From: Thermoplasmata archaeon
Lineage (GTDB): Archaea; Thermoplasmatota; Thermoplasmata; Methanomassiliicoccales; Methanomethylophilaceae
DNA: 64,000 nucleotides
Assembly (NCBI GenBank): GCA_015063135.1
Contig: SUTA01000008.1
Location: 1-64,000 of the forward strand
Direction of reading: 5' to 3'
A program made the position numbers and the translations under genes. The first letter of the stretch is position 1; every line of letters starts with the position of its first letter. The notes beneath the pieces are model-generated. The model was not told the origin of the DNA, did no database searches, and was given only the letters and a program-made list of their open reading frames with translations. Below, one piece after another: positions 1 to 64,000 of the stretch.

Positions 1-100
1 CACCCGGTCCCATCCCGAACCCGGAAGTAAAGTCCGCCCGCGTACCTGTCTGTACTGTATTGCGCAAGCGTACGGGAACTCAGGCACGCTGTCTACCACT
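1..100 (+). rRNA. rrf: 5S ribosomal RNA, 3' part (5' end outside window)
   Basis: The first bases match the conserved 5S core (CCCATCCCGAACCCGGAAG) and the 3' half ends near CTACCAC. Roughly 20-25 nt of the 5' end are missing. A protein gene follows directly, with no 23S or 16S alongside on this side. That fits the unlinked rRNA genes known in Thermoplasmata relatives. The exact 3' end is uncertain by a few bases. Confidence 0.9.
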
Positions 101-165
101 TCTCCATTATTCTCTGGTGGCCGAGAGGCCGTTCGTCGATCGACGTGCTGGCCTTACACTAACCC

Positions 166-173
166 TTTTATTA
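166..173 (+). promoter_or_regulatory. TATA box for the isoprenoid operon
   Basis: TTTTATTA lies about 27 nt before the ATG at 196. That spacing places the transcription start at the start codon, so a leaderless mRNA is expected. It favours ATG 196 over the upstream in-frame ATGs at 175 and 184. Confidence 0.6.
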
Positions 174-195
174 CATGCGCGCGATGGGTCGCACG

Positions 196-996
196 ATGAT
201 ACTGATCAAACTCGGCGGCAGCGTGATCACCGACAAGTCCCAGTACAGGACCTTCCGCAAGGATGTAATGGCCCGCCTCGCCAGCGAGATCGCCCAGTCC
301 GGACAGAGCGTCATCGTGACGCACGGCGCCGGTTCCTTCGGGCACATCGTCGCCAAGAAGTTCTACATCAACCAGGGGCTCATCGACTTCAACCAGGTCC
401 CGGCCATCGCCCATGTCCAGTATGACGTGCGCGACCTCAGCCAGATGGTCGTGAACCAGCTGAGGGCCGCCAACATCCCGGCGGTCTCCGTCGCCCCCGG
501 CTCCTGCTTCGTAATGGACGACGGGAAGCTGATCGCCACAGACACCGAGGCCATCAGGGCCCTGGCCCACATGGGCATAATGCCCGTCCTGTTCGGCGAC
601 GTCCTCATGGACCGCGCCAAGGGCTTCGGCATATGCTCCGGCGACCAGCTGATGGAGCTGCTCTGCGACATATTCAAACCGGACGCGATAGTGTTCGTGT
701 CCGACATAGACGGCCTCTACACCGACGACCCCAAGACCAACCCCGATGCGAAGCTGATCCCCGAGGTCACCAAGAAGACCCTCGAGGAGATCAGGACGGG
801 CAGCACCGTCGACGACGTCACCGGCGGGGTCGTGAACAAGATGGAGGCCATGCTCAGGATGTGCGAGGGCGGCAGGGAGGTCGCCCTGGTCAACGGCAAC
901 GTCCCCGGGAGGCTCCTGGCCCTGCTCAGCGGGGAGGACGTCCCGTGCACCATGGCGAGAGGTGAGCGATATGACAATCAGAGACAGGAAGGCTGA
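196..996 (+). CDS. ipk: isopentenyl phosphate kinase
   Basis: Phosphorylates isopentenyl phosphate to isopentenyl diphosphate, the last step of the alternative archaeal mevalonate pathway, in the cytoplasm. It is an amino acid kinase fold protein of 266 aa. The N-terminal [10 protein letters not shown] motif (about residues 5-14) and the GAGSFGH loop with the likely catalytic His at about residue 50 are visible. ATG 196 is chosen because a TATA box sits about 27 nt upstream. The gene overlaps the next one (fni) by 26 nt, so they share an operon. It ends in TGA. No in-frame CGA codon occurs in the gene. Confidence 0.93.
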
Positions 997-2023
997 CCAC
1001 ATCAGGATCTGCGCGGAGGAGAGGATCGCACCCGGCTACTGCTACTGGGACGACATCAGGTTCGTGCACAACGCCCTGCCCGAGATCGGGTACGGCGACA
1101 TCGACACCTCCTGCGAGCTCTTCGGGAAGGAGCTGCAGTTCCCGCTCATCGTCACCGCCATAACGGGCGGGTTCCCCGGGGCGGTCAAGATCAACGGCAA
1201 CATCGCGGAGGCCTGCGCCGAGCTCGGCCTCGGGATGGGCGTGGGCAGCGAGAGGGCCGGGATCACCGGCACCTGCCCGGAGAGCTACTCGGTCATCAAG
1301 GAGCACGACGTGCCCCTGGTGATCGGCAACGTGGGGGCCCCGCAGCTGGTGCCCCAGAACGGCAAGGAGCCGTTCACATCCGAGATGGTCGGGCAGGCCA
1401 GGGACCTGGTGGATGCCGACATCGTCGCGATACACCTCAACTACCTCCAGGAGGTCGTGCAGCCGGAGGGGGACACCAACGGCGCCGGCGTCAGGGAGGC
1501 GATAAGGCGGATAGCGAGGGAGAACCGCGTCATGGTCAAGGAGACGGGCGCGGGGATCTCCGCGGACGTCGCCGAGAGGCTCAAGGGCATCGGCATCCAG
1601 GGCATAGACGTCGCGGGCATGGGGGGCACCAGCTTCTCTGCCGTCGAGCTCTACCGCGCCATGGACGCCGGGGACGAGATCCGCACCGCCATGGGCGAGA
1701 CCTTCTTCGACTGGGGCATACCGTCCCCTGTGTCGCTTTCTCAGTGCGCCGGGTGCGGGCTCCCGCTCATATCGTCCGGGGGCATCCTGGACGGCATACA
1801 CGTCGCCGCATCGATGGCGATGGGCGCGACGGCGGCCGGCGTGGCCAACGTCATCCTCAAGGAGGCGATGGACTCGACCGAGGCCGTGAAACGCAAGCTT
1901 ACGATCATATGCGAGGAGCTCAAGGCCGCCATGCTGCTGACCGGGAGCAGGGACCTCGCTTCGCTCGCCGACGCGCGCTACGTGGTGCTGGGCGAGACAA
2001 AGGAATGGATGGATCAACTATGA
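971..2023 (+). CDS. fni: type 2 isopentenyl-diphosphate delta-isomerase
   Basis: FMN-dependent interconversion of IPP and DMAPP. The 350-aa protein has the family's N-terminal RKADHIRIC region (near residues 5-13) and the [10 protein letters not shown] flavin-binding strand (about residue 60). It also has the GAGIS and GMGGTS glycine-rich FMN phosphate loops of the TIM barrel. The start is ATG 971; an in-frame GTG at 962 is possible. The stop overlaps the following prenyl synthase as ATGA. With ipk and the synthase it forms one isoprenoid operon supplying archaeal lipid precursors. Confidence 0.94.
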
Positions 2024-3006
2024 TGGACGCGAAGGAATACCTTAAGAAGATGTCCGCCGAGCTGGACGGACCCATAAAGAGCTACATCGAGGACGAGGAC
2101 CCCTCGAACCTCATCGAGGCCACAAGGCAATACCCCTACAGGGGCGGGAAGCGCATGCGCCCGGCCATGGCCGTCGCCTGCTGCGGCGCAGTCGGAGGGG
2201 ACAAATCCAAGGCCGTCCCGCTCGCGGTGGCCGTGGAGTACATCCATAACTTCACGCTGATCCACGACGACATCATGGACGGCGACGAGAAGCGCAGGGG
2301 CATGGACACCTGCCACGTCGTCTACGGCGAGCCCACCGCCATCCTGGCGGGTGACGCGCTGTTCGCCAAGGCCTACCAGATCATGGCGGACCTCGACATC
2401 CCCGCCGAGAGGATCAGGGACGTCCTGCAGTACGTCAGCAAGGCCGTCTGGGACCTGGCCAGGGGCCAGCAGATGGATGTCAACAACGAGGGGCACATCG
2501 TCTCCGAGGACGTATACATCGAGACCATCAAGCTGAAGACCAGCGTCCTCTTCGCGGCCGCCGCGGCCGGAGGGGCCATCATCGGAGGGGCCGACAAGAA
2601 GGCCGTTGAGGCCATCAACACCTACGCCCTGGAGCTGGGGCTCGGATTCCAGATGTTCGATGACTACCTCGGCATCGCCGGGGACTCCAGCAAGACCGGG
2701 AAGTCCGTCGGGAACGACATCCGCAAGGGCAAGTGCACCTGCATGGTCACCCACGCCATCAGGAGCATCAAGGACCCCAAGGTGCTCGAGGAGTTCAAGT
2801 CGATCCTCGGCAACATGGATGCCACGGACGAGCAATGCCAGCGCGCCAAGCAGATCATGCAGGACGCGGGCTCCATCGACTACGCCCTGGACCTCGCGAA
2901 GAAGAAGGTCGAGAACGCGATCTCCGTGATCCAGTTCCTGCCCGAGAGCGAGGACAAGGAGTTCATGATCGCGCTCGCCAGGTACGCCATCGACAGGGAC
3001 GTCCGA
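2020..3006 (+). CDS. geranylgeranyl/polyprenyl diphosphate synthase (ends at CGA)
   Basis: Condenses IPP with allylic diphosphates to make C15-C20 chains for archaeal lipids. The first Asp-rich motif DDIMD lies at residues 83-87 and the second, FDDYLG, at about 213. RGGKRMRP (about 41-48) is the family's substrate-binding segment. Ending at CGA 3004-3006 gives 328 aa, a normal length. The first canonical stop (TGA 3034-3036) would add ten residues that lie antisense inside radB. The CGA sits in the loop of a 9-bp hairpin shared with the convergent radB end. The start overlaps the fni stop. Confidence 0.93.
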
Positions 3007-3017
3007 TTCGGATGTCC
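2997..3017. terminator. shared hairpin between prenyl synthase and radB ends
   Basis: The inverted repeat GGACGTCCG / CGGATGTCC (9 bp, one G-T pair) has the loop ATT. The two convergent genes' CGA codons (3004-3006 and, on the other strand, 3010-3008) face each other across one base. The position suggests a bidirectional terminator. Confidence 0.45.
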
Positions 3018-3667
3018 TCTATGCCGGTCTCGGTGATGCGATAGAGCACGGACCTCCCCTCGGGGATGCTCCTGTGCTTCACTATCACAGCCGCGCGCCG
3101 GCCGTCCATCCTCTTATCCAGGCGGACGATGGTCTTCGCGTTGTGGTGAAGGGCATGTCCGCCCAGGAACTCCACCCCACCGTTCTGGAGGTTGGAATAC
3201 ACCTGCGAGGTCGCCATGATGGCGATCTCGTACTTCCTCGCGGTGTTCAGCAGGACCTCGGTCTGCCTGACAAACTCGTTCCTCGCCATGACGTCGTCGT
3301 GGTTGAGGCGGTAGTACATCGTCAGGGAATCTATGACCACCAGGGATATCGTCCCGAGTGCAGCCAGCTTCTCCACCTTGTCTATCCTGTCGGACTGCTC
3401 CGAGAAGCTGTGGACCTGGAACACCAGGAGGTTCTTCATGGCCTCCTCGTTGCCCCGGAAAACCTGGGACATGCGCTCGGCGGACAGGCCCTCGCTGTCG
3501 ATGTACGCGACCTTCTTCCCCTGGAGGGCGACCTCGCGGGCGATCTGCAGGCAGACGTTCGTCTTGCCAGCTCCCGCTTCGCCGTAGAAGAGCGTAACGC
3601 TCCCGCACTCGATGCCCCCGCCCAGAAGACGGTCGAACTGGGGGCATCCAAGGGGTATCCTGTCCAC
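3008..3667 (-). CDS. radB: DNA repair and recombination protein RadB (ends at CGA)
   Basis: RecA-superfamily ATPase paralogous to RadA, involved in recombinational repair. The 219-aa protein has Walker A GEAGAGKT at residues 29-36, Walker B LVVIDSL near 110, and the core RecA fold without the N-terminal HhH domain, as expected for RadB. Family members end shortly after an ITE.GI segment. Here that segment is followed by GAC ATC and then CGA (3010-3008). The next canonical stop is at 2963-2965, inside the prenyl synthase. Convergent with the isoprenoid operon. Confidence 0.93.
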
Positions 3668-3720
3668 GTGCGGGTATGGGGGAACGCCGATAAAATGATT
3701 GGTAGGGAAAAACGGGAAAC

Positions 3721-3736
3721 GGGCCCCGAAGGGCCC
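3721..3736 (-). terminator. transcription terminator after the 3744 gene
   Basis: A perfect GGGCCC / GGGCCC hairpin with a 4-base loop is followed, reading the minus strand, by a T-rich tract. It lies just after the stop of the membrane protein gene and before radB. Confidence 0.7.
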
Positions 3737-3743
3737 AGGGGTT

Positions 3744-4073
3744 TCAGCTGGTGCCGTTCTTGGGATCCTCGGAGGAGGACTCCTTCACGGGCTGGACATC
3801 ATCCATGTTGTAGTCGATGCCCTCCTGATACTGCTCGCCCTTCATGGCGTACACGGGGATGGCGGCCAGGGCTACGACGGCGTAGATGATGATCACGATG
3901 CCGAAGATCACCAGGATCGCGATGACTGCGATGTTCACAACTTCCTCGAGGACGCCGGGCTGCATGAGAGCCCAGACGACCGCGGCGATGATGGCGATGA
4001 TGCCCACGGCAACGAGCACCAGGCCAAGCGCGGACTTGCCCGTCCCCGCCTTCTTCATATTAGCGTCTGCCAT
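3744..4073 (-). CDS. small two-helix membrane protein
   Basis: The 109-aa protein has two hydrophobic segments (about residues 15-37 and 45-72), with a Lys-rich N-terminus and an acidic, Ser-rich tail. I recognise no enzymatic motif. It starts 11 nt after the AIM24 gene, with GAGGTGA at the AIM24 stop serving as its ribosome binding site, so the two are co-transcribed. It ends in TGA just before a strong terminator hairpin. Its function is unknown; a partner of the AIM24 protein is a guess from context only. Confidence 0.75.
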   Translation of the reverse strand: MADANMKKAGTGKSALGLVLVAVGIIAIIAAVVWALMQPGVLEEVVNIAVIAILVIFGIVIIIYAVVALAAIPVYAMKGEQYQEGIDYNMDDVQPVKESSSEDPKNGTS

Positions 4074-4084
4074 TTCTAATCACC

Positions 4085-4762
4085 TCAGTTGTTGGACGGA
4101 AGGTACGGAATCAACGCCTGTGCCAGATCCGCCAGGGTCATGGACTGGATCACAATCTTACCGGGTCCGGTCAGGGTGGTGACGAACAGTCCCTCTCCGC
4201 CGAACATGGCGGTCTTGATTCCACCAGCCGCAGAGATGTCGTACTTGACGGACTCCTCCCAAGCGACTGCGTTGGAGGTGGAGACCTTGTAGACCTCGCC
4301 TGGCTTCAGCTCGACGACGTTCAGGTCGCCGCATGCGGCGATGAAGGCCATCCCGCTGCCGGAGAGCTTCTGGAGAATGAGCCCCTCTCCGCCGAACAGT
4401 GCCGCGGACAGCTTCTTCTGGAGGGCCATGTCCAGCTTGACGGTGGGCTGGGCCCCGAGATAGGATGAGCTCTGGCAGATCCAGGTGCCCTTCCCGACAT
4501 CGATATCCAGAATCTTCCCGGGGACACGACCGCCGAGGCCGACGACCCCGGTTCCGCCCTGGGGCTTGTATTTCAGGAGGAACAAGGATGAGCCGCTGAT
4601 GGACCTCTTGAGGCCGCTCATGAAGCCTCCCTCCATGGCGGACTCCATCCTCATGTTACCGGTCATGTATGCCATGGCTCCGGCCTGGGAGTGGAACTCC
4701 TCGTCTGCTGCCAGCTCGACGTTGACGAACTGGAGGTTGTCGCCAGTAATGGTGTATTTCAT
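4085..4762 (-). CDS. AIM24 family protein
   Basis: 225 aa, matching the AIM24/TIGR00266 beta-rich family over its length. It has repeated GGEGL segments (near residues 127 and 194), an N-terminal FVNVELAADEE region and a SGSSLFLLKY strand. The family's biochemical role is not established; mitochondrial members are linked to inner-membrane organisation. A TATA-like ATATTTATC lies about 25 nt before ATG 4762, suggesting a leaderless transcript. It ends in TGA and leads the two-gene operon with the membrane protein. Confidence 0.85.
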   Translation of the reverse strand: MKYTITGDNLQFVNVELAADEEFHSQAGAMAYMTGNMRMESAMEGGFMSGLKRSISGSSLFLLKYKPQGGTGVVGLGGRVPGKILDIDVGKGTWICQSSSYLGAQPTVKLDMALQKKLSAALFGGEGLILQKLSGSGMAFIAACGDLNVVELKPGEVYKVSTSNAVAWEESVKYDISAAGGIKTAMFGGEGLFVTTLTGPGKIVIQSMTLADLAQALIPYLPSNN

Positions 4763-4810
4763 GTAACCCGAATCGCCTCTTGTAGATAAATATCATTATG
4801 TACGGCACAG

Positions 4811-5440
4811 ATGGTAATATCCGACATGTCCAACAGCGAGCTGCGCGGAGCCGAGGCCACGGTGGAGCCCTACGTTTTCATGGGAAGGAGGGCCATCTTG
4901 AAGATGAGGCCCGCCAAGGGCTACCGCATACCGGAGCTCGACCAGCGCATCCGCTCGACCAGGACCCGCAGCGAGGCCAGGCTCACCAGGGAGGCCAGGA
5001 TGGCCGGGGTCAGGACCCCTTGCATCTATGATGTGGACCTCCGCGAGTGCTCCATCACTATGGAGCGCATGGAGGGGCCCACCGTCAAGCAGTATCTCGA
5101 CTCGAACCCGTCCGACCCGGATGGCATCTGCCCCAAGGTCGGCCGCTGCATCGCGCTGATGCACAACGCCGGGATCTGCCACGGGGACCTGACCACTTCC
5201 AACATGATCGTCACCGGCGGGGATGTCAGCCTCATAGACTTCTCGATGGGCTCCTCCAGGGTCACCCTGGAGGAGATCGGCGTGGACGTACGCCTCCTGG
5301 AGAGGGCGTTCACATCCGCCCACCCGGGCAAGGAGGCCCTGTTCGCGGCGCTCATGGACTCGTATTACTCGACCGTGCACGAGCCAGACAAGGTGAGGAA
5401 GAAGGTCGAGGACATCAGGAACAGGGGAAGGTACACATGA
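4811..5440 (+). CDS. bud32: KEOPS complex kinase/ATPase Bud32
   Basis: Small RIO-like kinase of the KEOPS complex, which makes the universal t6A37 modification of ANN-decoding tRNAs. The 209-aa protein has the catalytic HGDLTTSN loop (about residues 132-139) and the DFS metal-binding motif (about 150-152). Its C-terminus is short and basic. In many archaea Bud32 is fused to Kae1; here it is a single-domain protein. The start could also be ATG 4826. The TGA overlaps the start of rdgB (ATGA), the usual archaeal bud32-rdgB pairing. Confidence 0.9.
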   Translation: MVISDMSNSELRGAEATVEPYVFMGRRAILKMRPAKGYRIPELDQRIRSTRTRSEARLTREARMAGVRTPCIYDVDLRECSITMERMEGPTVKQYLDSNPSDPDGICPKVGRCIALMHNAGICHGDLTTSNMIVTGGDVSLIDFSMGSSRVTLEEIGVDVRLLERAFTSAHPGKEALFAALMDSYYSTVHEPDKVRKKVEDIRNRGRYT

Positions 5441-5994
5441 AGCTCAAGGTCATCACGTCGAATCCGGGGAAGGTCGCAGAGTACGCCAAATCGTTCGCAG
5501 ACCTCGGCATCGGGATGGAGCACTACAGGCTCCCCTACGACGAGGTCCAGACCTCCGACCTGGAGGAGGTAGTCTCCAAGGGCATGGACGAGATCGAGAG
5601 GAAAGGCGTCAGGGACTACATCATCGACGACTCCGGGCTCTTCGTCGACGCGCTCAAGGGATTCCCCGGAGTGTGGTCCGCATATGCGCAGAAGACCATC
5701 GGCAACCCCGGGATCCTGAAGCTCATGGAAGGGGTCGGCGACCGCGGAGCCGAGTTCAGATGCTGCATCGGATGCGACATCTCCGGCCAGAGGATCATCG
5801 TCACCGGCGTCTGCCGCGGCTACATCACGGATTCCGAGAGGGGCGACGGCGGGTTCGGCTTCGACCCCATATTCACGCCGGATGGGGGCAGGACGTTCGC
5901 GGAGATCCCGATTGAGGAGAAGAACGGCATGTCGCACCGCGGGAATGCGGTGAAGCTCCTCATAGAGGAGATGAAGAAGAGGAACCTGGTGCGA
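5437..5994 (+). CDS. rdgB: XTP/dITP pyrophosphatase (RdgB/HAM1); CGA then TAA
   Basis: House-cleaning hydrolase that removes deaminated purine nucleotides (ITP, XTP) to monophosphates. The N-terminal TSNPGKVAEY (about 6-15), DDSGLFVDAL (about 62-71), GFGFDPIF (about 140-147) and KNGMSHRG (about 162-169) motifs of the HAM1 family are all present. An in-frame CGA at 5992-5994 gives 185 aa. A canonical TAA follows three codons later (6004-6006), giving 189 aa. CGA lies at the centre of a perfect hairpin, CTGGTGCGAGCGCACCAG. Overlaps bud32 by 4 nt. Confidence 0.92.
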
Positions 5995-6002
5995 GCGCAC
6001 CA
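5985..6002 (+). terminator. hairpin at the 3' end of rdgB
   Basis: CTGGTGCG-AG-CGCACCAG is a perfect 8-bp stem ending just before TAA. It spans the in-frame CGA. It probably serves termination between rdgB and the convergent membrane protein gene. Confidence 0.45.
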
Positions 6003-6012
6003 GTAATGAATT

Positions 6013-6384
6013 TCAAGCGAAGGGCGGGTTGACGCCCACGATGCAGATACCCAGCGCGAAAGCCAGGTACATGAGGTACGCGCCCGCGAGGGTCTTCATG
6101 TCGAGCATCTCGGGCCTGAACCCGAGCAGGGTGAGGATCTGCTTCCCGAGGGCGACGACCGCGAACGATATGATGGTGGCGACGACCCAGTTGAGATTGC
6201 TGTGCCACACGTTGCAGATGATCGCGCCGATGATCCCCACGACGAGGCCGAGGCCGATCATGACCCCAAAGACCTTGGATCCGTAGATATCCTTGAGGAT
6301 GAACTCCCTCTCGTTGAACTCGGCTGGGGAGAACTCGTACTCCTCCTCCGGCTCCTCTATTACGCGGCGCTTCTTCTTTGCCAT
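6013..6384 (-). CDS. small integral membrane protein of unknown function
   Basis: 123 aa. The N-terminus is strongly charged (Lys/Arg then Glu-rich, residues 3-30). Three hydrophobic helices follow (about 40-60, 65-83 and 97-118), then the short tail VNPPFA. I see no recognisable motif. A TTTAAAT-rich stretch about 25-30 nt upstream may be its promoter. It ends in TGA close to the end of rdgB, convergent with it. Possibly lineage-specific. Confidence 0.7.
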   Translation of the reverse strand: MAKKKRRVIEEPEEEYEFSPAEFNEREFILKDIYGSKVFGVMIGLGLVVGIIGAIICNVWHSNLNWVVATIISFAVVALGKQILTLLGFRPEMLDMKTLAGAYLMYLAFALGICIVGVNPPFA

Positions 6385-6416
6385 CGAAACCGCATCCTTG
6401 TACCTTATTTAAATGT

Positions 6417-7655
6417 TTAACGCTCCGCGGGGTGCTTCTCCCTGGAGTATTTCAACGCCTCGATCACGGGCAGCGGCTCGCCCAGGAGGAACGTCTCCAG
6501 GGCGCCGCCCCCGGTGCTCACGTAAGAGAACCTGTCGGCGAGGTCGAACCTCTCCGCGGCTCCGCCGGTGTGCCCGCCTCCGATGACGGACTGCCCGCCG
6601 CTGTCGACCATGGCGGTCATGAGCATGCGGGTGCCTATCGCGAAGTCCTCCTTCTCGATCATGCCCGCAGGACCAGACATGAAGCTGGTCCTGGAGGCCA
6701 TGATGACCTTGGCGAACTTCTCCGCCGTTGCATCGCCGATATCGAGCGCTGGCTCTTTCGTCGGGAGGTCGCCGATGTTGACTGAGACCCTCTTCCCGTC
6801 CCTCTCCACCGCCACGTCGACGGGGAGCAGGACCCTCTGCCCGTACTTGGACAGGATGTCCTTGGCGGCCTGGAGGTTCTCGGGGGTGAGCTCCTCCTGC
6901 AGGACCTTGGAGCTGGCCTCGCCTATATCCACTCCCCTGGCGAGGAGGTAGGCGTTGCCGGCGAGGCCGACGAGGATGACCGTGTCGGCCATGCCGTTGC
7001 CGAGGACCCTGTCGATCATCTCGGACGCGTCGCCGAACTTGGCGCCGCCCAGGATGAACACCGAGGGCCTGCGGGGGTTCTCGAAGATGGCCTTCAGGGC
7101 GAACATCTCCTTGGCCATGAGCCTGCCGGATGCCGAGGGCACCTTGGGCTCGAAGCCGACGAGGGAGCACTGGCTCCTGTGGGACGCGCCGAACGCGTCG
7201 CAAACGTAATAATCGATGAGGGGGGACAGGACCTGGACGATCTCGCCCTCGGACTGCTTCATCATGTCGCCCTTGGCGGTCTCGCTGTCGATGGCCCTGA
7301 CGTTGCCCAGGAGGAGCACCTCGCCGGGCTGGAGGGCCTTGATCGCATCCGTGGCCTCCTTGCCGATGACGTCGTCGACGTACCTGACGGGGGCGTTGAT
7401 GTGGCGGGACAGATGCTCGGCGTGCTGCTCCAGGTTGATGAAGTCCCAAGCGCCCTTCCTGCTCTGGTGGGCGAGGATGACCAGCCTGGCCTGCTTGCCC
7501 ATGAGCTCCCTGACAGTGGGGACGACCCTCCTTATCCTGGAGTCGTTGACGATCTTGAGCGTGGTCTTGTCCAGGGGGCAGTTGATGTCCACCCTGAGGA
7601 GCACCGTTTTGCCCCTGTAGTCGAAGTCCTCCAGCGTGTTGAAGTCCTTGGACGT
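6417..7655 (-). CDS. pgk: phosphoglycerate kinase, probable ACG start
   Basis: Interconverts 1,3-bisphosphoglycerate and 3-phosphoglycerate. About 412 aa. The LLRVDINCPLD substrate loop (near residue 20), the GGAKFGDAS segment and the C-terminal GGGHTGGA nucleotide loop are visible. The start is the interesting point. GAPDH ends TGA and is followed by GAGGTGA, five bases, then ACG at 7655. This copies the spacing seen before L13, where ATG occupies the same place. The only other in-frame start is GTG 7664, which lies inside the Shine-Dalgarno site itself. Ends in TAA. Operon with gap. Confidence 0.92.
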   Translation of the reverse strand, partial: TSKDFNTLEDFDYRGKTVLLRVDINCPLDKTTLKIVNDSRIRRVVPTVRELMGKQARLVILAHQSRKGAWDFINLEQHAEHLSRHINAPVRYVDDVIGKEATDAIKALQPGEVLLLGNVRAIDSETAKGDMMKQSEGEIVQVLSPLIDYYVCDAFGASHRSQCSLVGFEPKVPSASGRLMAKEMFALKAIFENPRRPSVFILGGAKFGDASEMIDRVLGNGMADTVILVGLAGNAYLLARGVDIGEASSKVLQEELTPENLQAAKDILSKYGQRVLLPVDVAVERDGKRVSVNIGDLPTKEPALDIGDATAEKFAKVIMASRTSFMSGPAGMIEKEDFAIGTRMLMTAMVDSGGQSVIGGGHTGGAAERFDLADRFSYVSTGGGALETFLLGEPLPVIEALKYSREKHPAER

Positions 7656-7665
7656 CTGACTCACC

Positions 7666-8685
7666 TCAGTCCTTGGTGATGCCGAGGGACCTGTTGGTCT
7701 TCTCGACGGACTTGGCCGCATCGGGCTCGGCCTTGCACATGGCCCTGATGCAGTCGATGTTCTCGGGGATCACGTCGGACTCCTGGTGCACGCCCTGGTA
7801 GAAGTACAGGGTGTTGCCGACGACCTTGACGCCGTCCTCCCAGACCACGATCTCGTACATGTCGGAGCGGTCGCGGCCGAGGTCCCTGGCGAGCTCCATG
7901 ACCTGTGCGGTGGTCTTGATGCCGCCCTTGCTGCTGACCAGCCTCACGCGGGGGGCCTCCCTCAGGACGCTCAGGACCTCCTCGGTGGTGACCTCCTTGG
8001 AGAGCTGGGCGACGACGGTGTGGAGGTGCATGAGGGTGGTGGACGCCTTGACCGCCATGGTGTTGATGTCGAGCCAGGGCATGATGCTCTGGACGTCGGG
8101 TCCGTGGTGGGTCGGGAGCTTCACGGAGGGCTCGAGGCCGTTGATGGGGCCGTTCTTGCTGTCGCCGGGGTCGGCGGCGCGCCTGACGATGGTGACGAAG
8201 GCATGCTCGATCTTGAACGCCTTGTCGATGGGGTTCAGGGTCCTCAGCAGGCCAGTGGTGTTGCAGGAGACCACCCTTGAGAGCTGGGCGCCCCAGGACT
8301 CGGAGTAGTTGGCGGTGGAGTTGAAGGAGATGCCGGTGAGGCTGTGGTCCTCTCCGCCCTGGAAGATGGCCTTGACGCCTGCCTCCTGATACTGGGCCTT
8401 GTACATCTCGCCCACGTTGCCGGGGGTGCAGTCGACGACGATGTCGACCTTCTTGTACATGTCCTTGATGGTGCCGGAGATCTTGACGCCGGCGTCGTTG
8501 AACGCTTGGACGCTCTCCTCGGGGACGTAGAGGTCGTACCCCTTCTTCAGCGCCGACAGCGCCTCGAAGTTCGGGCGGGTCTTGGTGACCCCGACGAGCT
8601 CCATGTCGTCCTGCGCCGCGACAGCGGTCGCCACTCTCTTTCCGATGGTTCCATATCCGTTGACTCCGACCCTGATCTTCGCCAT
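7666..8685 (-). CDS. gap: archaeal glyceraldehyde-3-phosphate dehydrogenase
   Basis: Type II archaeal NAD(P)-dependent GAPDH acting in gluconeogenesis/glycolysis. 339 aa. The Rossmann motif GVNGYGTIGKR is at residues 7-17 and the catalytic Cys141 is in SCNTTG. The family's THHGPD segment lies near 190. It leads a two-gene operon with pgk, which follows after one base beyond the stop. Divergent from the ferredoxin gene at 8751; AT-rich TATA-like sequences for both lie between 8700 and 8730. Ends in TGA. Confidence 0.95.
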   Translation of the reverse strand: MAKIRVGVNGYGTIGKRVATAVAAQDDMELVGVTKTRPNFEALSALKKGYDLYVPEESVQAFNDAGVKISGTIKDMYKKVDIVVDCTPGNVGEMYKAQYQEAGVKAIFQGGEDHSLTGISFNSTANYSESWGAQLSRVVSCNTTGLLRTLNPIDKAFKIEHAFVTIVRRAADPGDSKNGPINGLEPSVKLPTHHGPDVQSIMPWLDINTMAVKASTTLMHLHTVVAQLSKEVTTEEVLSVLREAPRVRLVSSKGGIKTTAQVMELARDLGRDRSDMYEIVVWEDGVKVVGNTLYFYQGVHQESDVIPENIDCIRAMCKAEPDAAKSVEKTNRSLGITKD

Positions 8686-8750
8686 GTCAATTACCTATGC
8701 ACGGGCGAACGCGCTAAAATTATAAAACATATCGATGGGTCCCTCTGCTC

Positions 8751-9593
8751 ATGCTGTCCCCCAAGACCAACGTGAGGCTCCTCGCCCCCAGGTTCGGCAA
8801 GCGGTTCGGGTACGCCAGGTTCTTCAAGAGGCACCCCTCCCTGAGCGGCATCCTGGACCGGATCGCGTTCAAGGGGGACGAGATCTACTACGCGCCCACC
8901 GACACCTCGGTAGCCAAGTCCAGGAGGATAGAGGTGGAGATCGGCATCCCCCAGAAGGAGGACACGGTGCTGCCGTCGGACGTGGCCAGGGAGTTGGTCG
9001 AGAGGTCCCGCTACCACTACATCATGCACTTCTGCTTCTGCCGTAACGCCAACGGGTGCCAGGAGTTCCCAACCGAGCTCGGGTGCATCTTCCTCGGGAA
9101 GGGCGTGCTGAACATCCGCGGGGACGTGGGGCACCTGGCCACCAAGGAGGAGGCCCTGGAGCATCTGGAGAAGTGCCGCCAGGCGGGGCTGGTCCAGCTG
9201 GTGGGGAGGAACAAGATAGACAGCCTCTGGCTGGACTCCGGCAGGCCGGACCAGCTGATGTCCCTGTGCAACTGCTGCCCCTGCTGCTGCCTGTGGAAGA
9301 TGCTGCCCGACCTCCCAGAGGGCATCAGCGAGAGGGTCTCCAGGCTCCCCGGCGTGGAGGTCTCCGTGCGGGAGGACGCATGCACCGGGTGCGGGCTGTG
9401 CTCCGAATCCTGCTTCGTGGACGCCCTGAGGATAGACGGCGGGAAGTGCTCCATCGACGATTCCGCCTGCAGGGGATGCGGCCGCTGCGCGGACGCCTGC
9501 CCGCACGACGCGATAGTCGTATCGGTGTCCGAGGTGTCCGTGAAGGATGCCGCGGACAGACTGTGCCAGATCGTGGATATCGAATCGGAACGA
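8751..9593 (+). CDS. 4Fe-4S ferredoxin-domain protein; CGA followed by TAG
   Basis: About 280 aa. The C-terminus carries two ferredoxin-type cluster motifs, CTGCGLCSESC (about 209-219) and CRGCGRCADACP (about 236-247). The N-terminal two thirds contains extra Cys groups (CFCRNANGC near 94 and CNCCPCCC near 174) that suggest further metal binding. A role as an electron carrier or iron-sulfur oxidoreductase is inferred; the substrate is unknown. The coding frame ends in CGA (9591-9593) immediately followed by TAG (9594-9596). A TATA-like AATTATAAAA lies about 30 nt upstream. Divergent from gap. Confidence 0.85.
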
Positions 9594-9629
9594 TAGCGAT
9601 GGCGGAACCCTTAGAATGAATTGATAAGA

Positions 9630-9705
9630 TGGTGGACCCGACCGGATTTGAACCGGTGACCTCCGCCGTGTGAAGGCGACGTCATAACCCCTAGACCACG
9701 AGTCC
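9630..9705 (-). tRNA. tRNA-Val (anticodon CAC), CCA encoded
   Basis: The minus strand folds into a full cloverleaf. The acceptor GGACUCG pairs with CGGGUCC, the T arm is ACCGG-UUCAAAU-CCGGU, and the anticodon loop UUCACAC reads GUG codons. The 3' CCA is encoded in the DNA at 9632-9630. A TATA-like TTTATTATC lies about 30 nt upstream on the minus strand. Confidence 0.95.
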
Positions 9706-10034
9706 GTTATCCACCCCTACTGGCGGAACGATAATAAACGTTTCGTCTCCGAACGCAGGATCGGACGCGGAGAACTTAAAAAATACAGGCAATGCCGGGA
9801 GGGCTGGAGGAATACTGGAGGGATTGACATTTACACCCTCCCGGCTTGGATGTATAATCCAACCATATCTTGATAATATATAATACTTGCTACAATTGGA
9901 TGCTCCTTCGGAGTCAGAATGAGAACATACCTACATTTTATTGGCAGAATCTCCAGACCATTCCAACAGCTCCGGACTCATGATCACGGAGTTACCCCAA
10001 TATACCATCAGGCGCATTCACCTCCGGAAAGCCT
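9706..10034. other. 329-nt intergenic region with hairpins and TATA-like boxes; possible small RNA
   Basis: No convincing gene is seen. The region holds a perfect 10-bp inverted repeat (GCCGGGAGGG 9794-9803 with CCCTCCCGGC 9836-9845). Directly after it comes TTGGAT-GTATA-ATCCAA (9846-9862). TATA-like stretches lie at about 9775-9786, 9874-9885 and 9930-9938. The first would start a transcript near the large hairpin, so a small structured RNA is possible. The later ones may serve the membrane protein gene at 10035. Confidence 0.4.
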
Positions 10035-10724
10035 ATGAGGATGGAAGGCAGGGGGAAGAGGCCCAAGTACTTCATGGACATGGATCCGGACCTGATCCAG
10101 CAGGAGCTATGCTACGGAACCATCATGGCCCTCACCTTCATTTTCGGCAACCAGTTCGGACTCATGAGCATGGGCCGCAACGAGCTGATCATCGCCATCA
10201 TAGGCATGGATGCCGTGTGGGGGATCATCGACCTCATCCTATTCTTCCGCTCCGACATGACCGGCCTGGCACGCAGGGGGGCCCTGTCGGTGGATCTCCA
10301 CAAGGACAGCAAAGGCGATGTCGGGGAGCTCCGCGGAAGAGTGCACGATGAATTCCAGGGAACGTTCCTGGACATGGTCGACAAGAAGACCCGCGAGGAG
10401 GTCATCGACAGGATCATGCTGTCGGGACCCGTGGAGGACCCGAATGCGCTGGCCGATAAGTGGAAGCGCAACTACCGCAAGAGCGCCATCGGCTCGTGCA
10501 TAGTCGCCACGTTCCCGGCCCTGCCGCCCGCCATCTGCCTGCTGGTCATAAGCGACTTCGACACCGCTCTGACTGCATCAGCCATTGCGCTCAGCCTCAT
10601 CCTGTTCAACGTCGGCTACATGATCAGCCCATGCAGGAAGACATGGGTCAGGATACTATCCGGTCTCGCGGTCGTGGCGCTGACCTTAACCCTCACCGTC
10701 TTCGCCGCCCTGTTCGGCGGATGA
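10035..10724 (+). CDS. membrane protein, possibly VIT-family-like
   Basis: 229 aa. Hydrophobic segments are at about residues 27-45 and 48-67, then a charged cytoplasmic-looking middle (70-150), then two or three more helices (about 155-225). The arrangement resembles VIT1/CCC1-type transporters, but I cannot confirm the conserved metal residues, so the call is tentative. The ATG at 10041 is an alternative start. The last codons form a CGCCG...CGGCG hairpin followed by a T run, a likely terminator. Ends in TGA. Confidence 0.6.
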   Translation: MRMEGRGKRPKYFMDMDPDLIQQELCYGTIMALTFIFGNQFGLMSMGRNELIIAIIGMDAVWGIIDLILFFRSDMTGLARRGALSVDLHKDSKGDVGELRGRVHDEFQGTFLDMVDKKTREEVIDRIMLSGPVEDPNALADKWKRNYRKSAIGSCIVATFPALPPAICLLVISDFDTALTASAIALSLILFNVGYMISPCRKTWVRILSGLAVVALTLTLTVFAALFGG

Positions 10725-10740
10725 CCCCTTTTCACTATTA

Positions 10741-10771
10741 ATCCCTATAATAGGGATAGACAGGTTTATAT
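10741..10771 (+). promoter_or_regulatory. palindrome and TATA box of the L18e operon
   Basis: ATCCCTAT-A-ATAGGGAT (10741-10757) is a perfect 17-bp palindrome. It ends 7 bases before TTTATAT (10765-10771), the likely TATA box of the ribosomal protein operon. The position fits a transcription factor binding site over the BRE region. Confidence 0.5.
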
Positions 10772-10819
10772 GGGGGATGCCTATAGCGACGCTTACCGCA
10801 ATGTCGGGAGTGTCAGAGA

Positions 10820-11176
10820 ATGAGTGGAAAAACCAACCCTCAGCTCGTCGCGACCATTGACAACCTCAAGGCCAAGACGAGAGAGAACGGATCTGCGATC
10901 TGGCGTGACGTTGCGCTGAGGCTCGAGAAACCTAAGAAGAACTGGGCCGAAGCCAACCTCAGCAAGATAGAGAGGTACGCCGTAGACGGAGACACAGTCC
11001 TCGTCCCCGGGAAAGTCCTCGCAGCAGGAGAGATCAGCAAGAAAGTCACCGTGGCAGCATACAGTTTCTCGGATGCAGCCGCAAAGGCGATCGTCGCCGC
11101 CGGTGGCAAGACCATGTCCATCGAGGAGCTGGCAGCTGCCAACCCCAAGGGGACTGGAGTTAAGATTCTGAGGTGA
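10820..11176 (+). CDS. rpl18e: 50S ribosomal protein L18e
   Basis: 118 aa, full-length L18e. The N-terminal NPQLVATIDNLKAKT and the WRDVA region are typical, as is the C-terminal GTGVKILR end. It is the first gene of the conserved archaeal L18e-L13-S9-RpoN operon. Ends in TGA within GAGGTGA, which serves as the ribosome binding site for L13. Confidence 0.95.
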   Translation: MSGKTNPQLVATIDNLKAKTRENGSAIWRDVALRLEKPKKNWAEANLSKIERYAVDGDTVLVPGKVLAAGEISKKVTVAAYSFSDAAAKAIVAAGGKTMSIEELAAANPKGTGVKILR

Positions 11177-11181
11177 ATTAG

Positions 11182-11607
11182 ATGGTTACAGTTATCGACG
11201 GAAGGAACCTCGTCCACGGAAGGCTCGCGAGCCTCGTGGCTGAGAGGATCATGGATGGCGAGGAGATCGTCGTCCTGAATGCCGAGGCCATCGTCATCAC
11301 CGGTGTCAAGGAGAACGTCTTCGCCGACTTCAAGGCGAAGGTCGACCGCGGAGACACCACCAAGAGGAAGGGACCGTTCTACCCCCGCAGGGCAGACCTC
11401 CTCTTCAAGAGATGCGTCAGGGGAATGATCCCCTGGAACACCACCAGCGGCAGAGAGGCCTACAGGAGGCTCCACGTCTTCGTCGGAACCCCCAAGCAGT
11501 TCCAGGACTGCGAGAAGGAGGTCCCCGCTGAGGCGAGCAGGAAGATCACAGGCAAATACACCACCCTCGGAGCTGTCAGCAAGTTCCTGGGTTCCAACGT
11601 GAGATGA
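11182..11607 (+). CDS. rpl13: 50S ribosomal protein L13
   Basis: 141 aa, archaeal-type L13. It opens VTVIDGRNLVHGRLAS, has the PFYPRRADLLFKRCVRGMIPW core near residues 65-86, and ends in LGSNVR. Preceded by GAGGTGA, five bases, then ATG. This spacing is the model against which the ACG start of pgk is judged. Ends in TGA. Confidence 0.96.
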   Translation: MVTVIDGRNLVHGRLASLVAERIMDGEEIVVLNAEAIVITGVKENVFADFKAKVDRGDTTKRKGPFYPRRADLLFKRCVRGMIPWNTTSGREAYRRLHVFVGTPKQFQDCEKEVPAEASRKITGKYTTLGAVSKFLGSNVR

Positions 11608-11611
11608 TCCC

Positions 11612-12013
11612 ATGGTTGAGTGCGTTAACACAAGCGGAAAGAGAAAGACCGCGATCGCTAGGGCGGTCGTGAAGGCCGGAAACGGCAAGGTCACGATCAA
11701 CAGCGTCCCCATCACTGTCTTCACCCCTGAGCTGGCCAGGCTCAAGATCGAGGAGCCCCTCGGTCTCGTCCCCGAGAAGGCCGCGAAGGTGGACATCGCC
11801 GTCTCCGTCAGCGGAGGAGGCGTCATGGGACAGGCAGCGGCGGCAAGGACCGCCATCGCCAGGGGCCTTGTGGAGTTCTACAAGGACGAGGAGATGGAAG
11901 CCGTGTTCAGGGCTTACGACAGGACCCTCATCATCAACGATGACAGGAGGAAGCTGCCGAAGAACCCGCAGGGACCCGGTGCCCGCGCCAAGAAGCAGAA
12001 GTCCTACCGTTGA
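11612..12013 (+). CDS. rps9: 30S ribosomal protein S9
   Basis: 133 aa. N-terminal SGKRKTAIARAVVK and C-terminal PGARAKKQKSYR, the latter being the tail that reaches the ribosomal P site in this family. Third gene of the operon. It ends in TGA followed by GGTGA, the ribosome binding site of rpoN. Confidence 0.96.
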   Translation: MVECVNTSGKRKTAIARAVVKAGNGKVTINSVPITVFTPELARLKIEEPLGLVPEKAAKVDIAVSVSGGGVMGQAAAARTAIARGLVEFYKDEEMEAVFRAYDRTLIINDDRRKLPKNPQGPGARAKKQKSYR

Positions 12014-12022
12014 GGTGACATC

Positions 12023-12214
12023 ATGATAATCCCGGTGAGATGTTTCACATGCGGAAAGGTCGTAGGCTCCGCCTACCCCGAGTACACAAGGCGCGTCGGC
12101 ATGGGCGAGGACCCCAAGGAGGTCCTCGACAGCCTCGGATTCGAGAGGTACTGCTGCCGCAGGATGATCGTTTCTCACGCCGATCTCATCGACGAGATCG
12201 CCCCTCTGGGATAA
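12023..12214 (+). CDS. rpoN: DNA-directed RNA polymerase subunit N (Rpb10)
   Basis: 63 aa. The zinc site is formed by CFTCGK near residues 7-12 and RYCCRRM near residues 43-49, the standard Rpb10 arrangement. Last protein gene of the L18e operon. Ends in TAA, with a TTTTAAA box for the downstream tRNA immediately after. Confidence 0.95.
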
Positions 12215-12250
12215 ACCTTTTAAACCCAAACCATTTCCCCCGCAATTGCT

Positions 12251-12323
12251 GGGCCCGTGGGGTAGCTTGGTATCCTTCGTGCTTGGGGTGCACGTAACTC
12301 CAGTTCAAATCTGGGCGGGCCCA
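12251..12323 (+). tRNA. tRNA-Pro (anticodon GGG)
   Basis: GGGCCCG at the 5' end pairs with CGGGCCC at the 3' end. The anticodon loop UUGGGGU gives GGG, reading CCC/CCU, and the T arm UCCAG-UUCAAAU-CUGGG is normal. CCA is not encoded. TTTTAAA at about 12219-12225 lies 25-30 nt upstream. A T run follows after a short spacer. Confidence 0.95.
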
Positions 12324-12411
12324 CTCCCCATTATTTTTGATGCATGATCGTGACGGGCTGGGTCTTCTCCCATGCGCGCGTACTTATAGGATGCGAGCGT
12401 ACCGCCCCCTT

Positions 12412-13464
12412 ATGATAAGGTTCGGTCCGGCAGGCATCCCGCTCTCTTGCAAGGGACGCACGCTCCAGGATGGAATAGAAGACGTCCACAACCTCAGCCT
12501 CAACGCGCTCGAGGTGCAGATGGTCAGGCCCTCTGCGTACACCCGCCCCCCGGAGGACGAGGAGGTCGGCCTCACCCTGAAGGACATCTCGGAGGACTTC
12601 GTGATCGAGATCCTCAGGGACGACGAGTTCATCTGCGACCCCGACGAGCCCATCGAGGAGGACGACGACCTGTTCTACATGCCGTCCAGCGTCACCGACA
12701 CCTTCGGCGAGCTGTTCACCGTCGGCAGGATGGCCAAGCGCCTTGACGTGAACCTCTCCATCCACACCCCCTACTACATGGACCTCGGGTCCAACAACGA
12801 CATGACCGAGCTGTGCCTCAACAGCATCAGGCACGCCGGGATCATCCTCAACGCAATGGGCGGCGACATCGTCGTCACCAGCGCCGGGATCTACGACGGC
12901 AGCATGCCCGAGGAGGAGGTCGATGACAACATCGTCAACAACCTCGCGTTCATCGTCGACTGGTGGAAGGACAACAACATCAAGCCCCGCCTCGGGATCG
13001 AGGTCACCGGCCAGCAGGACGTCTTCGGGAGCCTGGACCAGGTCCTCAACCTCTGCGATGCACTGGACGGAGCGGTGGTCCCCGTGGTCAACTTCGCGCA
13101 CCACCACGCCCGCACCGGCGGGACCCTCCTGGACGTCGACGACTTCCTGAACATCCTCGAGACAGTCGAGCCCTACAGCAACGGCAGGATCCACACCGCC
13201 TTCACCGGCGTCGACTACAACGAGAACGGCGAGAGGAGGCAGATGCCCATCAAGAAGGGAGACATGAGGTTCGATCCCCTGGCGGAGGCCCTCATCGAGA
13301 TGAAGCCCGACGCGACCGTAATCTCCACGTCGCCTCTCCTGGAGCACGACGCCATGTACATGAAGATCATCTGCGAGAGGGCTCTCGTCAAGAAGGTCAG
13401 CCGCGACATGAAGGAGAGGAAGAAGGCCGAGGCCGCCGCTGCGGCCGCAGCTGCGGGCGAGTGA
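12412..13464 (+). CDS. endonuclease IV/xylose isomerase-like TIM-barrel protein
   Basis: 350 aa. The fold is suggested by LEVQMVRPS, LSIHTPYYMDLG (near 118-129), GIEVTGQ and VVNFAHHHA segments, which look like AP endonuclease 2/xylose isomerase-like barrel strands with metal-binding His and Glu. Archaeal members of this shape are often annotated as deoxyribonuclease IV-like. Whether it acts on DNA or sugars is not settled by sequence. TTATAGG lies about 27 nt before ATG 12412, so the mRNA is probably leaderless. The Ala-rich C-terminus ends in TGA, two bases before the isomerase gene. Confidence 0.75.
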   Translation: MIRFGPAGIPLSCKGRTLQDGIEDVHNLSLNALEVQMVRPSAYTRPPEDEEVGLTLKDISEDFVIEILRDDEFICDPDEPIEEDDDLFYMPSSVTDTFGELFTVGRMAKRLDVNLSIHTPYYMDLGSNNDMTELCLNSIRHAGIILNAMGGDIVVTSAGIYDGSMPEEEVDDNIVNNLAFIVDWWKDNNIKPRLGIEVTGQQDVFGSLDQVLNLCDALDGAVVPVVNFAHHHARTGGTLLDVDDFLNILETVEPYSNGRIHTAFTGVDYNENGERRQMPIKKGDMRFDPLAEALIEMKPDATVISTSPLLEHDAMYMKIICERALVKKVSRDMKERKKAEAAAAAAAAGE

Positions 13465-13465
13465 C

Positions 13466-13993
13466 ATGGAAGCCATGGACGACATCCTGGACGCGTGCAG
13501 GTCCGCGGTCCTGTCAGTGGACCCCGACAGCCGCAACGAGCTCATCCAGTCAATCATCGACTGCCCCAAGACGTTCATCTACGGTTCCGGCAGGTCCGGG
13601 CTGGTCGGGCAGCTCTTCTCCGTGAGGCTGGTCCAGCTGGGATTCGACGTGCATTTCGTCGGAGAGATGACCACCCCCATCATCGGCGAGGACGACCTCA
13701 CGCTGCTCATCTCCAACACCGGCAACACGTCCTCCGTCTGCCAGACCGCAAGGATCGCCAGGAAGATCGGTTCCCGCGTGATATCGGTCACCAGCGACAG
13801 CGAGTCCGAGCTCGCGGACACATCCGACGTCTTCATCGACATGGACATCCCGCGCGGCATCGCGTGCGCCCCCCTCGGGACCATATTCGAAGATTCCGCC
13901 ATCCTGTTCTTCGACGGAATCGTGGCCGAGATAATGGAGCGCCTCGGAATCACCGAGGACGAAATGCGCGGGCGCCACGCCATCTGGGTCTGA
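13466..13993 (+). CDS. hxlB: 6-phospho-3-hexuloisomerase
   Basis: SIS-domain isomerase of the ribulose monophosphate pathway, interconverting 3-hexulose-6-phosphate and fructose-6-phosphate. Many archaea use it to make ribulose-5-phosphate. 175 aa. The IYGSGRSG sugar-phosphate loop (near 38-45), SNTGNTSSV (near 86-94) and the C-terminal MRGRHAIWV typical of PHI are present. It ends in TGA. The next base begins the convergent gene's CGA codon (TGATCG), so the two genes abut with no spacer. The partner hexulose-phosphate synthase is not in the window. Confidence 0.88.
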   Translation: MEAMDDILDACRSAVLSVDPDSRNELIQSIIDCPKTFIYGSGRSGLVGQLFSVRLVQLGFDVHFVGEMTTPIIGEDDLTLLISNTGNTSSVCQTARIARKIGSRVISVTSDSESELADTSDVFIDMDIPRGIACAPLGTIFEDSAILFFDGIVAEIMERLGITEDEMRGRHAIWV

Positions 13994-14293
13994 TCGCTCC
14001 TCCACCAGGATGTCGGCCCTCTCGCCGTCGCCGCGGTAGACGACGAAGTAGTTGTCGCTGTCGTCGATTACCATCACCAGGCGATGGCCCTCGCCCACAC
14101 CCAGCTCCCCGAACGGGGTGCCTATGGGCGCCACAACCACCGGGCCCAGGACCTCCGACGTCTGGTCCACGAGGAGGCATCCGCCCTCTGGGCGGCCCCT
14201 GAGCGTAGCGCTCCCGTTGGCCCTAGCCTCGTCGAAGATCGCCCCCAGGGAACCCTGGAGAAAAGCCGCATCGGCGTTTCCGTATAGGGACAT
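13994..14293 (-). CDS. conserved-looking hypothetical protein, 99 aa (ends at CGA)
   Basis: I do not recognise it. Up to CGA (13996-13994) it encodes 99 aa with alternating hydrophobic strands (PVVVAPIGTPFGELGV, HRLVMVIDDSDNYFVVYR) that look like a small beta-rich domain. Without CGA as stop the frame would run about 150 codons antisense through hxlB. A TTTAAGC-type box lies about 25 nt before ATG 14293, suggesting a leaderless message. Confidence 0.65.
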
Positions 14294-14316
14294 GCACTGG
14301 CAATGGGCTAGCGCGC

Positions 14317-14544
14317 TTAAATGTAGTTCCTCGGGTCCGATATCAGGTCTATGGTGTCCCCCTCGGACACGTGGTCCCTGAGCTTCGACCCCTCCGGCAC
14401 GAGGTAGTACCCGTTCCTCATGATGAATCCGCTAATCTCCCAGCGCTCCGCGGCGGCTCTGGCCACCTCGGATGAATCCACATCCGGGGCCATCTCCATC
14501 CTCATGCTGGCATTCTTCGCTACGTTCCTGACCGTGAATCTCAT
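14317..14544 (-). CDS. small beta-grasp/ubiquitin-like protein
   Basis: 75 aa. The pattern (strand RFTVRNVA, strand MRMEMAP, helix with VARAAAERW, strand FIMRNGYYLV, loop, GDTIDLISD) is that of ubiquitin-like beta-grasp proteins, including the typical L-x-D-x-V-x-E-G-D-T-I segment. There is no C-terminal GG, so conjugation is unlikely. Function unknown. Ends in TAA. Divergent from the DUF2116-type gene at 14626. Confidence 0.65.
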   Translation of the reverse strand: MRFTVRNVAKNASMRMEMAPDVDSSEVARAAAERWEISGFIMRNGYYLVPEGSKLRDHVSEGDTIDLISDPRNYI

Positions 14545-14625
14545 GTTATCACAGTCGTATAACCATGGGCGCCGCGATTTAAAGGTGCGTTATCATTTTA
14601 TGATTGATGGAGGCTATACCCGAAC

Positions 14626-14829
14626 ATGGTCGGAGGAATAAGGCTCCCTGAGCACTCTCACTGCCAGTACTGCGGCGACCCGATACCGTTCGGCGAGGAA
14701 TACTGCAACGACGAGTGCAAGCGCAAAGATGCGCTGGAGGAGGCTGCCGCCAAGAGGAAGGATTACATGTTCTACGGCATCGCCATAGCGACGGTCGTCG
14801 CCATCCTCGCCATCGGCTATCTCTTCCGA
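14626..14829 (+). CDS. zinc-ribbon membrane protein, DUF2116 type (ends at CGA)
   Basis: 67 aa if read to CGA (14827-14829). Cys pairs CQYCG (near 13-17) and CNDEC (near 27-31) form a zinc ribbon. A charged linker and one C-terminal transmembrane helix (about 47-66) follow. The family normally stops right after this helix, as here. The literal frame continues 27 codons to 14910 with Arg/Pro-rich residues unlike any membrane tail. The 3' end overlaps folP by 17 nt, within a hairpin (about 14827-14853). Confidence 0.8.
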
Positions 14830-15607
14830 TGCCGACAACCCTTCCGACATCGTGCACCCTCAGGTAATCCGCACCCGCATCTGCCGCGATCCTGCAGGCC
14901 ACCGCGGTAGCCTCGTCCTTGGGCATCCCGGGGAACCCGTGCGCCAGGAACCTCTTCCTGGACGGCCCTATGAGCACCGGGAACCCGCCGGACAGCCTAT
15001 CCGACGCTATTAGAAGCTCCATGTTCTGCTCCGGGGTCTTCCCGAAGCCGAGCCCCGGGTCCAGTATTATCCCGTCCCTGCGGATGCCTGCGGCGAGCGC
15101 CGCCTCGGCCCTCTCCGCCAGGAAGCGGGAGACGGATTCGACGGCGTCGCCCCTCATCCCGGGAGCTTTGTCGAAGATCCCTCCCTCCGCATGCATTATT
15201 ACCGCCGCCACGCCGGTCTGGGCGCATAACTCCATCATCCCGGGGGCCCTCAGCGCGTTCACGTCGTTGACGATGGAAGCGCCCATGGAGATGCACCTCT
15301 CGGCCACCTCGGGCTTCATTGTGTCCACGGACACGGGGATGCTCAGCGAGGGGACGAGGTCCCTCAGGACGGGGACGAGCCTGGACAACTCCTCCTCGGC
15401 CGATACCGGGAGTGCGCCGGGCCTGGTGGACTCGCCGCCTATGTCGATGATGGATGCGCCCGCATCGGCCATATCGATGCCGTGGCGCACCGCGGCGGCG
15501 CCCGTCCAGAGACCGCCGTCGGAGAAGGAATCGGGGGTCGCGTTGAGGACCCCCATGATGACGGGGGGACCTGAGCGGTGCCCCCCGGCATGATAGGTTT
15601 GACTCAT
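14813..15607 (-). CDS. folP: dihydropteroate synthase (ends at CGA)
   Basis: Makes the pterin-aryl precursor of folate or, in methanogens, of tetrahydromethanopterin-type cofactors. TIM barrel of about 264 aa. MGVLNATPDSFSDGG (near 18-32), GASIIDIGGESTRPGA (near 52-67) and the C-terminal RVHDV are visible. The RVHDV motif normally sits within 10-20 residues of the end. Here CGA follows 12 codons later (14815-14813), whereas the literal frame runs to 14579 through the neighbouring gene. Starts inside the hdrD-like stop (ATGA). Confidence 0.88.
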
Positions 15608-16704
15608 AGGAGCTCGTCTATGACCTCGACCAGGTCCCTGACCTCGATCTTCCTGTCGCCCTTGGCGGCGGACAGGTTGTTGACGCAGAACGGGCAGGTC
15701 GAGATGATGACATCGGCGAACTCCGCCTCGTCGAGGCGGGTGCTGGCGATGTCCATGGACTCCTCGGGGTAGGCGCTCCTGACGCCCCCGCCGCCTCCGC
15801 AGCAGTGGCTGAGGTTGCGGTTGTACTCCATCTCCCTGAAGTCCACTCCGGGGATCTGCCTGATGACCTGCCTGGGCTCGTCGTAGATGCCGCAGTGCCT
15901 GCCGAGGTGGCAGGGGTCGTGGTAGGTGATGACCTTGCCCTCGATGGGCTTGAGCTTCAGCTCCTGGCGGGCCAGGAACTCCGTGATGTGGAGGACCTCG
16001 AACGGGACGTCGACGTACTTGGGGTACTCGTGCTTGAACATCCTGTAGCAACCGGCGCAGGCGAGGACCAGCGTCTCGACGCCCATGGCCTTGATGCTGT
16101 CGACGTTCTTCTGCATCAGCGGGGTGACGTCGTCCTGGGACCAGCCGACCCTCTGCATGACGGATCCGCAGCAGACCTCGTCCACTGTGGTGAAGTCGAC
16201 CTTCAGCTTCTCGAGGATGCTGAGGGTGGCGGCGGCGGTCTTCTTGGACCTGTAGGTCGCGGTGCAGCCGACGAAGTAGCCGACCTTGGCCTTCCTGGGC
16301 TCCCTCCCGAGCGCCTCCCTCCTGGAGGTCTTCTCGGCAAAGGGGTTGCCGTCGGCCAGGATGCTCTCGCACATGGCCTTGTGCTTCGGCAGGATATGGC
16401 CGTTGGCGACGAGGTCGGCGCGGCACAGCTCGATGATGTCCACGATGTCGACCTTCGACGGGCACCTCCTGACGCAGTCGGCGCAGGTGGTGCAGGTGTA
16501 CATGTTCCTGACCACCGACTCGTCCGCCTCCAGGTCCCCGTTCAGCAGGCCGTAGGTCAGGACGATCCTGCCCCTCGAGAGGGCGGAGTCCCATCCGATG
16601 GCCTTGAAAGAGGGGCACACGCTCTTGCAGAATCCGCACATGGTGCACACGTCCACCGCATGGCGGACCTTCTCCAGGTTCTTCACGTCGAATGCCATTT
16701 TCAC
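15604..16704 (-). CDS. HdrD/GlpC-like iron-sulfur (CCG-domain) protein
   Basis: 366 aa. Two N-terminal 4Fe-4S motifs (CTMCGFCKSVCP near 20-31 and CTTCADCVRRCP near 71-82) are followed by two Cys-rich CCG domains (CCG near 199 and HCCGGGGG near 303). This is the layout of HdrD and of the iron-sulfur subunit of lactate/glycolate oxidases. It overlaps larA by 4 nt. A role passing electrons from D-lactate oxidation is plausible, but disulfide reductase activity cannot be excluded. Ends in TGA. Confidence 0.85.
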   Translation of the reverse strand: MKMAFDVKNLEKVRHAVDVCTMCGFCKSVCPSFKAIGWDSALSRGRIVLTYGLLNGDLEADESVVRNMYTCTTCADCVRRCPSKVDIVDIIELCRADLVANGHILPKHKAMCESILADGNPFAEKTSRREALGREPRKAKVGYFVGCTATYRSKKTAAATLSILEKLKVDFTTVDEVCCGSVMQRVGWSQDDVTPLMQKNVDSIKAMGVETLVLACAGCYRMFKHEYPKYVDVPFEVLHITEFLARQELKLKPIEGKVITYHDPCHLGRHCGIYDEPRQVIRQIPGVDFREMEYNRNLSHCCGGGGGVRSAYPEESMDIASTRLDEAEFADVIISTCPFCVNNLSAAKGDRKIEVRDLVEVIDELL

Positions 16705-17942
16705 ATCACCTTGGGAATCGTAACGCTTCCGTCCATGAGGACGATGACCCTCGCGTCGGGCTTCTCCCTGAAGGCCTCCGCGACGGCGTCAGCCACGCTG
16801 GGGAACGGCCTGATGTTGGCGTCCTCCAGGAGCTTGGGGTCCAGGTCGGTGACCGCCCAGATGGATGCCCATGTGGCGATCTCGGCCATCTTGGCCGCCT
16901 TGTGGTACCCGAGCTTGTACTCGGCCTTGAGGTTCTCCAGGACCTTCTGGGGGTCCTTGGAGGTGGAGAGCTGCTGCAGGAACGTGGCGTGTCCGATGCC
17001 CTCCCTGCACTTGGAGACCATTATGATCTTCCCGCCCTCCTTGAGAGCCCACTTCCCGTTGTCCAGCGCCTTCTGCGACTGATACAGGTCGACGTCCATG
17101 GGGTAGGGGGCGACGGAGATGACGACATCCGCCTTCTCCGGGATCGGGACGGAGAAGACCTCGTTGGCCCAGACGACCGCCTGGTCGAAGGCGGGGTTCA
17201 GGGCTCCGGATGCGGTCCTGTAGATGTTCTGATGGCGGTCCAGCACCATCTGGATGGAGAAGATCTGCTTCCCCTTGACCACGGCCAGGGCGTCCATCAT
17301 GTCCTCGTGCACGGGGTTGCCCTCCAGCACGAGGGACTGCGCCTCCTTGCTCATGGCCAGCTTGTGGTTCGCCTCGACGGTCTTGAAGGAGGCGACTCCG
17401 GGCAGGAAGCTCTTCCTGCCGCCGGTGTACCCAGCGAAGTAGTGGGGCTCCACGGATGTGATTATGACGAGCCTGTCCGCGTCCACGGCGATCTTGTTGA
17501 CCTCCATGGGGGTGCCGTTCTTGGAGGTCCCGAGGAACACGCACTCGGACTCCTTGGCGTTGTGGCAGATGATGCGGTCCTTCAGCTCGGCGTAGTGGGA
17601 CCCGAAGACGAAGTCGTACTCCTCCTGGGTCATGTCCCTGTGGGTGCCGGTGGCGATGAGGTACCTGGCCTTCCTGAGGTCCATCCTCTTCGAGAGGGCG
17701 TCCAGGACCTTGGCGGTGGGCGTCGGGCGGGTCCCGTCGTTGACGATGAACACGATGTCCTTCCCTCCCTCGAGGAACGCCTCCAGGGATTCGTACCCTA
17801 TGGGGTTGTCGATGGACTCCCCGATGACCTCGTCGGGGTTCCCGCACTCCACGTCCTTGGGGTAGAAGGTGCCGATGTAGTTCGCATCGGGGATGTCGAC
17901 CTTCTGGACCCCGTCCTTTCCGTACTTCACGTCGATGATCAT
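16701..17942 (-). CDS. larA: LarA-type nickel-pincer racemase (lactate racemase family)
   Basis: 413 aa. The DGTRPTP loop (near 69-75), TGTHRDMT (near 98-105) and EPHYFAGYTGGRKSFLPG (near 173-190) carry the His and Lys residues that in LarA bind the nickel pincer nucleotide and act in catalysis. The substrate could be lactate or another 2-hydroxyacid. Co-transcribed with the hdrD-like and folP genes. Its promoter carries a perfect palindrome over the TATA box. No larB/C/E maturation genes are in the window. Confidence 0.85.
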   Translation of the reverse strand: MIIDVKYGKDGVQKVDIPDANYIGTFYPKDVECGNPDEVIGESIDNPIGYESLEAFLEGGKDIVFIVNDGTRPTPTAKVLDALSKRMDLRKARYLIATGTHRDMTQEEYDFVFGSHYAELKDRIICHNAKESECVFLGTSKNGTPMEVNKIAVDADRLVIITSVEPHYFAGYTGGRKSFLPGVASFKTVEANHKLAMSKEAQSLVLEGNPVHEDMMDALAVVKGKQIFSIQMVLDRHQNIYRTASGALNPAFDQAVVWANEVFSVPIPEKADVVISVAPYPMDVDLYQSQKALDNGKWALKEGGKIIMVSKCREGIGHATFLQQLSTSKDPQKVLENLKAEYKLGYHKAAKMAEIATWASIWAVTDLDPKLLEDANIRPFPSVADAVAEAFREKPDARVIVLMDGSVTIPKVM

Positions 17943-17971
17943 TTGGACCGACCAGAAGGGCCGATTGATTG

Positions 17972-17988
17972 GCGCTATTTAATAGCGC
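17972..17988 (-). promoter_or_regulatory. palindromic operator over the larA TATA box
   Basis: GCGCTATT-T-AATAGCGC is a perfect 17-bp palindrome whose centre is the AT-rich TATA-like element about 38 nt upstream of larA. A regulator bound here would block TBP. The other strand faces the gene at 18095. Confidence 0.5.
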
Positions 17989-18094
17989 GCGTGATGCATG
18001 CGCGTACGGGCAGCTCGGTCCCGCCCGGGATAATGTTATATTAGCTCCCACTCATCCCGAACCGGCAGCGCCAGGCGCTGCTGGGGTCGTTCGA

Positions 18095-19099
18095 ATGAAG
18101 GCAGGGGAACTGTATCCGGTGATCGCCGCAATAACGGTGCTGGCACTGGTACTCGGCGGGGAGGCTCTCATGGTAATGGCCTCCCACGACGACTTCTCAT
18201 CCTCCGCCGAAGAGAAGGACGGCGCCGTCGAGTATTCCATCGGGTCCTCCCTCTCCCACGAGTACTGCGTGGCGTCCCTGGACGAGACCATGGGCGACCT
18301 GCAGTCCATGTCGGTCTACTACGACCCATCCTACAAATCGTTCGCAGAGAACGGCGCCGCCTCCATCGGCGGGAGGGCCCTGGACGAGGAGTACTACGTC
18401 CAGCAGATGCCCGCCACGCTCAAGATGCGCGGCGTGGACATGTGCCAGACCGTCGACGCTCGGGAGCTCGAGGGCATCGCATCGTCCCCCGGCGCCGGCT
18501 CCGCTGTCATCATCCTCTCTGGCTCGCTGCCGGACACTGTCTACGACGGCACTTCCGATTCGCTCATCCTCTCTTGGATATCCTCCGGCGGCCGCCTCTA
18601 CTGGGTCGGCGGCCCGCTGGGATCCTACATCGCCCACCCCGAAGGCCTCGAGGAGGTCGACAACGGCGCCTCGCTGTTCCTGGGCTCCGAGTGCATAGGG
18701 CCGGAGGGCATCAACGCGTACACCGAGGTCGACAACGGCTACCGGGACGCGCTGAAGCTCCAGAACAACCATCTGGGCTGGGCCGTCGACTCCTCCCTGC
18801 TCCCCGAGGGCACCGCATCGCTCTCCATGGGGTACTGCGAGGGGTCCCTCTCCACGATCACCCTGGTGGCCCACGGGGAGGGCGCCGTATGCGTCATAGC
18901 CGGGGACTACACCATCCGCCAGCGCATGGACATGGCCCAGGTCGTCGCCGCGTGCATAGGGCCGGAGACGGTCCTCGTGGATTGCGAGGAGGGCAAGGTC
19001 AAGGGCACATCCACCGGCAAAGTCGCGCCCGGGGATTCCGTGTACATAACGCTCGGCGGGTTCTATCCCATGTACTGCGAGAGGCACGGGGTGGCCCGA
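18095..19099 (+). CDS. secreted/membrane-anchored protein of unknown function; CGA followed by TGA
   Basis: 334 aa. One N-terminal hydrophobic helix (about 7-30) is followed by a long extracytoplasmic domain rich in Gly, Ser and Asp (SGGRLYWVGGPLGS near 174). The fold looks alpha/beta with no catalytic motif I recognise. It may be a partner of the downstream membrane glycosyltransferase-like protein. The frame ends GCC CGA TGA. CGA (19097-19099) shares its A with ATG of the next gene, mirroring the usual TGATG overlap. A hairpin CAGCGC-CAG-GCGCTG lies in the leader (18066-18080). Confidence 0.75.
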
Positions 19100-20451
19100 T
19101 GATGAACATCTTCGACGACCAGAGGTTCCTGTGCAAGGGCATGATCCTCGTGATAGTCGTCGGGATAGCGATGAGGCTCTTCCTGGGCTGGATCCTGGAG
19201 TACAACAACGACATCACCGCATGGACCACGACCATGGCCAACCTCCAGGCCGGCGGGGGACTCTACTCCATGGCCGGTTACTACTACACCCCAGTCTGGG
19301 GCTACATGCTGGGCTCGTTCGGCGAGTTCCTGGGCCTCATCGGCGTCGACACCTGGGCCCAGGTGTTCACCGAGCTCCTGTACACGGAGGACCTCACCGA
19401 TGAGGCGGCCGTCACCACCGTCGGATTCAACATGGCGCTCACGATCTTCTACCTGGTCGGCGACATCCTGGGGGCCTTCGCGGTGTACTGGCTCGTCAAG
19501 CGCGTGACCGGGGACGTGCGCAGGGCGAAGATCGGATTCGCCATCTACTTCCTGGCCATCCACCTCGCCATGGTCGGCGCGGTATGGGGCCAGTTCGACA
19601 CTTTCTCGGCGCTCATGGCCATCCTATGCATCTGCCTGCTCGTTAGGGGCAACCACTTCCTCGCGGGCATGATGTTCTCCGCTGCATGCCTCCTGAAGGT
19701 GTTCCCGGCGGCGCTGATCCTGGTGCTTATCATCTACATCTACCGCAAGGGCGGGGACCAATGGGTGCGCCAGCTCCTCATGTCCATCGCCGGCGCGGCC
19801 ATCATGGCCGGCATGCTCATGCTGCCCCTGATCATGGACGGGAACGTGATGGACAGTATGACGTTCCTCACCGCCCGCGCGGAGGGGGGCTCCGGGGACA
19901 TGAGCGACCTGATCCTGAAGTACAGCATGCTCACGATTTACCCCATCCTTGGTGTGTTCGAGCTCATCCTCGCCTGGTACTACCTGAAGAGGTACAGGTG
20001 CGAGGACGAGGACAAGGGGCTGCTGTGGTTCTCCCTCCTGGCGATGCTGGTGCTGTTCCTCTATCCCAGCACCCCTCAGTACATCCTGCTGCTCCTGCCG
20101 TTCGTAGTCGTGGGCATGATAGTGTTCGACATGCAGAAGGCAATGGCGAAGCCTTTCATCCTGATGGTCGTCGGCAACGTCATCCTGATGCTCACCTGCC
20201 TGAGCATGACCACGGTCACCAACGTGTTCTACATGGGCATGATCTCCTTCGAGGACTGGCAGGCGCTGGACGAATTCGTCCGCGAGTCGATGATCTTCGG
20301 CTTCAGCATCAGCCGCGTGCTCTCAGTCGTCGGGAGCGCGATCCAGACCGCAGGAGTGGCGTGGATGACCCTCGTAGCCCTGGACAGTATGGGGACTTTC
20401 GAATGGGTACGCGAGAGGAGGCAGCGCAAGGCCGCAGCGCAGCAGGATTGA
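19099..20451 (+). CDS. polytopic membrane protein, GT-C glycosyltransferase-like
   Basis: About 450 aa with at least ten hydrophobic helices. An acidic loop after the first helix (NNDITAWTTT) and the aromatic segment YYYTPVWGYMLG resemble GT-C mannosyltransferases that use lipid-linked sugars. AVWGQFDTFSALMA (near 164-177) and YPSTPQYILLLLPF (near 317-330) are typical of GT87-like families. Probable role in cell-surface glycosylation, inferred. ATG 19099 overlaps the preceding gene's CGA/TGA. Ends in TGA. Confidence 0.7.
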   Translation: MMNIFDDQRFLCKGMILVIVVGIAMRLFLGWILEYNNDITAWTTTMANLQAGGGLYSMAGYYYTPVWGYMLGSFGEFLGLIGVDTWAQVFTELLYTEDLTDEAAVTTVGFNMALTIFYLVGDILGAFAVYWLVKRVTGDVRRAKIGFAIYFLAIHLAMVGAVWGQFDTFSALMAILCICLLVRGNHFLAGMMFSAACLLKVFPAALILVLIIYIYRKGGDQWVRQLLMSIAGAAIMAGMLMLPLIMDGNVMDSMTFLTARAEGGSGDMSDLILKYSMLTIYPILGVFELILAWYYLKRYRCEDEDKGLLWFSLLAMLVLFLYPSTPQYILLLLPFVVVGMIVFDMQKAMAKPFILMVVGNVILMLTCLSMTTVTNVFYMGMISFEDWQALDEFVRESMIFGFSISRVLSVVGSAIQTAGVAWMTLVALDSMGTFEWVRERRQRKAAAQQD

Positions 20452-20488
20452 CAACGTTTTCATACCCTGCCATCCCTCCATTGACGCG

Positions 20489-21142
20489 ATGAGCAACGCT
20501 TGGGACTGGAAGCAGGTCGATGACAGGGCGTACTGGATGGACCCCTCCGATGAATCCTACTTCTATGCCGAGAAATGGAAGAGGGAGGGCAGGAGGCGCG
20601 TCCTGGACCTCGGATGCGGCCTCGGCAGGCACTCCCTTCTGTTCTCCAGATATGGATTCGACGTCACCGCCATCGATTCGTCGGAGGATGCGGTGGAGCA
20701 CCTCAAGATGATATCCGATGGGAAGGGCCTCGGCATCAGGTGCGATGTCGGGGACATGCACGACCTGCCCTACGCCGACGGCTCCTTCGACTGCGTCTTC
20801 GCCTACCTGAGCGTGAGCCACACTGACTCCGAGGGCATCGAGAGGATAATGTCCGGAATCCGGCGCGTCCTGGTGCCCGGAGGGGCGCTCTTCTTCACCC
20901 TGTGCTCCAAGGACACCTGGTCGTTCACCGATGGGGGCTACCCGCGCAGGGATGCCAACACCGTCGTCAAGACCGAGGGCGCTGAAGCCGGGATCCCGCA
21001 CTTCTACGTGGACCAGAAGGACATCGAGGGGCTGCTGCCTGGATTCCGCCTGGTGCGCGTGCGCCATGTCGACGACTGCTTCTTCCAGGGCAAGTGGAGG
21101 AACAGCAAGCACTACTTCATCGAGGCCGAGAAGCTGCAGCGA
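20489..21142 (+). CDS. class I SAM-dependent methyltransferase (ends at CGA)
   Basis: 217 aa read to CGA (21140-21142). The SAM-binding motif VLDLGCGLGRHS lies near residues 37-48, motif II TAIDSSEDAV near 58-67, and LVPGGALFFTL near 129-139. The C-terminal WRNSKHYFIEAEK resembles the usual last strand of these enzymes. The literal frame has no stop for 327 more codons and would run antisense through the whole convergent nucleoside phosphorylase. Substrate unknown. Confidence 0.85.
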
Positions 21143-21188
21143 CTGACCGAACAGACACTGCGTGCCGGCCTGGACGGCAAAAACTGGA

Positions 21189-21223
21189 TGGCACCCCCTG
21201 GCGTTGCCGCCGAGGGGATGCCA
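21189..21223. terminator. bidirectional hairpin between methyltransferase and PNP genes
   Basis: TGGCA-CCCCCT at 21189-21199 pairs with AGGGGA-TGCCA at 21213-21223 (about ten pairs with one mismatch). It lies in the spacer created when both convergent genes end at their CGA codons (21143-21238). Its presence between the genes argues that both must stop before it. Confidence 0.55.
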
Positions 21224-21238
21224 AGTTCGGAAGCGTTT

Positions 21239-22183
21239 TCGGAAGTCGGCCATGTTGTAACGGCTCAGGACCTCTTCCAAGATCATGGCGAGCTTCCCGC
21301 TCATCTTCTTGGTCATCTCCTGCACCTCCTCATGAGAGGGGGAGACGTCGGTCATGCCGGTAGCCATGTCCGTCAGGCAGCTGATGCCTGCGATGGTCAT
21401 GCCCATGTGCTGGGCCGCTATGGCCTCGATGGCCGTGCTCATTCCGACGGCATCCGCGCCCATGATCCTGAACATGTTGGTCTCGGCGGCGCTCTCGTAC
21501 TGGGGCCCCGAGTATTGCACGTACACGCCTTCGGCCATCTCGATGTCGTGGTCTTCGGCCGCTTCCTTGATGGCCTGGGTCAGCTCCTTGTTGTAGACGT
21601 CCTTCATCCCGAAGAACCTGTCACCCAGCTGTGGTATGTTCTTGCCCACCAGGGGCGATTCCACCAGGCTTATCTGGTCGGTTATCAACATGAACGTCCC
21701 GGGCTCGTTCTCGTATCTGAGGGAGCCGGCGGCGTTGGTGAGGATGAGCGTGTCGGCTCCGAGCTGGTGCATGACCCTGATGGGAAGGACGACGTCCTTG
21801 ACGTCGTACCCCTCGTAATAGTGGACCCTGCCCTGCATGATGACCACTTCCGTTCCGCCCAGCTTACCGAAGACGAAATTGCCCGTATGTCCGGCTACGG
21901 TGGATGTGGGGAACCCGTCGATCTTGCTGTACGGGACGATGGTCTCGACCTCTACATGATCCACAACAGTCGACAGGCCGCTGCCGAGAACGATGGCCAC
22001 ATCGGGCACCATGTCCGTGAACTCCCTGACCTGATAGGCGCAGTGGACGACGCGCTCGTACTCGTCCATATCGTCATCCTGCTCCGAGTCATGGGACTGG
22101 GCGAGATACACGCAACAGAATAACGAGGCGACCGCTACCGCCACTGCGATGATAGCGATGACCCTGTCTGTTGAAATTGCCAT
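21239..22183 (-). CDS. purine nucleoside phosphorylase with N-terminal membrane anchor (ends at CGA)
   Basis: The catalytic domain matches the trimeric PNP/MTAP family: VLGSGLS near 65-71, AGHTGNF near 96-102, RVHYYEGY near 119-126, LTNAAGSL near 149-156, and SGPQYES with EMAE nearby. Unusually, a hydrophobic helix (about residues 8-28) precedes it, then an acidic linker. A TATA-like ATTATATG about 25 nt before ATG 22183 supports this long form, although ATG 22069 would give a soluble enzyme. CGA (21241-21239) gives 314 aa; the literal frame runs to 20309. Confidence 0.85.
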
Positions 22184-22281
22184 GAGTGCGGATAATGCGT
22201 TTGGACATATAATCCGATGTCGATTTCAATCAGATGGACCGTCGCTGCATCCCGGAAGTGGTCTGGACAGGAAAAGTTGAG

Positions 22282-22354
22282 TGCTCCAGACGGGATTCGA
22301 ACCCGTGTGTCAGCCTCGAAAGGGCTGAATGATTGGCCGCTACACTACTGGAGC
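22282..22354 (-). tRNA. tRNA-Glu (anticodon UUC)
   Basis: The acceptor GCUCCAG pairs with CUGGAGC. The anticodon stem CAGCC/GGCUG holds the loop CUUUCGA with UUC, and the T arm is ACGGG-UUCGAAU-CCCGU. CCA is not encoded. The upstream TATA region is a perfect palindrome (ATGTTT-AA-AAACAT, about 22379-22392). This tRNA is also the substrate of the HemA pathway encoded nearby. Confidence 0.95.
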
Positions 22355-22483
22355 AATATGTACAGACCCAATGCCACCATGTTTAAAAACATTGGCTTTG
22401 AACAATCGCAGCGGGCAATTCTGAGGTCATGGATAATCGGTTACTGCAGTATTTTTTTATCTCTCCGACAAGGTCCATCCTGC

Positions 22484-23158
22484 ATGAAAGCAATAGTCAT
22501 CAACGGGAGCCCCCGCAAGAAATGGAACACGGCGCAGGCCATCGACAAGGCGGCGGAAGGACTCAGGGACAACGGGTTCGAGGTCGAGAGGATAGACCTC
22601 TACGATTATGCTTACAAAGGATGCACCAGCTGTTTCGCGTGCAAGCTGAAGGACGCGAAGACCGACGGCGTTTGCGCCATGAAGGACGACCTGCGCCCCG
22701 TGCTGGAGAAGCTCAGGGGAGCTGATGCGGTGATACTCGGATCGCCCGTGTACTTCAGCCAGCCGCTGGGCCAGGTCAGGTCCTTCGTCGAGAGATGGCT
22801 GTTCCCGATATACTCGTACCATTACGAGGACGGCAAGCCCAGGGTATGCAGGGACAAGGTCATACCCTGCGGGATGATCTACACGATGAATCTGCCGGAG
22901 GACATGTATCAGAGCTGGGGGTACAAGGATGCTCTGAGGCACACCTCCGAGTCGATGGACCTGATCATGGGATACTGCGAGACCCTGAACATATTCAACA
23001 CGTACCAGTTCAGGGACTACTCCAGATACGACATAACGCTGTTCAACGAGGAGGACAAGAGGGCGTATCGCGATTCCCATTTCGAGACGGACCTCAAGAA
23101 CGCGTACGACCTCGGGTGCAGGATCGCAGAGAAGGCGAAATCCATCGGAAAAGCGTGA
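22484..23158 (+). CDS. NADPH-dependent FMN reductase-like flavoprotein
   Basis: 224 aa, flavodoxin fold. The N-terminal INGSPRKKWNTA (near 5-16) is the FMN phosphate loop. CTSCFACK (near 47-54) resembles the compact Cys motif of iron-sulfur flavoproteins. GSPVYFSQPLGQ (near 86-97) is the flavin ring loop. Likely a redox enzyme using a quinone, metal or aromatic acceptor; the substrate is unknown. A TTTTTTTAT tract about 30 nt upstream may be its TATA box. Ends in TGA. Confidence 0.85.
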   Translation: MKAIVINGSPRKKWNTAQAIDKAAEGLRDNGFEVERIDLYDYAYKGCTSCFACKLKDAKTDGVCAMKDDLRPVLEKLRGADAVILGSPVYFSQPLGQVRSFVERWLFPIYSYHYEDGKPRVCRDKVIPCGMIYTMNLPEDMYQSWGYKDALRHTSESMDLIMGYCETLNIFNTYQFRDYSRYDITLFNEEDKRAYRDSHFETDLKNAYDLGCRIAEKAKSIGKA

Positions 23159-23238
23159 GACCCTGCGTTCCCGCTGGACTTCCGGATTAACATCGCTAAC
23201 ATGCGAATATTGATTTCGGCGCATGCCTATTCCGGGCT

Positions 23239-23796
23239 ATGGACCTAGAGCAGTTCAACTCCCGCATCAGGGCCGACAACCGCGTCAGAGCCGGCTCCGA
23301 CCTCCATGAGTTCATGATGAAGGCCGCGGAGGATGCGAAGAAGGAGATAGTCCGCATGACCCGCATCTACTATCCCCCGAGCGGCATCAGAAGGGCCGTC
23401 TCGAGGATAATCGGGAAGAAGATAGACGAGTCCGTGACGATATTCACGCCATTCTACACCGATTTCGGGCTGAATCTGGATCTGGGCAGGGATGTCTTCA
23501 TCAATTCCGGCTGCTGCTTCCAGGACCAGGGCGGCATCACCATCGGCGATGGGACCCTGATAGGGCACCAGGTGGTGGTGGCCACCATCAACCACGACCC
23601 CGACAAACGCGCCGACATGATCCTGGAGCCCGTGGTCATCGGGAAGAACGTCTGGATCGGCTCCCATGCCACGATCCTCCCCGGCGTAACCATAGGCGAC
23701 GGCGCGATAATCGCCGCCGGCGCGGTAGTCAACAAGGATGTGGAAGAGAGGACCATGGTCGGCGGGGTACCCGCCAGGTTCATCAAGAAAGTCTGA
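23239..23796 (+). CDS. maltose/galactoside O-acetyltransferase-like hexapeptide-repeat protein
   Basis: 185 aa. The N-terminal helix is followed by left-handed beta-helix repeats. [32 protein letters not shown] contains the catalytic His region typical of the Maa/LacA/NodL group (near 90-121). [17 protein letters not shown] closes the repeats. It transfers acetyl from acetyl-CoA to a sugar or similar acceptor. Its TGA end overlaps the hemD end by 14 nt. Confidence 0.85.
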
Positions 23797-24532
23797 TCGC
23801 TTCCAGGAGGTCCCTGAAGGTCGCCTGCTCCGGGACCAAGTCCGCGGGGCGCCCCAGTTTGACAAGTGCCTCTGCGGTGGGGCGGCCGATGGCGGCCACC
23901 TTGACGTTACTCGACATGATCGAGGAATCCCCGAAGCGCTCCTCGACATGCTTGAAGAAGGTCCTCGCCGACATGGGGGAGGTGAACGCCATCCAGTCCA
24001 TCCTTTTCTCGGAGATGGCGTCCATCATGGCCTCGAGCTCGGGCGTCAGCCCGGCATCCACCAGCTTGTAGACGGCGACGTCTACCAGCTCCGCGCCTGC
24101 CTCCGGGATCCCCTTTGTGAGGACGTCCGTCCCGCTGTCGGAGCGGACCATGACGACCCTCCTGCCAGCTATCGACCCGCCGAGCATCTCCATGATGCCG
24201 TACGAAGAGAACTCCTCGGGCATCCCGGACACCTTCAGACCGTATGATTCGAGGCGGTCGCCGGTGGCTGACCCTATGGCGAGGACGGTGGCCCCGGAGA
24301 AGATCTCCGGGAACCTCTCGCCGTAGCGCTCGCGGCAGATGTCGGCGGCAGTGGTGGATCCGAAGATCGCGACAGATCCAGGCAGAGCGGATTCCATCCT
24401 GGAGAACTCGGAATCGTCGCCCATGCGAATGCTCATGGAGGGGGCGGCCATTACGGTGAAGCCCATGGCCTCCGCCTCCCTGACGGCCGCCTCCAGCTTG
24501 GGCAGCGGCCTGGTGAACCCGAGGACCGTCAT
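23783..24532 (-). CDS. hemD: uroporphyrinogen-III synthase
   Basis: Closes hydroxymethylbilane with inversion of ring D. 249 aa, the weakly conserved two-lobed HemD fold. [19 protein letters not shown] near the start and [15 protein letters not shown] (near 172-186) are the recognisable parts. It is the last gene of the tetrapyrrole cluster and overlaps cobA by 4 nt. Ends in TGA. Confidence 0.85.
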
Positions 24533-25272
24533 GCCAGGTCACCGAGGACCTCGCGGAGCTTCGCGACGGTCCCCACGACCATGATCCCGGGGGCCTCCAG
24601 CTTCTCCTCCTCGATGGTCTGAGCGAGCTTGGAGACGACGGTGAGGGCGACCCTCTGGTCGGGCGTGGATCCCTTGGAGATGATGGCCGCGGGCATGTCC
24701 GGGGACATGCCGCCGTCGATCAGGTCCTTGGAGATGGCTGCGGCATTGCCTAGGCCCATCAGGATGACGAGGGTCCCGTGGCCTCCGACCAGCTTGGTCC
24801 AGTCGACCCTGTCGGCCTCGCGGTCGGCCTTCTCGTGACCGGTGATGAACGTGACGAGGGAGGTGTGGTCCCTGTGGGTGACCGGGATGCCCGCTAGCTC
24901 TGGCACTGATATGGACGAGGACACACCGGGGACGACATGCACCTCCGCTCCAGCTTTCCTGAGCTCCTCGGCCTCCTCGGCGCCCCTGCCGAACAGGAAC
25001 GGATCTCCGCCCTTGAGCCTCACGACGACCTTCCCTTCCTTGGCGTACTTCACCAGGAGGTCGTTGGTCTCCCACTGCTTGAGGTGGTGGTCCCTGCTGC
25101 GCTTCCCTGCGTCTATCAGCTCGGCCCCTTCCTTGCACTGCTTCAGGAGCTCCGGGTTGGCCAGGGCGTCATACATGACGACGTCCGCCTGCCTCAGAAG
25201 CTCCATTCCCTTGATCGTCATGAGCCCGGGGTCCCCGGGGCCCGCTCCTACCAGATATACCTTGCCGGTCAT
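24529..25272 (-). CDS. cobA: uroporphyrinogen-III C-methyltransferase
   Basis: Methylates uroporphyrinogen III twice to precorrin-2, the branch toward siroheme, cobalamin and coenzyme F430. 247 aa. VYLVGAGPGDPGLMTIKG at the N-terminus is the family signature. RLKGGDPFLFGRGAEEAEEL (near 84-103) and PVTHRDHTS (near 131-139) are also present. Overlaps its neighbours by 4 nt on each side. Ends in TGA. Confidence 0.95.
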   Translation of the reverse strand: MTGKVYLVGAGPGDPGLMTIKGMELLRQADVVMYDALANPELLKQCKEGAELIDAGKRSRDHHLKQWETNDLLVKYAKEGKVVVRLKGGDPFLFGRGAEEAEELRKAGAEVHVVPGVSSSISVPELAGIPVTHRDHTSLVTFITGHEKADREADRVDWTKLVGGHGTLVILMGLGNAAAISKDLIDGGMSPDMPAAIISKGSTPDQRVALTVVSKLAQTIEEEKLEAPGIMVVGTVAKLREVLGDLA

Positions 25273-26147
25273 GCTATCGTCTCCGTCTTCCCGATGAGGT
25301 AGTCAGCAATGGCGGACGCCTCCTCCTGGGTGTAGCCCACGGGCAGCCTGACGTCGACCCTCCTGGGCTCCGGCGTGTAGTCGAAGCTCACAGCGTGGAT
25401 GGAGATGTCGTTGCCCACGGTAACCGCGTTTATGCCCACCGGCGCGGAGCATCCCGCGCCCATGAGCCTCATGATGTCCCTCTCCGCCTCGACGGCGATC
25501 CTTGAGGGCATGTGATCGAGTTTCCTGAGTATCTCCCCGTTGGCATCGTCGTCGGACCTGCACTCGACGGCGATTGTGCCCTGTGCGGGCGCGGGGATGA
25601 AGACCTTCCTGTCCAGCTTGTACATGGGCCTGTCGATGCCCATGCGGTCCAATCCGGCCTTGGCCAGGAGGATGGCGTCGTACTTCCCCGCGTCCAGCTT
25701 GTCCATCCTAGTGTGTATGTTGCCCCTGAGGGGGACGATCTCCAGGTCCGGGCGGGCCTCCTTCAGCAGGCGCTCCCTCCTTATCGAGGACGTGCCGACC
25801 CTCGCGCCCTCGGGCAGCTCCTCCAGAGGACACGGAAGGATGACGTCCTCCACGGCATCCCTCTCGAAGACCGCCGGGATCGTGAGCCTGGGGTCCATCT
25901 TGGTGGGGATGTCCTTGAGCGAGTTCACGGATGCATCTATAGCCCCGCGGATCATCGCGTCGTCCAGCTCCCTGACGAAGGCGCCGACATTGGACATCTG
26001 ACTCAGCGGCGACGTGAGGTCTATGTCCCCCAGCGCCTTCATGCCGACGACCTCCACCTCCACATCGGGGCGGATGGCCCTCAGCTTCTCCCTGAATATG
26101 TCCGTCTGGCGCATGGCCAGGGCGCTCTCGCGGGTGCCGACCTTCAC
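25269..26147 (-). CDS. hemC: hydroxymethylbilane synthase (porphobilinogen deaminase)
   Basis: Polymerises four porphobilinogens. 292 aa. VGTRESALAMRQT at the N-terminus, the NSLKDIPT loop (near 78-85), RRERLLKEARPDLEIVPLRGN (near 125-145) and GAGCSAPVG with the cofactor-attachment Cys (near 226) are visible. The start is GTG at 26147, overlapping the hemL stop (CAGTGAAG). Ends in TGA. Confidence 0.94.
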   Translation of the reverse strand: MKVGTRESALAMRQTDIFREKLRAIRPDVEVEVVGMKALGDIDLTSPLSQMSNVGAFVRELDDAMIRGAIDASVNSLKDIPTKMDPRLTIPAVFERDAVEDVILPCPLEELPEGARVGTSSIRRERLLKEARPDLEIVPLRGNIHTRMDKLDAGKYDAILLAKAGLDRMGIDRPMYKLDRKVFIPAPAQGTIAVECRSDDDANGEILRKLDHMPSRIAVEAERDIMRLMGAGCSAPVGINAVTVGNDISIHAVSFDYTPEPRRVDVRLPVGYTQEEASAIADYLIGKTETIA

Positions 26148-27409
26148 TGCTTCACGCTCCCGAAGAACTCCTTGAACCTCTCCGCGAGGACCCCGCAGTC
26201 CTCGTCGCTGTGCGCCAGCGACATGAAGTCCACCTCGAACGCGGACGGCGGGAGATAGACGCCCCTCTGGAGCATGAACCTGAACATCCTGTCGAACATC
26301 TGACGGTCGGCCTTCATGGCCTCCGTGCCGTTGGTGGCGCGGTCGATGCCGAAGAATATGGAGAACATGGACGCGACGTGGTTGACGCATCCCTTCACCT
26401 TGGAATCCTCCATGGACTCCCTGATGCTCTTGACGAGGGCGGCGGTCCTCATCTCGACCTTGGCGTAGTTGTCGCCGGAGCACATGAGGTCGATCTGCGC
26501 CAGGCCGGCTGCCGCCGAGACGGGGTTCCCGGCGAATGTGCCAGCGGCGTAGATCCCGCCCTGCGGCGCGACGTTCTGCATGATCTCCCTCTTCCCCATG
26601 AACGCCCCCGCGGCGAACCCGCCGCCGATGATCTTGCCCATGGTGGTCATGTCGGGGGTCACGCCGTAGCGCTTCTGGGCACCCCCGGAGGAGGCCCTGA
26701 ATCCGGTTATGACCTCGTCGAAGATCAGGACGGTCCCGTGCTCCTCGGTGACCTTCCTAAGGTCCTCAAGGAAGCCCTTCTCGGGGGTGACAACGCCCAC
26801 GTTGCCCATGACGGGCTCCATGATGACGCAGGCGATCTCGTGCCTGTCCATGATGTCCGAGAACGACTGGATGTCGTTGTATTCGGCCGTGAACGTGTGC
26901 TTGGCCACATCGGCCAGGACCCCCTTGGAGGACGGGGTGCCGCCCGAGCTGCCGGATCCGGCGTTGACCAGCGCGGCGTCGTGGGTGCCGTGGAACCCGC
27001 CGTTTATCTTGATTATGTCGTCCCTGCCGGTGAAGCCCCTGGCCACGCGGATGGCGTGCATGGTAGCCTCGGTGCCGGAGCATGCGAGCCTGACCATCTC
27101 CGCGGAGGGGACCTCCGTGGTGATCCTCTTTATCAGGTCCAGCTCAGGGACGCTCGGGGCCCCGTAGACCGTGCCCCTGGCGATCTGCGCCCTGGCGGCG
27201 TCCATGACCCTGCGGCAGGCATGGCCGGCTATGAGCGGGCCGTATGCCATGCAGAGGTCGATGTACTCGTTGCCGTCGACGTCGACGACCTTGGAGCCGC
27301 GGCCCTCGGCGATGAACAGCGGGTTGGGGGCGAACGCCCTCACCGGGCTGGATACCCCGCCCGGGGTGAGCTGCTTGGATTCGGAATATAGCTCCGCCGA
27401 CCTGTCCAT
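26144..27409 (-). CDS. hemL: glutamate-1-semialdehyde 2,1-aminomutase
   Basis: PLP enzyme making 5-aminolevulinate. 421 aa. GVSSPVRAF near residue 18, SGTEATMHAIRVARGFTGRD (near 111-130), IFDEVITGFR (near 227-236), and the PLP lysine in TMGKIIGGG (near 255). Part of the C5 pathway starting from glutamyl-tRNA, with hemA and hemB alongside. Ends in TGA overlapping hemC. Confidence 0.95.
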   Translation of the reverse strand: MDRSAELYSESKQLTPGGVSSPVRAFAPNPLFIAEGRGSKVVDVDGNEYIDLCMAYGPLIAGHACRRVMDAARAQIARGTVYGAPSVPELDLIKRITTEVPSAEMVRLACSGTEATMHAIRVARGFTGRDDIIKINGGFHGTHDAALVNAGSGSSGGTPSSKGVLADVAKHTFTAEYNDIQSFSDIMDRHEIACVIMEPVMGNVGVVTPEKGFLEDLRKVTEEHGTVLIFDEVITGFRASSGGAQKRYGVTPDMTTMGKIIGGGFAAGAFMGKREIMQNVAPQGGIYAAGTFAGNPVSAAAGLAQIDLMCSGDNYAKVEMRTAALVKSIRESMEDSKVKGCVNHVASMFSIFFGIDRATNGTEAMKADRQMFDRMFRFMLQRGVYLPPSAFEVDFMSLAHSDEDCGVLAERFKEFFGSVKQ

Positions 27410-27413
27410 GGTC

Positions 27414-28382
27414 TCACAGCATCCTCGCCGCTTCCTCGGCGTAGTAAGTGATGATCATGTCGGCCCCGGCCCTCTTAATGCCGAGGAGGGACTCCATCAT
27501 GATCCTCTCCTCGTCGATCCATCCGTTCTGGGCGGCGGCCTTTATCATGGCGTACTCCCCGGAGACCTGGTAGGCGGCGAGCGGCAGGTCGAACCTGTCC
27601 CTGGCCTCCCTGATGATGTCGAGGTACGGCCCGGCGGGCTTGACCATGATGATGTCAGCTCCCTCGGCGACGTCCAGCTCGATCTCCCTCATGGCCTCGA
27701 GGCGGTTGCCGCACTGCATCTGGTAGCCGGCGCGGTTCCCCTTGCCGGGCGCGGAGTTGGCGACGTCCCTGAACGGCCCGTAGTACGCGCTGTAGAACTT
27801 GGCGCTGTAGGCCATGATGGGGACGTTCTTGTGTCCAGCATCATCCAGGGCGCGCCTTATGGCGGCGATCTGGCCGTCCATCATGCCGCTGGGAGCGATG
27901 ATGTCCGCTCCCGCATCGGCCTGCGACACCGCGGTCCTCCCGTAGAGCTCGATGGTCTCGTCGTTGATGACGCACCCGTCGTCGTCCAGGACGCCGCAGT
28001 GGCCGTGGTCGGTGTACTCGCAGAGGCAGAGGTCGGCGATCACGAGCAGGTCGGACTTCTCCTTCAGGCCGCTTATGGCCTTCTGGACCACGCCGTCCTT
28101 GGCGTAGGCTCCGGAGCCAACCGCGTCCTTCTTCTCGGGGATGCCGAACACCAGGATGGAATCCACTCCGCTGGACTGGATGTCCGAGGCGATCTTCTCG
28201 TACCCCGAGAGGGGGAAGGTCTTGACGCCGGGCATGGAGTCCGTGGTCTTCACATTCTTGATGTTCTGGTCGAAGAAAATCGGGAGGATGAAGTCGCTGG
28301 GGTGCAGCCTGGTCTCGGCGACCAGCTCCCTCATCTTCTCGCTCTGCCTAAGCCTTCTCATGCGCATCTCTGGATACATCAT
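27414..28382 (-). CDS. hemB: porphobilinogen synthase
   Basis: Condenses two 5-aminolevulinates. 322 aa. The metal site DLCLCEYTDHGHCG (near 117-130), the MAYSAKFYSAYYGPFR lysine region (near 191-206) and the second Schiff-base Lys in IIMVKPAGPY (near 243-252) are visible. Four bases separate it from hemL, and it overlaps hemA by 4 nt. Ends in TGA. Confidence 0.95.
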   Translation of the reverse strand: MMYPEMRMRRLRQSEKMRELVAETRLHPSDFILPIFFDQNIKNVKTTDSMPGVKTFPLSGYEKIASDIQSSGVDSILVFGIPEKKDAVGSGAYAKDGVVQKAISGLKEKSDLLVIADLCLCEYTDHGHCGVLDDDGCVINDETIELYGRTAVSQADAGADIIAPSGMMDGQIAAIRRALDDAGHKNVPIMAYSAKFYSAYYGPFRDVANSAPGKGNRAGYQMQCGNRLEAMREIELDVAEGADIIMVKPAGPYLDIIREARDRFDLPLAAYQVSGEYAMIKAAAQNGWIDEERIMMESLLGIKRAGADMIITYYAEEAARML

Positions 28383-29620
28383 TCCGAATCCCTCACTCCG
28401 AATACGTTTGCCACCGCCTCGCAGCTGGCGAGGTCCCCTTCGCGGGAGGCCTCCCTCAGGTTGCTGTATACGTCGGCCGTTATCTTGTTTATTATCGCCC
28501 TGGACATGTCGCTCAGGAGCTGCGCCGTGTCGGTGCTGTCCTTGCGGGAGAGCGCTGTCTCCAGCTCCCTGATCCTGATGTCCGCCAGCTTGATCCCTAT
28601 GAGGCGGATGATCTCGTTGGCCGCCTCCTCTTTGCGTTCCCTGTCGAGCTTCTGCAGCTCCTGGGCTATGATCTTCTCCGCGCTGCTGATCTCCTTGGTC
28701 CTGAGCTCGACGTTGCGCTTCGCGATCGTCTCCAGCGAATCCATGTTGTCCAGGGACACGTTGGGGATCTCTGCGAGGTCCGCGTCCGCGTTGTGCGGGA
28801 TGGAGACGTCGATGATTAGGAGCTTCCTGTCCGGGCGGGACGCCATGCTGCGCTCCACCAGCCCCCTGTGGAGGACGGTGTGCGGGGCGCCGGTGGCGAC
28901 CAGGACGAGGTCGCTGACGGATATCGCGTCCTCCAATCTGTCCATGCTCGTGGCCGTGCCGCCGAGCTCGGCGGAGAGCTCCAGGGCGCGGCTGTAGGTG
29001 CGGTTCGACACTATGACGGTTCCGAGGTTCTTCCCTATCAGGTTCTTCGCTATGACGGACGCGATGTCCCCCGCGCCCATGATGGTGATGCCCTTGCCGG
29101 AGAGGTCGCCTATCTTGGATTCCGCCAGCTCCACGGCCGCGGAACCCACCGAGACGGCGCCCTTGTTCAGCGCGGTCTCGGACCTTACCCTCTTCCCGAC
29201 TATGGTGGCCTTCTCGAAGAGCTTCAACAGCATGCTCCCGAGGTGGCCCTCGCCCTTGGCCTTCGCGACGCTCTCCCTGACCTGGTGCTGGATCTGGTCC
29301 TCGCCCACGATCATGGAGTCGAGGCCGCAGACCACCCTGAAGAGGTGCTTGATGCTGTCCTTGTCCTCGAGGATGTACGTGATGTCGTTCGACGGGACGA
29401 GCCTCTGGGAGAGCTCCCTCAGTGCGTGGCGGACCTTGGCGTTGTCATCGCATGCTGTGTACAGCTCGAACCTGTTGCAGGTCCTGACGATGACGTACTC
29501 GTTGACGTCGGCCATCTGCGACACCGCGTCAGGGACCGCCTTCTCCAGGATCGTCACCACGTCGTTCAGGCCGACGGTGCCCCCGGCAGAGACGTATGTG
29601 ACGTGCATGCTGACGATCAT
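28379..29620 (-). CDS. hemA: glutamyl-tRNA reductase
   Basis: First enzyme of the C5 pathway; reduces glutamyl-tRNA-Glu to glutamate-1-semialdehyde. 413 aa. The catalytic Cys is in the TCNRFELYTA segment (near 50). GEDQIQHQVRES (near 105-116), GAGDIASVIAKNL (near 175-187) and the C-terminal dimerisation helix are present. The start is taken as ATG 29620, overlapping the upstream gene as ATGA; ATG 29608 is possible. Ends in TGA. Confidence 0.94.
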   Translation of the reverse strand: MIVSMHVTYVSAGGTVGLNDVVTILEKAVPDAVSQMADVNEYVIVRTCNRFELYTACDDNAKVRHALRELSQRLVPSNDITYILEDKDSIKHLFRVVCGLDSMIVGEDQIQHQVRESVAKAKGEGHLGSMLLKLFEKATIVGKRVRSETALNKGAVSVGSAAVELAESKIGDLSGKGITIMGAGDIASVIAKNLIGKNLGTVIVSNRTYSRALELSAELGGTATSMDRLEDAISVSDLVLVATGAPHTVLHRGLVERSMASRPDRKLLIIDVSIPHNADADLAEIPNVSLDNMDSLETIAKRNVELRTKEISSAEKIIAQELQKLDRERKEEAANEIIRLIGIKLADIRIRELETALSRKDSTDTAQLLSDMSRAIINKITADVYSNLREASREGDLASCEAVANVFGVRDSE

Positions 29621-30249
29621 TCGAGCCCCCCTTTCTTCATGGCGAGGTGGAACGCGGGGTCGACGCCCTCCCTCTTGAGGACGTCCCATATCTCCTGGTC
29701 GTCGAGGATGCTGGCCAGGAACTCCGCCCTCTTGGACTGCGGGGACACCCGGTCCCTGATCTCCGGCCTGACCCTCATCAGGAGCTCCAGCATCCTGTCG
29801 TAGGACTCGTCGAGGAACCCGTCGAGCATCCTGATGACATAGGGCGGGAATGCGGGCACGCGGCCCTCCGTTGAGACCGTGACCGTGTAGCCCTCCCTGC
29901 GGAGGACGGACGGGATGAGCAGGTCGCCACCGCCGTGCGCGGAGTTGGTCAGGATCCCCTTGGACATGGAGATGTCGCGGATGGCGTTGTTGAGTTCTTG
30001 ATCGGCCGTGGCCGCTACGACTATGTCGGCGCCTTCCATGTAACCGGCCGCCGTCGCGGGGTCGACGTTCTCGCGGACCACTTCGTCGGCGAGCTCCGCC
30101 AGCTCGGGCATGATCTCCCCGGCGACCACTTTGATGTGGAACCCCTCGAAATGCTGGCATTTGCGGAGGGCGACGCGCCCTCCCCCGAACACCGTGACCT
30201 TCCTGTTCCCCGGCGAGATCGCCACGGGCGACATGAGTATCCTATCCAT
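29617..30249 (-). CDS. precorrin-2 dehydrogenase / siroheme-synthase N-terminal type
   Basis: Oxidises precorrin-2 to sirohydrochlorin, the substrate for siroheme, cobalamin and F430. 210 aa. The NAD-binding VTVFGGGRVALRK motif (near 18-30), ADIVVAATADQELN (near 74-87) and the small C-terminal helical domain are present. It is the first gene of the seven-gene cluster; with cobA the cluster covers glutamyl-tRNA to sirohydrochlorin. Ends in TGA overlapping hemA. Confidence 0.88.
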   Translation of the reverse strand: MDRILMSPVAISPGNRKVTVFGGGRVALRKCQHFEGFHIKVVAGEIMPELAELADEVVRENVDPATAAGYMEGADIVVAATADQELNNAIRDISMSKGILTNSAHGGGDLLIPSVLRREGYTVTVSTEGRVPAFPPYVIRMLDGFLDESYDRMLELLMRVRPEIRDRVSPQSKRAEFLASILDDQEIWDVLKREGVDPAFHLAMKKGGLE

Positions 30250-30581
30250 TCGCGCACCTTGCCTATGAAACGGGCATGGACCTATTGGTTTATACGTCCG
30301 ACCGTTCTATCGTGTTATTATCCCCGTACGGGGTAGGGGTATATACCGCTATCGTACGAACCTCGTCCGCCCACTAGCGTCAGTGGAATCGAATATGCCC
30401 ATGGATTGCAATGTCTGGCACATACATAATGCGGGCAGCATTGACCGCCCCGTGGTCGCACTCCGCCATCATATGCCAGCCTCGGCACGGTCGACCCGAG
30501 CCGCCATGCTGGACGGTTCCCTCTCTCCAATATATTAATATATACCCCGCACATGGGAGCTTATATAGGAAAGGGATTAGA
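30250..30581. other. 332-nt divergent regulatory region between the tetrapyrrole and eIF1A operons
   Basis: No protein gene is supported. It contains a perfect palindrome CCCCGTACGGGG (30322-30333) beside GGTATATACC (30339-30348). A minus-strand TATA-like GTATAAACC lies about 35 nt before the tetrapyrrole operon. TTATATAGG lies about 20 nt before the eIF1A ATG, after another AT-rich stretch (CAATATATTAATATATAC). The middle 200 bases have short inverted repeats but no RNA family I recognise. Confidence 0.45.
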
Positions 30582-30911
30582 ATGAGCGACAACGAACCCC
30601 TGGAGAGCCCGGACGAGGATGTAACCCGCGTCCGCCTGCCCAATGTCAAAGAGAACGAGATGTTCGGCATAGCCGACCAGCTCCTGGGCGCATCGAAGAT
30701 CAAGGTCATGTGCGAGGACGGCGTGTCCCGCGTCGGCCGCATCCCCGGGAAGATCAAGAAGAGGATGTGGATAAGGGAGGGCGACCTCCTGATCATCTCC
30801 GTCTGGGATTTCCAGCCGGACAAATGCGACGTCAAGTTCAGGTACACCAAGACCCAGGCCGTGAACCTCAGCAAGAGGAACAAGGTCCCGAAGAACCTTG
30901 ACATATTCTGA
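30582..30911 (+). CDS. eif1A: translation initiation factor aIF1A
   Basis: 109 aa, OB fold. VRLPNVKENEMFGIADQLLGASKIKVMC (near 17-44) and the basic GKIKKRMWIREGDLLI strand (near 57-72) are the family core. It binds the ribosomal A site during initiation. First gene of an operon continuing through rio1 and, by 4-nt overlap, the KH protein. Ends in TGA. Confidence 0.95.
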   Translation: MSDNEPLESPDEDVTRVRLPNVKENEMFGIADQLLGASKIKVMCEDGVSRVGRIPGKIKKRMWIREGDLLIISVWDFQPDKCDVKFRYTKTQAVNLSKRNKVPKNLDIF

Positions 30912-30922
30912 GCGGTGCCCGC

Positions 30923-31726
30923 ATGACCTCATACGAGGAGGCCTACGCATACCTTGAGAGGCATGTGGACGCCCTCAAGACCAACAAGACCGGCGACGAG
31001 CGCCAGACAGACGCGGAGGTCTTCGACAGGAAGACCCTGATGACCATCTACGACTTCATGACGTCCGGGTACATCGACGCCGTCCAGTACCCCATATCCA
31101 CCGGCAAGGAGGGCAACGTCTTCTACGCCACCGACGAGGACGGCGAGGCGATGGCCCTCAAGATCTTCAGGACCTCGACCTCCACCTTCAAGAGGGTGGC
31201 CAAGTACGTCGAGGGCGACCCCAGGTTCAGGGGGGTCGTGGGAAACCGCTGGAAGATGATCTACGCTTGGGTCAACAAGGAGTTCAAGAACCTGGCCCGC
31301 TACAGCGAGGCCGGGATACCGGTCCCGGAGCCCATAACGTTCAGCCAGAACTGCCTCCTGATGGAGTTCATCGGGGACGAGACCGGCCCGGCGCCGCAGC
31401 TCAAGGACGTGGTACTCGACGACCCCACAGACACGTACGACGAGGTCGTCTCATTCATAATCGACGGCTGGAAGGACGCGCACCTGGTGCACGGCGACCT
31501 CAGCGAATACAACATACTGATGATGGACGGCCAGCCCATAATGATCGACGTAGGCCAGGCGATGACGTCCGACCATTACAACGCGAAGGAACTCCTCGAG
31601 AGGGACATCCGCAACATCAACAGGTTCTTCAGGCACCGCGGCGCGGACGTCATCGACGACGCGGTGATCATGGAGGAGACCCTCAACGGGAAGGACGAAG
31701 ACGAGGAAGAGGAGGAAGAGGAATGA
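30923..31726 (+). CDS. rio1: RIO1-family serine protein kinase
   Basis: Kinase/ATPase for late small-subunit maturation. 267 aa. STGKEGNVFYA is the modified P-loop (near 55-65), ALKIF holds the ATP-binding Lys (near 74), LVHGDLSEYNIL is the catalytic loop (near 188-199) and IDVGQA the metal-binding motif (near 208). The C-terminal tail is almost all Glu/Asp. The TGA overlaps the KH gene start (ATGA). No in-frame CGA was seen on reading its codons. Confidence 0.94.
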   Translation: MTSYEEAYAYLERHVDALKTNKTGDERQTDAEVFDRKTLMTIYDFMTSGYIDAVQYPISTGKEGNVFYATDEDGEAMALKIFRTSTSTFKRVAKYVEGDPRFRGVVGNRWKMIYAWVNKEFKNLARYSEAGIPVPEPITFSQNCLLMEFIGDETGPAPQLKDVVLDDPTDTYDEVVSFIIDGWKDAHLVHGDLSEYNILMMDGQPIMIDVGQAMTSDHYNAKELLERDIRNINRFFRHRGADVIDDAVIMEETLNGKDEDEEEEEEE

Positions 31727-32271
31727 GGACCATCAAGGTGCCGCAGGACAGGGTCGGCACGCTCATAGGGAAGAACGGGGAGACCAAGAAGATGCTCCAG
31801 GACATCTCCGGGATAAAGCTGGACATCGACACCGAGGAGGGGGACGTCATCATCCACGACGACGTGGAGCTGGAGGACCCCGTCATGGCCCTCAAGATCA
31901 TGGACGTCATCAGGGCCGTCGGCAGGGGTTTCAACCCCGAGAAGGCCACCAGGCTCTTCGATGACGACGAGTACCTGGAGATCGTCGACCTGAAGGACTT
32001 CGTCGGCGACCGCGAGGGCGCCGTCCACAGGGTCAGGGGCCGCCTCATAGGGAAGGACGGCAAGACCCGCAGGATCATCGAGGACCTCACCGGCTGCGAC
32101 ATGATCATCTACGGCAACACCGTCGGCCTCATCGGGAACTCGATAAGCCTGCCCGTGGCCAAGCACGCCGTGGAGCTCATCCTGCACGGCAGCGAGCATG
32201 CGACGGTCTACCACTACCTCGAGAGCCAGAGGCCCCGCCTCAGGATCGCCGAGATGGGATTCGACGTGCGA
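31723..32271 (+). CDS. KH-domain RNA-binding protein, Dim2/Pno1 type (ends at CGA)
   Basis: 182 aa read to CGA (32269-32271), the usual size for archaeal Dim2-like proteins. Two KH domains carry GxxG loops (IGKNGETKK near 15 and IGKDGKTRR near 109). It acts in 16S rRNA 3'-end maturation, which fits its place between rio1 and pus10. CGA is followed by GGG TTC CCC and ATG of pus10. The bases CGAGGG occupy the place of the stop/Shine-Dalgarno overlap TGAGG seen elsewhere in this operon. Read literally, the frame continues through pus10. Confidence 0.9.
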
Positions 32272-32280
32272 GGGTTCCCC

Positions 32281-33507
32281 ATGGAGCAGTGGATACAGGA
32301 CAATTACGATAAAGCGAAGCAGCTGGCAGCCATGGGCCTCTGCGACCATTGCCTCGGCCGCATGTTCGGCAAGATAGGCAGCGGGATGACCAACGACGCC
32401 AGGGGCCGCATCATACGCGATGCCCTCAGGGAGAACGGGGACGACCTCCCCGCCGAGGACTTCTGCCCCCTGTGCGAGAACGTCTTCGAGCTCATGGACA
32501 GGTTCGCCGAGGCCGCCGCGGAGGCGGTGAACTCGGTCGAGTCCAACAACTTCCTGGTGGGCTCCAAGGTCGAGCCCGAGATAGCCGCCCGCGAGAAGCA
32601 GATCTGGGCGGATCTGGGTCTCGAGAGCCCGGAGTCCCTGAACAGGGAGCTCAACAGGGAGATCGGCAAGGCCGCGCTCCCCCTCATCAACCGCCCGGTG
32701 GAGTTCAAGGTGCCCGAAGTCGTGGCGCTGGTGGACACCAGGTTCGCCGACGTCACGCTGGACATCGCGCCCCTGTTCATCGCCGGCAGGTACAACAAGT
32801 ACAGCAGGGAGATACCCCAGACCATCTGGCCCTGCAGGATGTGCCACGGCAAGGGATGCGACTACTGCCACGGCAAGGGGAAGATGTACGAGACCTCCGT
32901 CCAGGAGATCATCGGGGACATCGCCCTCGAGATGACCGGCGGCGAGGAGCACTTCTTCCACGGCATGGGCCGCGAGGACATAGATGCCAGGATGCTCGGG
33001 GACGGCCGCCCGTTCGTCCTCGAGATAAGCCGCCCCGTGCGCAGGTTCATCGACCTCGACGAGCTCGAGGAGAGGTCCAGCGCCGGAGAGATGGCAGCAT
33101 TCAACAGCCTCCACTTCGTCAAGCGCGAGGCCGTGGAGAGGTACAAGGCCGCCGCTTCTGATAAAGTATATCGCGTGCACGTGTTGGTAGACGGCAAAGT
33201 TAATAAAGAGGCAGTAGTTAGGGCGGCACAATCGTTCAAGGACGCCGACATAAACCAGCGGACTCCGCGCAGAGTCGAGCACAGACGTGCCGACCTCGTG
33301 CGCCACAGGAGGATCCACTGGGTGAAGGCGGACTCCATCGGCGAGGACTCGTTCGATCTCGAACTGGAGACCGACTCGGGGACCTACGTCAAGGAGTTCG
33401 TGTCGGGAGACGAGGGCAGGACCGAACCGAGCTTCTCAGAGGCTCTGGGGGTCCAGTGCCGCGTCGAAACGCTCGACGTGTTGGCGATCAACTATCACGA
33501 ACCACGA
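32281..33507 (+). CDS. pus10: tRNA pseudouridine synthase Pus10 (ends at CGA)
   Basis: Makes pseudouridines 54/55 in the T loop of archaeal tRNAs. 408 aa, a normal length. N-terminal CDHCLGRMFG with a later CPLC forms the THUMP-associated zinc site. PCRMCHGKGCDYCHGKG (near 182-198) adds further Cys pairs. The catalytic Asp lies in GREDIDARMLGDGRPFVLE (near 221-239). The C-terminus ends in the usual VETLDVL strand, then CGA (33505-33507). L21e starts 10 nt later with GAGGG as its ribosome binding site. The literal frame runs on through L21e in the wrong frame to the rpoF stop. Confidence 0.93.
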
Positions 33508-33517
33508 GGGATAATCC

Positions 33518-33814
33518 ATGCAGAGATCCAGAGGAACGAGGACGAAGACCCGCAACGTCCTCAAGAAGAAAGTCAGGGCACGCGGCCTGTCGCCGATCAC
33601 CAAAGGCCTCCAGACGTTCGAGGAGGGCCAGAAGGTCAACATCATCATCGACCCCAGCGTCCACAAGGGCATGCCGTTCTCCAGGTTCCACGGGAAGACC
33701 GGCGTCGTCGTCGGCGAGAGGGGAAGCGCCTACGAGGTCAGCGTCAAGGACGGCAACAAGACCAAGCTGGTCGTCGCCCGCCCCGAGCACCTCGTCAGGA
33801 ACAACGACAGCTGA
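33518..33814 (+). CDS. rpl21e: 50S ribosomal protein L21e
   Basis: 98 aa. The N-terminal basic segment TRTKTRNVLKKKVRARGL and the KVNIIIDPSVHKGMP core (near 37-51) are diagnostic. HGKTGVVVGERG continues the SH3-like barrel. It overlaps no neighbour. It ends in TGA that forms part of GAGGTG, the ribosome binding site of rpoF. Confidence 0.96.
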   Translation: MQRSRGTRTKTRNVLKKKVRARGLSPITKGLQTFEEGQKVNIIIDPSVHKGMPFSRFHGKTGVVVGERGSAYEVSVKDGNKTKLVVARPEHLVRNNDS

Positions 33815-33825
33815 GGTGCGTCGCT

Positions 33826-34143
33826 TTGACTGAGCGCTACGTGTCGCTTGCCGAAGTAAGGGACCTGCTCGCCGCAGAGAGCGAGAGGAGGGAGCTCCTC
33901 ACATCGCAGAAGGCGGCGCTGGACCACGCGCAGACAGTCAGCACCATCCCGCTGGAATCAGCCCAGAAGATCATCGAGGAGGTCAGCCAGCTGGAGGACG
34001 TCACCGACGCCATCGCGGTCAAGATCGCGGACATGCTTCCGCAGTACCCCGAGGACGTCCGCGCCATCTTCCAGAAGGAGAGGATCAACCTCGAGCCCGA
34101 CAAGGTCGACGCCATCATCGCGATCGTCGAGAAATACATCTGA
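33826..34143 (+). CDS. rpoF: DNA-directed RNA polymerase subunit F (Rpb4)
   Basis: 105 aa, forming the RNA polymerase stalk with RpoE. YVSLAEVRDLL at the N-terminus, LEDVTDAIAVKIADMLPQYPEDVRAIF and the C-terminal IIAIVEKY are typical. The start is TTG 33826, seven bases after GAGGTG; GTG 33841 is an alternative. It lies in the same frame as pus10, which is why the three genes look fused when CGA is read as Arg. Ends in TGA. Confidence 0.92.
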   Translation: MTERYVSLAEVRDLLAAESERRELLTSQKAALDHAQTVSTIPLESAQKIIEEVSQLEDVTDAIAVKIADMLPQYPEDVRAIFQKERINLEPDKVDAIIAIVEKYI

Positions 34144-34155
34144 GGAGGCCTTCCG

Positions 34156-34719
34156 ATGGAGGACTACGCTTACATCCTAGACTACCTGCCCCAGGGGGCG
34201 CAGGGCGCCGGCTTCGGCAAGAAGGAGCCGCTGTGCTACGCTATCGGAGACGAGGAGTTCAAGCTCTTCGAGCTCGTGCCCAAAGCAGGCGTGATGGTCA
34301 ATATAGGCGTCAGGACGTACATCGGCAAGGACGACGCGGGCAAACGCGACATGATCGACCACGTCAAGAGGCGCATCAACTTCGACGACCTGACCAACAA
34401 CGCGGTCGCCGAGCTGGACTACGCCCTGACCGAGATCGTCATGTCCAAGCAGGACAGGTTCGTAGCTTTCTTCAACGAGGCCCAGCCCATCAGCATGCGC
34501 AAGCACCTGCTGGAGGAGCTCCCGGGCCTCGGGAAGAAATACATGGCGGCCGTCCTCGAGGAGAGGAAGAAGCAGCCCTTCACCGATTTCGCTGACCTCT
34601 CCGCCAGAACCGGGATCAAGAACCCCGAGAAGCTCATCGTGGCGCGCATCCACCTGGAGCTCTCCGACAAGGAGAGGAAGCGCTATCTTTTCGTGAAATG
34701 TCCGGAACGGGCCAACTGA
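34156..34719 (+). CDS. DUF655 family RNA-binding-like protein
   Basis: 187 aa. N-terminal YAYILDYLPQG, a central domain, and a C-terminal helix-hairpin-helix-like LEELPGLGKKYMAAVLEERKKQPF (near 115-138). It is found in archaea between rpoF and ksgA, as here, and is thought to act in RNA metabolism; the precise role is not established. Preceded by GAGGAGG. Its TGA end overlaps ksgA by 22 nt. Confidence 0.88.
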   Translation: MEDYAYILDYLPQGAQGAGFGKKEPLCYAIGDEEFKLFELVPKAGVMVNIGVRTYIGKDDAGKRDMIDHVKRRINFDDLTNNAVAELDYALTEIVMSKQDRFVAFFNEAQPISMRKHLLEELPGLGKKYMAAVLEERKKQPFTDFADLSARTGIKNPEKLIVARIHLELSDKERKRYLFVKCPERAN

Positions 34720-35480
34720 TCTCCGAAACGGGGGTCGTCCCGAAGAAGTCCAAGGGACAGAACTTCCTGACCGACGGCCGCGTGGCCGACCGGCACATCT
34801 CCTACGCCGGCATACAGAGGACGGACCGCGTCCTTGAGGTGGGCCCCGGCCTGGGCATCCTCACCGAGAGGCTGCTGGAGAAGACCGACGACCTCACCTG
34901 CATCGAACTGGACGACATCCTGGCAGATTACATCTCCAGGACCTACGGCGACAGGCTCAAGCTCATCCACGGCGACGCCGTGAAGGTCCCGTTCCCGGAG
35001 TTCGACGTGTTCGTCAGCAACCTGCCCTACAGCGTATCCACCCCCATCATATTCAAGCTGCTCGACTGCTCCTTCAGGACCGCCGTCGTCATGGTCCAGA
35101 AGGAGTTCGCGGACCGCATGGTCGCCGACGTCGGCAGCCCCGACTACTCCCGCCTGACCGTCGGGCTCTTCTACCGCGCCGACTGCGAGATCATGGAGAC
35201 CGTCCCCGCATCCCGCTTCAACCCGAAGCCGAAGGTGGACTCCGCCCTCGTGAGGATCACCCCCCGGAAAGCCCCGTTCGACGTCATCGACGAGGAACTG
35301 TACTTCAAGGTCACCAAGGTAGCGTTCGACCACCGCAGGAAGAAGATCGGGACCTCCCTCAAGGCCGCCGGACTGGTCAAGCCGGGCATGGACGTCCCGT
35401 ACCTCGACGACAGGATAGAGAACCTGCGCCCGGCGGAGATCGCGGAGATCGCGGATGCCATATCAGGGTCCGGGAACCGA
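34698..35480 (+). CDS. ksgA: 16S rRNA dimethyladenosine transferase (ends at CGA)
   Basis: Dimethylates the two adjacent adenosines of helix 45 in 16S rRNA. 260 aa. GQNFLTD (near 21-27), VLEVGPGLGILTERLL (near 46-61), NLPYSVSTPIIFKL (near 111-124, the NLPY catalytic motif) and FNPKPKVDSALVRI (near 174-187). The sequence after GSGN reaches CGA (35478-35480). The literal frame adds 23 Arg/Ser/Ala residues that overlap the start of the next gene. Confidence 0.92.
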
Positions 35481-35500
35481 GCGGATCGGAGGCGAAGAGC

Positions 35501-36163
35501 ACGAAGGACCATCTCGCCCGCAGGTACTGCGTCTTCTTCATGGGCCTAATCACCATAACATTCGGGATCGCGATCATAACAAAGGCGGACCTCGGGACCT
35601 CGCCCATCACCTCCATCCCCTACAGCCTGTCGCTGATCTTCGACGGGATAACGTTCGGCACGTTCACGCTGATGTTCAGCATCCTCCAGGTGGCCCTCCA
35701 GTTCGTGATCCTGGGCAAGGATGCCGACAGGTTCAACCTGATGCTCCAATTCGTGATATGCTTCGTCTTCGGCTACTTCGTCGACTTCGCAATGATGGCC
35801 ATGTCGTGGTTCGAGCCCTCCGAGTATGCGGCCAGGGTGCTGTCTGTCGTCGCCGGCTGCTTCGTCCTGGCCTTCGGCGTCTACCTGCAGCTGGTGGCGG
35901 ACGTGGTCATGGTTCCGGGCGACGGATTCGTGTACGCCCTGAAGATGAGGCTCCGCTGGGAGTACGCCAAGGTCAGATTCACCCACGACCTCACCCTGGT
36001 TGCAATCGCAGCCGTAATGTGCCTCATATGCCTCGGGGACCTGGGAGGCGTTAGGGAAGGCACCCTGATCAGCGTCGCATGTGTCGGGCTGATAGCCCGC
36101 CAGTACCTCAACCGCCTCGGATGGCTGACGAGGCCCCTCCTGCCACCCTCTCCCGAGCAACGA
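35501..36163 (+). CDS. YczE/YitT-like membrane protein, probable ACG start (ends at CGA)
   Basis: About 220 aa with five or six transmembrane helices. The first, VFFMGLITITFGIAIITKADLGTSPI, carries the family's ADLGTSPI motif. GGAGG (35488-35492) followed by eight bases and ACG 35501 gives the ten N-terminal residues the family normally has. The first ATG (35540) lies inside helix 1 with no ribosome binding site, and no ATG/GTG/TTG lies between. CGA 36161-36163 ends it after PSPEQ. The literal frame runs 43 more codons through the kefB promoter. Function unknown, possibly transport. Confidence 0.8.
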
Positions 36164-36254
36164 TTGCCGGGGCCCGTACCTTCGGCTGCATGGCGAAGCG
36201 TCAGGCTTAGGAACCATCGGAAGACGACGGCTGTGAAACAATGTGCCAGCCTGA

Positions 36255-36266
36255 TATTTTTTATAG
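36255..36266 (+). promoter_or_regulatory. TATA box of the first KefB-like gene
   Basis: TATTTTTTATAG about 35 nt before ATG 36296. It lies in the stretch that would be coding if the upstream gene did not end at CGA 36163. The rest of the 36164-36295 spacer shows no gene. Confidence 0.6.
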
Positions 36267-36295
36267 ATTTAGCATCATATGAAAAACGATGAACG

Positions 36296-38215
36296 ATGAA
36301 CGAGCTCTTCCTCATGCTTAGCCTTGGGTTGTTCACCTTGCTCGCTGGGATCTGCTCTGTCGTCTTCAACAAGCTGAAGCTGCCGCCGCTCATAGGATAC
36401 CTCGTTGCAGGAATAATACTGGCCAACATCTGGGAGGTAAGTGAGGAGGGCGACCTAATCGTCGACATCCTCTCGGATATGGGGTTAGTCCTGCTGATGT
36501 TCTGCATCGGATTGGAGATCAACCTCAGGAAATTGAAGAAGCAAGGCATGTTCGCCATGATCGTGTGCATGGTGCAGATGCCTCTGATCCTGATCGGCGG
36601 CTTCGCCGCTGGTGCCTTCATGGGCATGGATATGGTCCAATCCCTGGCGCTAGGCGCCATCATGTCCGGCTCCAGCACAGCGGTCGTCCTGGCGGTCCTG
36701 GAATCACAGAACTACCTGGACAAGGACCATAACGAGATGATCATCCTCGTGCTGATCGTCGAGGATATCGGCCAGGTCGTTCTGCTCTCCATCCTCGGTC
36801 CCATGATGACCGGGGCGGACATGAGCCTCGACTCCCTCATGATAATGATCCTCAGCATCATCGCATTCATGGCCGCCAGCATATTCATCGGCCTCCGGAT
36901 GATGCCCCCGGCCCTCAACTGGCTGGCGGACAACACATCGAAGGAGGTAGTAATCGTCTTGGCTGTGGGGATGGCCTTCACCCTGGCATACCTGTCTATG
37001 CTGGTCGGGCTGTCCATGGCCATCGGCGCCTTCCTGATGGGGCTGATAGTGGCTTCCACCAGGAAGAGCAAGGACATACATCATGCCATTGAGCCGATGG
37101 AACGCCTCTTCATGGCCATGTTCTTCATCTCCGTGGGGATGGAGGTCGCCATAGGGTCTTTCGTAGACAACATCCTGCTGATCATCGGTCTCTACCTGGT
37201 GTTCCTGGTTCTGAAGATCCTCTCCGTGTATCTGGGCTACTTCGTGGCCAACGAGAAGGGAAAGATCTGCTGGCTTTCCGCCGTGAGCCTCACCGTGATG
37301 GGCGAATTCGCATTCATCATCGCCAAGGAGGCCCTTGATAACGGGGTGATGGGCCAGGACATGTACACAGCCGTGGTGGGAGCGGCCCTGATATCGATGA
37401 TAGCCCTCCCGGTGATAGCGAAATATGCCGAGCGCGGATGGGATGCCATGGAGAGGAGATGCCCCGAAGCGGTCGCCAGCGGGCTCGGCAGGGTGGTCCG
37501 CTACAGGGACGACATCTACGAGTCGTTCCTGGGAGCCTCCAATCGCTCCAAGAGGGCCATCCGCAGGAGCATGGCTTTCGCCTACGTGAACATGCTGCTC
37601 ATAATCGCCGTGCAGCTGTTCTTCTTCCTATTCGCTGCCCCCATGGCCCATTGGCTGGATGACTGGACCCCCGTGATCAACTACGATGGATGGTGCCTCA
37701 TCACCATGATCGCCAACTTCCTCATCCTGTTCCCGCTGGCCCTGCAACTCGTCAACAATGCGAAGATCCTGGACAGGGCGGTGGTCAGGAGCAGCAGGCT
37801 CATGGCCAAATCGGCAGGCTCCCAGAAGCGCTACCAGAAGATCCTGGAATTCAATTCTGGGATAGTCGCATTCGCCATCGTGACCCTCATCATCGCAGTG
37901 GTCCCGAATCCCCTGGGATTGATGCAGCATGTGATGCTGTTCATCCTCGCAGGGGCGTCCATAGCCTTCATGGCGTTCCTCGCTTACCTGAAGGAGAGGA
38001 ACGATGAGCAGGAAGGAGGGGCCGACGAGGGAGCACCGGAGGCCGAAAAGCCCCCTGAGCCCGTCACAGACAGCATCAAGCATGAGGTGGACCAGGATGA
38101 CACCGGCCAGCAGCATCGCGACGTGTCTGGCCAGGGGCTCTTCGAGGTCGTCAAAGCGGATAACGTGGATGGGGGATACGAGATATTCGTCCAGCCCGGA
38201 GAGCGCAACCTGCGA
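36296..38215 (+). CDS. CPA2-family cation/proton antiporter, KefB-like, copy 1 (ends at CGA)
   Basis: 639 aa. About twelve helices in the N-terminal 380 residues: KLKLPPLIGYLVAGI near 24-38, the SGSSTAVVLAVL loop near 121-132, VLIVEDIGQVVLLS near 148-161 with conserved acidic residues, and SVGMEV near 280. A second membrane section (about 430-570) and an acidic cytoplasmic tail ending YEIFVQPGERNL follow. CGA at 38213-38215 ends it. The copy downstream ends at the equivalent place with the same codon. It exchanges K+ or Na+ for H+; the ion is not predictable here. Confidence 0.9.
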
Positions 38216-38227
38216 ACCTATTTTATC

Positions 38228-38235
38228 TTTTTAAA
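38228..38235 (+). promoter_or_regulatory. TATA box of the second KefB-like gene
   Basis: TTTTTAAA lies about 26 nt before ATG 38258, inside the 42-nt spacer after the CGA of copy 1. The spacing predicts a leaderless mRNA and shows that copy 2 is a separate gene rather than a second half of a fusion. Confidence 0.65.
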
Positions 38236-38257
38236 GCGATTCTCCCGCTGGATAGGT

Positions 38258-40180
38258 ATGGACGAATTCCTACTGCTGATCAACCTCACGGCTTTCACGA
38301 CGGTTGCTGCAGTCTGCTCCATGGTGTTCAACAAAATCCGCCTGCCCCCTCTGATCGGCTACCTGTCCGCGGGCATCATCCTGACCACCGTATGGGAGGT
38401 CACCGAGGAGTCGGAGTTCATCATCAGCATCCTGGCCGACATGGGATTGATCATGATGATGTTCTGCATCGGAGTGGAGATCAATCTGAAGAAGTTGCGT
38501 AAGCAGGGGATGTTCGCCATAATGGTCGGGATGGTCCAAATTCCGATGATATTGATCGGGGGCTACATCGCCGGGACCCTCATGGGCTTCGGCATGGTGG
38601 AATCCCTCGCGCTGGGCGCCATCATGTCCGGCTCGAGCACCGCCGTGGTGCTGGCCGTCCAGAGGTCCACCACCATCCTTGACCGCGACCACAAGGAGAT
38701 GCTGGTCCTCGTGCTCATAGTCGAGGACATCGCACAGGTGGTGCTGCTGTCCATACTCTCGCCCATGATGGCCGGGAGCGAGATGGACGCCGACGCGCTG
38801 ATCATCATGATCCTGAGCATCATGGTGTTCATGGGCCTCAGCATCTTCGTCGGCCTGCGCCTAATACCGCCCGCGATAAACTGGCTGGCCGACAACGTGT
38901 CCCACGAGGTGGTGATGGTCTCCGTCCTCGGATTCACCTTCACCATGGCCCTCATGTCCGTCTACGTCGGACTGTCCATGGCCATCGGGGCGTTCCTGGC
39001 GGGTATGATGGTCGCCTCCACCAGGAAGAGCCAGGAGATCCATCGCAGCATAGAGCCCATGGAGAGCCTCTTCATGGCCATGTTCTTCATCTCCGTGGGG
39101 ATGGAGATCACCGCGGGCGACCTCGTGGATAACCTCGGGACCAGCGCCCTGCTGTACTTCATATTCGTCGTGCTGATGGTCACCGGCGTGTTCATCGGCT
39201 ACATGGTGGCCAATGAGAAGGGGAAGACCGCGTTCCTCTCGGCCGTCAGCCTGGCTGTCATGGGGGAGTTCGCGTTCATCATATCCAAATCCGCGCTGGA
39301 ATACGGCGTCATCACCACATCCCTGTACACCTCCATCGTGGAGACCGCCCTGCTGTCCATGGTCATACTGCCCATAGCCGCGAAGTTCGCCGAGCGGTTC
39401 TGGGACAAGAGCGCCGAGAAGTGCCCCGAGGGCATCAAGCGCTTCTGCACCCGCATGCTGGCCAGGAGGGACAGCATCTACGCCAAGATGTCCGAGGCCA
39501 CCAAGAAGTCCAGGAGGGCGGTCAGAAGGACCATGGCGCTGGCCTACATCGATATCCTCGCCATAATCATCATACAGATCATCTTCTTCCTCGGCGTCGA
39601 TCCGGCTGCAAAGTGGCTCGCCGAGGAGACGGGGTCCAGCGAGCTGCTCTGGGACATGATCCTGATGACCATCAACTTCCTGGTCCAGCTGGTGCCCGCC
39701 CACATGGTCGTCACGAACGTCAAGTTCCTGGACGAGGCCGTGGTCAGGAGCAGCAGATACATGTCCAACGGGAGGCGCGGGCGCCTGGACCCCTCCAAGA
39801 TCTACCAGATGTTCCTCGAGCTCAACTCCTATGTCCTGGCGTTCGTGATAGTCCTGCTGATCATCACGGTCGTCCCGAACCCGCTTGGGATCTGGGAGCA
39901 GACCCTGATGTTCGCCATCGCCGCCCTCATCCTGGTCCTGTCATTCTGGTTCAACATCCACAACAAGAAGGAGGCCGGCGACATGGACGTCTACGACATG
40001 GACGACTTCGCCAGCGACGGGGGCAGCGCCCCGGATAAGGATGGGGAGAAGGTTGAGGAGGATCCGGCGGAGAAGCCGGCCGCCCATTCGGTGCCCGTGA
40101 AGGTGAAGGAACCGAATCCCGAGGGGGAGTGGGACTCCGAGATCGAAGTCTTCATCCCCGAGGGGAAGAGGGAATTCCGA
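38258..40180 (+). CDS. CPA2-family cation/proton antiporter, KefB-like, copy 2 (ends at CGA)
   Basis: 640 aa, one residue longer than copy 1 and colinear with it throughout: KIRLPPLIGYLSAGI, SGSSTAVVLAVQ, VLIVEDIAQVVLLS, the same second membrane block, and the tail ending SEIEVFIPEGKREF. This is a tandem duplication with substantial divergence. CGA 40178-40180 is followed at once by the CGA of the convergent deaminase gene on the other strand (CGATCG). The literal frame runs another 440 codons antisense. Confidence 0.92.
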
Positions 40181-41470
40181 TCGCCTCTGGCAGAGGCTCC
40201 TCCAGACGTCCTCGGACCTATCCATGACGTCGTCCACGTCCAGGGTGGCCACGCGGCCGTCGTCCACGACCACATCGCCCTGGCAGAGCACGGTCCTCAC
40301 GTTGAGGCTGTTGGCCGAGTAGGCGATGTTCGCTATGATGTTCTCGGGCACGAGAGGCCTGAGGTTGGGGGACCTGCCGCTGAGGATCACGATGTCCGCG
40401 TACTTGCCGGGCTCGATGGATCCGAGGGAGTCCTGCATCCCGATGGCCTTCGCGCCGTTGATGGTGGCGAAGTCCAGGAGCTGCTGTGCGTTGCACACGG
40501 TGGGATCCCATCTGCTGGCCTTCTGAAGGAGGCCCAGGGTCTTCATCTCGGCGAACATGTCGAGGGAGTTGTTGGTGGTGCTCCCGTCGGTGCCGAACGA
40601 TACGTTGACGCCGTTGGCCAGGAACTCGGGGACAGGGGCGACCCCACCTGTGGCGAGCTTCATGTTGGACACGGGGCAGGACGAGATGGACATGCCGGCA
40701 TCGCCCATGAGCCTGACCTCGCGCTGAGTGAGCCACGCGGAGTGCGCGGCGACGCCGCGGGGGCCGAATACCCCGATCTCGGAGAGCCACTCGCCGGGTC
40801 TCATGCCGGTCTTCTTCTTGTGGTCGTTTACCTCCCCTCTGGTCTCGGAAAGGTGGAAGTTCATGGGGGCCCCGACGGAATCGGAGAACTCCTTGGCCTG
40901 GACGCAGGTCTCCTCGTTGCAGACGTAGACGCCCTGGAGGCCGACTCCTGGCACGATCTTCCTCTGGCCCTTGTACCTTGCGTGGAAGCCCTTGCAGTTC
41001 TGAACAGGGTTGCCGTTCTGGGTGGTCTTGTCCTCGTCCAGGCAGCACCAGCAGAGGACTCCGCGGATGCCGGCCTTCTTGACTGCCTCGGCGATGACGT
41101 CCTCCGAGTAGTAGAGGTCCATGAAGGTGGTGGTCCCGCCGCGCATCATCTCGATGCAGCCCAGCTTGGTCCCGATGTCGAGGTCGTAGTCGGTCCTGTC
41201 GGAGTCGATCCTGAATACGTTGTCCAGGAAGTCCGGGAAGGTCATGTCGTCCACGACCCCTTTCATCACGGTCATGGCGACGTGCGTATGGGTGTTGATC
41301 ATTCCCGGCATGACGATGTCGCCGGTGGCGTCGATCTCCCTGTCGGCGGTCCCCTTGTACTCGGGGCCGACGGATACGATTCTCTCGCCGTCCACGACCA
41401 CATCCCCGCGGATTACCCTGCGGGAAGCGTCCTGGGTGACGATCCATGCGTTGCGGATCGCTGTTATCAT
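40181..41470 (-). CDS. SAH / 5'-methylthioadenosine / 5'-deoxyadenosine deaminase family (ends at CGA)
   Basis: Amidohydrolase of 429 aa, matching the family's usual length when ended at CGA (40183-40181). Metal ligands are in INTHTH (near 58-63), FHLSET (near 207-212), SAWLT (near 234) and FGTDGSTTNN (near 285-294). It probably deaminates S-adenosylhomocysteine or the 5'-deoxyadenosine released by radical SAM enzymes. A TATA box with an overlapping inverted repeat lies 25 nt upstream. The literal frame adds about 80 codons antisense to the KefB copy 2 tail. Confidence 0.88.
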
Positions 41471-41482
41471 GAGGGGATGATA

Positions 41483-41503
41483 CCCGTATGGGGTATATAG
41501 TTA
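41483..41503 (-). promoter_or_regulatory. TATA box and CCCGTA-GGGG operator of the deaminase gene
   Basis: Reading the plus strand, CCCGTATGGGGTATATAGTT. The minus-strand TATATACCCC is about 25 nt before ATG 41470. It adjoins ATACCC-CATAC-GGGTAT, an inverted repeat. A close relative (TATATACCCC next to CCCCGTACGGGG) is found at 30322-30348. It lies only a few bases after the cdc48 CGA end. Confidence 0.5.
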
Positions 41504-41508
41504 TCCGC

Positions 41509-43707
41509 TCGTCCGTAGAACTGCGGCGAGTCCCAGGAGGTCCTGCGCTTCTTGGCCTCCCTGCCGACCTTCTCGTAGAACTGGAACGCCGTGTCGTCCA
41601 CGGACGGCGGGATGCTGCGGACCGCCTGCTCGAAGTGCCTCATGGACACCTCCCTCGCGTTCGGGTCCTCCCTGTACGCCGACAGCCCCGCCTCCCTGCA
41701 GACCATCGCCAGGTCCGCGCCGACGTATCCGTCGGTCATCGCTGCGAGGGCGTCTAGATCCACGCCGCCGAGCGGCATGTCCCTGGTGTGGATGCCGAGG
41801 ATGGCCCTGCGTGACGCCTGGTCCGGCCTGCCCACGAGGATCATCGTGTCCAGCCTGCCCGGCCTCAGGAGCGCGGGATCGACCATGTCCGGGCGGTTGG
41901 TGGCGGCCATCACCGTCACCCCCTTGAGGTTCTCCACCCCGTCTATGGATGTCAGGATCTGCGCCACTACCCTCTCCCAGGCCTGGCTGTCACCGGACCC
42001 GCGGATGGGGGCGATGGAATCGATCTCGTCGAAGAAGATGATGCACGGAGAGAGCTGCTTCCCCCTCTTGAATATCTGGCGGACGGCCCTCTCGCTCTCG
42101 CCCAGCCACTTGCTGGCGATCTCCGGCCCGTTCACGGTGATGAAGTTGCACCCGGCGGCATTGGCGACAGCCTTGGCGATGAGGGTCTTCCCGGTGCCCG
42201 GAGGGCCGTACAGGAGTATCCCCTTGCCTGGCTTGATGCCGAGCCTGTCGAAGGCCTCGTTGCCGTCCTCCGTCGCTATGACCTCGTCCAGCCTCGACCT
42301 CACGGAGTCCAGGCCGCCTATGTCCCCCCAGGTGACCTTGGGGATCTCGACGGTGACCTCCCTCATGCCGCTGGGCTCTATCTCCCCGAGCGCGTCCATG
42401 AAGTCGTCCATGGTGACCTTCATGGCCTCGAGGACCTGCGGCGGGACTGGTTTGTCCAGATCCAGGGAGCTCATGCGCTTGCCCAGGCACTTCATGGCGG
42501 CCTCCCTGCACAATGCTGCGAGGTCCGCGCCGACGAAGCCCTGCGTTATGGATGCGAGCTGCTCCAGGGAGACGTCCTCGGTCATGGGCATCTCGCGGGC
42601 GTGGACGCTCAGGATGTCGAGCCTCGCCCTCCTGCCCGGGACGCCTATCTCTATCTCCCTGTCGAACCTTCCCGGACGCCTCAGCGCCGGGTCGATGGAG
42701 TCCTCGCGGTTGGTCGCGCCGATGACGATGACGTTGCCGCGGTCGCCCATGCCGTCCATGAGGGTCAGCAGCTGCGCAACGACCCTCCTCTCCACCTCGC
42801 CAGGGGCGGCATCCCTCTGCGGTGCGATGGAATCTATCTCGTCCAGGAATATTATGCTGGGAGCGTTCTCCGCAGCCTCGGCGAACATGTCCCTGAGGCG
42901 CTCCTCGCTCTCCCCGTAGTACTTGCCCATGATCTCCGGTCCGCGGATCGAGTACATTGATGCGCCGGACTCGTTTGCCACCGCCTCTGCGATGAGGGTC
43001 TTCCCGGTGCCGGGCGGGCCGTACAGCAGCACGCCCCTGGGCGCGGATATCCCGAGCCTATCGAACAGCTCCGGATGCTTCAGCGGCAGCTCTATGATCT
43101 CCCTGATGCGGCGGAGCTCGTCATCCAGGCCGCCCACGTCGTCGTAGGTGACCCTCTTCCCCCCTGGGCTCGCCTTGGACTTCTCCTGCGGGGAGTCCTT
43201 GACCGTGATGTCCGTGTCCTCGCCGACGACCACCGGCCCCTGCGGGGACGTGGAGACGACGGCGAAGGTGGACCTGTTGCCCATGAGGGCGATGTTGGGG
43301 ACGATGATGTCCGTGCCTGCGATCAGCGGCCTGCCGATCAGCCCGTTGCGGAATACGCTCTCGAACTCCTTGTCGAACTCGATCCTCTTCCCCTCGGGGA
43401 TGTTGGGAGCGAGCACTACCTTCCTGGCGGGCTGGGGCTCGCATCTGGAGACGGTGACGTTCTCGTCGACGCTGACGCCGGCGTTGGTCCTGGTCAGGCC
43501 GTCTATGCGTATCAGGCCCTGCCCCTCGTCCTCGATGGAGCATTTGAATACCTTGGCGACGACCGGGCGCTTGCCCTCGATCATGATGGTGTCGCCCAAC
43601 GACAATCCCAGAGCGCGCCTGGTGTCCGAATCGACCCTGGCGCGCCCGAACCCGGCCTCCGACTGGCGCTGCGCCATTGCGACCTTGAGGACGATGGAAC
43701 CGGGCAT
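41509..43707 (-). CDS. cdc48: Cdc48/p97-family AAA ATPase (ends at CGA)
   Basis: Unfoldase that extracts and unfolds substrate proteins. 732 aa. N-terminal double-psi barrel (LKVAMAQRQSE onward), then two AAA domains, each with Walker A GPPGTGKT (near 222 and 498) and Walker B LDEIDS / FDEIDS. The C-terminus ends SPQFYG and then CGA (41511-41509). The following bases hold the TATA box and operator of the deaminase gene, so they cannot be coding. The literal frame runs 14 codons further and stops by chance at 41467. Confidence 0.93.
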
Positions 43708-43747
43708 GCCATCGTGTATGCCTAGCGAGATAATAAAAGATGGGAAA

Positions 43748-43763
43748 GGGGCCCGGAGGCCCC
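43748..43763 (-). terminator. terminator of the lysine operon
   Basis: GGGGCC-CGGA-GGCCCC hairpin followed, on the minus strand, by TTTCCCATCTTTTATTAT. It sits between the dapL stop and the cdc48 start. Confidence 0.75.
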
Positions 43764-43772
43764 TGGAAGTGT

Positions 43773-44936
43773 TTACTGGTAGCTCCCGCGCTCCATCCTC
43801 TCGAGCGCCAGCCTGATCCTCTCGACGGGCTCGGTGACGGTCATGCGGATGTAGCCCTCGGCGCTCTCGCCGAAGCCGGTGCCGGGGGTGACGATGATCC
43901 CCAGGTCCACCATCTTCTTGGTGAACTCGAAGGAATCCTCGCCGCAGTCGAACCAGACGTAGAAGGTACCCTTGGGCATGTTGACCTTGTAGCCGAGCTT
44001 CTTCAGCCCGTCGACCAGGACCTTGCGCCTCTCGGCGTAGACGGCCATGTTGTCTGCGATGATCTTGGGCAGCTTGCCGTCGTCGCCGTACAGCTCCAGG
44101 GCCTTGATGGCGGCCTTCTGGATGAAGATGGGGGCGCCGGAGTCGATCTGCCCCTTGCACTTCTTCAGGCCGGCTATCAGGTCGGGGTGGCCGACCGCGT
44201 ATCCCAGCCTGAAGCCGGTCATGTTGAACGTCTTGGAGAACGATCCGAACTCGATGCAGTCGGGGCCGGCCTGCAGCGCGGAGGGCGCCTGGTAGCCGTC
44301 GTAGCACATCTCGGAGTACGCGTTGTCGTAGCAGAGGATGGTGCCGTTGGCCTTGCACCAGTCGTAGACCTTCTTGAGGTACGCGACGTCGCAGGTGGCG
44401 CCGGTGGGGTTGTTCGGGTAGTTCAGGTAGAGCATCTTCGCGCCCTTGGGGCACTCGTCGACGTCCAGCAGCCAGTCCTTCTCGGCCCTCAGGGGGACCT
44501 TGACGCACTTGGCCTCGTTGAACAGGGTGGACGCTCCGGAGTACACGGGGTAACCGGGCGACGGGGCGATGATGGTCTCGCCGCAGTTCACGAACGCCTG
44601 GGCGATGTTGAATATGGCCTCCTTGGATCCGATGGTGACGCACACCTGGGTGTCCGGGTCGATGTCCAGGCCGAACCTCTTCTTGTACCACTTGGCGACC
44701 GCCACGCGGAGGTCCCTCTCGCCCGCGGAGGACGAGTACTTCTGGTTCTCGTTGACGCACGCCTGCTTCGCCATCTCCTCGACGATGATGCCGGGGGTGG
44801 GGAGGTCGGGGTCGCCGATCCCGAAGTCGACCATGTCCCATCCTGCCGCCTTCTTCTCGCGGGAGAGCTCCTCCAGCCTGACGAAGAGGTACGGCGGGAT
44901 CGCCTTCAATCTGTCTGCCTGCTCGAATGTTGTCAT
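43773..44936 (-). CDS. dapL: LL-diaminopimelate aminotransferase
   Basis: PLP enzyme converting tetrahydrodipicolinate directly to LL-diaminopimelate, bypassing acylated intermediates. 387 aa, fold type I. DFGIGDPDLPTP near 35-46, NYPNNPTGA near 166-174, and the PLP Lys in SFSKTFNMTG (near 231-240) are visible. Its start shares a base with the dapF stop (TGATG). Ends in TAA. Other aminotransferases look similar, but the dap neighbours support DapL. Confidence 0.88.
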   Translation of the reverse strand: MTTFEQADRLKAIPPYLFVRLEELSREKKAAGWDMVDFGIGDPDLPTPGIIVEEMAKQACVNENQKYSSSAGERDLRVAVAKWYKKRFGLDIDPDTQVCVTIGSKEAIFNIAQAFVNCGETIIAPSPGYPVYSGASTLFNEAKCVKVPLRAEKDWLLDVDECPKGAKMLYLNYPNNPTGATCDVAYLKKVYDWCKANGTILCYDNAYSEMCYDGYQAPSALQAGPDCIEFGSFSKTFNMTGFRLGYAVGHPDLIAGLKKCKGQIDSGAPIFIQKAAIKALELYGDDGKLPKIIADNMAVYAERRKVLVDGLKKLGYKVNMPKGTFYVWFDCGEDSFEFTKKMVDLGIIVTPGTGFGESAEGYIRMTVTEPVERIRLALERMERGSYQ

Positions 44937-45769
44937 CAGTATCCCTCTATTTCTCCCTCGAAGACGAGCTCCGCGGGTCCCTCCATGAGGACGTATCCGA
45001 GGTCCGGGTCAACCGTGATCCTCAGCCATCCCCCGGGGAGCTCCACATCCACCGGCTTCCCGAACGGGACCAGCCCGTTGAGCGCCGCGGCCGTGGTGGT
45101 GGCGCATGCCCCTGTCCCGCAGGCCAGGGTCCATGCGGCCCCCCTCTCGTAAACCGTTATATGAATCTTCCCGTCCTCGACCCTGCAGAACTCCACGTTG
45201 GTCTTGCGGGGGAAGAACGGATGCGCCTCCAGGACTGGCCCCAGCGCCCTGACCTGCTCCTCGGTGAGCGGGTCGAAGGTGATGAAGTGGGGGTTGCCCA
45301 TGGAGACGGCGTTCGCCCTGAACCTGACTCCCATGGCCTCGAAGGGCTGATCGATGAACCTGCCGTCGAAGTCGACGGGGACCTCCCTGCCCTCCAGGAT
45401 GGGGGCTCCCATGTTGATCCTGACCGCGGCGACCTTCCCTCCCTTCAGGGACACCGTCGCCTCGAGGTCTCCCCTGAGGGTGTGGACGGTGAACACGTCG
45501 CCCTTCACGAAGCCGAAGTCGCGGGCGTGCTTGGCGAGGCACCTGATGCCGTTGCCGCACATCTCCGCCTCGCTGCCGTCGGCGTTGATGATCCTCATGG
45601 TGACGTCGGTGCCCTCTCCGGGGAGGAGGTAGAGCACGCCGTCCGCGCCGATGCCGTAGTGGCGGTCGCAGACCCTCCGGCACCACTCCGGGTCTATCTC
45701 CAGATGCTGGGTGATGCCGTCCACGAGGACGAAGTCGTTGCCGATGCCCTGGTACTTCCAGAACCTCAT
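44936..45769 (-). CDS. dapF: diaminopimelate epimerase
   Basis: Cofactor-free epimerase of LL- to meso-diaminopimelate. 277 aa. The two catalytic Cys lie in AEMCGNGIRC (near 71-80) and ACGTGACATT (near 216-225). KYQGIGNDFVLVD opens the protein. ATG 45769 shares its A with the CGA of lysA (CGATG), while its own end overlaps dapL as TGATG. The two overlap types are used side by side in one operon. Confidence 0.95.
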   Translation of the reverse strand: MRFWKYQGIGNDFVLVDGITQHLEIDPEWCRRVCDRHYGIGADGVLYLLPGEGTDVTMRIINADGSEAEMCGNGIRCLAKHARDFGFVKGDVFTVHTLRGDLEATVSLKGGKVAAVRINMGAPILEGREVPVDFDGRFIDQPFEAMGVRFRANAVSMGNPHFITFDPLTEEQVRALGPVLEAHPFFPRKTNVEFCRVEDGKIHITVYERGAAWTLACGTGACATTTAAALNGLVPFGKPVDVELPGGWLRITVDPDLGYVLMEGPAELVFEGEIEGY

Positions 45770-47025
45770 CGCTGCAGCCTCTTGGGGACGATCTGGTGCC
45801 TCCACATCTCCTCGATGGACTCGGCCTCGCGGATGAGCTCCGCCTGGCCGTCGTTGACCAGCACCTCCGCGCACAGGGGGCGGGAGTTGTAGTTGCTGCT
45901 CATGGAGAAGCCGTAGGCCCCGGCGTTGTAGACCGCCAGGATGTCGCCCTCCTGCGGGTCGGGGAGGACCCTGTCGTGGGCGATGTAGTCGCCGGACTCG
46001 CAGATGGGGCCAACGACGTCGTACTTCCTGGTGCACGCCTTGCCCATCCTGTTGGCGATGGCCACGTGGTGGTAGGAGTCGTACATCGCGGGGCGGATCA
46101 GGGTGTTGAATCCCGCATCGGTCCCGATGTAGGTCTTGACCCCGGTGTCCTTGATGTCGTTGACCGTCGCCAGGAGCACCACCGCATCGCACACGATGTA
46201 CCTGCCGGGCTCGAGGACTATTGTCCTTACATCGGTCTCCTCCAGGATCATGTCCGTGAGGTTCATGGCCATCTCGCCGACGTCCATCTCCTCCTCCTGC
46301 GGCTTGTACGGGACCCCGATGCCGCCGCCGATGTCGATGAACTCCAGGTCGATGCCCAACTCGGCGATCTCGTTGGTCAGGTTGATGAGGACCTCGACCA
46401 TGTCCATAAAGGGCTCGACGGACTGCCCGCCGGAGCCGATGTGCGCATGGATCCCCTTGATGTCGAACCCGAGGTCCTTGGCCCTGGCGTAGGTGCTGAT
46501 GACCTGGTCCAGGGGGATCCCGAACTTGGCGCCCTTGGATCCGGTGATGACCTTGGCGCTGTGGCCGGAGCCCACGTTGGGCGTGATCCTGAACGAGACC
46601 TTGTGGCCGGGGGAGATCTCCGCCAGCCTCTCCATCTCGGAGACCGAGTCCAGGTTGATCATGACGCCGGTCTCGGCGACCTCCCTGAGCTCCCTGTTGC
46701 TGACGTTGACGCCGGTGTACATGATCCTGTCCGGCGTGAACCCCGCCTTGAGGCAGGTCCTGACCTCGCCGATGGAGACGGCATCGATGCCGGAGCCCTC
46801 CTGCTCGAGGATCCTGAGCACGGCCAGGCTGGTGTTCGCCTTGCAGGCGTAGTGTATCCTGGTGTCCATGTACCTGGAGTAGGCCTCGTACACCTTGCGG
46901 TAGTTCTCCCTTATGCGGGCCTCGTCCACGACGTAGACCGGGGTCCCGAACTCCCTGGCGATCTCCGGTGCGGAGACGCCGCCGATCATCATGTTGCTGT
47001 CCTTGGTCTCGAACTCGCGCATCAT
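45769..47025 (-). CDS. lysA: diaminopimelate decarboxylase; CGA followed by TGA
   Basis: Last step of lysine synthesis. About 418 aa, alanine-racemase-like barrel. The PLP Lys is in YACKANTS (near 59), then HIGSGGQS (near 203), IDIGGGIG (near 236) and the ICESGDY active-site Cys (near 346). The frame ends CAG CGA TGA. CGA (45771-45769) shares its A with the dapF ATG. The start ATG 47025 likewise shares its A with the CGA of lysC. Confidence 0.93.
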
Positions 47026-48386
47026 CGCTGACCCACTCCTATGTACCTGTCGTGCAGCAGCCTGACGACGTCCACGACCTTGCCCATGGGGACGACGAAG
47101 TTGAGGGACACCTCGGAGGCTCCCTCGGAGATCATCTCCACGTTGGCGCCCGCCTCCTTGACGGCGCCGAAGATGTCCCCGGACACGCCGCACTTGGAGA
47201 GCAGGTTGTCGCCCACAGCGCAGACCAGCGCCACGTTGTTCTTCACGTCTATCCTCTCGATGTCCGCGCCGCCGAGGCCGTTGAGCTGCCTCAGGGTGTC
47301 CTTCACATCGGTGTTGTGCACCAGGAATGCGACGGTGGAGAGGGAGGTGGATATGGAATAGATGATCACATCGATCTCGGCGATCTTCTCCACGATCTTG
47401 GCGACCATGGCGGGCCTGTAGGCGATCTCCGCGGAGCTGATGGTGATGATGGACAGGTCGGTCTTGGTGGCGACGGACCTGAGCAGGTCGCCCTTGGGCT
47501 TCCTGAGGTGGTGGATCAGGGTCCCGGGCTCCTCCGGCTTGAAGGAGTTCCTCACCTTGAGCGGGATGTGCTTGACCCTGACGGGCTCGATGGTCCTGGG
47601 GTGCAGGACCTTGGCGCCGAAGTACGCGAGCTCGGCGGCCTCGCCGAAGTTCATCTCGTCAATCTTCACGGCGCCGGGGATGATCCTTGGATCGGAGGAC
47701 ATGAAGCCGTCCACGTCGGTCCAGATCTCGAGCATGTTGGCGTCGATGGCGTTGGCCACCACGGCGGCGGAGTAATCGGAACCTCCCCTGCCGAAAGTCA
47801 GCGGGGCGCCGTCGTCGTTCATGCCGTAGAACCCGGTGATGATCGGGATGATGCCCTCGGACAGCAGGGGCTTGACGTTGAGGGTCATGCCGAGGGACGT
47901 CCTGGACAGGTCCGCGGAGCCGGACATGGGGTTGCCGACGGCGTAGATCCCGGCATCCTCGGATGTGAGGGCCTCGGACTTGTAGCCCATGGACCTGAGG
48001 AGGAACGACAGCATGAGAGAGGAGAACCTCTCGCCCTGGGAGACCACGAGGTCCCTGTAGTAGGGGTTCGCGCGGTCGGAGGAGATGGCGGCCTCCATGG
48101 ACTTCATGCGCCTGTCGAACTCGGCGAGGAACTCCTCGTACAGCGGGGAACCCTCATCCATGATCTGCCTGGCCTCGGCCAGGTGCTTGTGCCTGAACGA
48201 TTCCAGGACGACGGAGATGTCGCTGCCAGACTCGTCGACCAGCGCCACGAGGAAGTTGGTGACCCCGGACATGGCGGATACGACGACGACCTTGTCGCCC
48301 TCGGTGTTCACTACGATATTCGCGACCCTCCTGAGGGCCTCCGCGGAGCCCACGCTGGTCCCGCCGAACTTCATGACTGTGATCAT
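47025..48386 (-). CDS. lysC: aspartate kinase; CGA followed by TGA
   Basis: First step of the aspartate family pathway. About 453 aa. N-terminal VMKFGGTSVGSAEALRR, GRGGSDYSAAVVA (near 190-202) and two C-terminal ACT domains (from about 305), which suggest feedback control by an amino acid. The frame ends CAG CGA TGA (CGA 47027-47025) with the CGA sharing its A with the lysA ATG. Aspartate semialdehyde dehydrogenase and dapB are not in the window. Confidence 0.93.
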
Positions 48387-48396
48387 ATTAGCACCT

Positions 48397-49275
48397 TCAA
48401 ATGCCGAGGGACTCCAGGATGGGGTCCACGATCTTCCTGCCGCTGTCGGACAGGGGCGTCAGCGGGAGCCTGGGCATCCCGTCGCCGTACCCCATGCGGC
48501 CCATGATGTACTTGATGGGTATGGGGTTGGTTTCGCAGAACAGCGCGCCGAACAGGGGGAGCAGCTTGGACTGGATCGAGCGGGCGAGCTCCACGTCGCC
48601 GCTGGCGGCGGACCTCACCATGTCGGATACCAGCCCGGGGCAGCAGTTGGATGCCACGGATATGACGCCGTCGGCGCCCTGACACATGAGCGAGAGGGTG
48701 AGCGCGTCGTCGCCGCTGAGGACGGAGAATCCCTCCGGCCTGCGGGCGAGGATCTGCTGGATCTGCCCCATGTTGCCGCTGGCCTCCTTCACGCCGACGA
48801 TGCCGTCGAGCTCCGCGAGCCTCATCAGCGTGTCCACGCCGACGTTGGACCCGGTCCTGCCAGGGATGTTGTACACGATGACAGGGATGTCAACGGCGGA
48901 CTCGATGGCGGCGTAGTGCCTGTATATGCCCTCCTGTGTGGGCTTGACGTAGTAGGGCGAGATGGAGAGCACCCCGTCCGCCCCCATGTCCTGGGCCTCC
49001 TTGCTCAGGTACACGGCCTCGGAGGTGTTGTTGCTCCCGGCTCCCGCCAGGATCTTCGCCCTCTTGGCCTCGTCGACCACGATCTTGATGACTCTCACGT
49101 GCTCCTCGTAGGACATCATCGCCGATTCCCCGGTGGACCCACACGGGACGAGGAAATCGACCCCGTTGTCCTCCTGGAAGCGGACGAGCCTCCTGAGAGC
49201 CTCCTCATCGACCCCGTCCTTGCAGAAGGGGGTCACTATTGCAGTTCCAGTTCCTGCGAACTTCATGTCATGCAT
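48397..49275 (-). CDS. dapA: 4-hydroxy-tetrahydrodipicolinate synthase
   Basis: Condenses pyruvate with aspartate semialdehyde. 292 aa TIM barrel. TAIVTPF near 11-17, GSTGESAMM near 45-53, YNIPGRTGSNV (near 136-146) with the catalytic Tyr, and the Schiff-base Lys in GVKEASGN (near 163-170). The start may also be ATG 49266. It overlaps lrp slightly and leads into lysC. Ends in TGA. Confidence 0.94.
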   Translation of the reverse strand: MHDMKFAGTGTAIVTPFCKDGVDEEALRRLVRFQEDNGVDFLVPCGSTGESAMMSYEEHVRVIKIVVDEAKRAKILAGAGSNNTSEAVYLSKEAQDMGADGVLSISPYYVKPTQEGIYRHYAAIESAVDIPVIVYNIPGRTGSNVGVDTLMRLAELDGIVGVKEASGNMGQIQQILARRPEGFSVLSGDDALTLSLMCQGADGVISVASNCCPGLVSDMVRSAASGDVELARSIQSKLLPLFGALFCETNPIPIKYIMGRMGYGDGMPRLPLTPLSDSGRKIVDPILESLGI

Positions 49276-49699
49276 CTCCGAAATGTTCCTTCAGGATAAG
49301 GCGGGTGCGCGTGCTGAGGATGTTGTCGTAGCGCCTGACGCGCTCGATTATGTCGTTGAGCATCTGCGATGACTCCACATCCACGATGGCTATTATGTCC
49401 TGGTCGCCGGTGACCTCGAAGACCTCCGTCACTCCCTCGTATCCGGCCAGCTCCCGGGCTATGTCCTGGGTGTCGGTGTTGACGTCGATCCTGATCTCGA
49501 CGAGGGCCTTCACGTTCCTGGAGCTCGTCTTGATCGTGAACCCGCGGATGATTCCCTCCTCGGTCATCCTGTGCACCCTGCTGCGGACAGTCCCCTCCGA
49601 GACCCCGAGCAGGTTGGCGATCTCCACGAAGGGGCATCTCGAGTCCTTCTTGAGGATCTCGATGATCTTCTTGTCGAGGTTGTCTATCATGGTGCGCAT
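49268..49699 (-). CDS. Lrp/AsnC-family transcriptional regulator
   Basis: 143 aa. N-terminal winged helix-turn-helix (LDKKIIEILKKDSRCPFVEIANLLGVSEGTVRSRVHRM, near 8-45) and a C-terminal ligand-binding RAM domain. First gene of the lysine operon, so lysine-responsive control of the operon is likely (inference). Its own promoter has a TATATATA stretch at about 49738-49748. Ends in TGA. Confidence 0.92.
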   Translation of the reverse strand: MRTMIDNLDKKIIEILKKDSRCPFVEIANLLGVSEGTVRSRVHRMTEEGIIRGFTIKTSSRNVKALVEIRIDVNTDTQDIARELAGYEGVTEVFEVTGDQDIIAIVDVESSQMLNDIIERVRRYDNILSTRTRLILKEHFGDA

Positions 49700-49819
49700 C
49701 CTGCCTGTAAGGCTATGTTTGCGCTATATCCAAGCCCTATATATATTGTGGGATTTCGTTGTCGGAGCTATGGAATCCGTTCCTCGGGATGCCTCACACG
49801 GCTCTGCAGGCCATCCTCA

Positions 49820-49834
49820 CTGCGGAATCCGCAG
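49820..49834 (-). terminator. hairpin after the mscS gene
   Basis: CTGCGGA-A-TCCGCAG is a perfect 15-bp palindrome four bases beyond the mscS stop on the minus strand. Confidence 0.5.
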
Positions 49835-49838
49835 AATA

Positions 49839-51467
49839 TCACTCGACGGTGTCACCCGGTCTCCTCTGACCGTCGCAGGGCAGGAGGGTGACCTCCAGCC
49901 TGTTGTACGGGATCTCGATGTCATTGTCCTTGAACAGCTTGAAGATGATCTCCCTGAGCTGGCCGGCGTAGGAGGCGCTGTTGTCGAAGTCGTCCACCGT
50001 GCAGCCGAGCCTGTACTCGATCCCGGAGTCCATGAACTGCGTGAGCCTGGTGTTGGGCATGTAGACGTCGCCCTCCGTGACCACGTGCGGGTGCATCTTG
50101 GCCGCCTTGATCATGAGCTCCTTGGCCAGCGAGAGGTTGGCGCTGTACGCGACCTCCATGTACACGTAGATGACGGTGTTCTTGCTGTCCCTGGTCAGGT
50201 TGACCATGGTGGCGCCGGTGACGACGTTGTTGGGCATGGTGATGATCTGGTCCTTGGCCCAGTTCCTGAACTCGGTGAACATGATCCTGACCTTCTGGAC
50301 GATGTACACCTCGCCGTTGATCTTCACGTAGTCGCCCTTCTTGAACGGGCGCGTGGACAGGAGGACCATGCCGCTGAAGAACTGGTTGAGGGTGCTCTGC
50401 GCGCCCAGGGTGATCCCCAGGGACACCACTCCGGCGCTGACCAGGATGCCTCCGAGGTCCACTCCGAAGGACGCGAGTATGGCTGCCGTGGCGCCCACGG
50501 CGATGACCAGCTTGCCCATCATCTTGAACAGCGGGATCAGGGAGTTATCCACGCCCTCCACCTCGGTGGTGTAATGGATGCCGTTTATGAAGGCGGAGAT
50601 GAGGAACATGTAGATCTGCCATATGATGTACGACAGGACGAGGACCGCCGTGGGCGTGCTCAGCATCTGCAGGATATGCAGCAGGTTGGAGGACGCTCCG
50701 GCGATGATGAAGCACTGGTTGAGCGCCACTATAATCATGAGGACTAACACGGTCTTCGTAAGGCCGCTCTTTAGGGCGGCCTTCTCCTCCGCGGTCTTCC
50801 TTAAGCCGACGATGCGGGCCATTATGGGGACTATAACCATCACGACGACATAGGTCAGGAGAAGCCAGATGACCATGGTCACCACTACCGTGACCCATAC
50901 GTTGTCCAGCGGGGACGGCAGGGTGTTCGGGATTATCCCCATGAACTTGTTGTACATTCCGTCGCCGCCGAAGGAATCGTTGACGGTGATGTCCATGATG
51001 ATGCTGATGGCGACGGCGGACTCTCCCGACTCGGCCGTATCCCTGACGGTGATGACGGAGGTCATGTCCTCGTGCTTGGTGTCGATGTAGTTGTCGATGG
51101 AGACGGTGATCTTGGCCGTGCTGATGTGGCCGTACTTGGTGTCGCCCACCGGCCCTATGATCTGGTTGTCCACCACGGTGGTGACCTTCACCCCGTGGGA
51201 TGAGATCTCCTTGATGGGGGTGACGCTCAGATAGGAATCCGACTCGTTATCTATGAAGGCGTAGATGGTCATGCTCTGGCCGTTCTTCACGGAGACTTCG
51301 GTGTTGACCTCGATCTCCGTCTCGGTCACGGCGCCCGTCGTGTATTCGCTGGTGAGCGTGACCGAGATGTCGTCTCCGCTCACGGCTCCGTCCGCCTCGC
51401 CGATGGGGACGACCATCGCCAGAAACACCGCGACTAATAGGACGGACAGGGCCACTCTACGCTCCAT
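49839..51467 (-). CDS. MscS-family mechanosensitive channel with N-terminal extracellular domain
   Basis: 542 aa. A signal peptide (about 1-28) is followed by a Thr/Val-rich beta domain of roughly 150 residues, probably outside the cell. Transmembrane helices start near 195. The MscS pore helix lies in SFGVDLGGILVSAGVVSLGITLGAQSTLNQF (near 345-375), and the beta domain with KKGDYVKI follows. Such fusions are uncommon but known in archaea. ATG 51467 (MERRVAL) is chosen over the longer frame because it starts the signal peptide. Ends in TGA. Confidence 0.88.
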   Translation of the reverse strand: MERRVALSVLLVAVFLAMVVPIGEADGAVSGDDISVTLTSEYTTGAVTETEIEVNTEVSVKNGQSMTIYAFIDNESDSYLSVTPIKEISSHGVKVTTVVDNQIIGPVGDTKYGHISTAKITVSIDNYIDTKHEDMTSVITVRDTAESGESAVAISIIMDITVNDSFGGDGMYNKFMGIIPNTLPSPLDNVWVTVVVTMVIWLLLTYVVVMVIVPIMARIVGLRKTAEEKAALKSGLTKTVLVLMIIVALNQCFIIAGASSNLLHILQMLSTPTAVLVLSYIIWQIYMFLISAFINGIHYTTEVEGVDNSLIPLFKMMGKLVIAVGATAAILASFGVDLGGILVSAGVVSLGITLGAQSTLNQFFSGMVLLSTRPFKKGDYVKINGEVYIVQKVRIMFTEFRNWAKDQIITMPNNVVTGATMVNLTRDSKNTVIYVYMEVAYSANLSLAKELMIKAAKMHPHVVTEGDVYMPNTRLTQFMDSGIEYRLGCTVDDFDNSASYAGQLREIIFKLFKDNDIEIPYNRLEVTLLPCDGQRRPGDTVE

Positions 51468-51520
51468 AAAATGCTGAATGCTTAGATTATATAATAAAGA
51501 CGTGGGCGCTCGTAGTGCCG

Positions 51521-52354
51521 ATGACCCTCGGACTCCCAGAAATATCGGCGATTGTAGCATTGGCAGTGGTGGCTTCCGCGGCGATCCAGGATCGGCGCAC
51601 CCGGAGGGTTCCCGACATTCATTGGACCCTCATGGCGGCCCTGACCATCCCCCTTGCATCCGCCATGGCATGGGACGGAGGCGGGGCGGCGGGCGCTCTG
51701 CTGCTCCTGGCCGGGGACGTCCTGCTGGCGGCGTACATGCTCTCCCCGGCCCTGACCGGCGTGCGGGGGGCGGCGGTGCTGTTCGCCTCTGCCGCCCTGT
51801 GCATGGCATCCGCCTGGGCCTCTGCGATGCCCGCGACCGCGGCCCCTCCCCTCCTCTGCATGCTCCTGGTGTCGATCAGGGGCATCGGCGGGGCGGATAT
51901 CAAATGCCTGTGCTGCATCGGGATGGCTCTGCCGGAATGGCCGGCCGTCGGCACCTTCCTGCCCCCTCCGCAGCTGCCTGTCCTATCGATTGCCTTCTGC
52001 GCTCTGGCCATGTGCATCCCATACGGTATTCGCAACATCATCAGCAACATCGGAACAGGGTGTCCCGCGGGGCTAATAGCATCCACATCGGTGGTGCCCG
52101 TGTCCGAGGCCAGGGGCGCCTTCGCATGGCCCGCCGAGGACGTCGTCGACGGGGAAGTGCGCTACGTCGGGAGGACCGATGCCTCGGCGATAGACCGCCT
52201 GGAGGCCGTCGGATGCGAGGAGACCCGGATGATCCCAATGATACCGTTCATAGTCCCCGTGGCGCTGTCACTGGCGATGGTCCTGGCCATCGGCGACCCG
52301 CTGGGATCGCTTGCGCTCCTCTGGCACGATGTTCATCTCATGGCCGCACTTCGA
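51521..52354 (+). CDS. A24-family prepilin/preflagellin peptidase (ends at CGA)
   Basis: Membrane aspartic protease that trims class III signal peptides of archaeal pilins. About 277 aa with six helices. The first Asp lies in AAIQDRRTRRVPD (near 20-32) and the second in RGIGGADIKCLC (near 119-130, the GxGD-type motif). The family ends in a last helix, here MIPFIVPVALSLAMVLAIGDPLGSLALL. The first in-frame CGA is at 52352-52354, 48 nt inside the convergent gene; no canonical stop comes for over 1,000 nt. The exact end is the least certain of the CGA set. Confidence 0.78.
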
Positions 52355-53335
52355 GCATCTGGAGCCGTCGAGGCCGGTGATGTCCACGAGGTACCCGAGC
52401 CTCTCGATGACAACCTCGCCGCACTCGGGGCAGACGGTGTCGTCTGCGCCCTCGATCAGCGTGTTGCCCACATAGACGTAGTGCAGGCCCGCCTCCATGC
52501 CGATGTCCCTGCAGTGCATGACCGTCTCCACCGGAGTCCAGGCCACATCCATCATCTCGTTGTCGGGGTGGAACCTGCTGAAATGCACCGGGACGTCCTC
52601 CGACAAATGGTCCCTGACCCACTCGCAGAACGCGCGGATCTCGTCGTCGGAGTCGTTGTAGCCTGGGATGACCAGATAGGTGAGCTCCAGGTGGATTCCC
52701 TCCTCGTGGACGATCTCCGCGGACCTCAGGACCGGAGCCAGGTGCGCTCCGCACACCTGCATGTAGAATGCGTCGGTGAAGCCCTTGACGTCCATGTTGA
52801 CCGCGTCGGCGATGGAGCAGAGCTCCCTCAGGGGCTCCTCGTTGATGTAGCCGTTCGTCACCAGGATCAGGTCCAGCGCGGCGTCCCTCTCCAGGACGTC
52901 CATGATGTACTCGAACCAGATGGCCGGCTCGTTGTATGTGAAGGCGATGCAGTCCATGCCCTCGCCCCTGCACATCGACACCAGGTCCCACGGGTCCTCG
53001 TAGGTGGTGCGCTTCTTCCCGGAGGGGAGCATGGATATGGCGTAGTTCTGGCAGTGCTTGCAGCGCATGTTGCATCCGATCCCGCCGACCGAGAAGCACC
53101 TCGACCCGGGGCGGTAATGGAACAGCGGCTTCTTCTCCACGGGGTCGACGCACAGCGACGACACCTTCCCGTAGGAGTAGGCCACGAGCATGTCCTCGTC
53201 GGCCCTGCGGGCCCCGCAGCGTCCGAAATCTCCCGGCTTGAGAAGGCAGCCGTGGGGGCAGAGGAGGCACTTGTAGAAGTCTCCCTGGCGCTCGTAGTAG
53301 CGCGCCTCGACGCGTTCGCCGTTAGTAGCTGCCAT
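52307..53335 (-). CDS. AmmeMemoRadiSam-type radical SAM protein (ends at CGA)
   Basis: 342 aa. The cluster motif CNMRCKHCQN (near 80-89) binds the 4Fe-4S/SAM centre. N-terminal CLLCPHGCLLKPGDFGRCGAR and C-terminal CPECGEVVIE / CSKCGHEMN provide additional Cys sites. It is related to the pyruvate formate-lyase activase-like proteins found with AMMECR1 and Memo; the substrate is unknown. CGA (52309-52307) ends it after EERK; the next canonical stop is at 52268. It overlaps thiL by 14 nt at its start. Confidence 0.88.
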
Positions 53336-54254
53336 GTCCGATCCTGCTCCTGGAGCCTTCCCGTATCAGGTCCGGATGGTCGCCGTCGTGGACCATCCCT
53401 ATTATGCTGAACTCCACCTCCATCTCGTACAGCTTCCTGAACCTGTCCTTGTCCGCGGTGAAGAGGAGCTCGTACTCCCCTCCCCAGTATAGCAGGAGGT
53501 CCTGGACGTCCCTGCCGGAGGCCTGCGCCATCTCCTCGACGCCTTCCCCGCGCGGTATGAAATCGAACTCGACGTCTATGCCGACATGCGAGTGCGAGCA
53601 TATCCCGTTGAGCGCGGTGCCCAGGCCGTCGGAGAGGTCCATGCACGATGTGACCACCCCGGACGAGGCCAGGGCCATTCCCTCCGCGACCCTCGGGACG
53701 GGGACGTACAAGGACTGCCTCGCATCCTCCATCTCGACCCCGAGCTCCAGCGAGAGGAACCCAGCCGCCGGCCCGCCTATGGGCCCCGTGACGGCCACGA
53801 TGTCCCCGGGATTGGCCCCCGAGCGGGTCATCGGCTTCCTTCCGTCCATGGACCCGATCGCCGTCCCGGCGACGATGCCGGATCCGAACTTGGTGTCCCC
53901 TCCGGCTATACCGGTGCCGCAGAACTCGCAGCACTGGTCGATGCCGCTCATGATGTCGTAGGCGGCCTGGGCCTCCAGGTCCGGCGGGAGGGCGAGGGCC
54001 GCGAGGAACCCCGTGGGCCTGGCGCCCATGGCGGCCAGGTCGCTGAAGTTGACCGCGGCAGCGTACCATCCGAACTGCTCGTATGACATGCCCGCCGGGA
54101 AATGCCTGTCGAAGGTGACGATGTCCGTGGTGACCACGGTGTCCTTCCCCAGCACCGCTGCGTCGTCGCCCGGGCCGATTAGGCCCTCGGGGCGGATGAA
54201 GGTCATGAAATCCTCTATGAGCGCGCGCTCGCCGATCTCCGATATCCTCGGCAT
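53322..54254 (-). CDS. thiL: thiamine-monophosphate kinase
   Basis: Makes thiamine diphosphate. 310 aa, PurM-like fold. GPGDDAAVLG (near 27-36), NFSDLAAMGARPTG (near 68-81) and CMDLSDGLGTAL (near 207-218) carry the Asp residues for metal and ATP. A TTTTATC box lies about 26 nt before ATG 54254, within the 38-nt gap after the polB CGA, so the mRNA is likely leaderless. Ends in TAA inside the radical SAM gene start. Confidence 0.92.
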   Translation of the reverse strand: MPRISEIGERALIEDFMTFIRPEGLIGPGDDAAVLGKDTVVTTDIVTFDRHFPAGMSYEQFGWYAAAVNFSDLAAMGARPTGFLAALALPPDLEAQAAYDIMSGIDQCCEFCGTGIAGGDTKFGSGIVAGTAIGSMDGRKPMTRSGANPGDIVAVTGPIGGPAAGFLSLELGVEMEDARQSLYVPVPRVAEGMALASSGVVTSCMDLSDGLGTALNGICSHSHVGIDVEFDFIPRGEGVEEMAQASGRDVQDLLLYWGGEYELLFTADKDRFRKLYEMEVEFSIIGMVHDGDHPDLIREGSRSRIGHGSY

Positions 54255-54292
54255 CGCCACCTGTATGGCGATGCACCGATAAAACGCATCGG

Positions 54293-56704
54293 TCGGAAGA
54301 AGTCGTCCAGGCTCTTTACCTTGGGCTTGGGCTTGGGCTGCGGCATCTTGCTGGCGCCGCCCTTGGGGTCGTCGTCGGACGTTCCGAAATTGCCGCCGAA
54401 CAGGGTGGCCTGCTGGCTCCCCATCATGAGGTCCTTCTCGGTCCACCCCAGCACCTCGGTGATCCTCGATGCGGTCTCCGCCAGCCTCTTGACGTAGTAC
54501 TTGTAGTCGGGGACGGCCTCCAGCGGGACGCCGCTGACGAACGGCTCCACCTGCTGCGGGGTGGACGTGGAGTTGGTGACGACCCACGACACCTTCATGC
54601 CGGGGATGAACTCGTACCCGCGCTCGATGAGCTTCTTCGCCGCCTGCACGTTGGCCATGCTGTCCGGGTTGGCGTAGGCGTCGAGGCCCCTGCACGTCTT
54701 GGAGATCACCAGCCTCTCGGGAGCGACCTTGCCGGACTTGACCTCCTGTATGGTGGTCTTCACGTAGGACAGCGCCTCGTCCATCCTGTCGTCGAGGATC
54801 AGCTCGAACAGCCTCGTGAGCATGTCGCTCTGCAGATCGAACGAGTCCGACCTCCTGACCTCGTATCCCCTTATCAGCAGGTTGTCCTGCACCTCGGGCC
54901 ACACGATCCTCCCCACGTACCTCTTCTTCATTCCGTGGGTGAACATCGGCTCGAGGAGCTTCTCGAACTCGAGCGTCCCGCCGTCGCGGGAGTACCTCTC
55001 GGCCATCCTGTTCCCGAACTCCACCGAGCCCTCGAGAGTGTGCTCCGGGGACTGCATGAAGACGGAGTCGGTATCCGAGTAGATCACTGGGATCCCCTCG
55101 GCCTCGACCTCCTCGATGATGCCCTTGACGTTGGCCCTCGCGAACGACGTGATCGCCGCTCCGATGCTCTTGTCGGTGAAGCGGTAGAACGTGGATGCGA
55201 ACACCCCGTAGAAGGTGTTCATCAGGACCTTCACCGCGGCCTGCAGACCGTCGAGATAATGGTACTCGTGATCGTCCTGCGCGGCCTTCATCCTCTTCTT
55301 GATGGAGTCCCTCTCGTCCATGAGGTCGGCGAGGATCCTCGGCAGGAGCCCCTCCCTCCTCTCCTTGGACATGAACCTCGCGCCGGACGGCGCCCTGATC
55401 TCGCCGTCGTCGGCGAGGGTGGTGAAGCAGATGTTCTTCGCGATGATCAGCGAGGGGTACATGGACTTGAAGTCCAGGACGCAGACCCAATGGTACAGGC
55501 CGGGCGTCATGTTGTGCACGTAGCCTCCCTCGATCTGCTCCGCGCCGGCTATCCTCGCCCCCATCTGAGGGACCGCGACCTTGGCGCGGTCGGCGGCGCG
55601 GATTAGCAGCGAATCGGCGAGCTGCGAGGAGCCCGACGTGAGCACGTCCTCGATCGTCAGTTTCGACACCGCCGCGAGGTCCATGCCCTTGCGGAGCGTG
55701 CCCACTTCCAGGAGGATCCTGAGCGCTAGCTCCGCATCCTTGACGCAGTACTCCAGGACCTTCTCCCTGTTCCTCGACCACTCCTCGTCCATGTGCCTCG
55801 GGTCGACATCGAGCTTCTGCTCTCCGAGCAGCTCCAGCGCGACGGCGTTGAGCGTCTCCTGCTTCGGGCGGATCTCCCTTTTTGCTGCCCACCATGCGTC
55901 GCAGATGAGACGGCCCTTGACCCTCCAGAACCTGTCGCTCACGAGCCTCGGCTGACCCCCGTCCCTGCCCCACGGCATGGCGTCCGTCATCCTGTTCGTC
56001 TTGGCCCTCTCGCCGATCTTCGTGATGTCGTAGTTGTCGATGTTGTACCCTGTGATCACGTCGGGGTCGACCGTCTTGATGAGGTCGGCGAAGCCGTCGA
56101 TTATCTCCTTCTCGGTGCCCACGATCGGCTTGCAGGGAGTTATCTTCCCGTCCTCCCAAACCACTGCGCAGATCGTCAGCAGGAACCCGTGCAGGACGCT
56201 GTTCTCGATGTCGAACGAGAGTATCCTGAGGCCGGGGTCGAAGGAGTCGATGTTCTCGAACGACTCCATCTGTATGGTCAGGTCCGTCAGGTACTGCCCC
56301 TCGACCGGGTCCCCCCTGACGCGTATGCAGGAGCCCATGTCCTTGTCGTAGAAGAAGCGGTGCTGAAGGCTGATGTCCGAGGACAGCACCGGGTGCCCGG
56401 CCTTCCTCAGGCGGTTCCTGAAATCCGATGCCTTCCACGGGTTCTTGATCGTGATCTTCAGGACGTCGTGCATCTCCGACTTGTACAGGAGCCTGTCCGG
56501 CTCCGTGGAGACGACCTCGGGATCCCTCGACAGGATCTCCGCCGTCTCGGGCCTGGGGTCCACGGCGTACAGGTAGGGCAGGTAGCCCTTGCAGACTATG
56601 GCGATGGACTCCTTGCCGCGGGTCTTGCCGAACAGCTCGACCACGGGCTCCCCGTCGACCATCAGGGATGATGCGCTGATGATGCGGACGTCCCACTCGC
56701 CCAT
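54293..56704 (-). CDS. polB: family B DNA polymerase (ends at CGA after PIP box)
   Basis: Replicative/repair polymerase with 3'-5' exonuclease. 803 aa. Exo motifs FDIEN (near 170) and TGYNIDNYD (near 218), polymerase motifs DFKSMYPSLI (near 412) and YSDTDSVF (near 540). The protein ends KSLDDFF, a classical C-terminal PCNA-interaction box, which in PolB enzymes closes the chain. CGA (54295-54293) follows directly. The literal frame continues 26 codons through the thiL promoter and start. Overlaps nothing upstream; ychF ends 4 nt before its ATG. Confidence 0.94.
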
Positions 56705-56708
56705 GCTA

Positions 56709-57899
56709 TCACTTGTTCGCCACGATGCGGATGACGTCGCCGTCCTGCAGCTCGTAGTCCGCCCCGACCGTGCGCTTGGTCTTCGCGTTCACGGCGCGGA
56801 TGAACTTGTCGCCCAGGTCCGTGTGGACCCTGTACGCCAGGTCCCTGGCGGTGGAGCCGCGCGGGACCAGGAACGCATCGGGGAGCACCCTGCCGAAGTG
56901 GTCGGTGTACTTGTTCTCGTCCTCCACCGGGTAGACGGTGATGAGGTCCAGCATCTTGAACGCGGCGTCCTCGATGCACTTCTGCACACCGGTGCCGCCG
57001 AACTTGGCCATGTTGTCGGCCATGTACTGGAGAGCCTTCCTCTGGCCCTCGTTGAGGTTCACGCCCTCCTTGATCTTGAACATCGCATCGCCGGGGACGT
57101 AGTCCACCAGGCCCGCCGCCGCTGCCTTCTTCAGGGCCAGCTCGGTCTCGGCCATGGTGACGACGCACATCTCGTTGACGGACTGCACCCTCTCGATGTT
57201 CCCCTCGGGTGCGATGTCCGCCTTGTTCATGGCGGCGATCATCGGCTTGGCCTGCTTCCTGATCTCGGCGCAGAGCCTGAGCAGCAGGTCGTCGTCCTCC
57301 CACTTCAGGGGGTCCTCCGGGAACTCCACATGCTTAAGGGCCTCCTTGATCTGGTTCTCGGTCACGTTGAGCCCGGCCAGGCGCTCATGGAGGATGACCT
57401 CGGGCTTGCTGCCGTTCATCCTCGCCTGCCTGACGATCCTCCCGAAGCCGTTCTTGATGATCTCGCGCATCCAGCACTCGATCTCGGTCCTCAGGAACAG
57501 GATATCCTCCGCCGGGTCGTGGCTGCCGACGTCCCCGGGGACTCCCTCGATGTCGGTGGACCCGCTGACGTCGACCACGTTGATCAGCGCATCGGCCTGC
57601 CTCAGGTCATCCAGGAACTTGTTGCCCAGGCCCTTGCCCTGCCACGCGTCCGGGACCAGCCCGGCCACATCCAGGAGTTCTACCGGGACCATCCTGACGC
57701 CGTCTACGCACAGCGAGTTGTGCGGGGTGCACTTGACGCCCAGCTCCTTGCATGGGCAGGTCGTGCGCACATGGGCCACGCCCTTGTTGGGCTCGATGGT
57801 GGTGAACGGGTAGTTGGCTATCTCCACGGGCGCCATGGTGGCGGCGCCGAAGAACGTGGACTTCCCGACGTTCGGCTTGCCGACGATTCCTATCTGCAT
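56709..57899 (-). CDS. YchF/Obg-family GTPase
   Basis: 396 aa. G1 GKPNVGKST (near 7-15), the TTIEPNKG switch region, G3 DVAGLV (near 71-76), NKAD (near 223) for the guanine/adenine pocket, and a C-terminal TGS-like domain (RVHTDLGDKFIRA). Archaeal members are usually annotated as ribosome-associated GTPases. The start is ATG 57899. Ends in TGA just before polB. Confidence 0.92.
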   Translation of the reverse strand: MQIGIVGKPNVGKSTFFGAATMAPVEIANYPFTTIEPNKGVAHVRTTCPCKELGVKCTPHNSLCVDGVRMVPVELLDVAGLVPDAWQGKGLGNKFLDDLRQADALINVVDVSGSTDIEGVPGDVGSHDPAEDILFLRTEIECWMREIIKNGFGRIVRQARMNGSKPEVILHERLAGLNVTENQIKEALKHVEFPEDPLKWEDDDLLLRLCAEIRKQAKPMIAAMNKADIAPEGNIERVQSVNEMCVVTMAETELALKKAAAAGLVDYVPGDAMFKIKEGVNLNEGQRKALQYMADNMAKFGGTGVQKCIEDAAFKMLDLITVYPVEDENKYTDHFGRVLPDAFLVPRGSTARDLAYRVHTDLGDKFIRAVNAKTKRTVGADYELQDGDVIRIVANK

Positions 57900-57998
57900 G
57901 TGATCGGCGTCTGGATGCCCTCTATCTTTAACATATTGTCGGTCGCGGGCGCGAACCGCACACGTCCTTATTTCAACTCGGACCCCCTGACCCCGCTC

Positions 57999-58607
57999 AT
58001 GAAGGGCACATCGATCATCATCGACGAATCCAAATGCGACGGCTGCGGCCTCTGCGTAACCGCCTGCCACGAGGGGGCTCTTGCCCTCGTCGGGGGCAAG
58101 GCCAGGGTCGTCCGCGACGACCTGTGCGACGGCATGGGGGACTGCCTCCCCGCCTGCCCGCAGGGGGCCATATCATTCGCGGAGAAGCCGGCCAGCCGCC
58201 CGTCCGGGATCCCGATGATGCCCGCTGGCGGCTCCACAATGCCGCCGGCGCCTTCAGGCGTCCAGTGGCCCATCCAGCTGGCGCTCGTGCCCTCGACCGC
58301 CGGGTTCCTGAGGGGCAGGCTGGTCGTGGGGGCGGACTGCACCGCGTTCACGGCCGACGACTTCAAGAGGAGGTTCGTCCACGGCGATCCCCTGGTCATA
58401 GGCTGCCCCAAGCTCGATGACAGGGCCAGATTCGACAAGATCGCGGACATCCTGAGGGACAACGACATAACATCGGTGGACATCATCAGGATGGAGGTGC
58501 CCTGCTGCGGGGCTCTGGTGCGCCTGGTCCGGGCGGCCGTCCAGGCCTCCGGGAAGGACATCCCCGTCAACGAGATAACGGTCCGCAGAGACGGCTCGCT
58601 GCTCCGA
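57999..58607 (+). CDS. ferredoxin-domain iron-sulfur protein (ends at CGA)
   Basis: 202 aa. Two 4Fe-4S motifs at the N-terminus (CDGCGLCVTACHEG near 13-26 and CDGMGDCLPACPQG near 43-56) are followed by a domain with VGADCTAFT, IGCPKLDD and VPCCGALVRL, as in archaeal 4Fe-4S dicluster proteins near hybrid-cluster enzymes. It ends SLL then CGA (58605-58607). The literal frame runs about 285 codons further, antisense through the deoxyribosyltransferase gene and into the HD gene. Overlaps the convergent gene by 12 nt. Confidence 0.85.
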
Positions 58608-59048
58608 TCCGAAGAAATCCGACATTATCCGGGCCAGGGAATCCGCGTCCCCCGCTATCCTCCCGTCCAGGGCGCCCGTTATCATCATGTTGTCCATGGA
58701 GTGCTCCGCGGTGCGGACGTCGGTCTTGATACCGAAGCAGGGGATTCCCCTGGCATAGGCGTATCCGAGCTCCACGCAGGCGCCCTCGTCGGGCACGCGG
58801 CCGTCCATGTTCAGGACCAGCGCATCACAGGAATCGAGAAGTGCCAGATCAGAATCGAACACATACTTGGAGACCTTGTTGATGGTCTCGCGGTCCCCCT
58901 TCTCCACCCTGGGTATCTCCACCCCCGACTCCTGCGGAAGGAGGGCCTCGAACCCGTATCCAGAGAGCCTCTCCTTGAGCCTGCGGTTGTACTCCTGCTC
59001 GGCCTCGCAGAAGAGCGGGCCGGCGATGTAGAGCCTGATGGGAGCCAT
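58596..59048 (-). CDS. nucleoside 2-deoxyribosyltransferase family protein (ends at CGA)
   Basis: 150 aa when ended at CGA (58598-58596), the normal family size. RLYIAGPLFCEAEQEYNRRL (near 5-24) holds the N-terminal nucleotide-binding segment and LVLNMDGRVPDEGACVELGYAYARG (near 78-102) the catalytic Glu. It transfers deoxyribose between bases or hydrolyses nucleotides (DNPH1-like). The literal frame runs 114 codons further, antisense through the ferredoxin gene. Confidence 0.9.
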
Positions 59049-59123
59049 GGTAGGACATGGAAATCTGCATTAAGAAACCTACCAGAAGGAAACCCATATC
59101 CGTTACCTGTCCATGTCCTGAAC

Positions 59124-59770
59124 ATGGACGAGTCCGTATTCGCAGACGCCGAGCGCTACGCCGCCGAAATCTTCAAGGACGACAGCAGCGGCCACGACTT
59201 CTACCACACCGTCAGGGTGCACAACAACGCGGTGGCCATCTGCAGGGAGGAGGGCGGGGACATGGACACGGTGAGGTTGGCCACCCTGCTCCACGACGTG
59301 GACGACAGGAAGCTGTTCGGCGACAACGGCATGGCCAACGCCCGCTCGTTCATGGCGTCCCACGAGATATCCGGCGGGATGCAGGACTCCGTGTGCCATA
59401 TCATCTCCAGATCTCCTTCAAGGGGAAGGACACCGTGGCCCCGGACACCCTCGAGGGGAGGATAGTGCAGGATGCCGACAGGCTCGACGCCATAGGGGCC
59501 ATAGGCATAGCCAGGGCCTTCGCGTACGGCGGCAGCCGCGGAAGGGCCATGCACATACCCAGCGAGAAGGCCAAGGAGGACATGACCGAGGAGGAGTACT
59601 TCGCCAACCAGGGCACATCGGTCAACCACTTCCACGAGAAGCTCCTGAAGCTGAGGGACCTCATGAACACCCCGACCGCCAGGAGGATAGCCGACGCCCG
59701 CCACGAGTACATGGTCGGGTACCTGGAGGAGTTCATGGCCGAATGGGAAGGGGAGCGCCGAATCTGCTGA
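59124..59770 (+). pseudogene. HD-domain phosphohydrolase with a single-base frameshift
   Basis: YedJ/YpgQ-like HD protein. The first half (MDESVFADAERYAAEIF ... HDFYHTVRVHNNAV, LLHDVDD near 73) is in one frame up to about 59410. The second half (ISFKGKDTVAPDTLEG ... RLDAIGAIGIARAF) continues in another frame to a TGA at 59770. One extra C in the CC run of CATCTCCAGATC would restore SQISFKG and a protein of about 216 aa. It could be a sequencing error in a homopolymer, a recent mutation or, less likely, programmed frameshifting. Confidence 0.8.
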
Positions 59771-59784
59771 TTCCATCAAAAATA

Positions 59785-59799
59785 CTACGGATTCCGTAG
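59785..59799 (+). terminator. palindromic hairpin after the HD gene
   Basis: CTACGGA-T-TCCGTAG, 15 nt downstream of the HD gene stop, a perfect palindrome flanked by A-rich sequence. Likely terminator. Confidence 0.45.
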
Positions 59800-59809
59800 C
59801 AAAATAACG

Positions 59810-59855
59810 ATTATCGAACGATTCACGATAATTCCATGCGACTTTATTTTATATC
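59810..59855 (+). promoter_or_regulatory. inverted repeat and TATA box before aspartate dehydrogenase
   Basis: ATTATCG (59810-59816) and CGATAAT (59826-59832) form a perfect inverted repeat with a 9-base spacer. Eleven bases later TTTATTTTATATC (about 59843-59855) is a strong TATA region about 25 nt before ATG 59876. The repeat is placed like an activator site or operator. Confidence 0.5.
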
Positions 59856-59875
59856 ATAACCCAGTAACGGCGCCC

Positions 59876-60682
59876 ATGCGCATTACGATCGTGGGTTGCG
59901 GCTCCATCGGCCAGAAGCTGGCCGCCGCCGCTGATGAGATGGCCGAGGTCAAGAGGATCTACATAATGGACATCGTCAAGGAGAAAGCGGAGCAGGTTGC
60001 CTCCGGCCTGAAGAAGGCCATCGTCGTCGACGACGTCGAGGAGGAGCTCTACCACTGCGACCTCGTCATCGAGTCCGCGTCGCAGGACGCCGTGCGCACG
60101 ATCATGCCCAAGGTCGTCGCCAGGGGCGTCGACATCATGATCACCTCCGTAGGGGCCCTCGTAGACGACGAGTTCAGGAACGCCGTCTACCAGAAGGCCA
60201 AGGAGTGCGAGGCAAAGATCTACATCCCGTCCGGGGCCGCCTGCGGCACCGACGGCCTCAGGTCGTCCGCCGTGGGGAGGCTCGACGAGGTCGAGCTCAT
60301 CACCACCAAGGCCCCCGTCAGCCTGAAGGGCGCCCCGTTCCTCGACCTGGACCACCTGGACCTCGACTCCATCAAGGAGCCCACCGAGATCTTCAACGGC
60401 CCGGCCAGGGACGCCGTCAAGCTGTTCCCCAGGAACGTCAACATCGCGGCCACGGTGAGCCTGCTGGGCATAGGCTTCGACAAGACCAGGGTGAGGGTCA
60501 TCGTGGACCCCGCCACCCACACCAACTCCCACGAGCTCAGGCTCAAGGGCGAGTTCGGCGAGATGGTCTGCCACACCTACAACGTCCCGGACCCCGAGAC
60601 CCCCCAGACTTCCCATCTCGCGGCGATGTCCACCATCTCCGCCCTCAAGAGGATAGTCAGGAGCGAGTGGATCGGCATCTGA
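59876..60682 (+). CDS. nadX: L-aspartate dehydrogenase
   Basis: Oxidises aspartate to iminoaspartate, in archaea feeding NAD synthesis. 268 aa. N-terminal Rossmann motif ITIVGCGSIGQKLA (near 3-16), PSGAACGTDGL (near 118-128) and the catalytic His region DPATHTNSHEL (near 214-224). A NadA/NadC neighbour is not in the window. The leaderless-type promoter is described separately. Ends in TGA. Confidence 0.9.
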   Translation: MRITIVGCGSIGQKLAAAADEMAEVKRIYIMDIVKEKAEQVASGLKKAIVVDDVEEELYHCDLVIESASQDAVRTIMPKVVARGVDIMITSVGALVDDEFRNAVYQKAKECEAKIYIPSGAACGTDGLRSSAVGRLDEVELITTKAPVSLKGAPFLDLDHLDLDSIKEPTEIFNGPARDAVKLFPRNVNIAATVSLLGIGFDKTRVRVIVDPATHTNSHELRLKGEFGEMVCHTYNVPDPETPQTSHLAAMSTISALKRIVRSEWIGI

Positions 60683-60768
60683 CCGACCCCGTCCGCCTCG
60701 GCCTCGAAGGCCGTAGTGGCGCACCTTTTATATCGTGCGTGCCCATCCGCGCGTACAGGTGCTCCACC

Positions 60769-62202
60769 ATGGAACAGAGAATCATCGAGCAGATCGAGAA
60801 GGTCGTCGGCAAGGAGGGCTACTCCATCGAGCCCGCGGTGCTGTACACTTACGGCTTCGACGCCTCCATTTTCCACAACACTCCGGACATCGTGGTCCAG
60901 CCCAGGACCACCGAGCAGGTCTCGGAGATCATGAAGATCGCTCATGCCAACAGGATACCCGTCGTCCCCCGCGGATCGGGTACCGGCCTCTGCGGCTCCG
61001 CCGTCCCCATCAAGGGCGGCATCGTCATGGCCATGCAGAGGATGAACAAGGTCAAGAGGGTCAGCGTCGCGGACCTGTGGGTCGACGTCGAGGCGGGCTG
61101 CATCTACAACGACCTCAACGCGGAGCTCTCCAAGTACGGGTTCTTCTTCCCCCCGTCCCCGGGATCGGCCGAGGCATGCCAGATCGGCGGCATGGTCGCC
61201 ACCAACGCCTCCGGCATGCGCGCAGTCAAGTACGGCGCCACCAGGGACTTCGTCCTCGGGCTCACCTTCGTGAAGGCGGACGGAGAGATCGTCCGCTGCG
61301 GCACCAGGACCATCAAGGACGCCTCCGGCTACCAGCTGGCCAGGCTCATGTGCGGCTCCGAGGGGACGCTCGGCATCATCACCGAGGTCACCCTGAAGCT
61401 GACCACCAAGCCCAAGAAGTCCGCCTCCTGCCTCTGCTGCTTCAAGAACGTGGAGGATGCCGGGAAATGCATCTCCGCGATCATCGCCAGGCCCCTCATC
61501 CCCGCATCCTGCGAGCTGATGGACAGCGTGAGCATCAACGCGGTCAACAAGGCCAGGGGCAACCCCCTGCCGAACTGCGGCGCGCTGTGCATCGTCGAGG
61601 TGGACGGCGAGACCGACGAGGTCATCGACAGGGACCTGAAGATCGTGGAGGAGGTCGCCAACGAGATCGGCGCCACCGACGTCATCCCCACCAAGGACAA
61701 GAAGCTCATCGCCCAGTGGACCGATGCGAGGAAGTCCGTCATGACCTCCCTGTCCGCCCTGAAGCCCGGCTGCTCCTCAGTCTCCCTCGCGGACGACATG
61801 GGCGTGCCGGTGAGCCTGGTCCCCCAGGCGGTCAAGGCGTTCCAGGAGATCGCCGAGAAGCACAACGTCACCATCGCCACCTACGGGCACGCATCCGACG
61901 GGAACCTGCACACCAAGATGGTCATCGACCCGAAGAACAAGGACGAGTGGGACCGCGGAGTCGCCGCCGTCAACGAGATCTTCGACGTGTGCGTGAACCT
62001 CGGCGGGACCGTCACCGGCGAGCACGGGGTAGGAATCTCCAAGGCGCCCAACTTCGCCAAGGAGAGGGCCTCCGAGATGTCCACCATCAGGGCCATCAAG
62101 GCCGCCATGGACCCGGAGAACATCCTCAACCCCGGCAAGCTCGACCAGTGGGAGGGGTCGATCCTCAGGAACCTGAGGTACCCCTGCCCCGAGTACATGT
62201 GA
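60769..62202 (+). CDS. FAD-linked oxidase, GlcD/D-lactate dehydrogenase type
   Basis: 477 aa. FAD_binding_4 domain with VVPRGSGTGLCGSA (near 65-78), GGMVATNASGMRAVKYGATRDFVLGL (near 141-166) and a C-terminal FAD-oxidase domain with YGHASDGNLHTKM (near 369-381) and GEHGVG (near 420). The acceptor is commonly an HdrD/GlpC-like Fe-S protein, and one is encoded at 15604 beside larA. So D-lactate or another 2-hydroxyacid is a likely substrate (inference). I read its codons and found no in-frame CGA. Ends in TGA. Confidence 0.9.
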   Translation: MEQRIIEQIEKVVGKEGYSIEPAVLYTYGFDASIFHNTPDIVVQPRTTEQVSEIMKIAHANRIPVVPRGSGTGLCGSAVPIKGGIVMAMQRMNKVKRVSVADLWVDVEAGCIYNDLNAELSKYGFFFPPSPGSAEACQIGGMVATNASGMRAVKYGATRDFVLGLTFVKADGEIVRCGTRTIKDASGYQLARLMCGSEGTLGIITEVTLKLTTKPKKSASCLCCFKNVEDAGKCISAIIARPLIPASCELMDSVSINAVNKARGNPLPNCGALCIVEVDGETDEVIDRDLKIVEEVANEIGATDVIPTKDKKLIAQWTDARKSVMTSLSALKPGCSSVSLADDMGVPVSLVPQAVKAFQEIAEKHNVTIATYGHASDGNLHTKMVIDPKNKDEWDRGVAAVNEIFDVCVNLGGTVTGEHGVGISKAPNFAKERASEMSTIRAIKAAMDPENILNPGKLDQWEGSILRNLRYPCPEYM

Positions 62203-62206
62203 AACC

Positions 62207-62229
62207 ATCGGGGCCGGGAAGGCCCCGAT
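62207..62229 (+). terminator. terminator after the GlcD-type gene
   Basis: ATCGGGGCC-GGGAA-GGCCCCGAT is a perfect 9-bp stem followed by TCCCTTCTTTTT. Confidence 0.8.
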
Positions 62230-62256
62230 TCCCTTCTTTTTGGATCACGATAAGGG

Positions 62257-62274
62257 GCGGAGCCATCGCTCCGC
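62257..62274 (-). terminator. hairpin after the M50 protease gene
   Basis: GCGGAGC-CATC-GCTCCGC, a 7-bp stem on the minus-strand downstream side of the protease gene. Confidence 0.5.
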
Positions 62275-62313
62275 AGCATGATTCGTGAAGCGCGCGACCT
62301 GCAACCGTCGTAT

Positions 62314-62991
62314 TCAGGCCCAGTAGAGGGTGGGCATGAAGAACCTTACGTAGGCGAACTCCAGCGCCGCTATCGCGATGACCACGATGTACACCGGCAT
62401 GTTCCACCCGACGATCTTGGACCCGTCCAGCGGGGGGATCGGCAGCATGTTGAACAGGGCCAGGATGGAGTTGAGGCTCGCCAGCATGAAGAACGGGACC
62501 ACTGCCCATCCGTAGTTGGTGAGCAGGCACCCCACGATACCCACGACCGCCAGCACGATGTTCACAACCGGCCCGGCGAGGCTGATCTTGGCGTAGGTCG
62601 CCTTGTCGGTCTGGCCGGAGATCATGACCGCCCCGGGCATCGCGAAGAGGAACCCGATGACGGATGTCAGCAGGGTGATGAACAGTCCGATGGGATACAT
62701 GCGGTACTCGGAGGCCAGACCCGCCTTCTGGGCGGTGAACTTGTGCCCGAGCTCGTGCAGCAGGAAGCTGAAGATGACGAGACCGATGCACATCCCGAAC
62801 AGGCCGACCCACTTCCAGTCCTCTCCGAGGTAGTACGCGAAGTAGTCCAGGATGCTGCTGTTGCGGTACAGGATCGTGAATGCCAGCGCGAGGACGCCCA
62901 TGGAGATGAGGATGTCCCTGATCTCGATGCTGCTGAAGCTGATCTTTCCCTTCTCGGGGTTGATGCGGTACAGCCCGTCCTCGTCATACAT
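62314..62991 (-). CDS. M50-family site-2-type membrane metalloprotease
   Basis: 225 aa. About five helices. The zinc motif HELGH lies near residue 79-83 inside a helix, and the third ligand region NMLPIPPLDGSKI near 188-200 (LDG). It lacks PDZ domains, like many archaeal S2P homologues. Its role in intramembrane proteolysis is inferred from the family. Ends in TGA. Divergent from the PAPS-reductase-like gene. Confidence 0.9.
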   Translation of the reverse strand: MYDEDGLYRINPEKGKISFSSIEIRDILISMGVLALAFTILYRNSSILDYFAYYLGEDWKWVGLFGMCIGLVIFSFLLHELGHKFTAQKAGLASEYRMYPIGLFITLLTSVIGFLFAMPGAVMISGQTDKATYAKISLAGPVVNIVLAVVGIVGCLLTNYGWAVVPFFMLASLNSILALFNMLPIPPLDGSKIVGWNMPVYIVVIAIAALEFAYVRFFMPTLYWA

Positions 62992-63043
62992 ACGGGTGGG
63001 ATGGCACTCCTGTTAATAAAGGTAGAGCGCGCTCGGGTGCCCG

Positions 63044-64000
63044 ATGGTCGGCGAAAGGAGGAACTCAGCCCACGGCAAGGAGGCGTTCAGGTGGTGCGAT
63101 TCATGCGGCACGCTGCTCCTCGGCGGGAGCTGCTCCAAATGCGGCTCCGAGGGAAGGGAGTTCGAAGTCAACAGCCCCGGGGACATCAGGCCCTGCATGG
63201 GCGACTCCGTAGGAATAGTGAAGGGGCTCTTCGAGGAGGCCTTCGGCACATCGGCGCCGCTGGACGGCGCCATGATGTTCCTGAACAAGGTCCCGGGAGA
63301 GGACCGCACGGACGAGATCGTCGCCTACGGCGCCGTCCTGGGGATCCTGAGGTTCGACATGAGGCTGGACCGCCTGGTCCTCGAGATAAGGCAGCCCAGT
63401 GCGGACCTGTTCGCGCCCGTGGCCAGCAAGAACATCGTCACGTTCGCCGGCATGTCCGGCCACCTCAAGGGGAAGACCGTGCCCGGAGCCAACGTCACAG
63501 AGGTCGTCGGTGACTTCCGCGAGGGGGAGACCCTCATACTGAGAAAGGCGGCCAAGGTCGGCGCGGGCATCGCATTGGCGGACTCGTCCTCCCTCAGGGA
63601 GGCGGAGCGCGCGGTCAAGATAAGGGACCTGGACAACCCATCGGAGCCCAACATAGCCAGATGCTCGATCGACGGCTTCGTGGAGAGCAACCGCGCACAC
63701 ATAAAGTCGATAGCGAAGAAGGGCGTCAGGGAGATCAGGGCGTTCCTCGCCGAGAGGAACCCGAAGGGGCTCCCGGTCACCGTCTCGTTCTCAGGTGGAA
63801 AGGACTCCCTTGCCGCCTACGGCCTCGCATCGCAGGCGGCCGAGGGGCTGGAACTCATCAACATAGACACCGGCCTGGAGTTCCCGGAGACCCTGGAATA
63901 CGTCAGATCCTTCGCGGAGAAGAACAAGCTGAAGGTCCACACCGCCCGCGGCGGCAGCGGCTTCTGGGACAACGTGGATTCCTTCGGCCCCCCGGCCAAG
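63044..64000 (+). CDS. archaeal PUA/PAPS-reductase-like PP-loop protein, 5' part (runs off window)
   Basis: 319 codons lie in the window without a stop; the 3' end is outside. A N-terminal zinc ribbon (CDSCG...CSKCG, near 18-40) is followed by a central PUA-like region (AGMSGHLKGKTVPGANVTEV...DFREGE). The adenine-nucleotide-alpha-hydrolase domain carries the PP-loop VSFSGGKDSLAAYGL (near 247-261). Archaeal members are called phosphoadenosine phosphosulfate reductase-like but may act in tRNA thiolation or sulfur transfer. No in-frame CGA in the part seen. Confidence 0.88.
   Translation, partial: MVGERRNSAHGKEAFRWCDSCGTLLLGGSCSKCGSEGREFEVNSPGDIRPCMGDSVGIVKGLFEEAFGTSAPLDGAMMFLNKVPGEDRTDEIVAYGAVLGILRFDMRLDRLVLEIRQPSADLFAPVASKNIVTFAGMSGHLKGKTVPGANVTEVVGDFREGETLILRKAAKVGAGIALADSSSLREAERAVKIRDLDNPSEPNIARCSIDGFVESNRAHIKSIAKKGVREIRAFLAERNPKGLPVTVSFSGGKDSLAAYGLASQAAEGLELINIDTGLEFPETLEYVRSFAEKNKLKVHTARGGSGFWDNVDSFGPPAK

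Follow-up and report, generated by a model that had tools for sequence, protein, structure and literature searches.

Stop codons turned into sense codons are known in many genomes, and sense codons turned into stops have so far been a mitochondrial curiosity. AGA and AGG serve as stops in vertebrate mitochondria, and the bacterial release factor RF2 gene (prfB) is autoregulated by an in-frame UGA. Sense-to-stop changes have been described as rare and mitochondrial (PMC6821328). By use of Codetta, CGA, CGG, and AGG were found to be reassigned in bacteria, with no altered sense codon reported in archaea (PMC8629427), and Codetta is unable to detect sense-to-stop changes (PMC9825746). Furthermore, the only archaeal cases named in a review of recoding are Sec, Pyl, and −1 frameshifting (PMC8211752). 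Our literature search, which included no preprints and few subscription journals, gave nothing on CGA as a stop, on CGA use in Methanomassiliicoccales, or on autoregulation of an archaeal release factor, and a prior description is possible.

The window analyzed herein, a stretch of 64,000 nucleotides, lies on contig C32 of a metagenome-assembled genome (MAG; G000) of 1,860,562 bp in 40 contigs, with 59.6% GC and a completeness of 87%. The nearest relatives of its archaeal release factor (aRF1) are found in Methanomethylophilaceae/Methanomassiliicoccales, mostly from animal guts, and a tree of aRF1 and ArgRS places G000 inside the clade containing UBA71 (a GTDB-like genus), as sister to G010. 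We conclude with high confidence that CGA is a stop codon in this genome, and the codon seems no longer to encode an amino acid in this gut methanogen.

At the tandem KefB locus of the window, the literal open reading frame (36296–41500) encodes 1,734 amino acids, is open under translation table 11, and contains in-frame CGA codons at 38213–38215 and 40178–40180 (plus strand). When these codons are read as stops, two KefB-like antiporters are obtained, copy 1 of 639 aa (36296–38212, plus strand) and copy 2 of 640 aa (38258–40177, plus strand), which share 52% identity in an end-to-end pairwise alignment, C-termini included, and both match the Na_H_Exchanger domain PF00999 (E = 4e-57 and 4e-46), in agreement with KefB-like CPA2 antiporters; the end-to-end correspondence proposed by the sequence-only reading is thereby confirmed. 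The same reading held that the C-terminal 440 residues of the literal product are antisense to a deaminase, and they indeed lie opposite an amidohydrolase/deaminase gene of 429 aa on the minus strand (40184–41470; PF01979). This gene is likewise closed by CGA (40181–40183, minus strand), its literal frame of 509 aa would overlap kefB2, and the convergent genes meet at their terminators, with CGA directly followed by TCG at 40178–40183. The TATA-like sequence TTTTTAAA, previously pointed out in the spacer, is present at 38228–38235 (plus strand), centered 26 nt upstream of the copy 2 ATG at 38258, and is a putative promoter. KefB orthologues in the genus are 578–638 aa long and end at ordinary stops, with no conserved sequence past the position of the CGA; in G014 and G015, the members of the same tandem pair are separate genes with TGA or TAA as their stops, which contradicts a single protein across both copies. 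Termination of both copies at CGA, the central claim of the earlier reading, is supported by the genome-wide pattern and by the loss of the CGA-reading tRNA described below; the KefB case is one instance of that pattern, and the claim is now stronger than the window alone could make it.

Among the 67 genes called in the window, 25 end in CGA. Examples near the KefB locus are a KsgA/RsmA-like rRNA methyltransferase of 260 aa (named by sequence; 34698–35480, plus strand; literal frame 283 aa), a membrane protein of 207 aa (35540–36163, plus strand; literal frame 250 aa), and a CDC48/VCP-like AAA ATPase of 732 aa (named by sequence; 41509–43707, minus strand). In the whole-MAG call of 1,594 genes, the ends comprise TGA (786), CGA (690, approximately 43%), TAA (78), and TAG (40), counts that are descriptive only since the codon model used for the call treated CGA as a stop. 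An independent test was obtained by mapping the proteins of G014, a congeneric complete genome with a standard-code gene call, onto G000 and comparing all 64 codons. CGA occurred 52 times at orthologous gene ends and not once in 27,089 aligned internal codons, and it was the most end-enriched of all codons while being internally absent; the corresponding end/internal counts for the standard stops were 70/1 for TGA, 7/0 for TAA, and 3/1 for TAG. Of 67 CGA-ended orthologues, 57 have the CGA within five codons of the C-terminus of the orthologue; the next standard stop follows at a median distance of 25 codons and is at least 100 codons away in 17 cases. Stop/start overlaps in G000 number 95 for CGATG and 70 for TGATG. 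Apparent internal CGA codons in G000 were rejected, all of them falling in over-extended 5′ ends or N-termini, often mixed with TGA or TAG. The features of a sense-to-stop change are thus found together: CGA is missing inside conserved genes, occupies orthologous ends, is interchangeable with TGA, and has no detected cognate tRNA. Because CGA ends recur at the above frequencies in the window and the genome and the orthologue test agrees, those of the KefB copies are not a matter of chance.

The tRNA-Arg species detected by ARAGORN in G000 have the anticodons GCG, CCG, CCU, and UCU, and every other four-codon box has a U34 (UNN) tRNA; tRNA-Arg(UCG) was not found by ARAGORN on any of the 40 contigs of the 87%-complete MAG. 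In many relatives, including the sister species G010, the tRNA-Arg(UCG) gene lies near orthologues of the G000 genes at C25:95732–96762, and this syntenic interval is assembled on one contig in G000 and contains no tRNA. A strict first pattern had pointed to an absence of the tRNA in most genus members; this was rejected with looser patterns and with an ARAGORN scan of 20 loci, which revealed tRNA-Arg(UCG) in nearly all members. A clear loss of tRNA-Arg(UCG) was observed for this genome only. In a subclade of six genomes (G003, G007, G009, G012, G019, and G023; loci L302–L307), the tRNA has C at position 33, where U is near-universal, a substitution that would weaken it. A gene distantly similar (27–31% identity) to window positions 53322–54260 adjoins tRNA-Arg(UCG) in the majority of relatives, as well as in the outgroup G027 (L247–L251, L292, and L308–L314).

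Intermediate stages are found in relatives. Among the genes sampled, CGA ends were observed in 8 of 59 in G021, 6 of 30 in G008, and 7 of 202 in G014, and in none of 14 genes of the sister species G010; the figures for G021 and G008, as well as the observations on the Methanomethylophilus clade below, refer to sampled genes, not whole genomes. In G014, a standard stop lies at most 16 codons from the expected end, and in G021 and G008 the next standard stop is sometimes more than 100 codons away. A GNAT-like gene (g1438, named by sequence) ends as LRL-TGA in G008 and as LRL-CGA in G021, its sister species, within near-identical flanks. Furthermore, seven genomes of the Methanomethylophilus clade have a cmk gene that ends with CGA immediately ahead of an in-frame cbf5, and in the close relative L095 cmk ends with TGA (both genes named by sequence). 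In these seven (L076, L077, L081, L083, L086, L089, and L101), cmk and cbf5 form one open frame, split by the CGA just before the cbf5 ATG, and databases may show a false cmk–cbf5 fusion protein.

The gene of aRF1 itself is distinctive. We compared 42 genomes in which CGA makes up less than 1% of the Arg codons nearby with 13 genomes of ordinary CGA use. In the CGA-depleted Methanomethylophilaceae, CGA accounts for 48 of 879 Arg codons in aRF1 versus 9 of 7,761 (0.12%) elsewhere (Fisher 2.6e-39, with related genomes not being independent), and an in-frame CGA is found in aRF1 in 41 of the 42 genomes, the remaining sequence being a fragment that begins downstream of the site. No such excess in aRF1 was found in the 13 ordinary-CGA genomes (21/292 vs. 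140/1,993, p = 0.90). In human numbering, the site corresponds to R81 in the UBA71 clade, whereas it is R28 in the Methanomethylophilus clade and lies elsewhere in others; because the site differs between clades, the CGA seems to be kept as such, not inherited at one position. These relatives must read the aRF1 CGA as arginine at least part of the time, and its reading by aRF1 is indicated indirectly there. A frameshift at the codon was rejected, since the phase is the same before and after it; the gene has an in-frame terminator inside a release-factor gene, as prfB does, and lacks a programmed frameshift. Because the frame stays in phase, the aRF1 CGA is not a prfB-type device and is similar to it in principle only.

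G000 has one aRF1 gene, with no internal CGA; the gene itself ends GTG AGC CGA, overlapping the ATG of argS. Throughout the order, the aRF1 and argS genes (C35:53724–56704 in G000) either overlap or lie almost end to end, and they look co-transcribed. The G000 protein is unique in K69N, the other 68 of 68 sequences having K, and also carries N70H; both changes lie beside the NIKS loop and next to V71, which in human eRF1 is putatively a stop-binding residue (PMC4482090). The two substitutions are correlated with the use of CGA as a stop.

We propose that CGA is a translation terminator here as a result of aRF1 tolerance, codon ambiguity in the family, and loss of the tRNA in one lineage, an explanation to which we assign a probability of approximately 90%. 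The aRF1 of Methanomethylophilaceae would tolerate C at the first stop position, such that CGA behaves like UGA; release at CGA by aRF1 itself would be the simplest mechanism, and it is favored by the CGA within aRF1. In most of the family, CGA would be nearly unused and ambiguous between arginine and stop, with tRNA-Arg(UCG) competing with aRF1. The in-frame CGA of the aRF1 gene may be regulatory and could gauge the level of the factor, in that abundant aRF1 would terminate there, and scarce aRF1 would allow tRNA-Arg to read through the codon and yield full-length aRF1 (translational autoregulation). In the lineage of G000, the tRNA-Arg(UCG) gene was presumably lost, CGA disappeared from inside genes, including aRF1, the two residues by the NIKS loop changed, and C/T transitions would have spread CGA to approximately 43% of called ends. 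This extreme state is represented by one MAG, 87% complete.

Other explanations were weighed against this proposal. Under the standard code, CGA would encode arginine and the frames would run to the next TGA, TAA, or TAG, yielding fused or extended proteins. The frames are open, and a few CGA codons are indeed read as arginine in relatives, but this reading is highly improbable in view of the complete lack of CGA among the aligned internal codons, the match between CGA ends and orthologue ends, extensions that are antisense or enter the following gene, the missing tRNA-Arg(UCG), and the separate KefB genes of G014 and G015. An assembly or base-calling artefact that turns TGA into CGA is conceivable in a metagenome-assembled genome, yet it is the least credible of the explanations considered: CGA ends also occur in the independent assemblies G008, G021, COG_1, and 1R26, and TGA still ends the 786 genes counted above and abounds in the two other frames (15,025 and 3,166 occurrences), so that wholesale conversion is excluded.

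Two further explanations were considered. Editing of mRNA from C to U would convert terminal CGA to UGA before the ribosome meets it, and it would give the same end-of-gene pattern, CGA and UGA differing in C/U only; we consider it very unlikely, since hundreds of sites would be needed, we know of no editing system for archaeal mRNA, and the CGA inside aRF1 and the co-occurring tRNA loss would be left unexplained. Alternatively, CGA may simply be unassigned, with stalled ribosomes rescued by Pelota/ABCE1 without recognition by a release factor. The lack of a cognate tRNA, the family-wide avoidance of CGA, and the standard stops within 16 codons of the CGA ends in G014 are consistent with this, and we regard it as unlikely, given that approximately 43% of genes would rely on rescue, that CGA would hardly spread under such conditions, and that CGATG overlaps resembling TGATG suggest ordinary termination–reinitiation.

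Taken as a terminator read by aRF1, CGA can be compared with the described systems. As in the mitochondrial sense-to-stop changes, the codon is lost from gene interiors and turns up at gene ends, the tRNA that would read it is absent, and the codon-reading domain of the release factor is substituted; the mitochondrial cases differ in concerning organelle genomes with 13 standard genes, whereas the genome affected here is cellular, comprises approximately 1,600 genes, and encodes an archaeal aRF1. The bacterial reassignments share rare Arg codons, a tRNA-UCG missing in some clades, and a changed codon meaning, but are sense-to-sense (the CGA/CGG cases at low GC), and the present change is sense-to-stop at 59.6% GC. 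In RF2, too, an early in-frame codon of the release-factor gene would be read as a stop by the encoded factor itself; here, by contrast, the codon is CGA in an archaeal aRF1 gene, read-through as arginine is in phase, and the position of the codon has shifted from clade to clade. Archaeal UAG (Pyl) and UGA (Sec) are likewise single codons contested by a tRNA and a release factor, with the opposite direction of change, from stop to amino acid rather than from amino-acid codon to stop. With moderate confidence, we consider this the first sense-to-stop reassignment in a non-organellar genome with its stages visible: aRF1 would read CGA family-wide, the codon being both Arg and stop, purged from genes, and kept in aRF1 as a gauge, and one lineage would have lost the tRNA and made CGA a major stop. 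Heavy use of a fourth stop in a cellular genome would show that the specificity of release factors for U at the first position can relax, and the lineage would offer the intermediate stages of an ambiguous codon, an unusual tRNA, and a lost tRNA. Standard annotation of these gut archaea would yield wrong proteins (fusions and extensions), and the in-frame CGA of aRF1 makes autoregulation of an archaeal release factor directly testable.

A second conserved CGA was considered in the gene of an eL18-like ribosomal protein (10820–11176, plus strand). Codon 29, within TGGCGAGAY, is CGA in most genus members as well as in five outgroup genomes, including genomes with ordinary CGA use, and the codon was dropped as a second CGA sensor; because this CGA is kept even in ordinary-CGA outgroups, a conserved CGA need not mean sensing of aRF1. 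In the window, Arg29 is encoded by CGT (10904–10906), as it is in G001.
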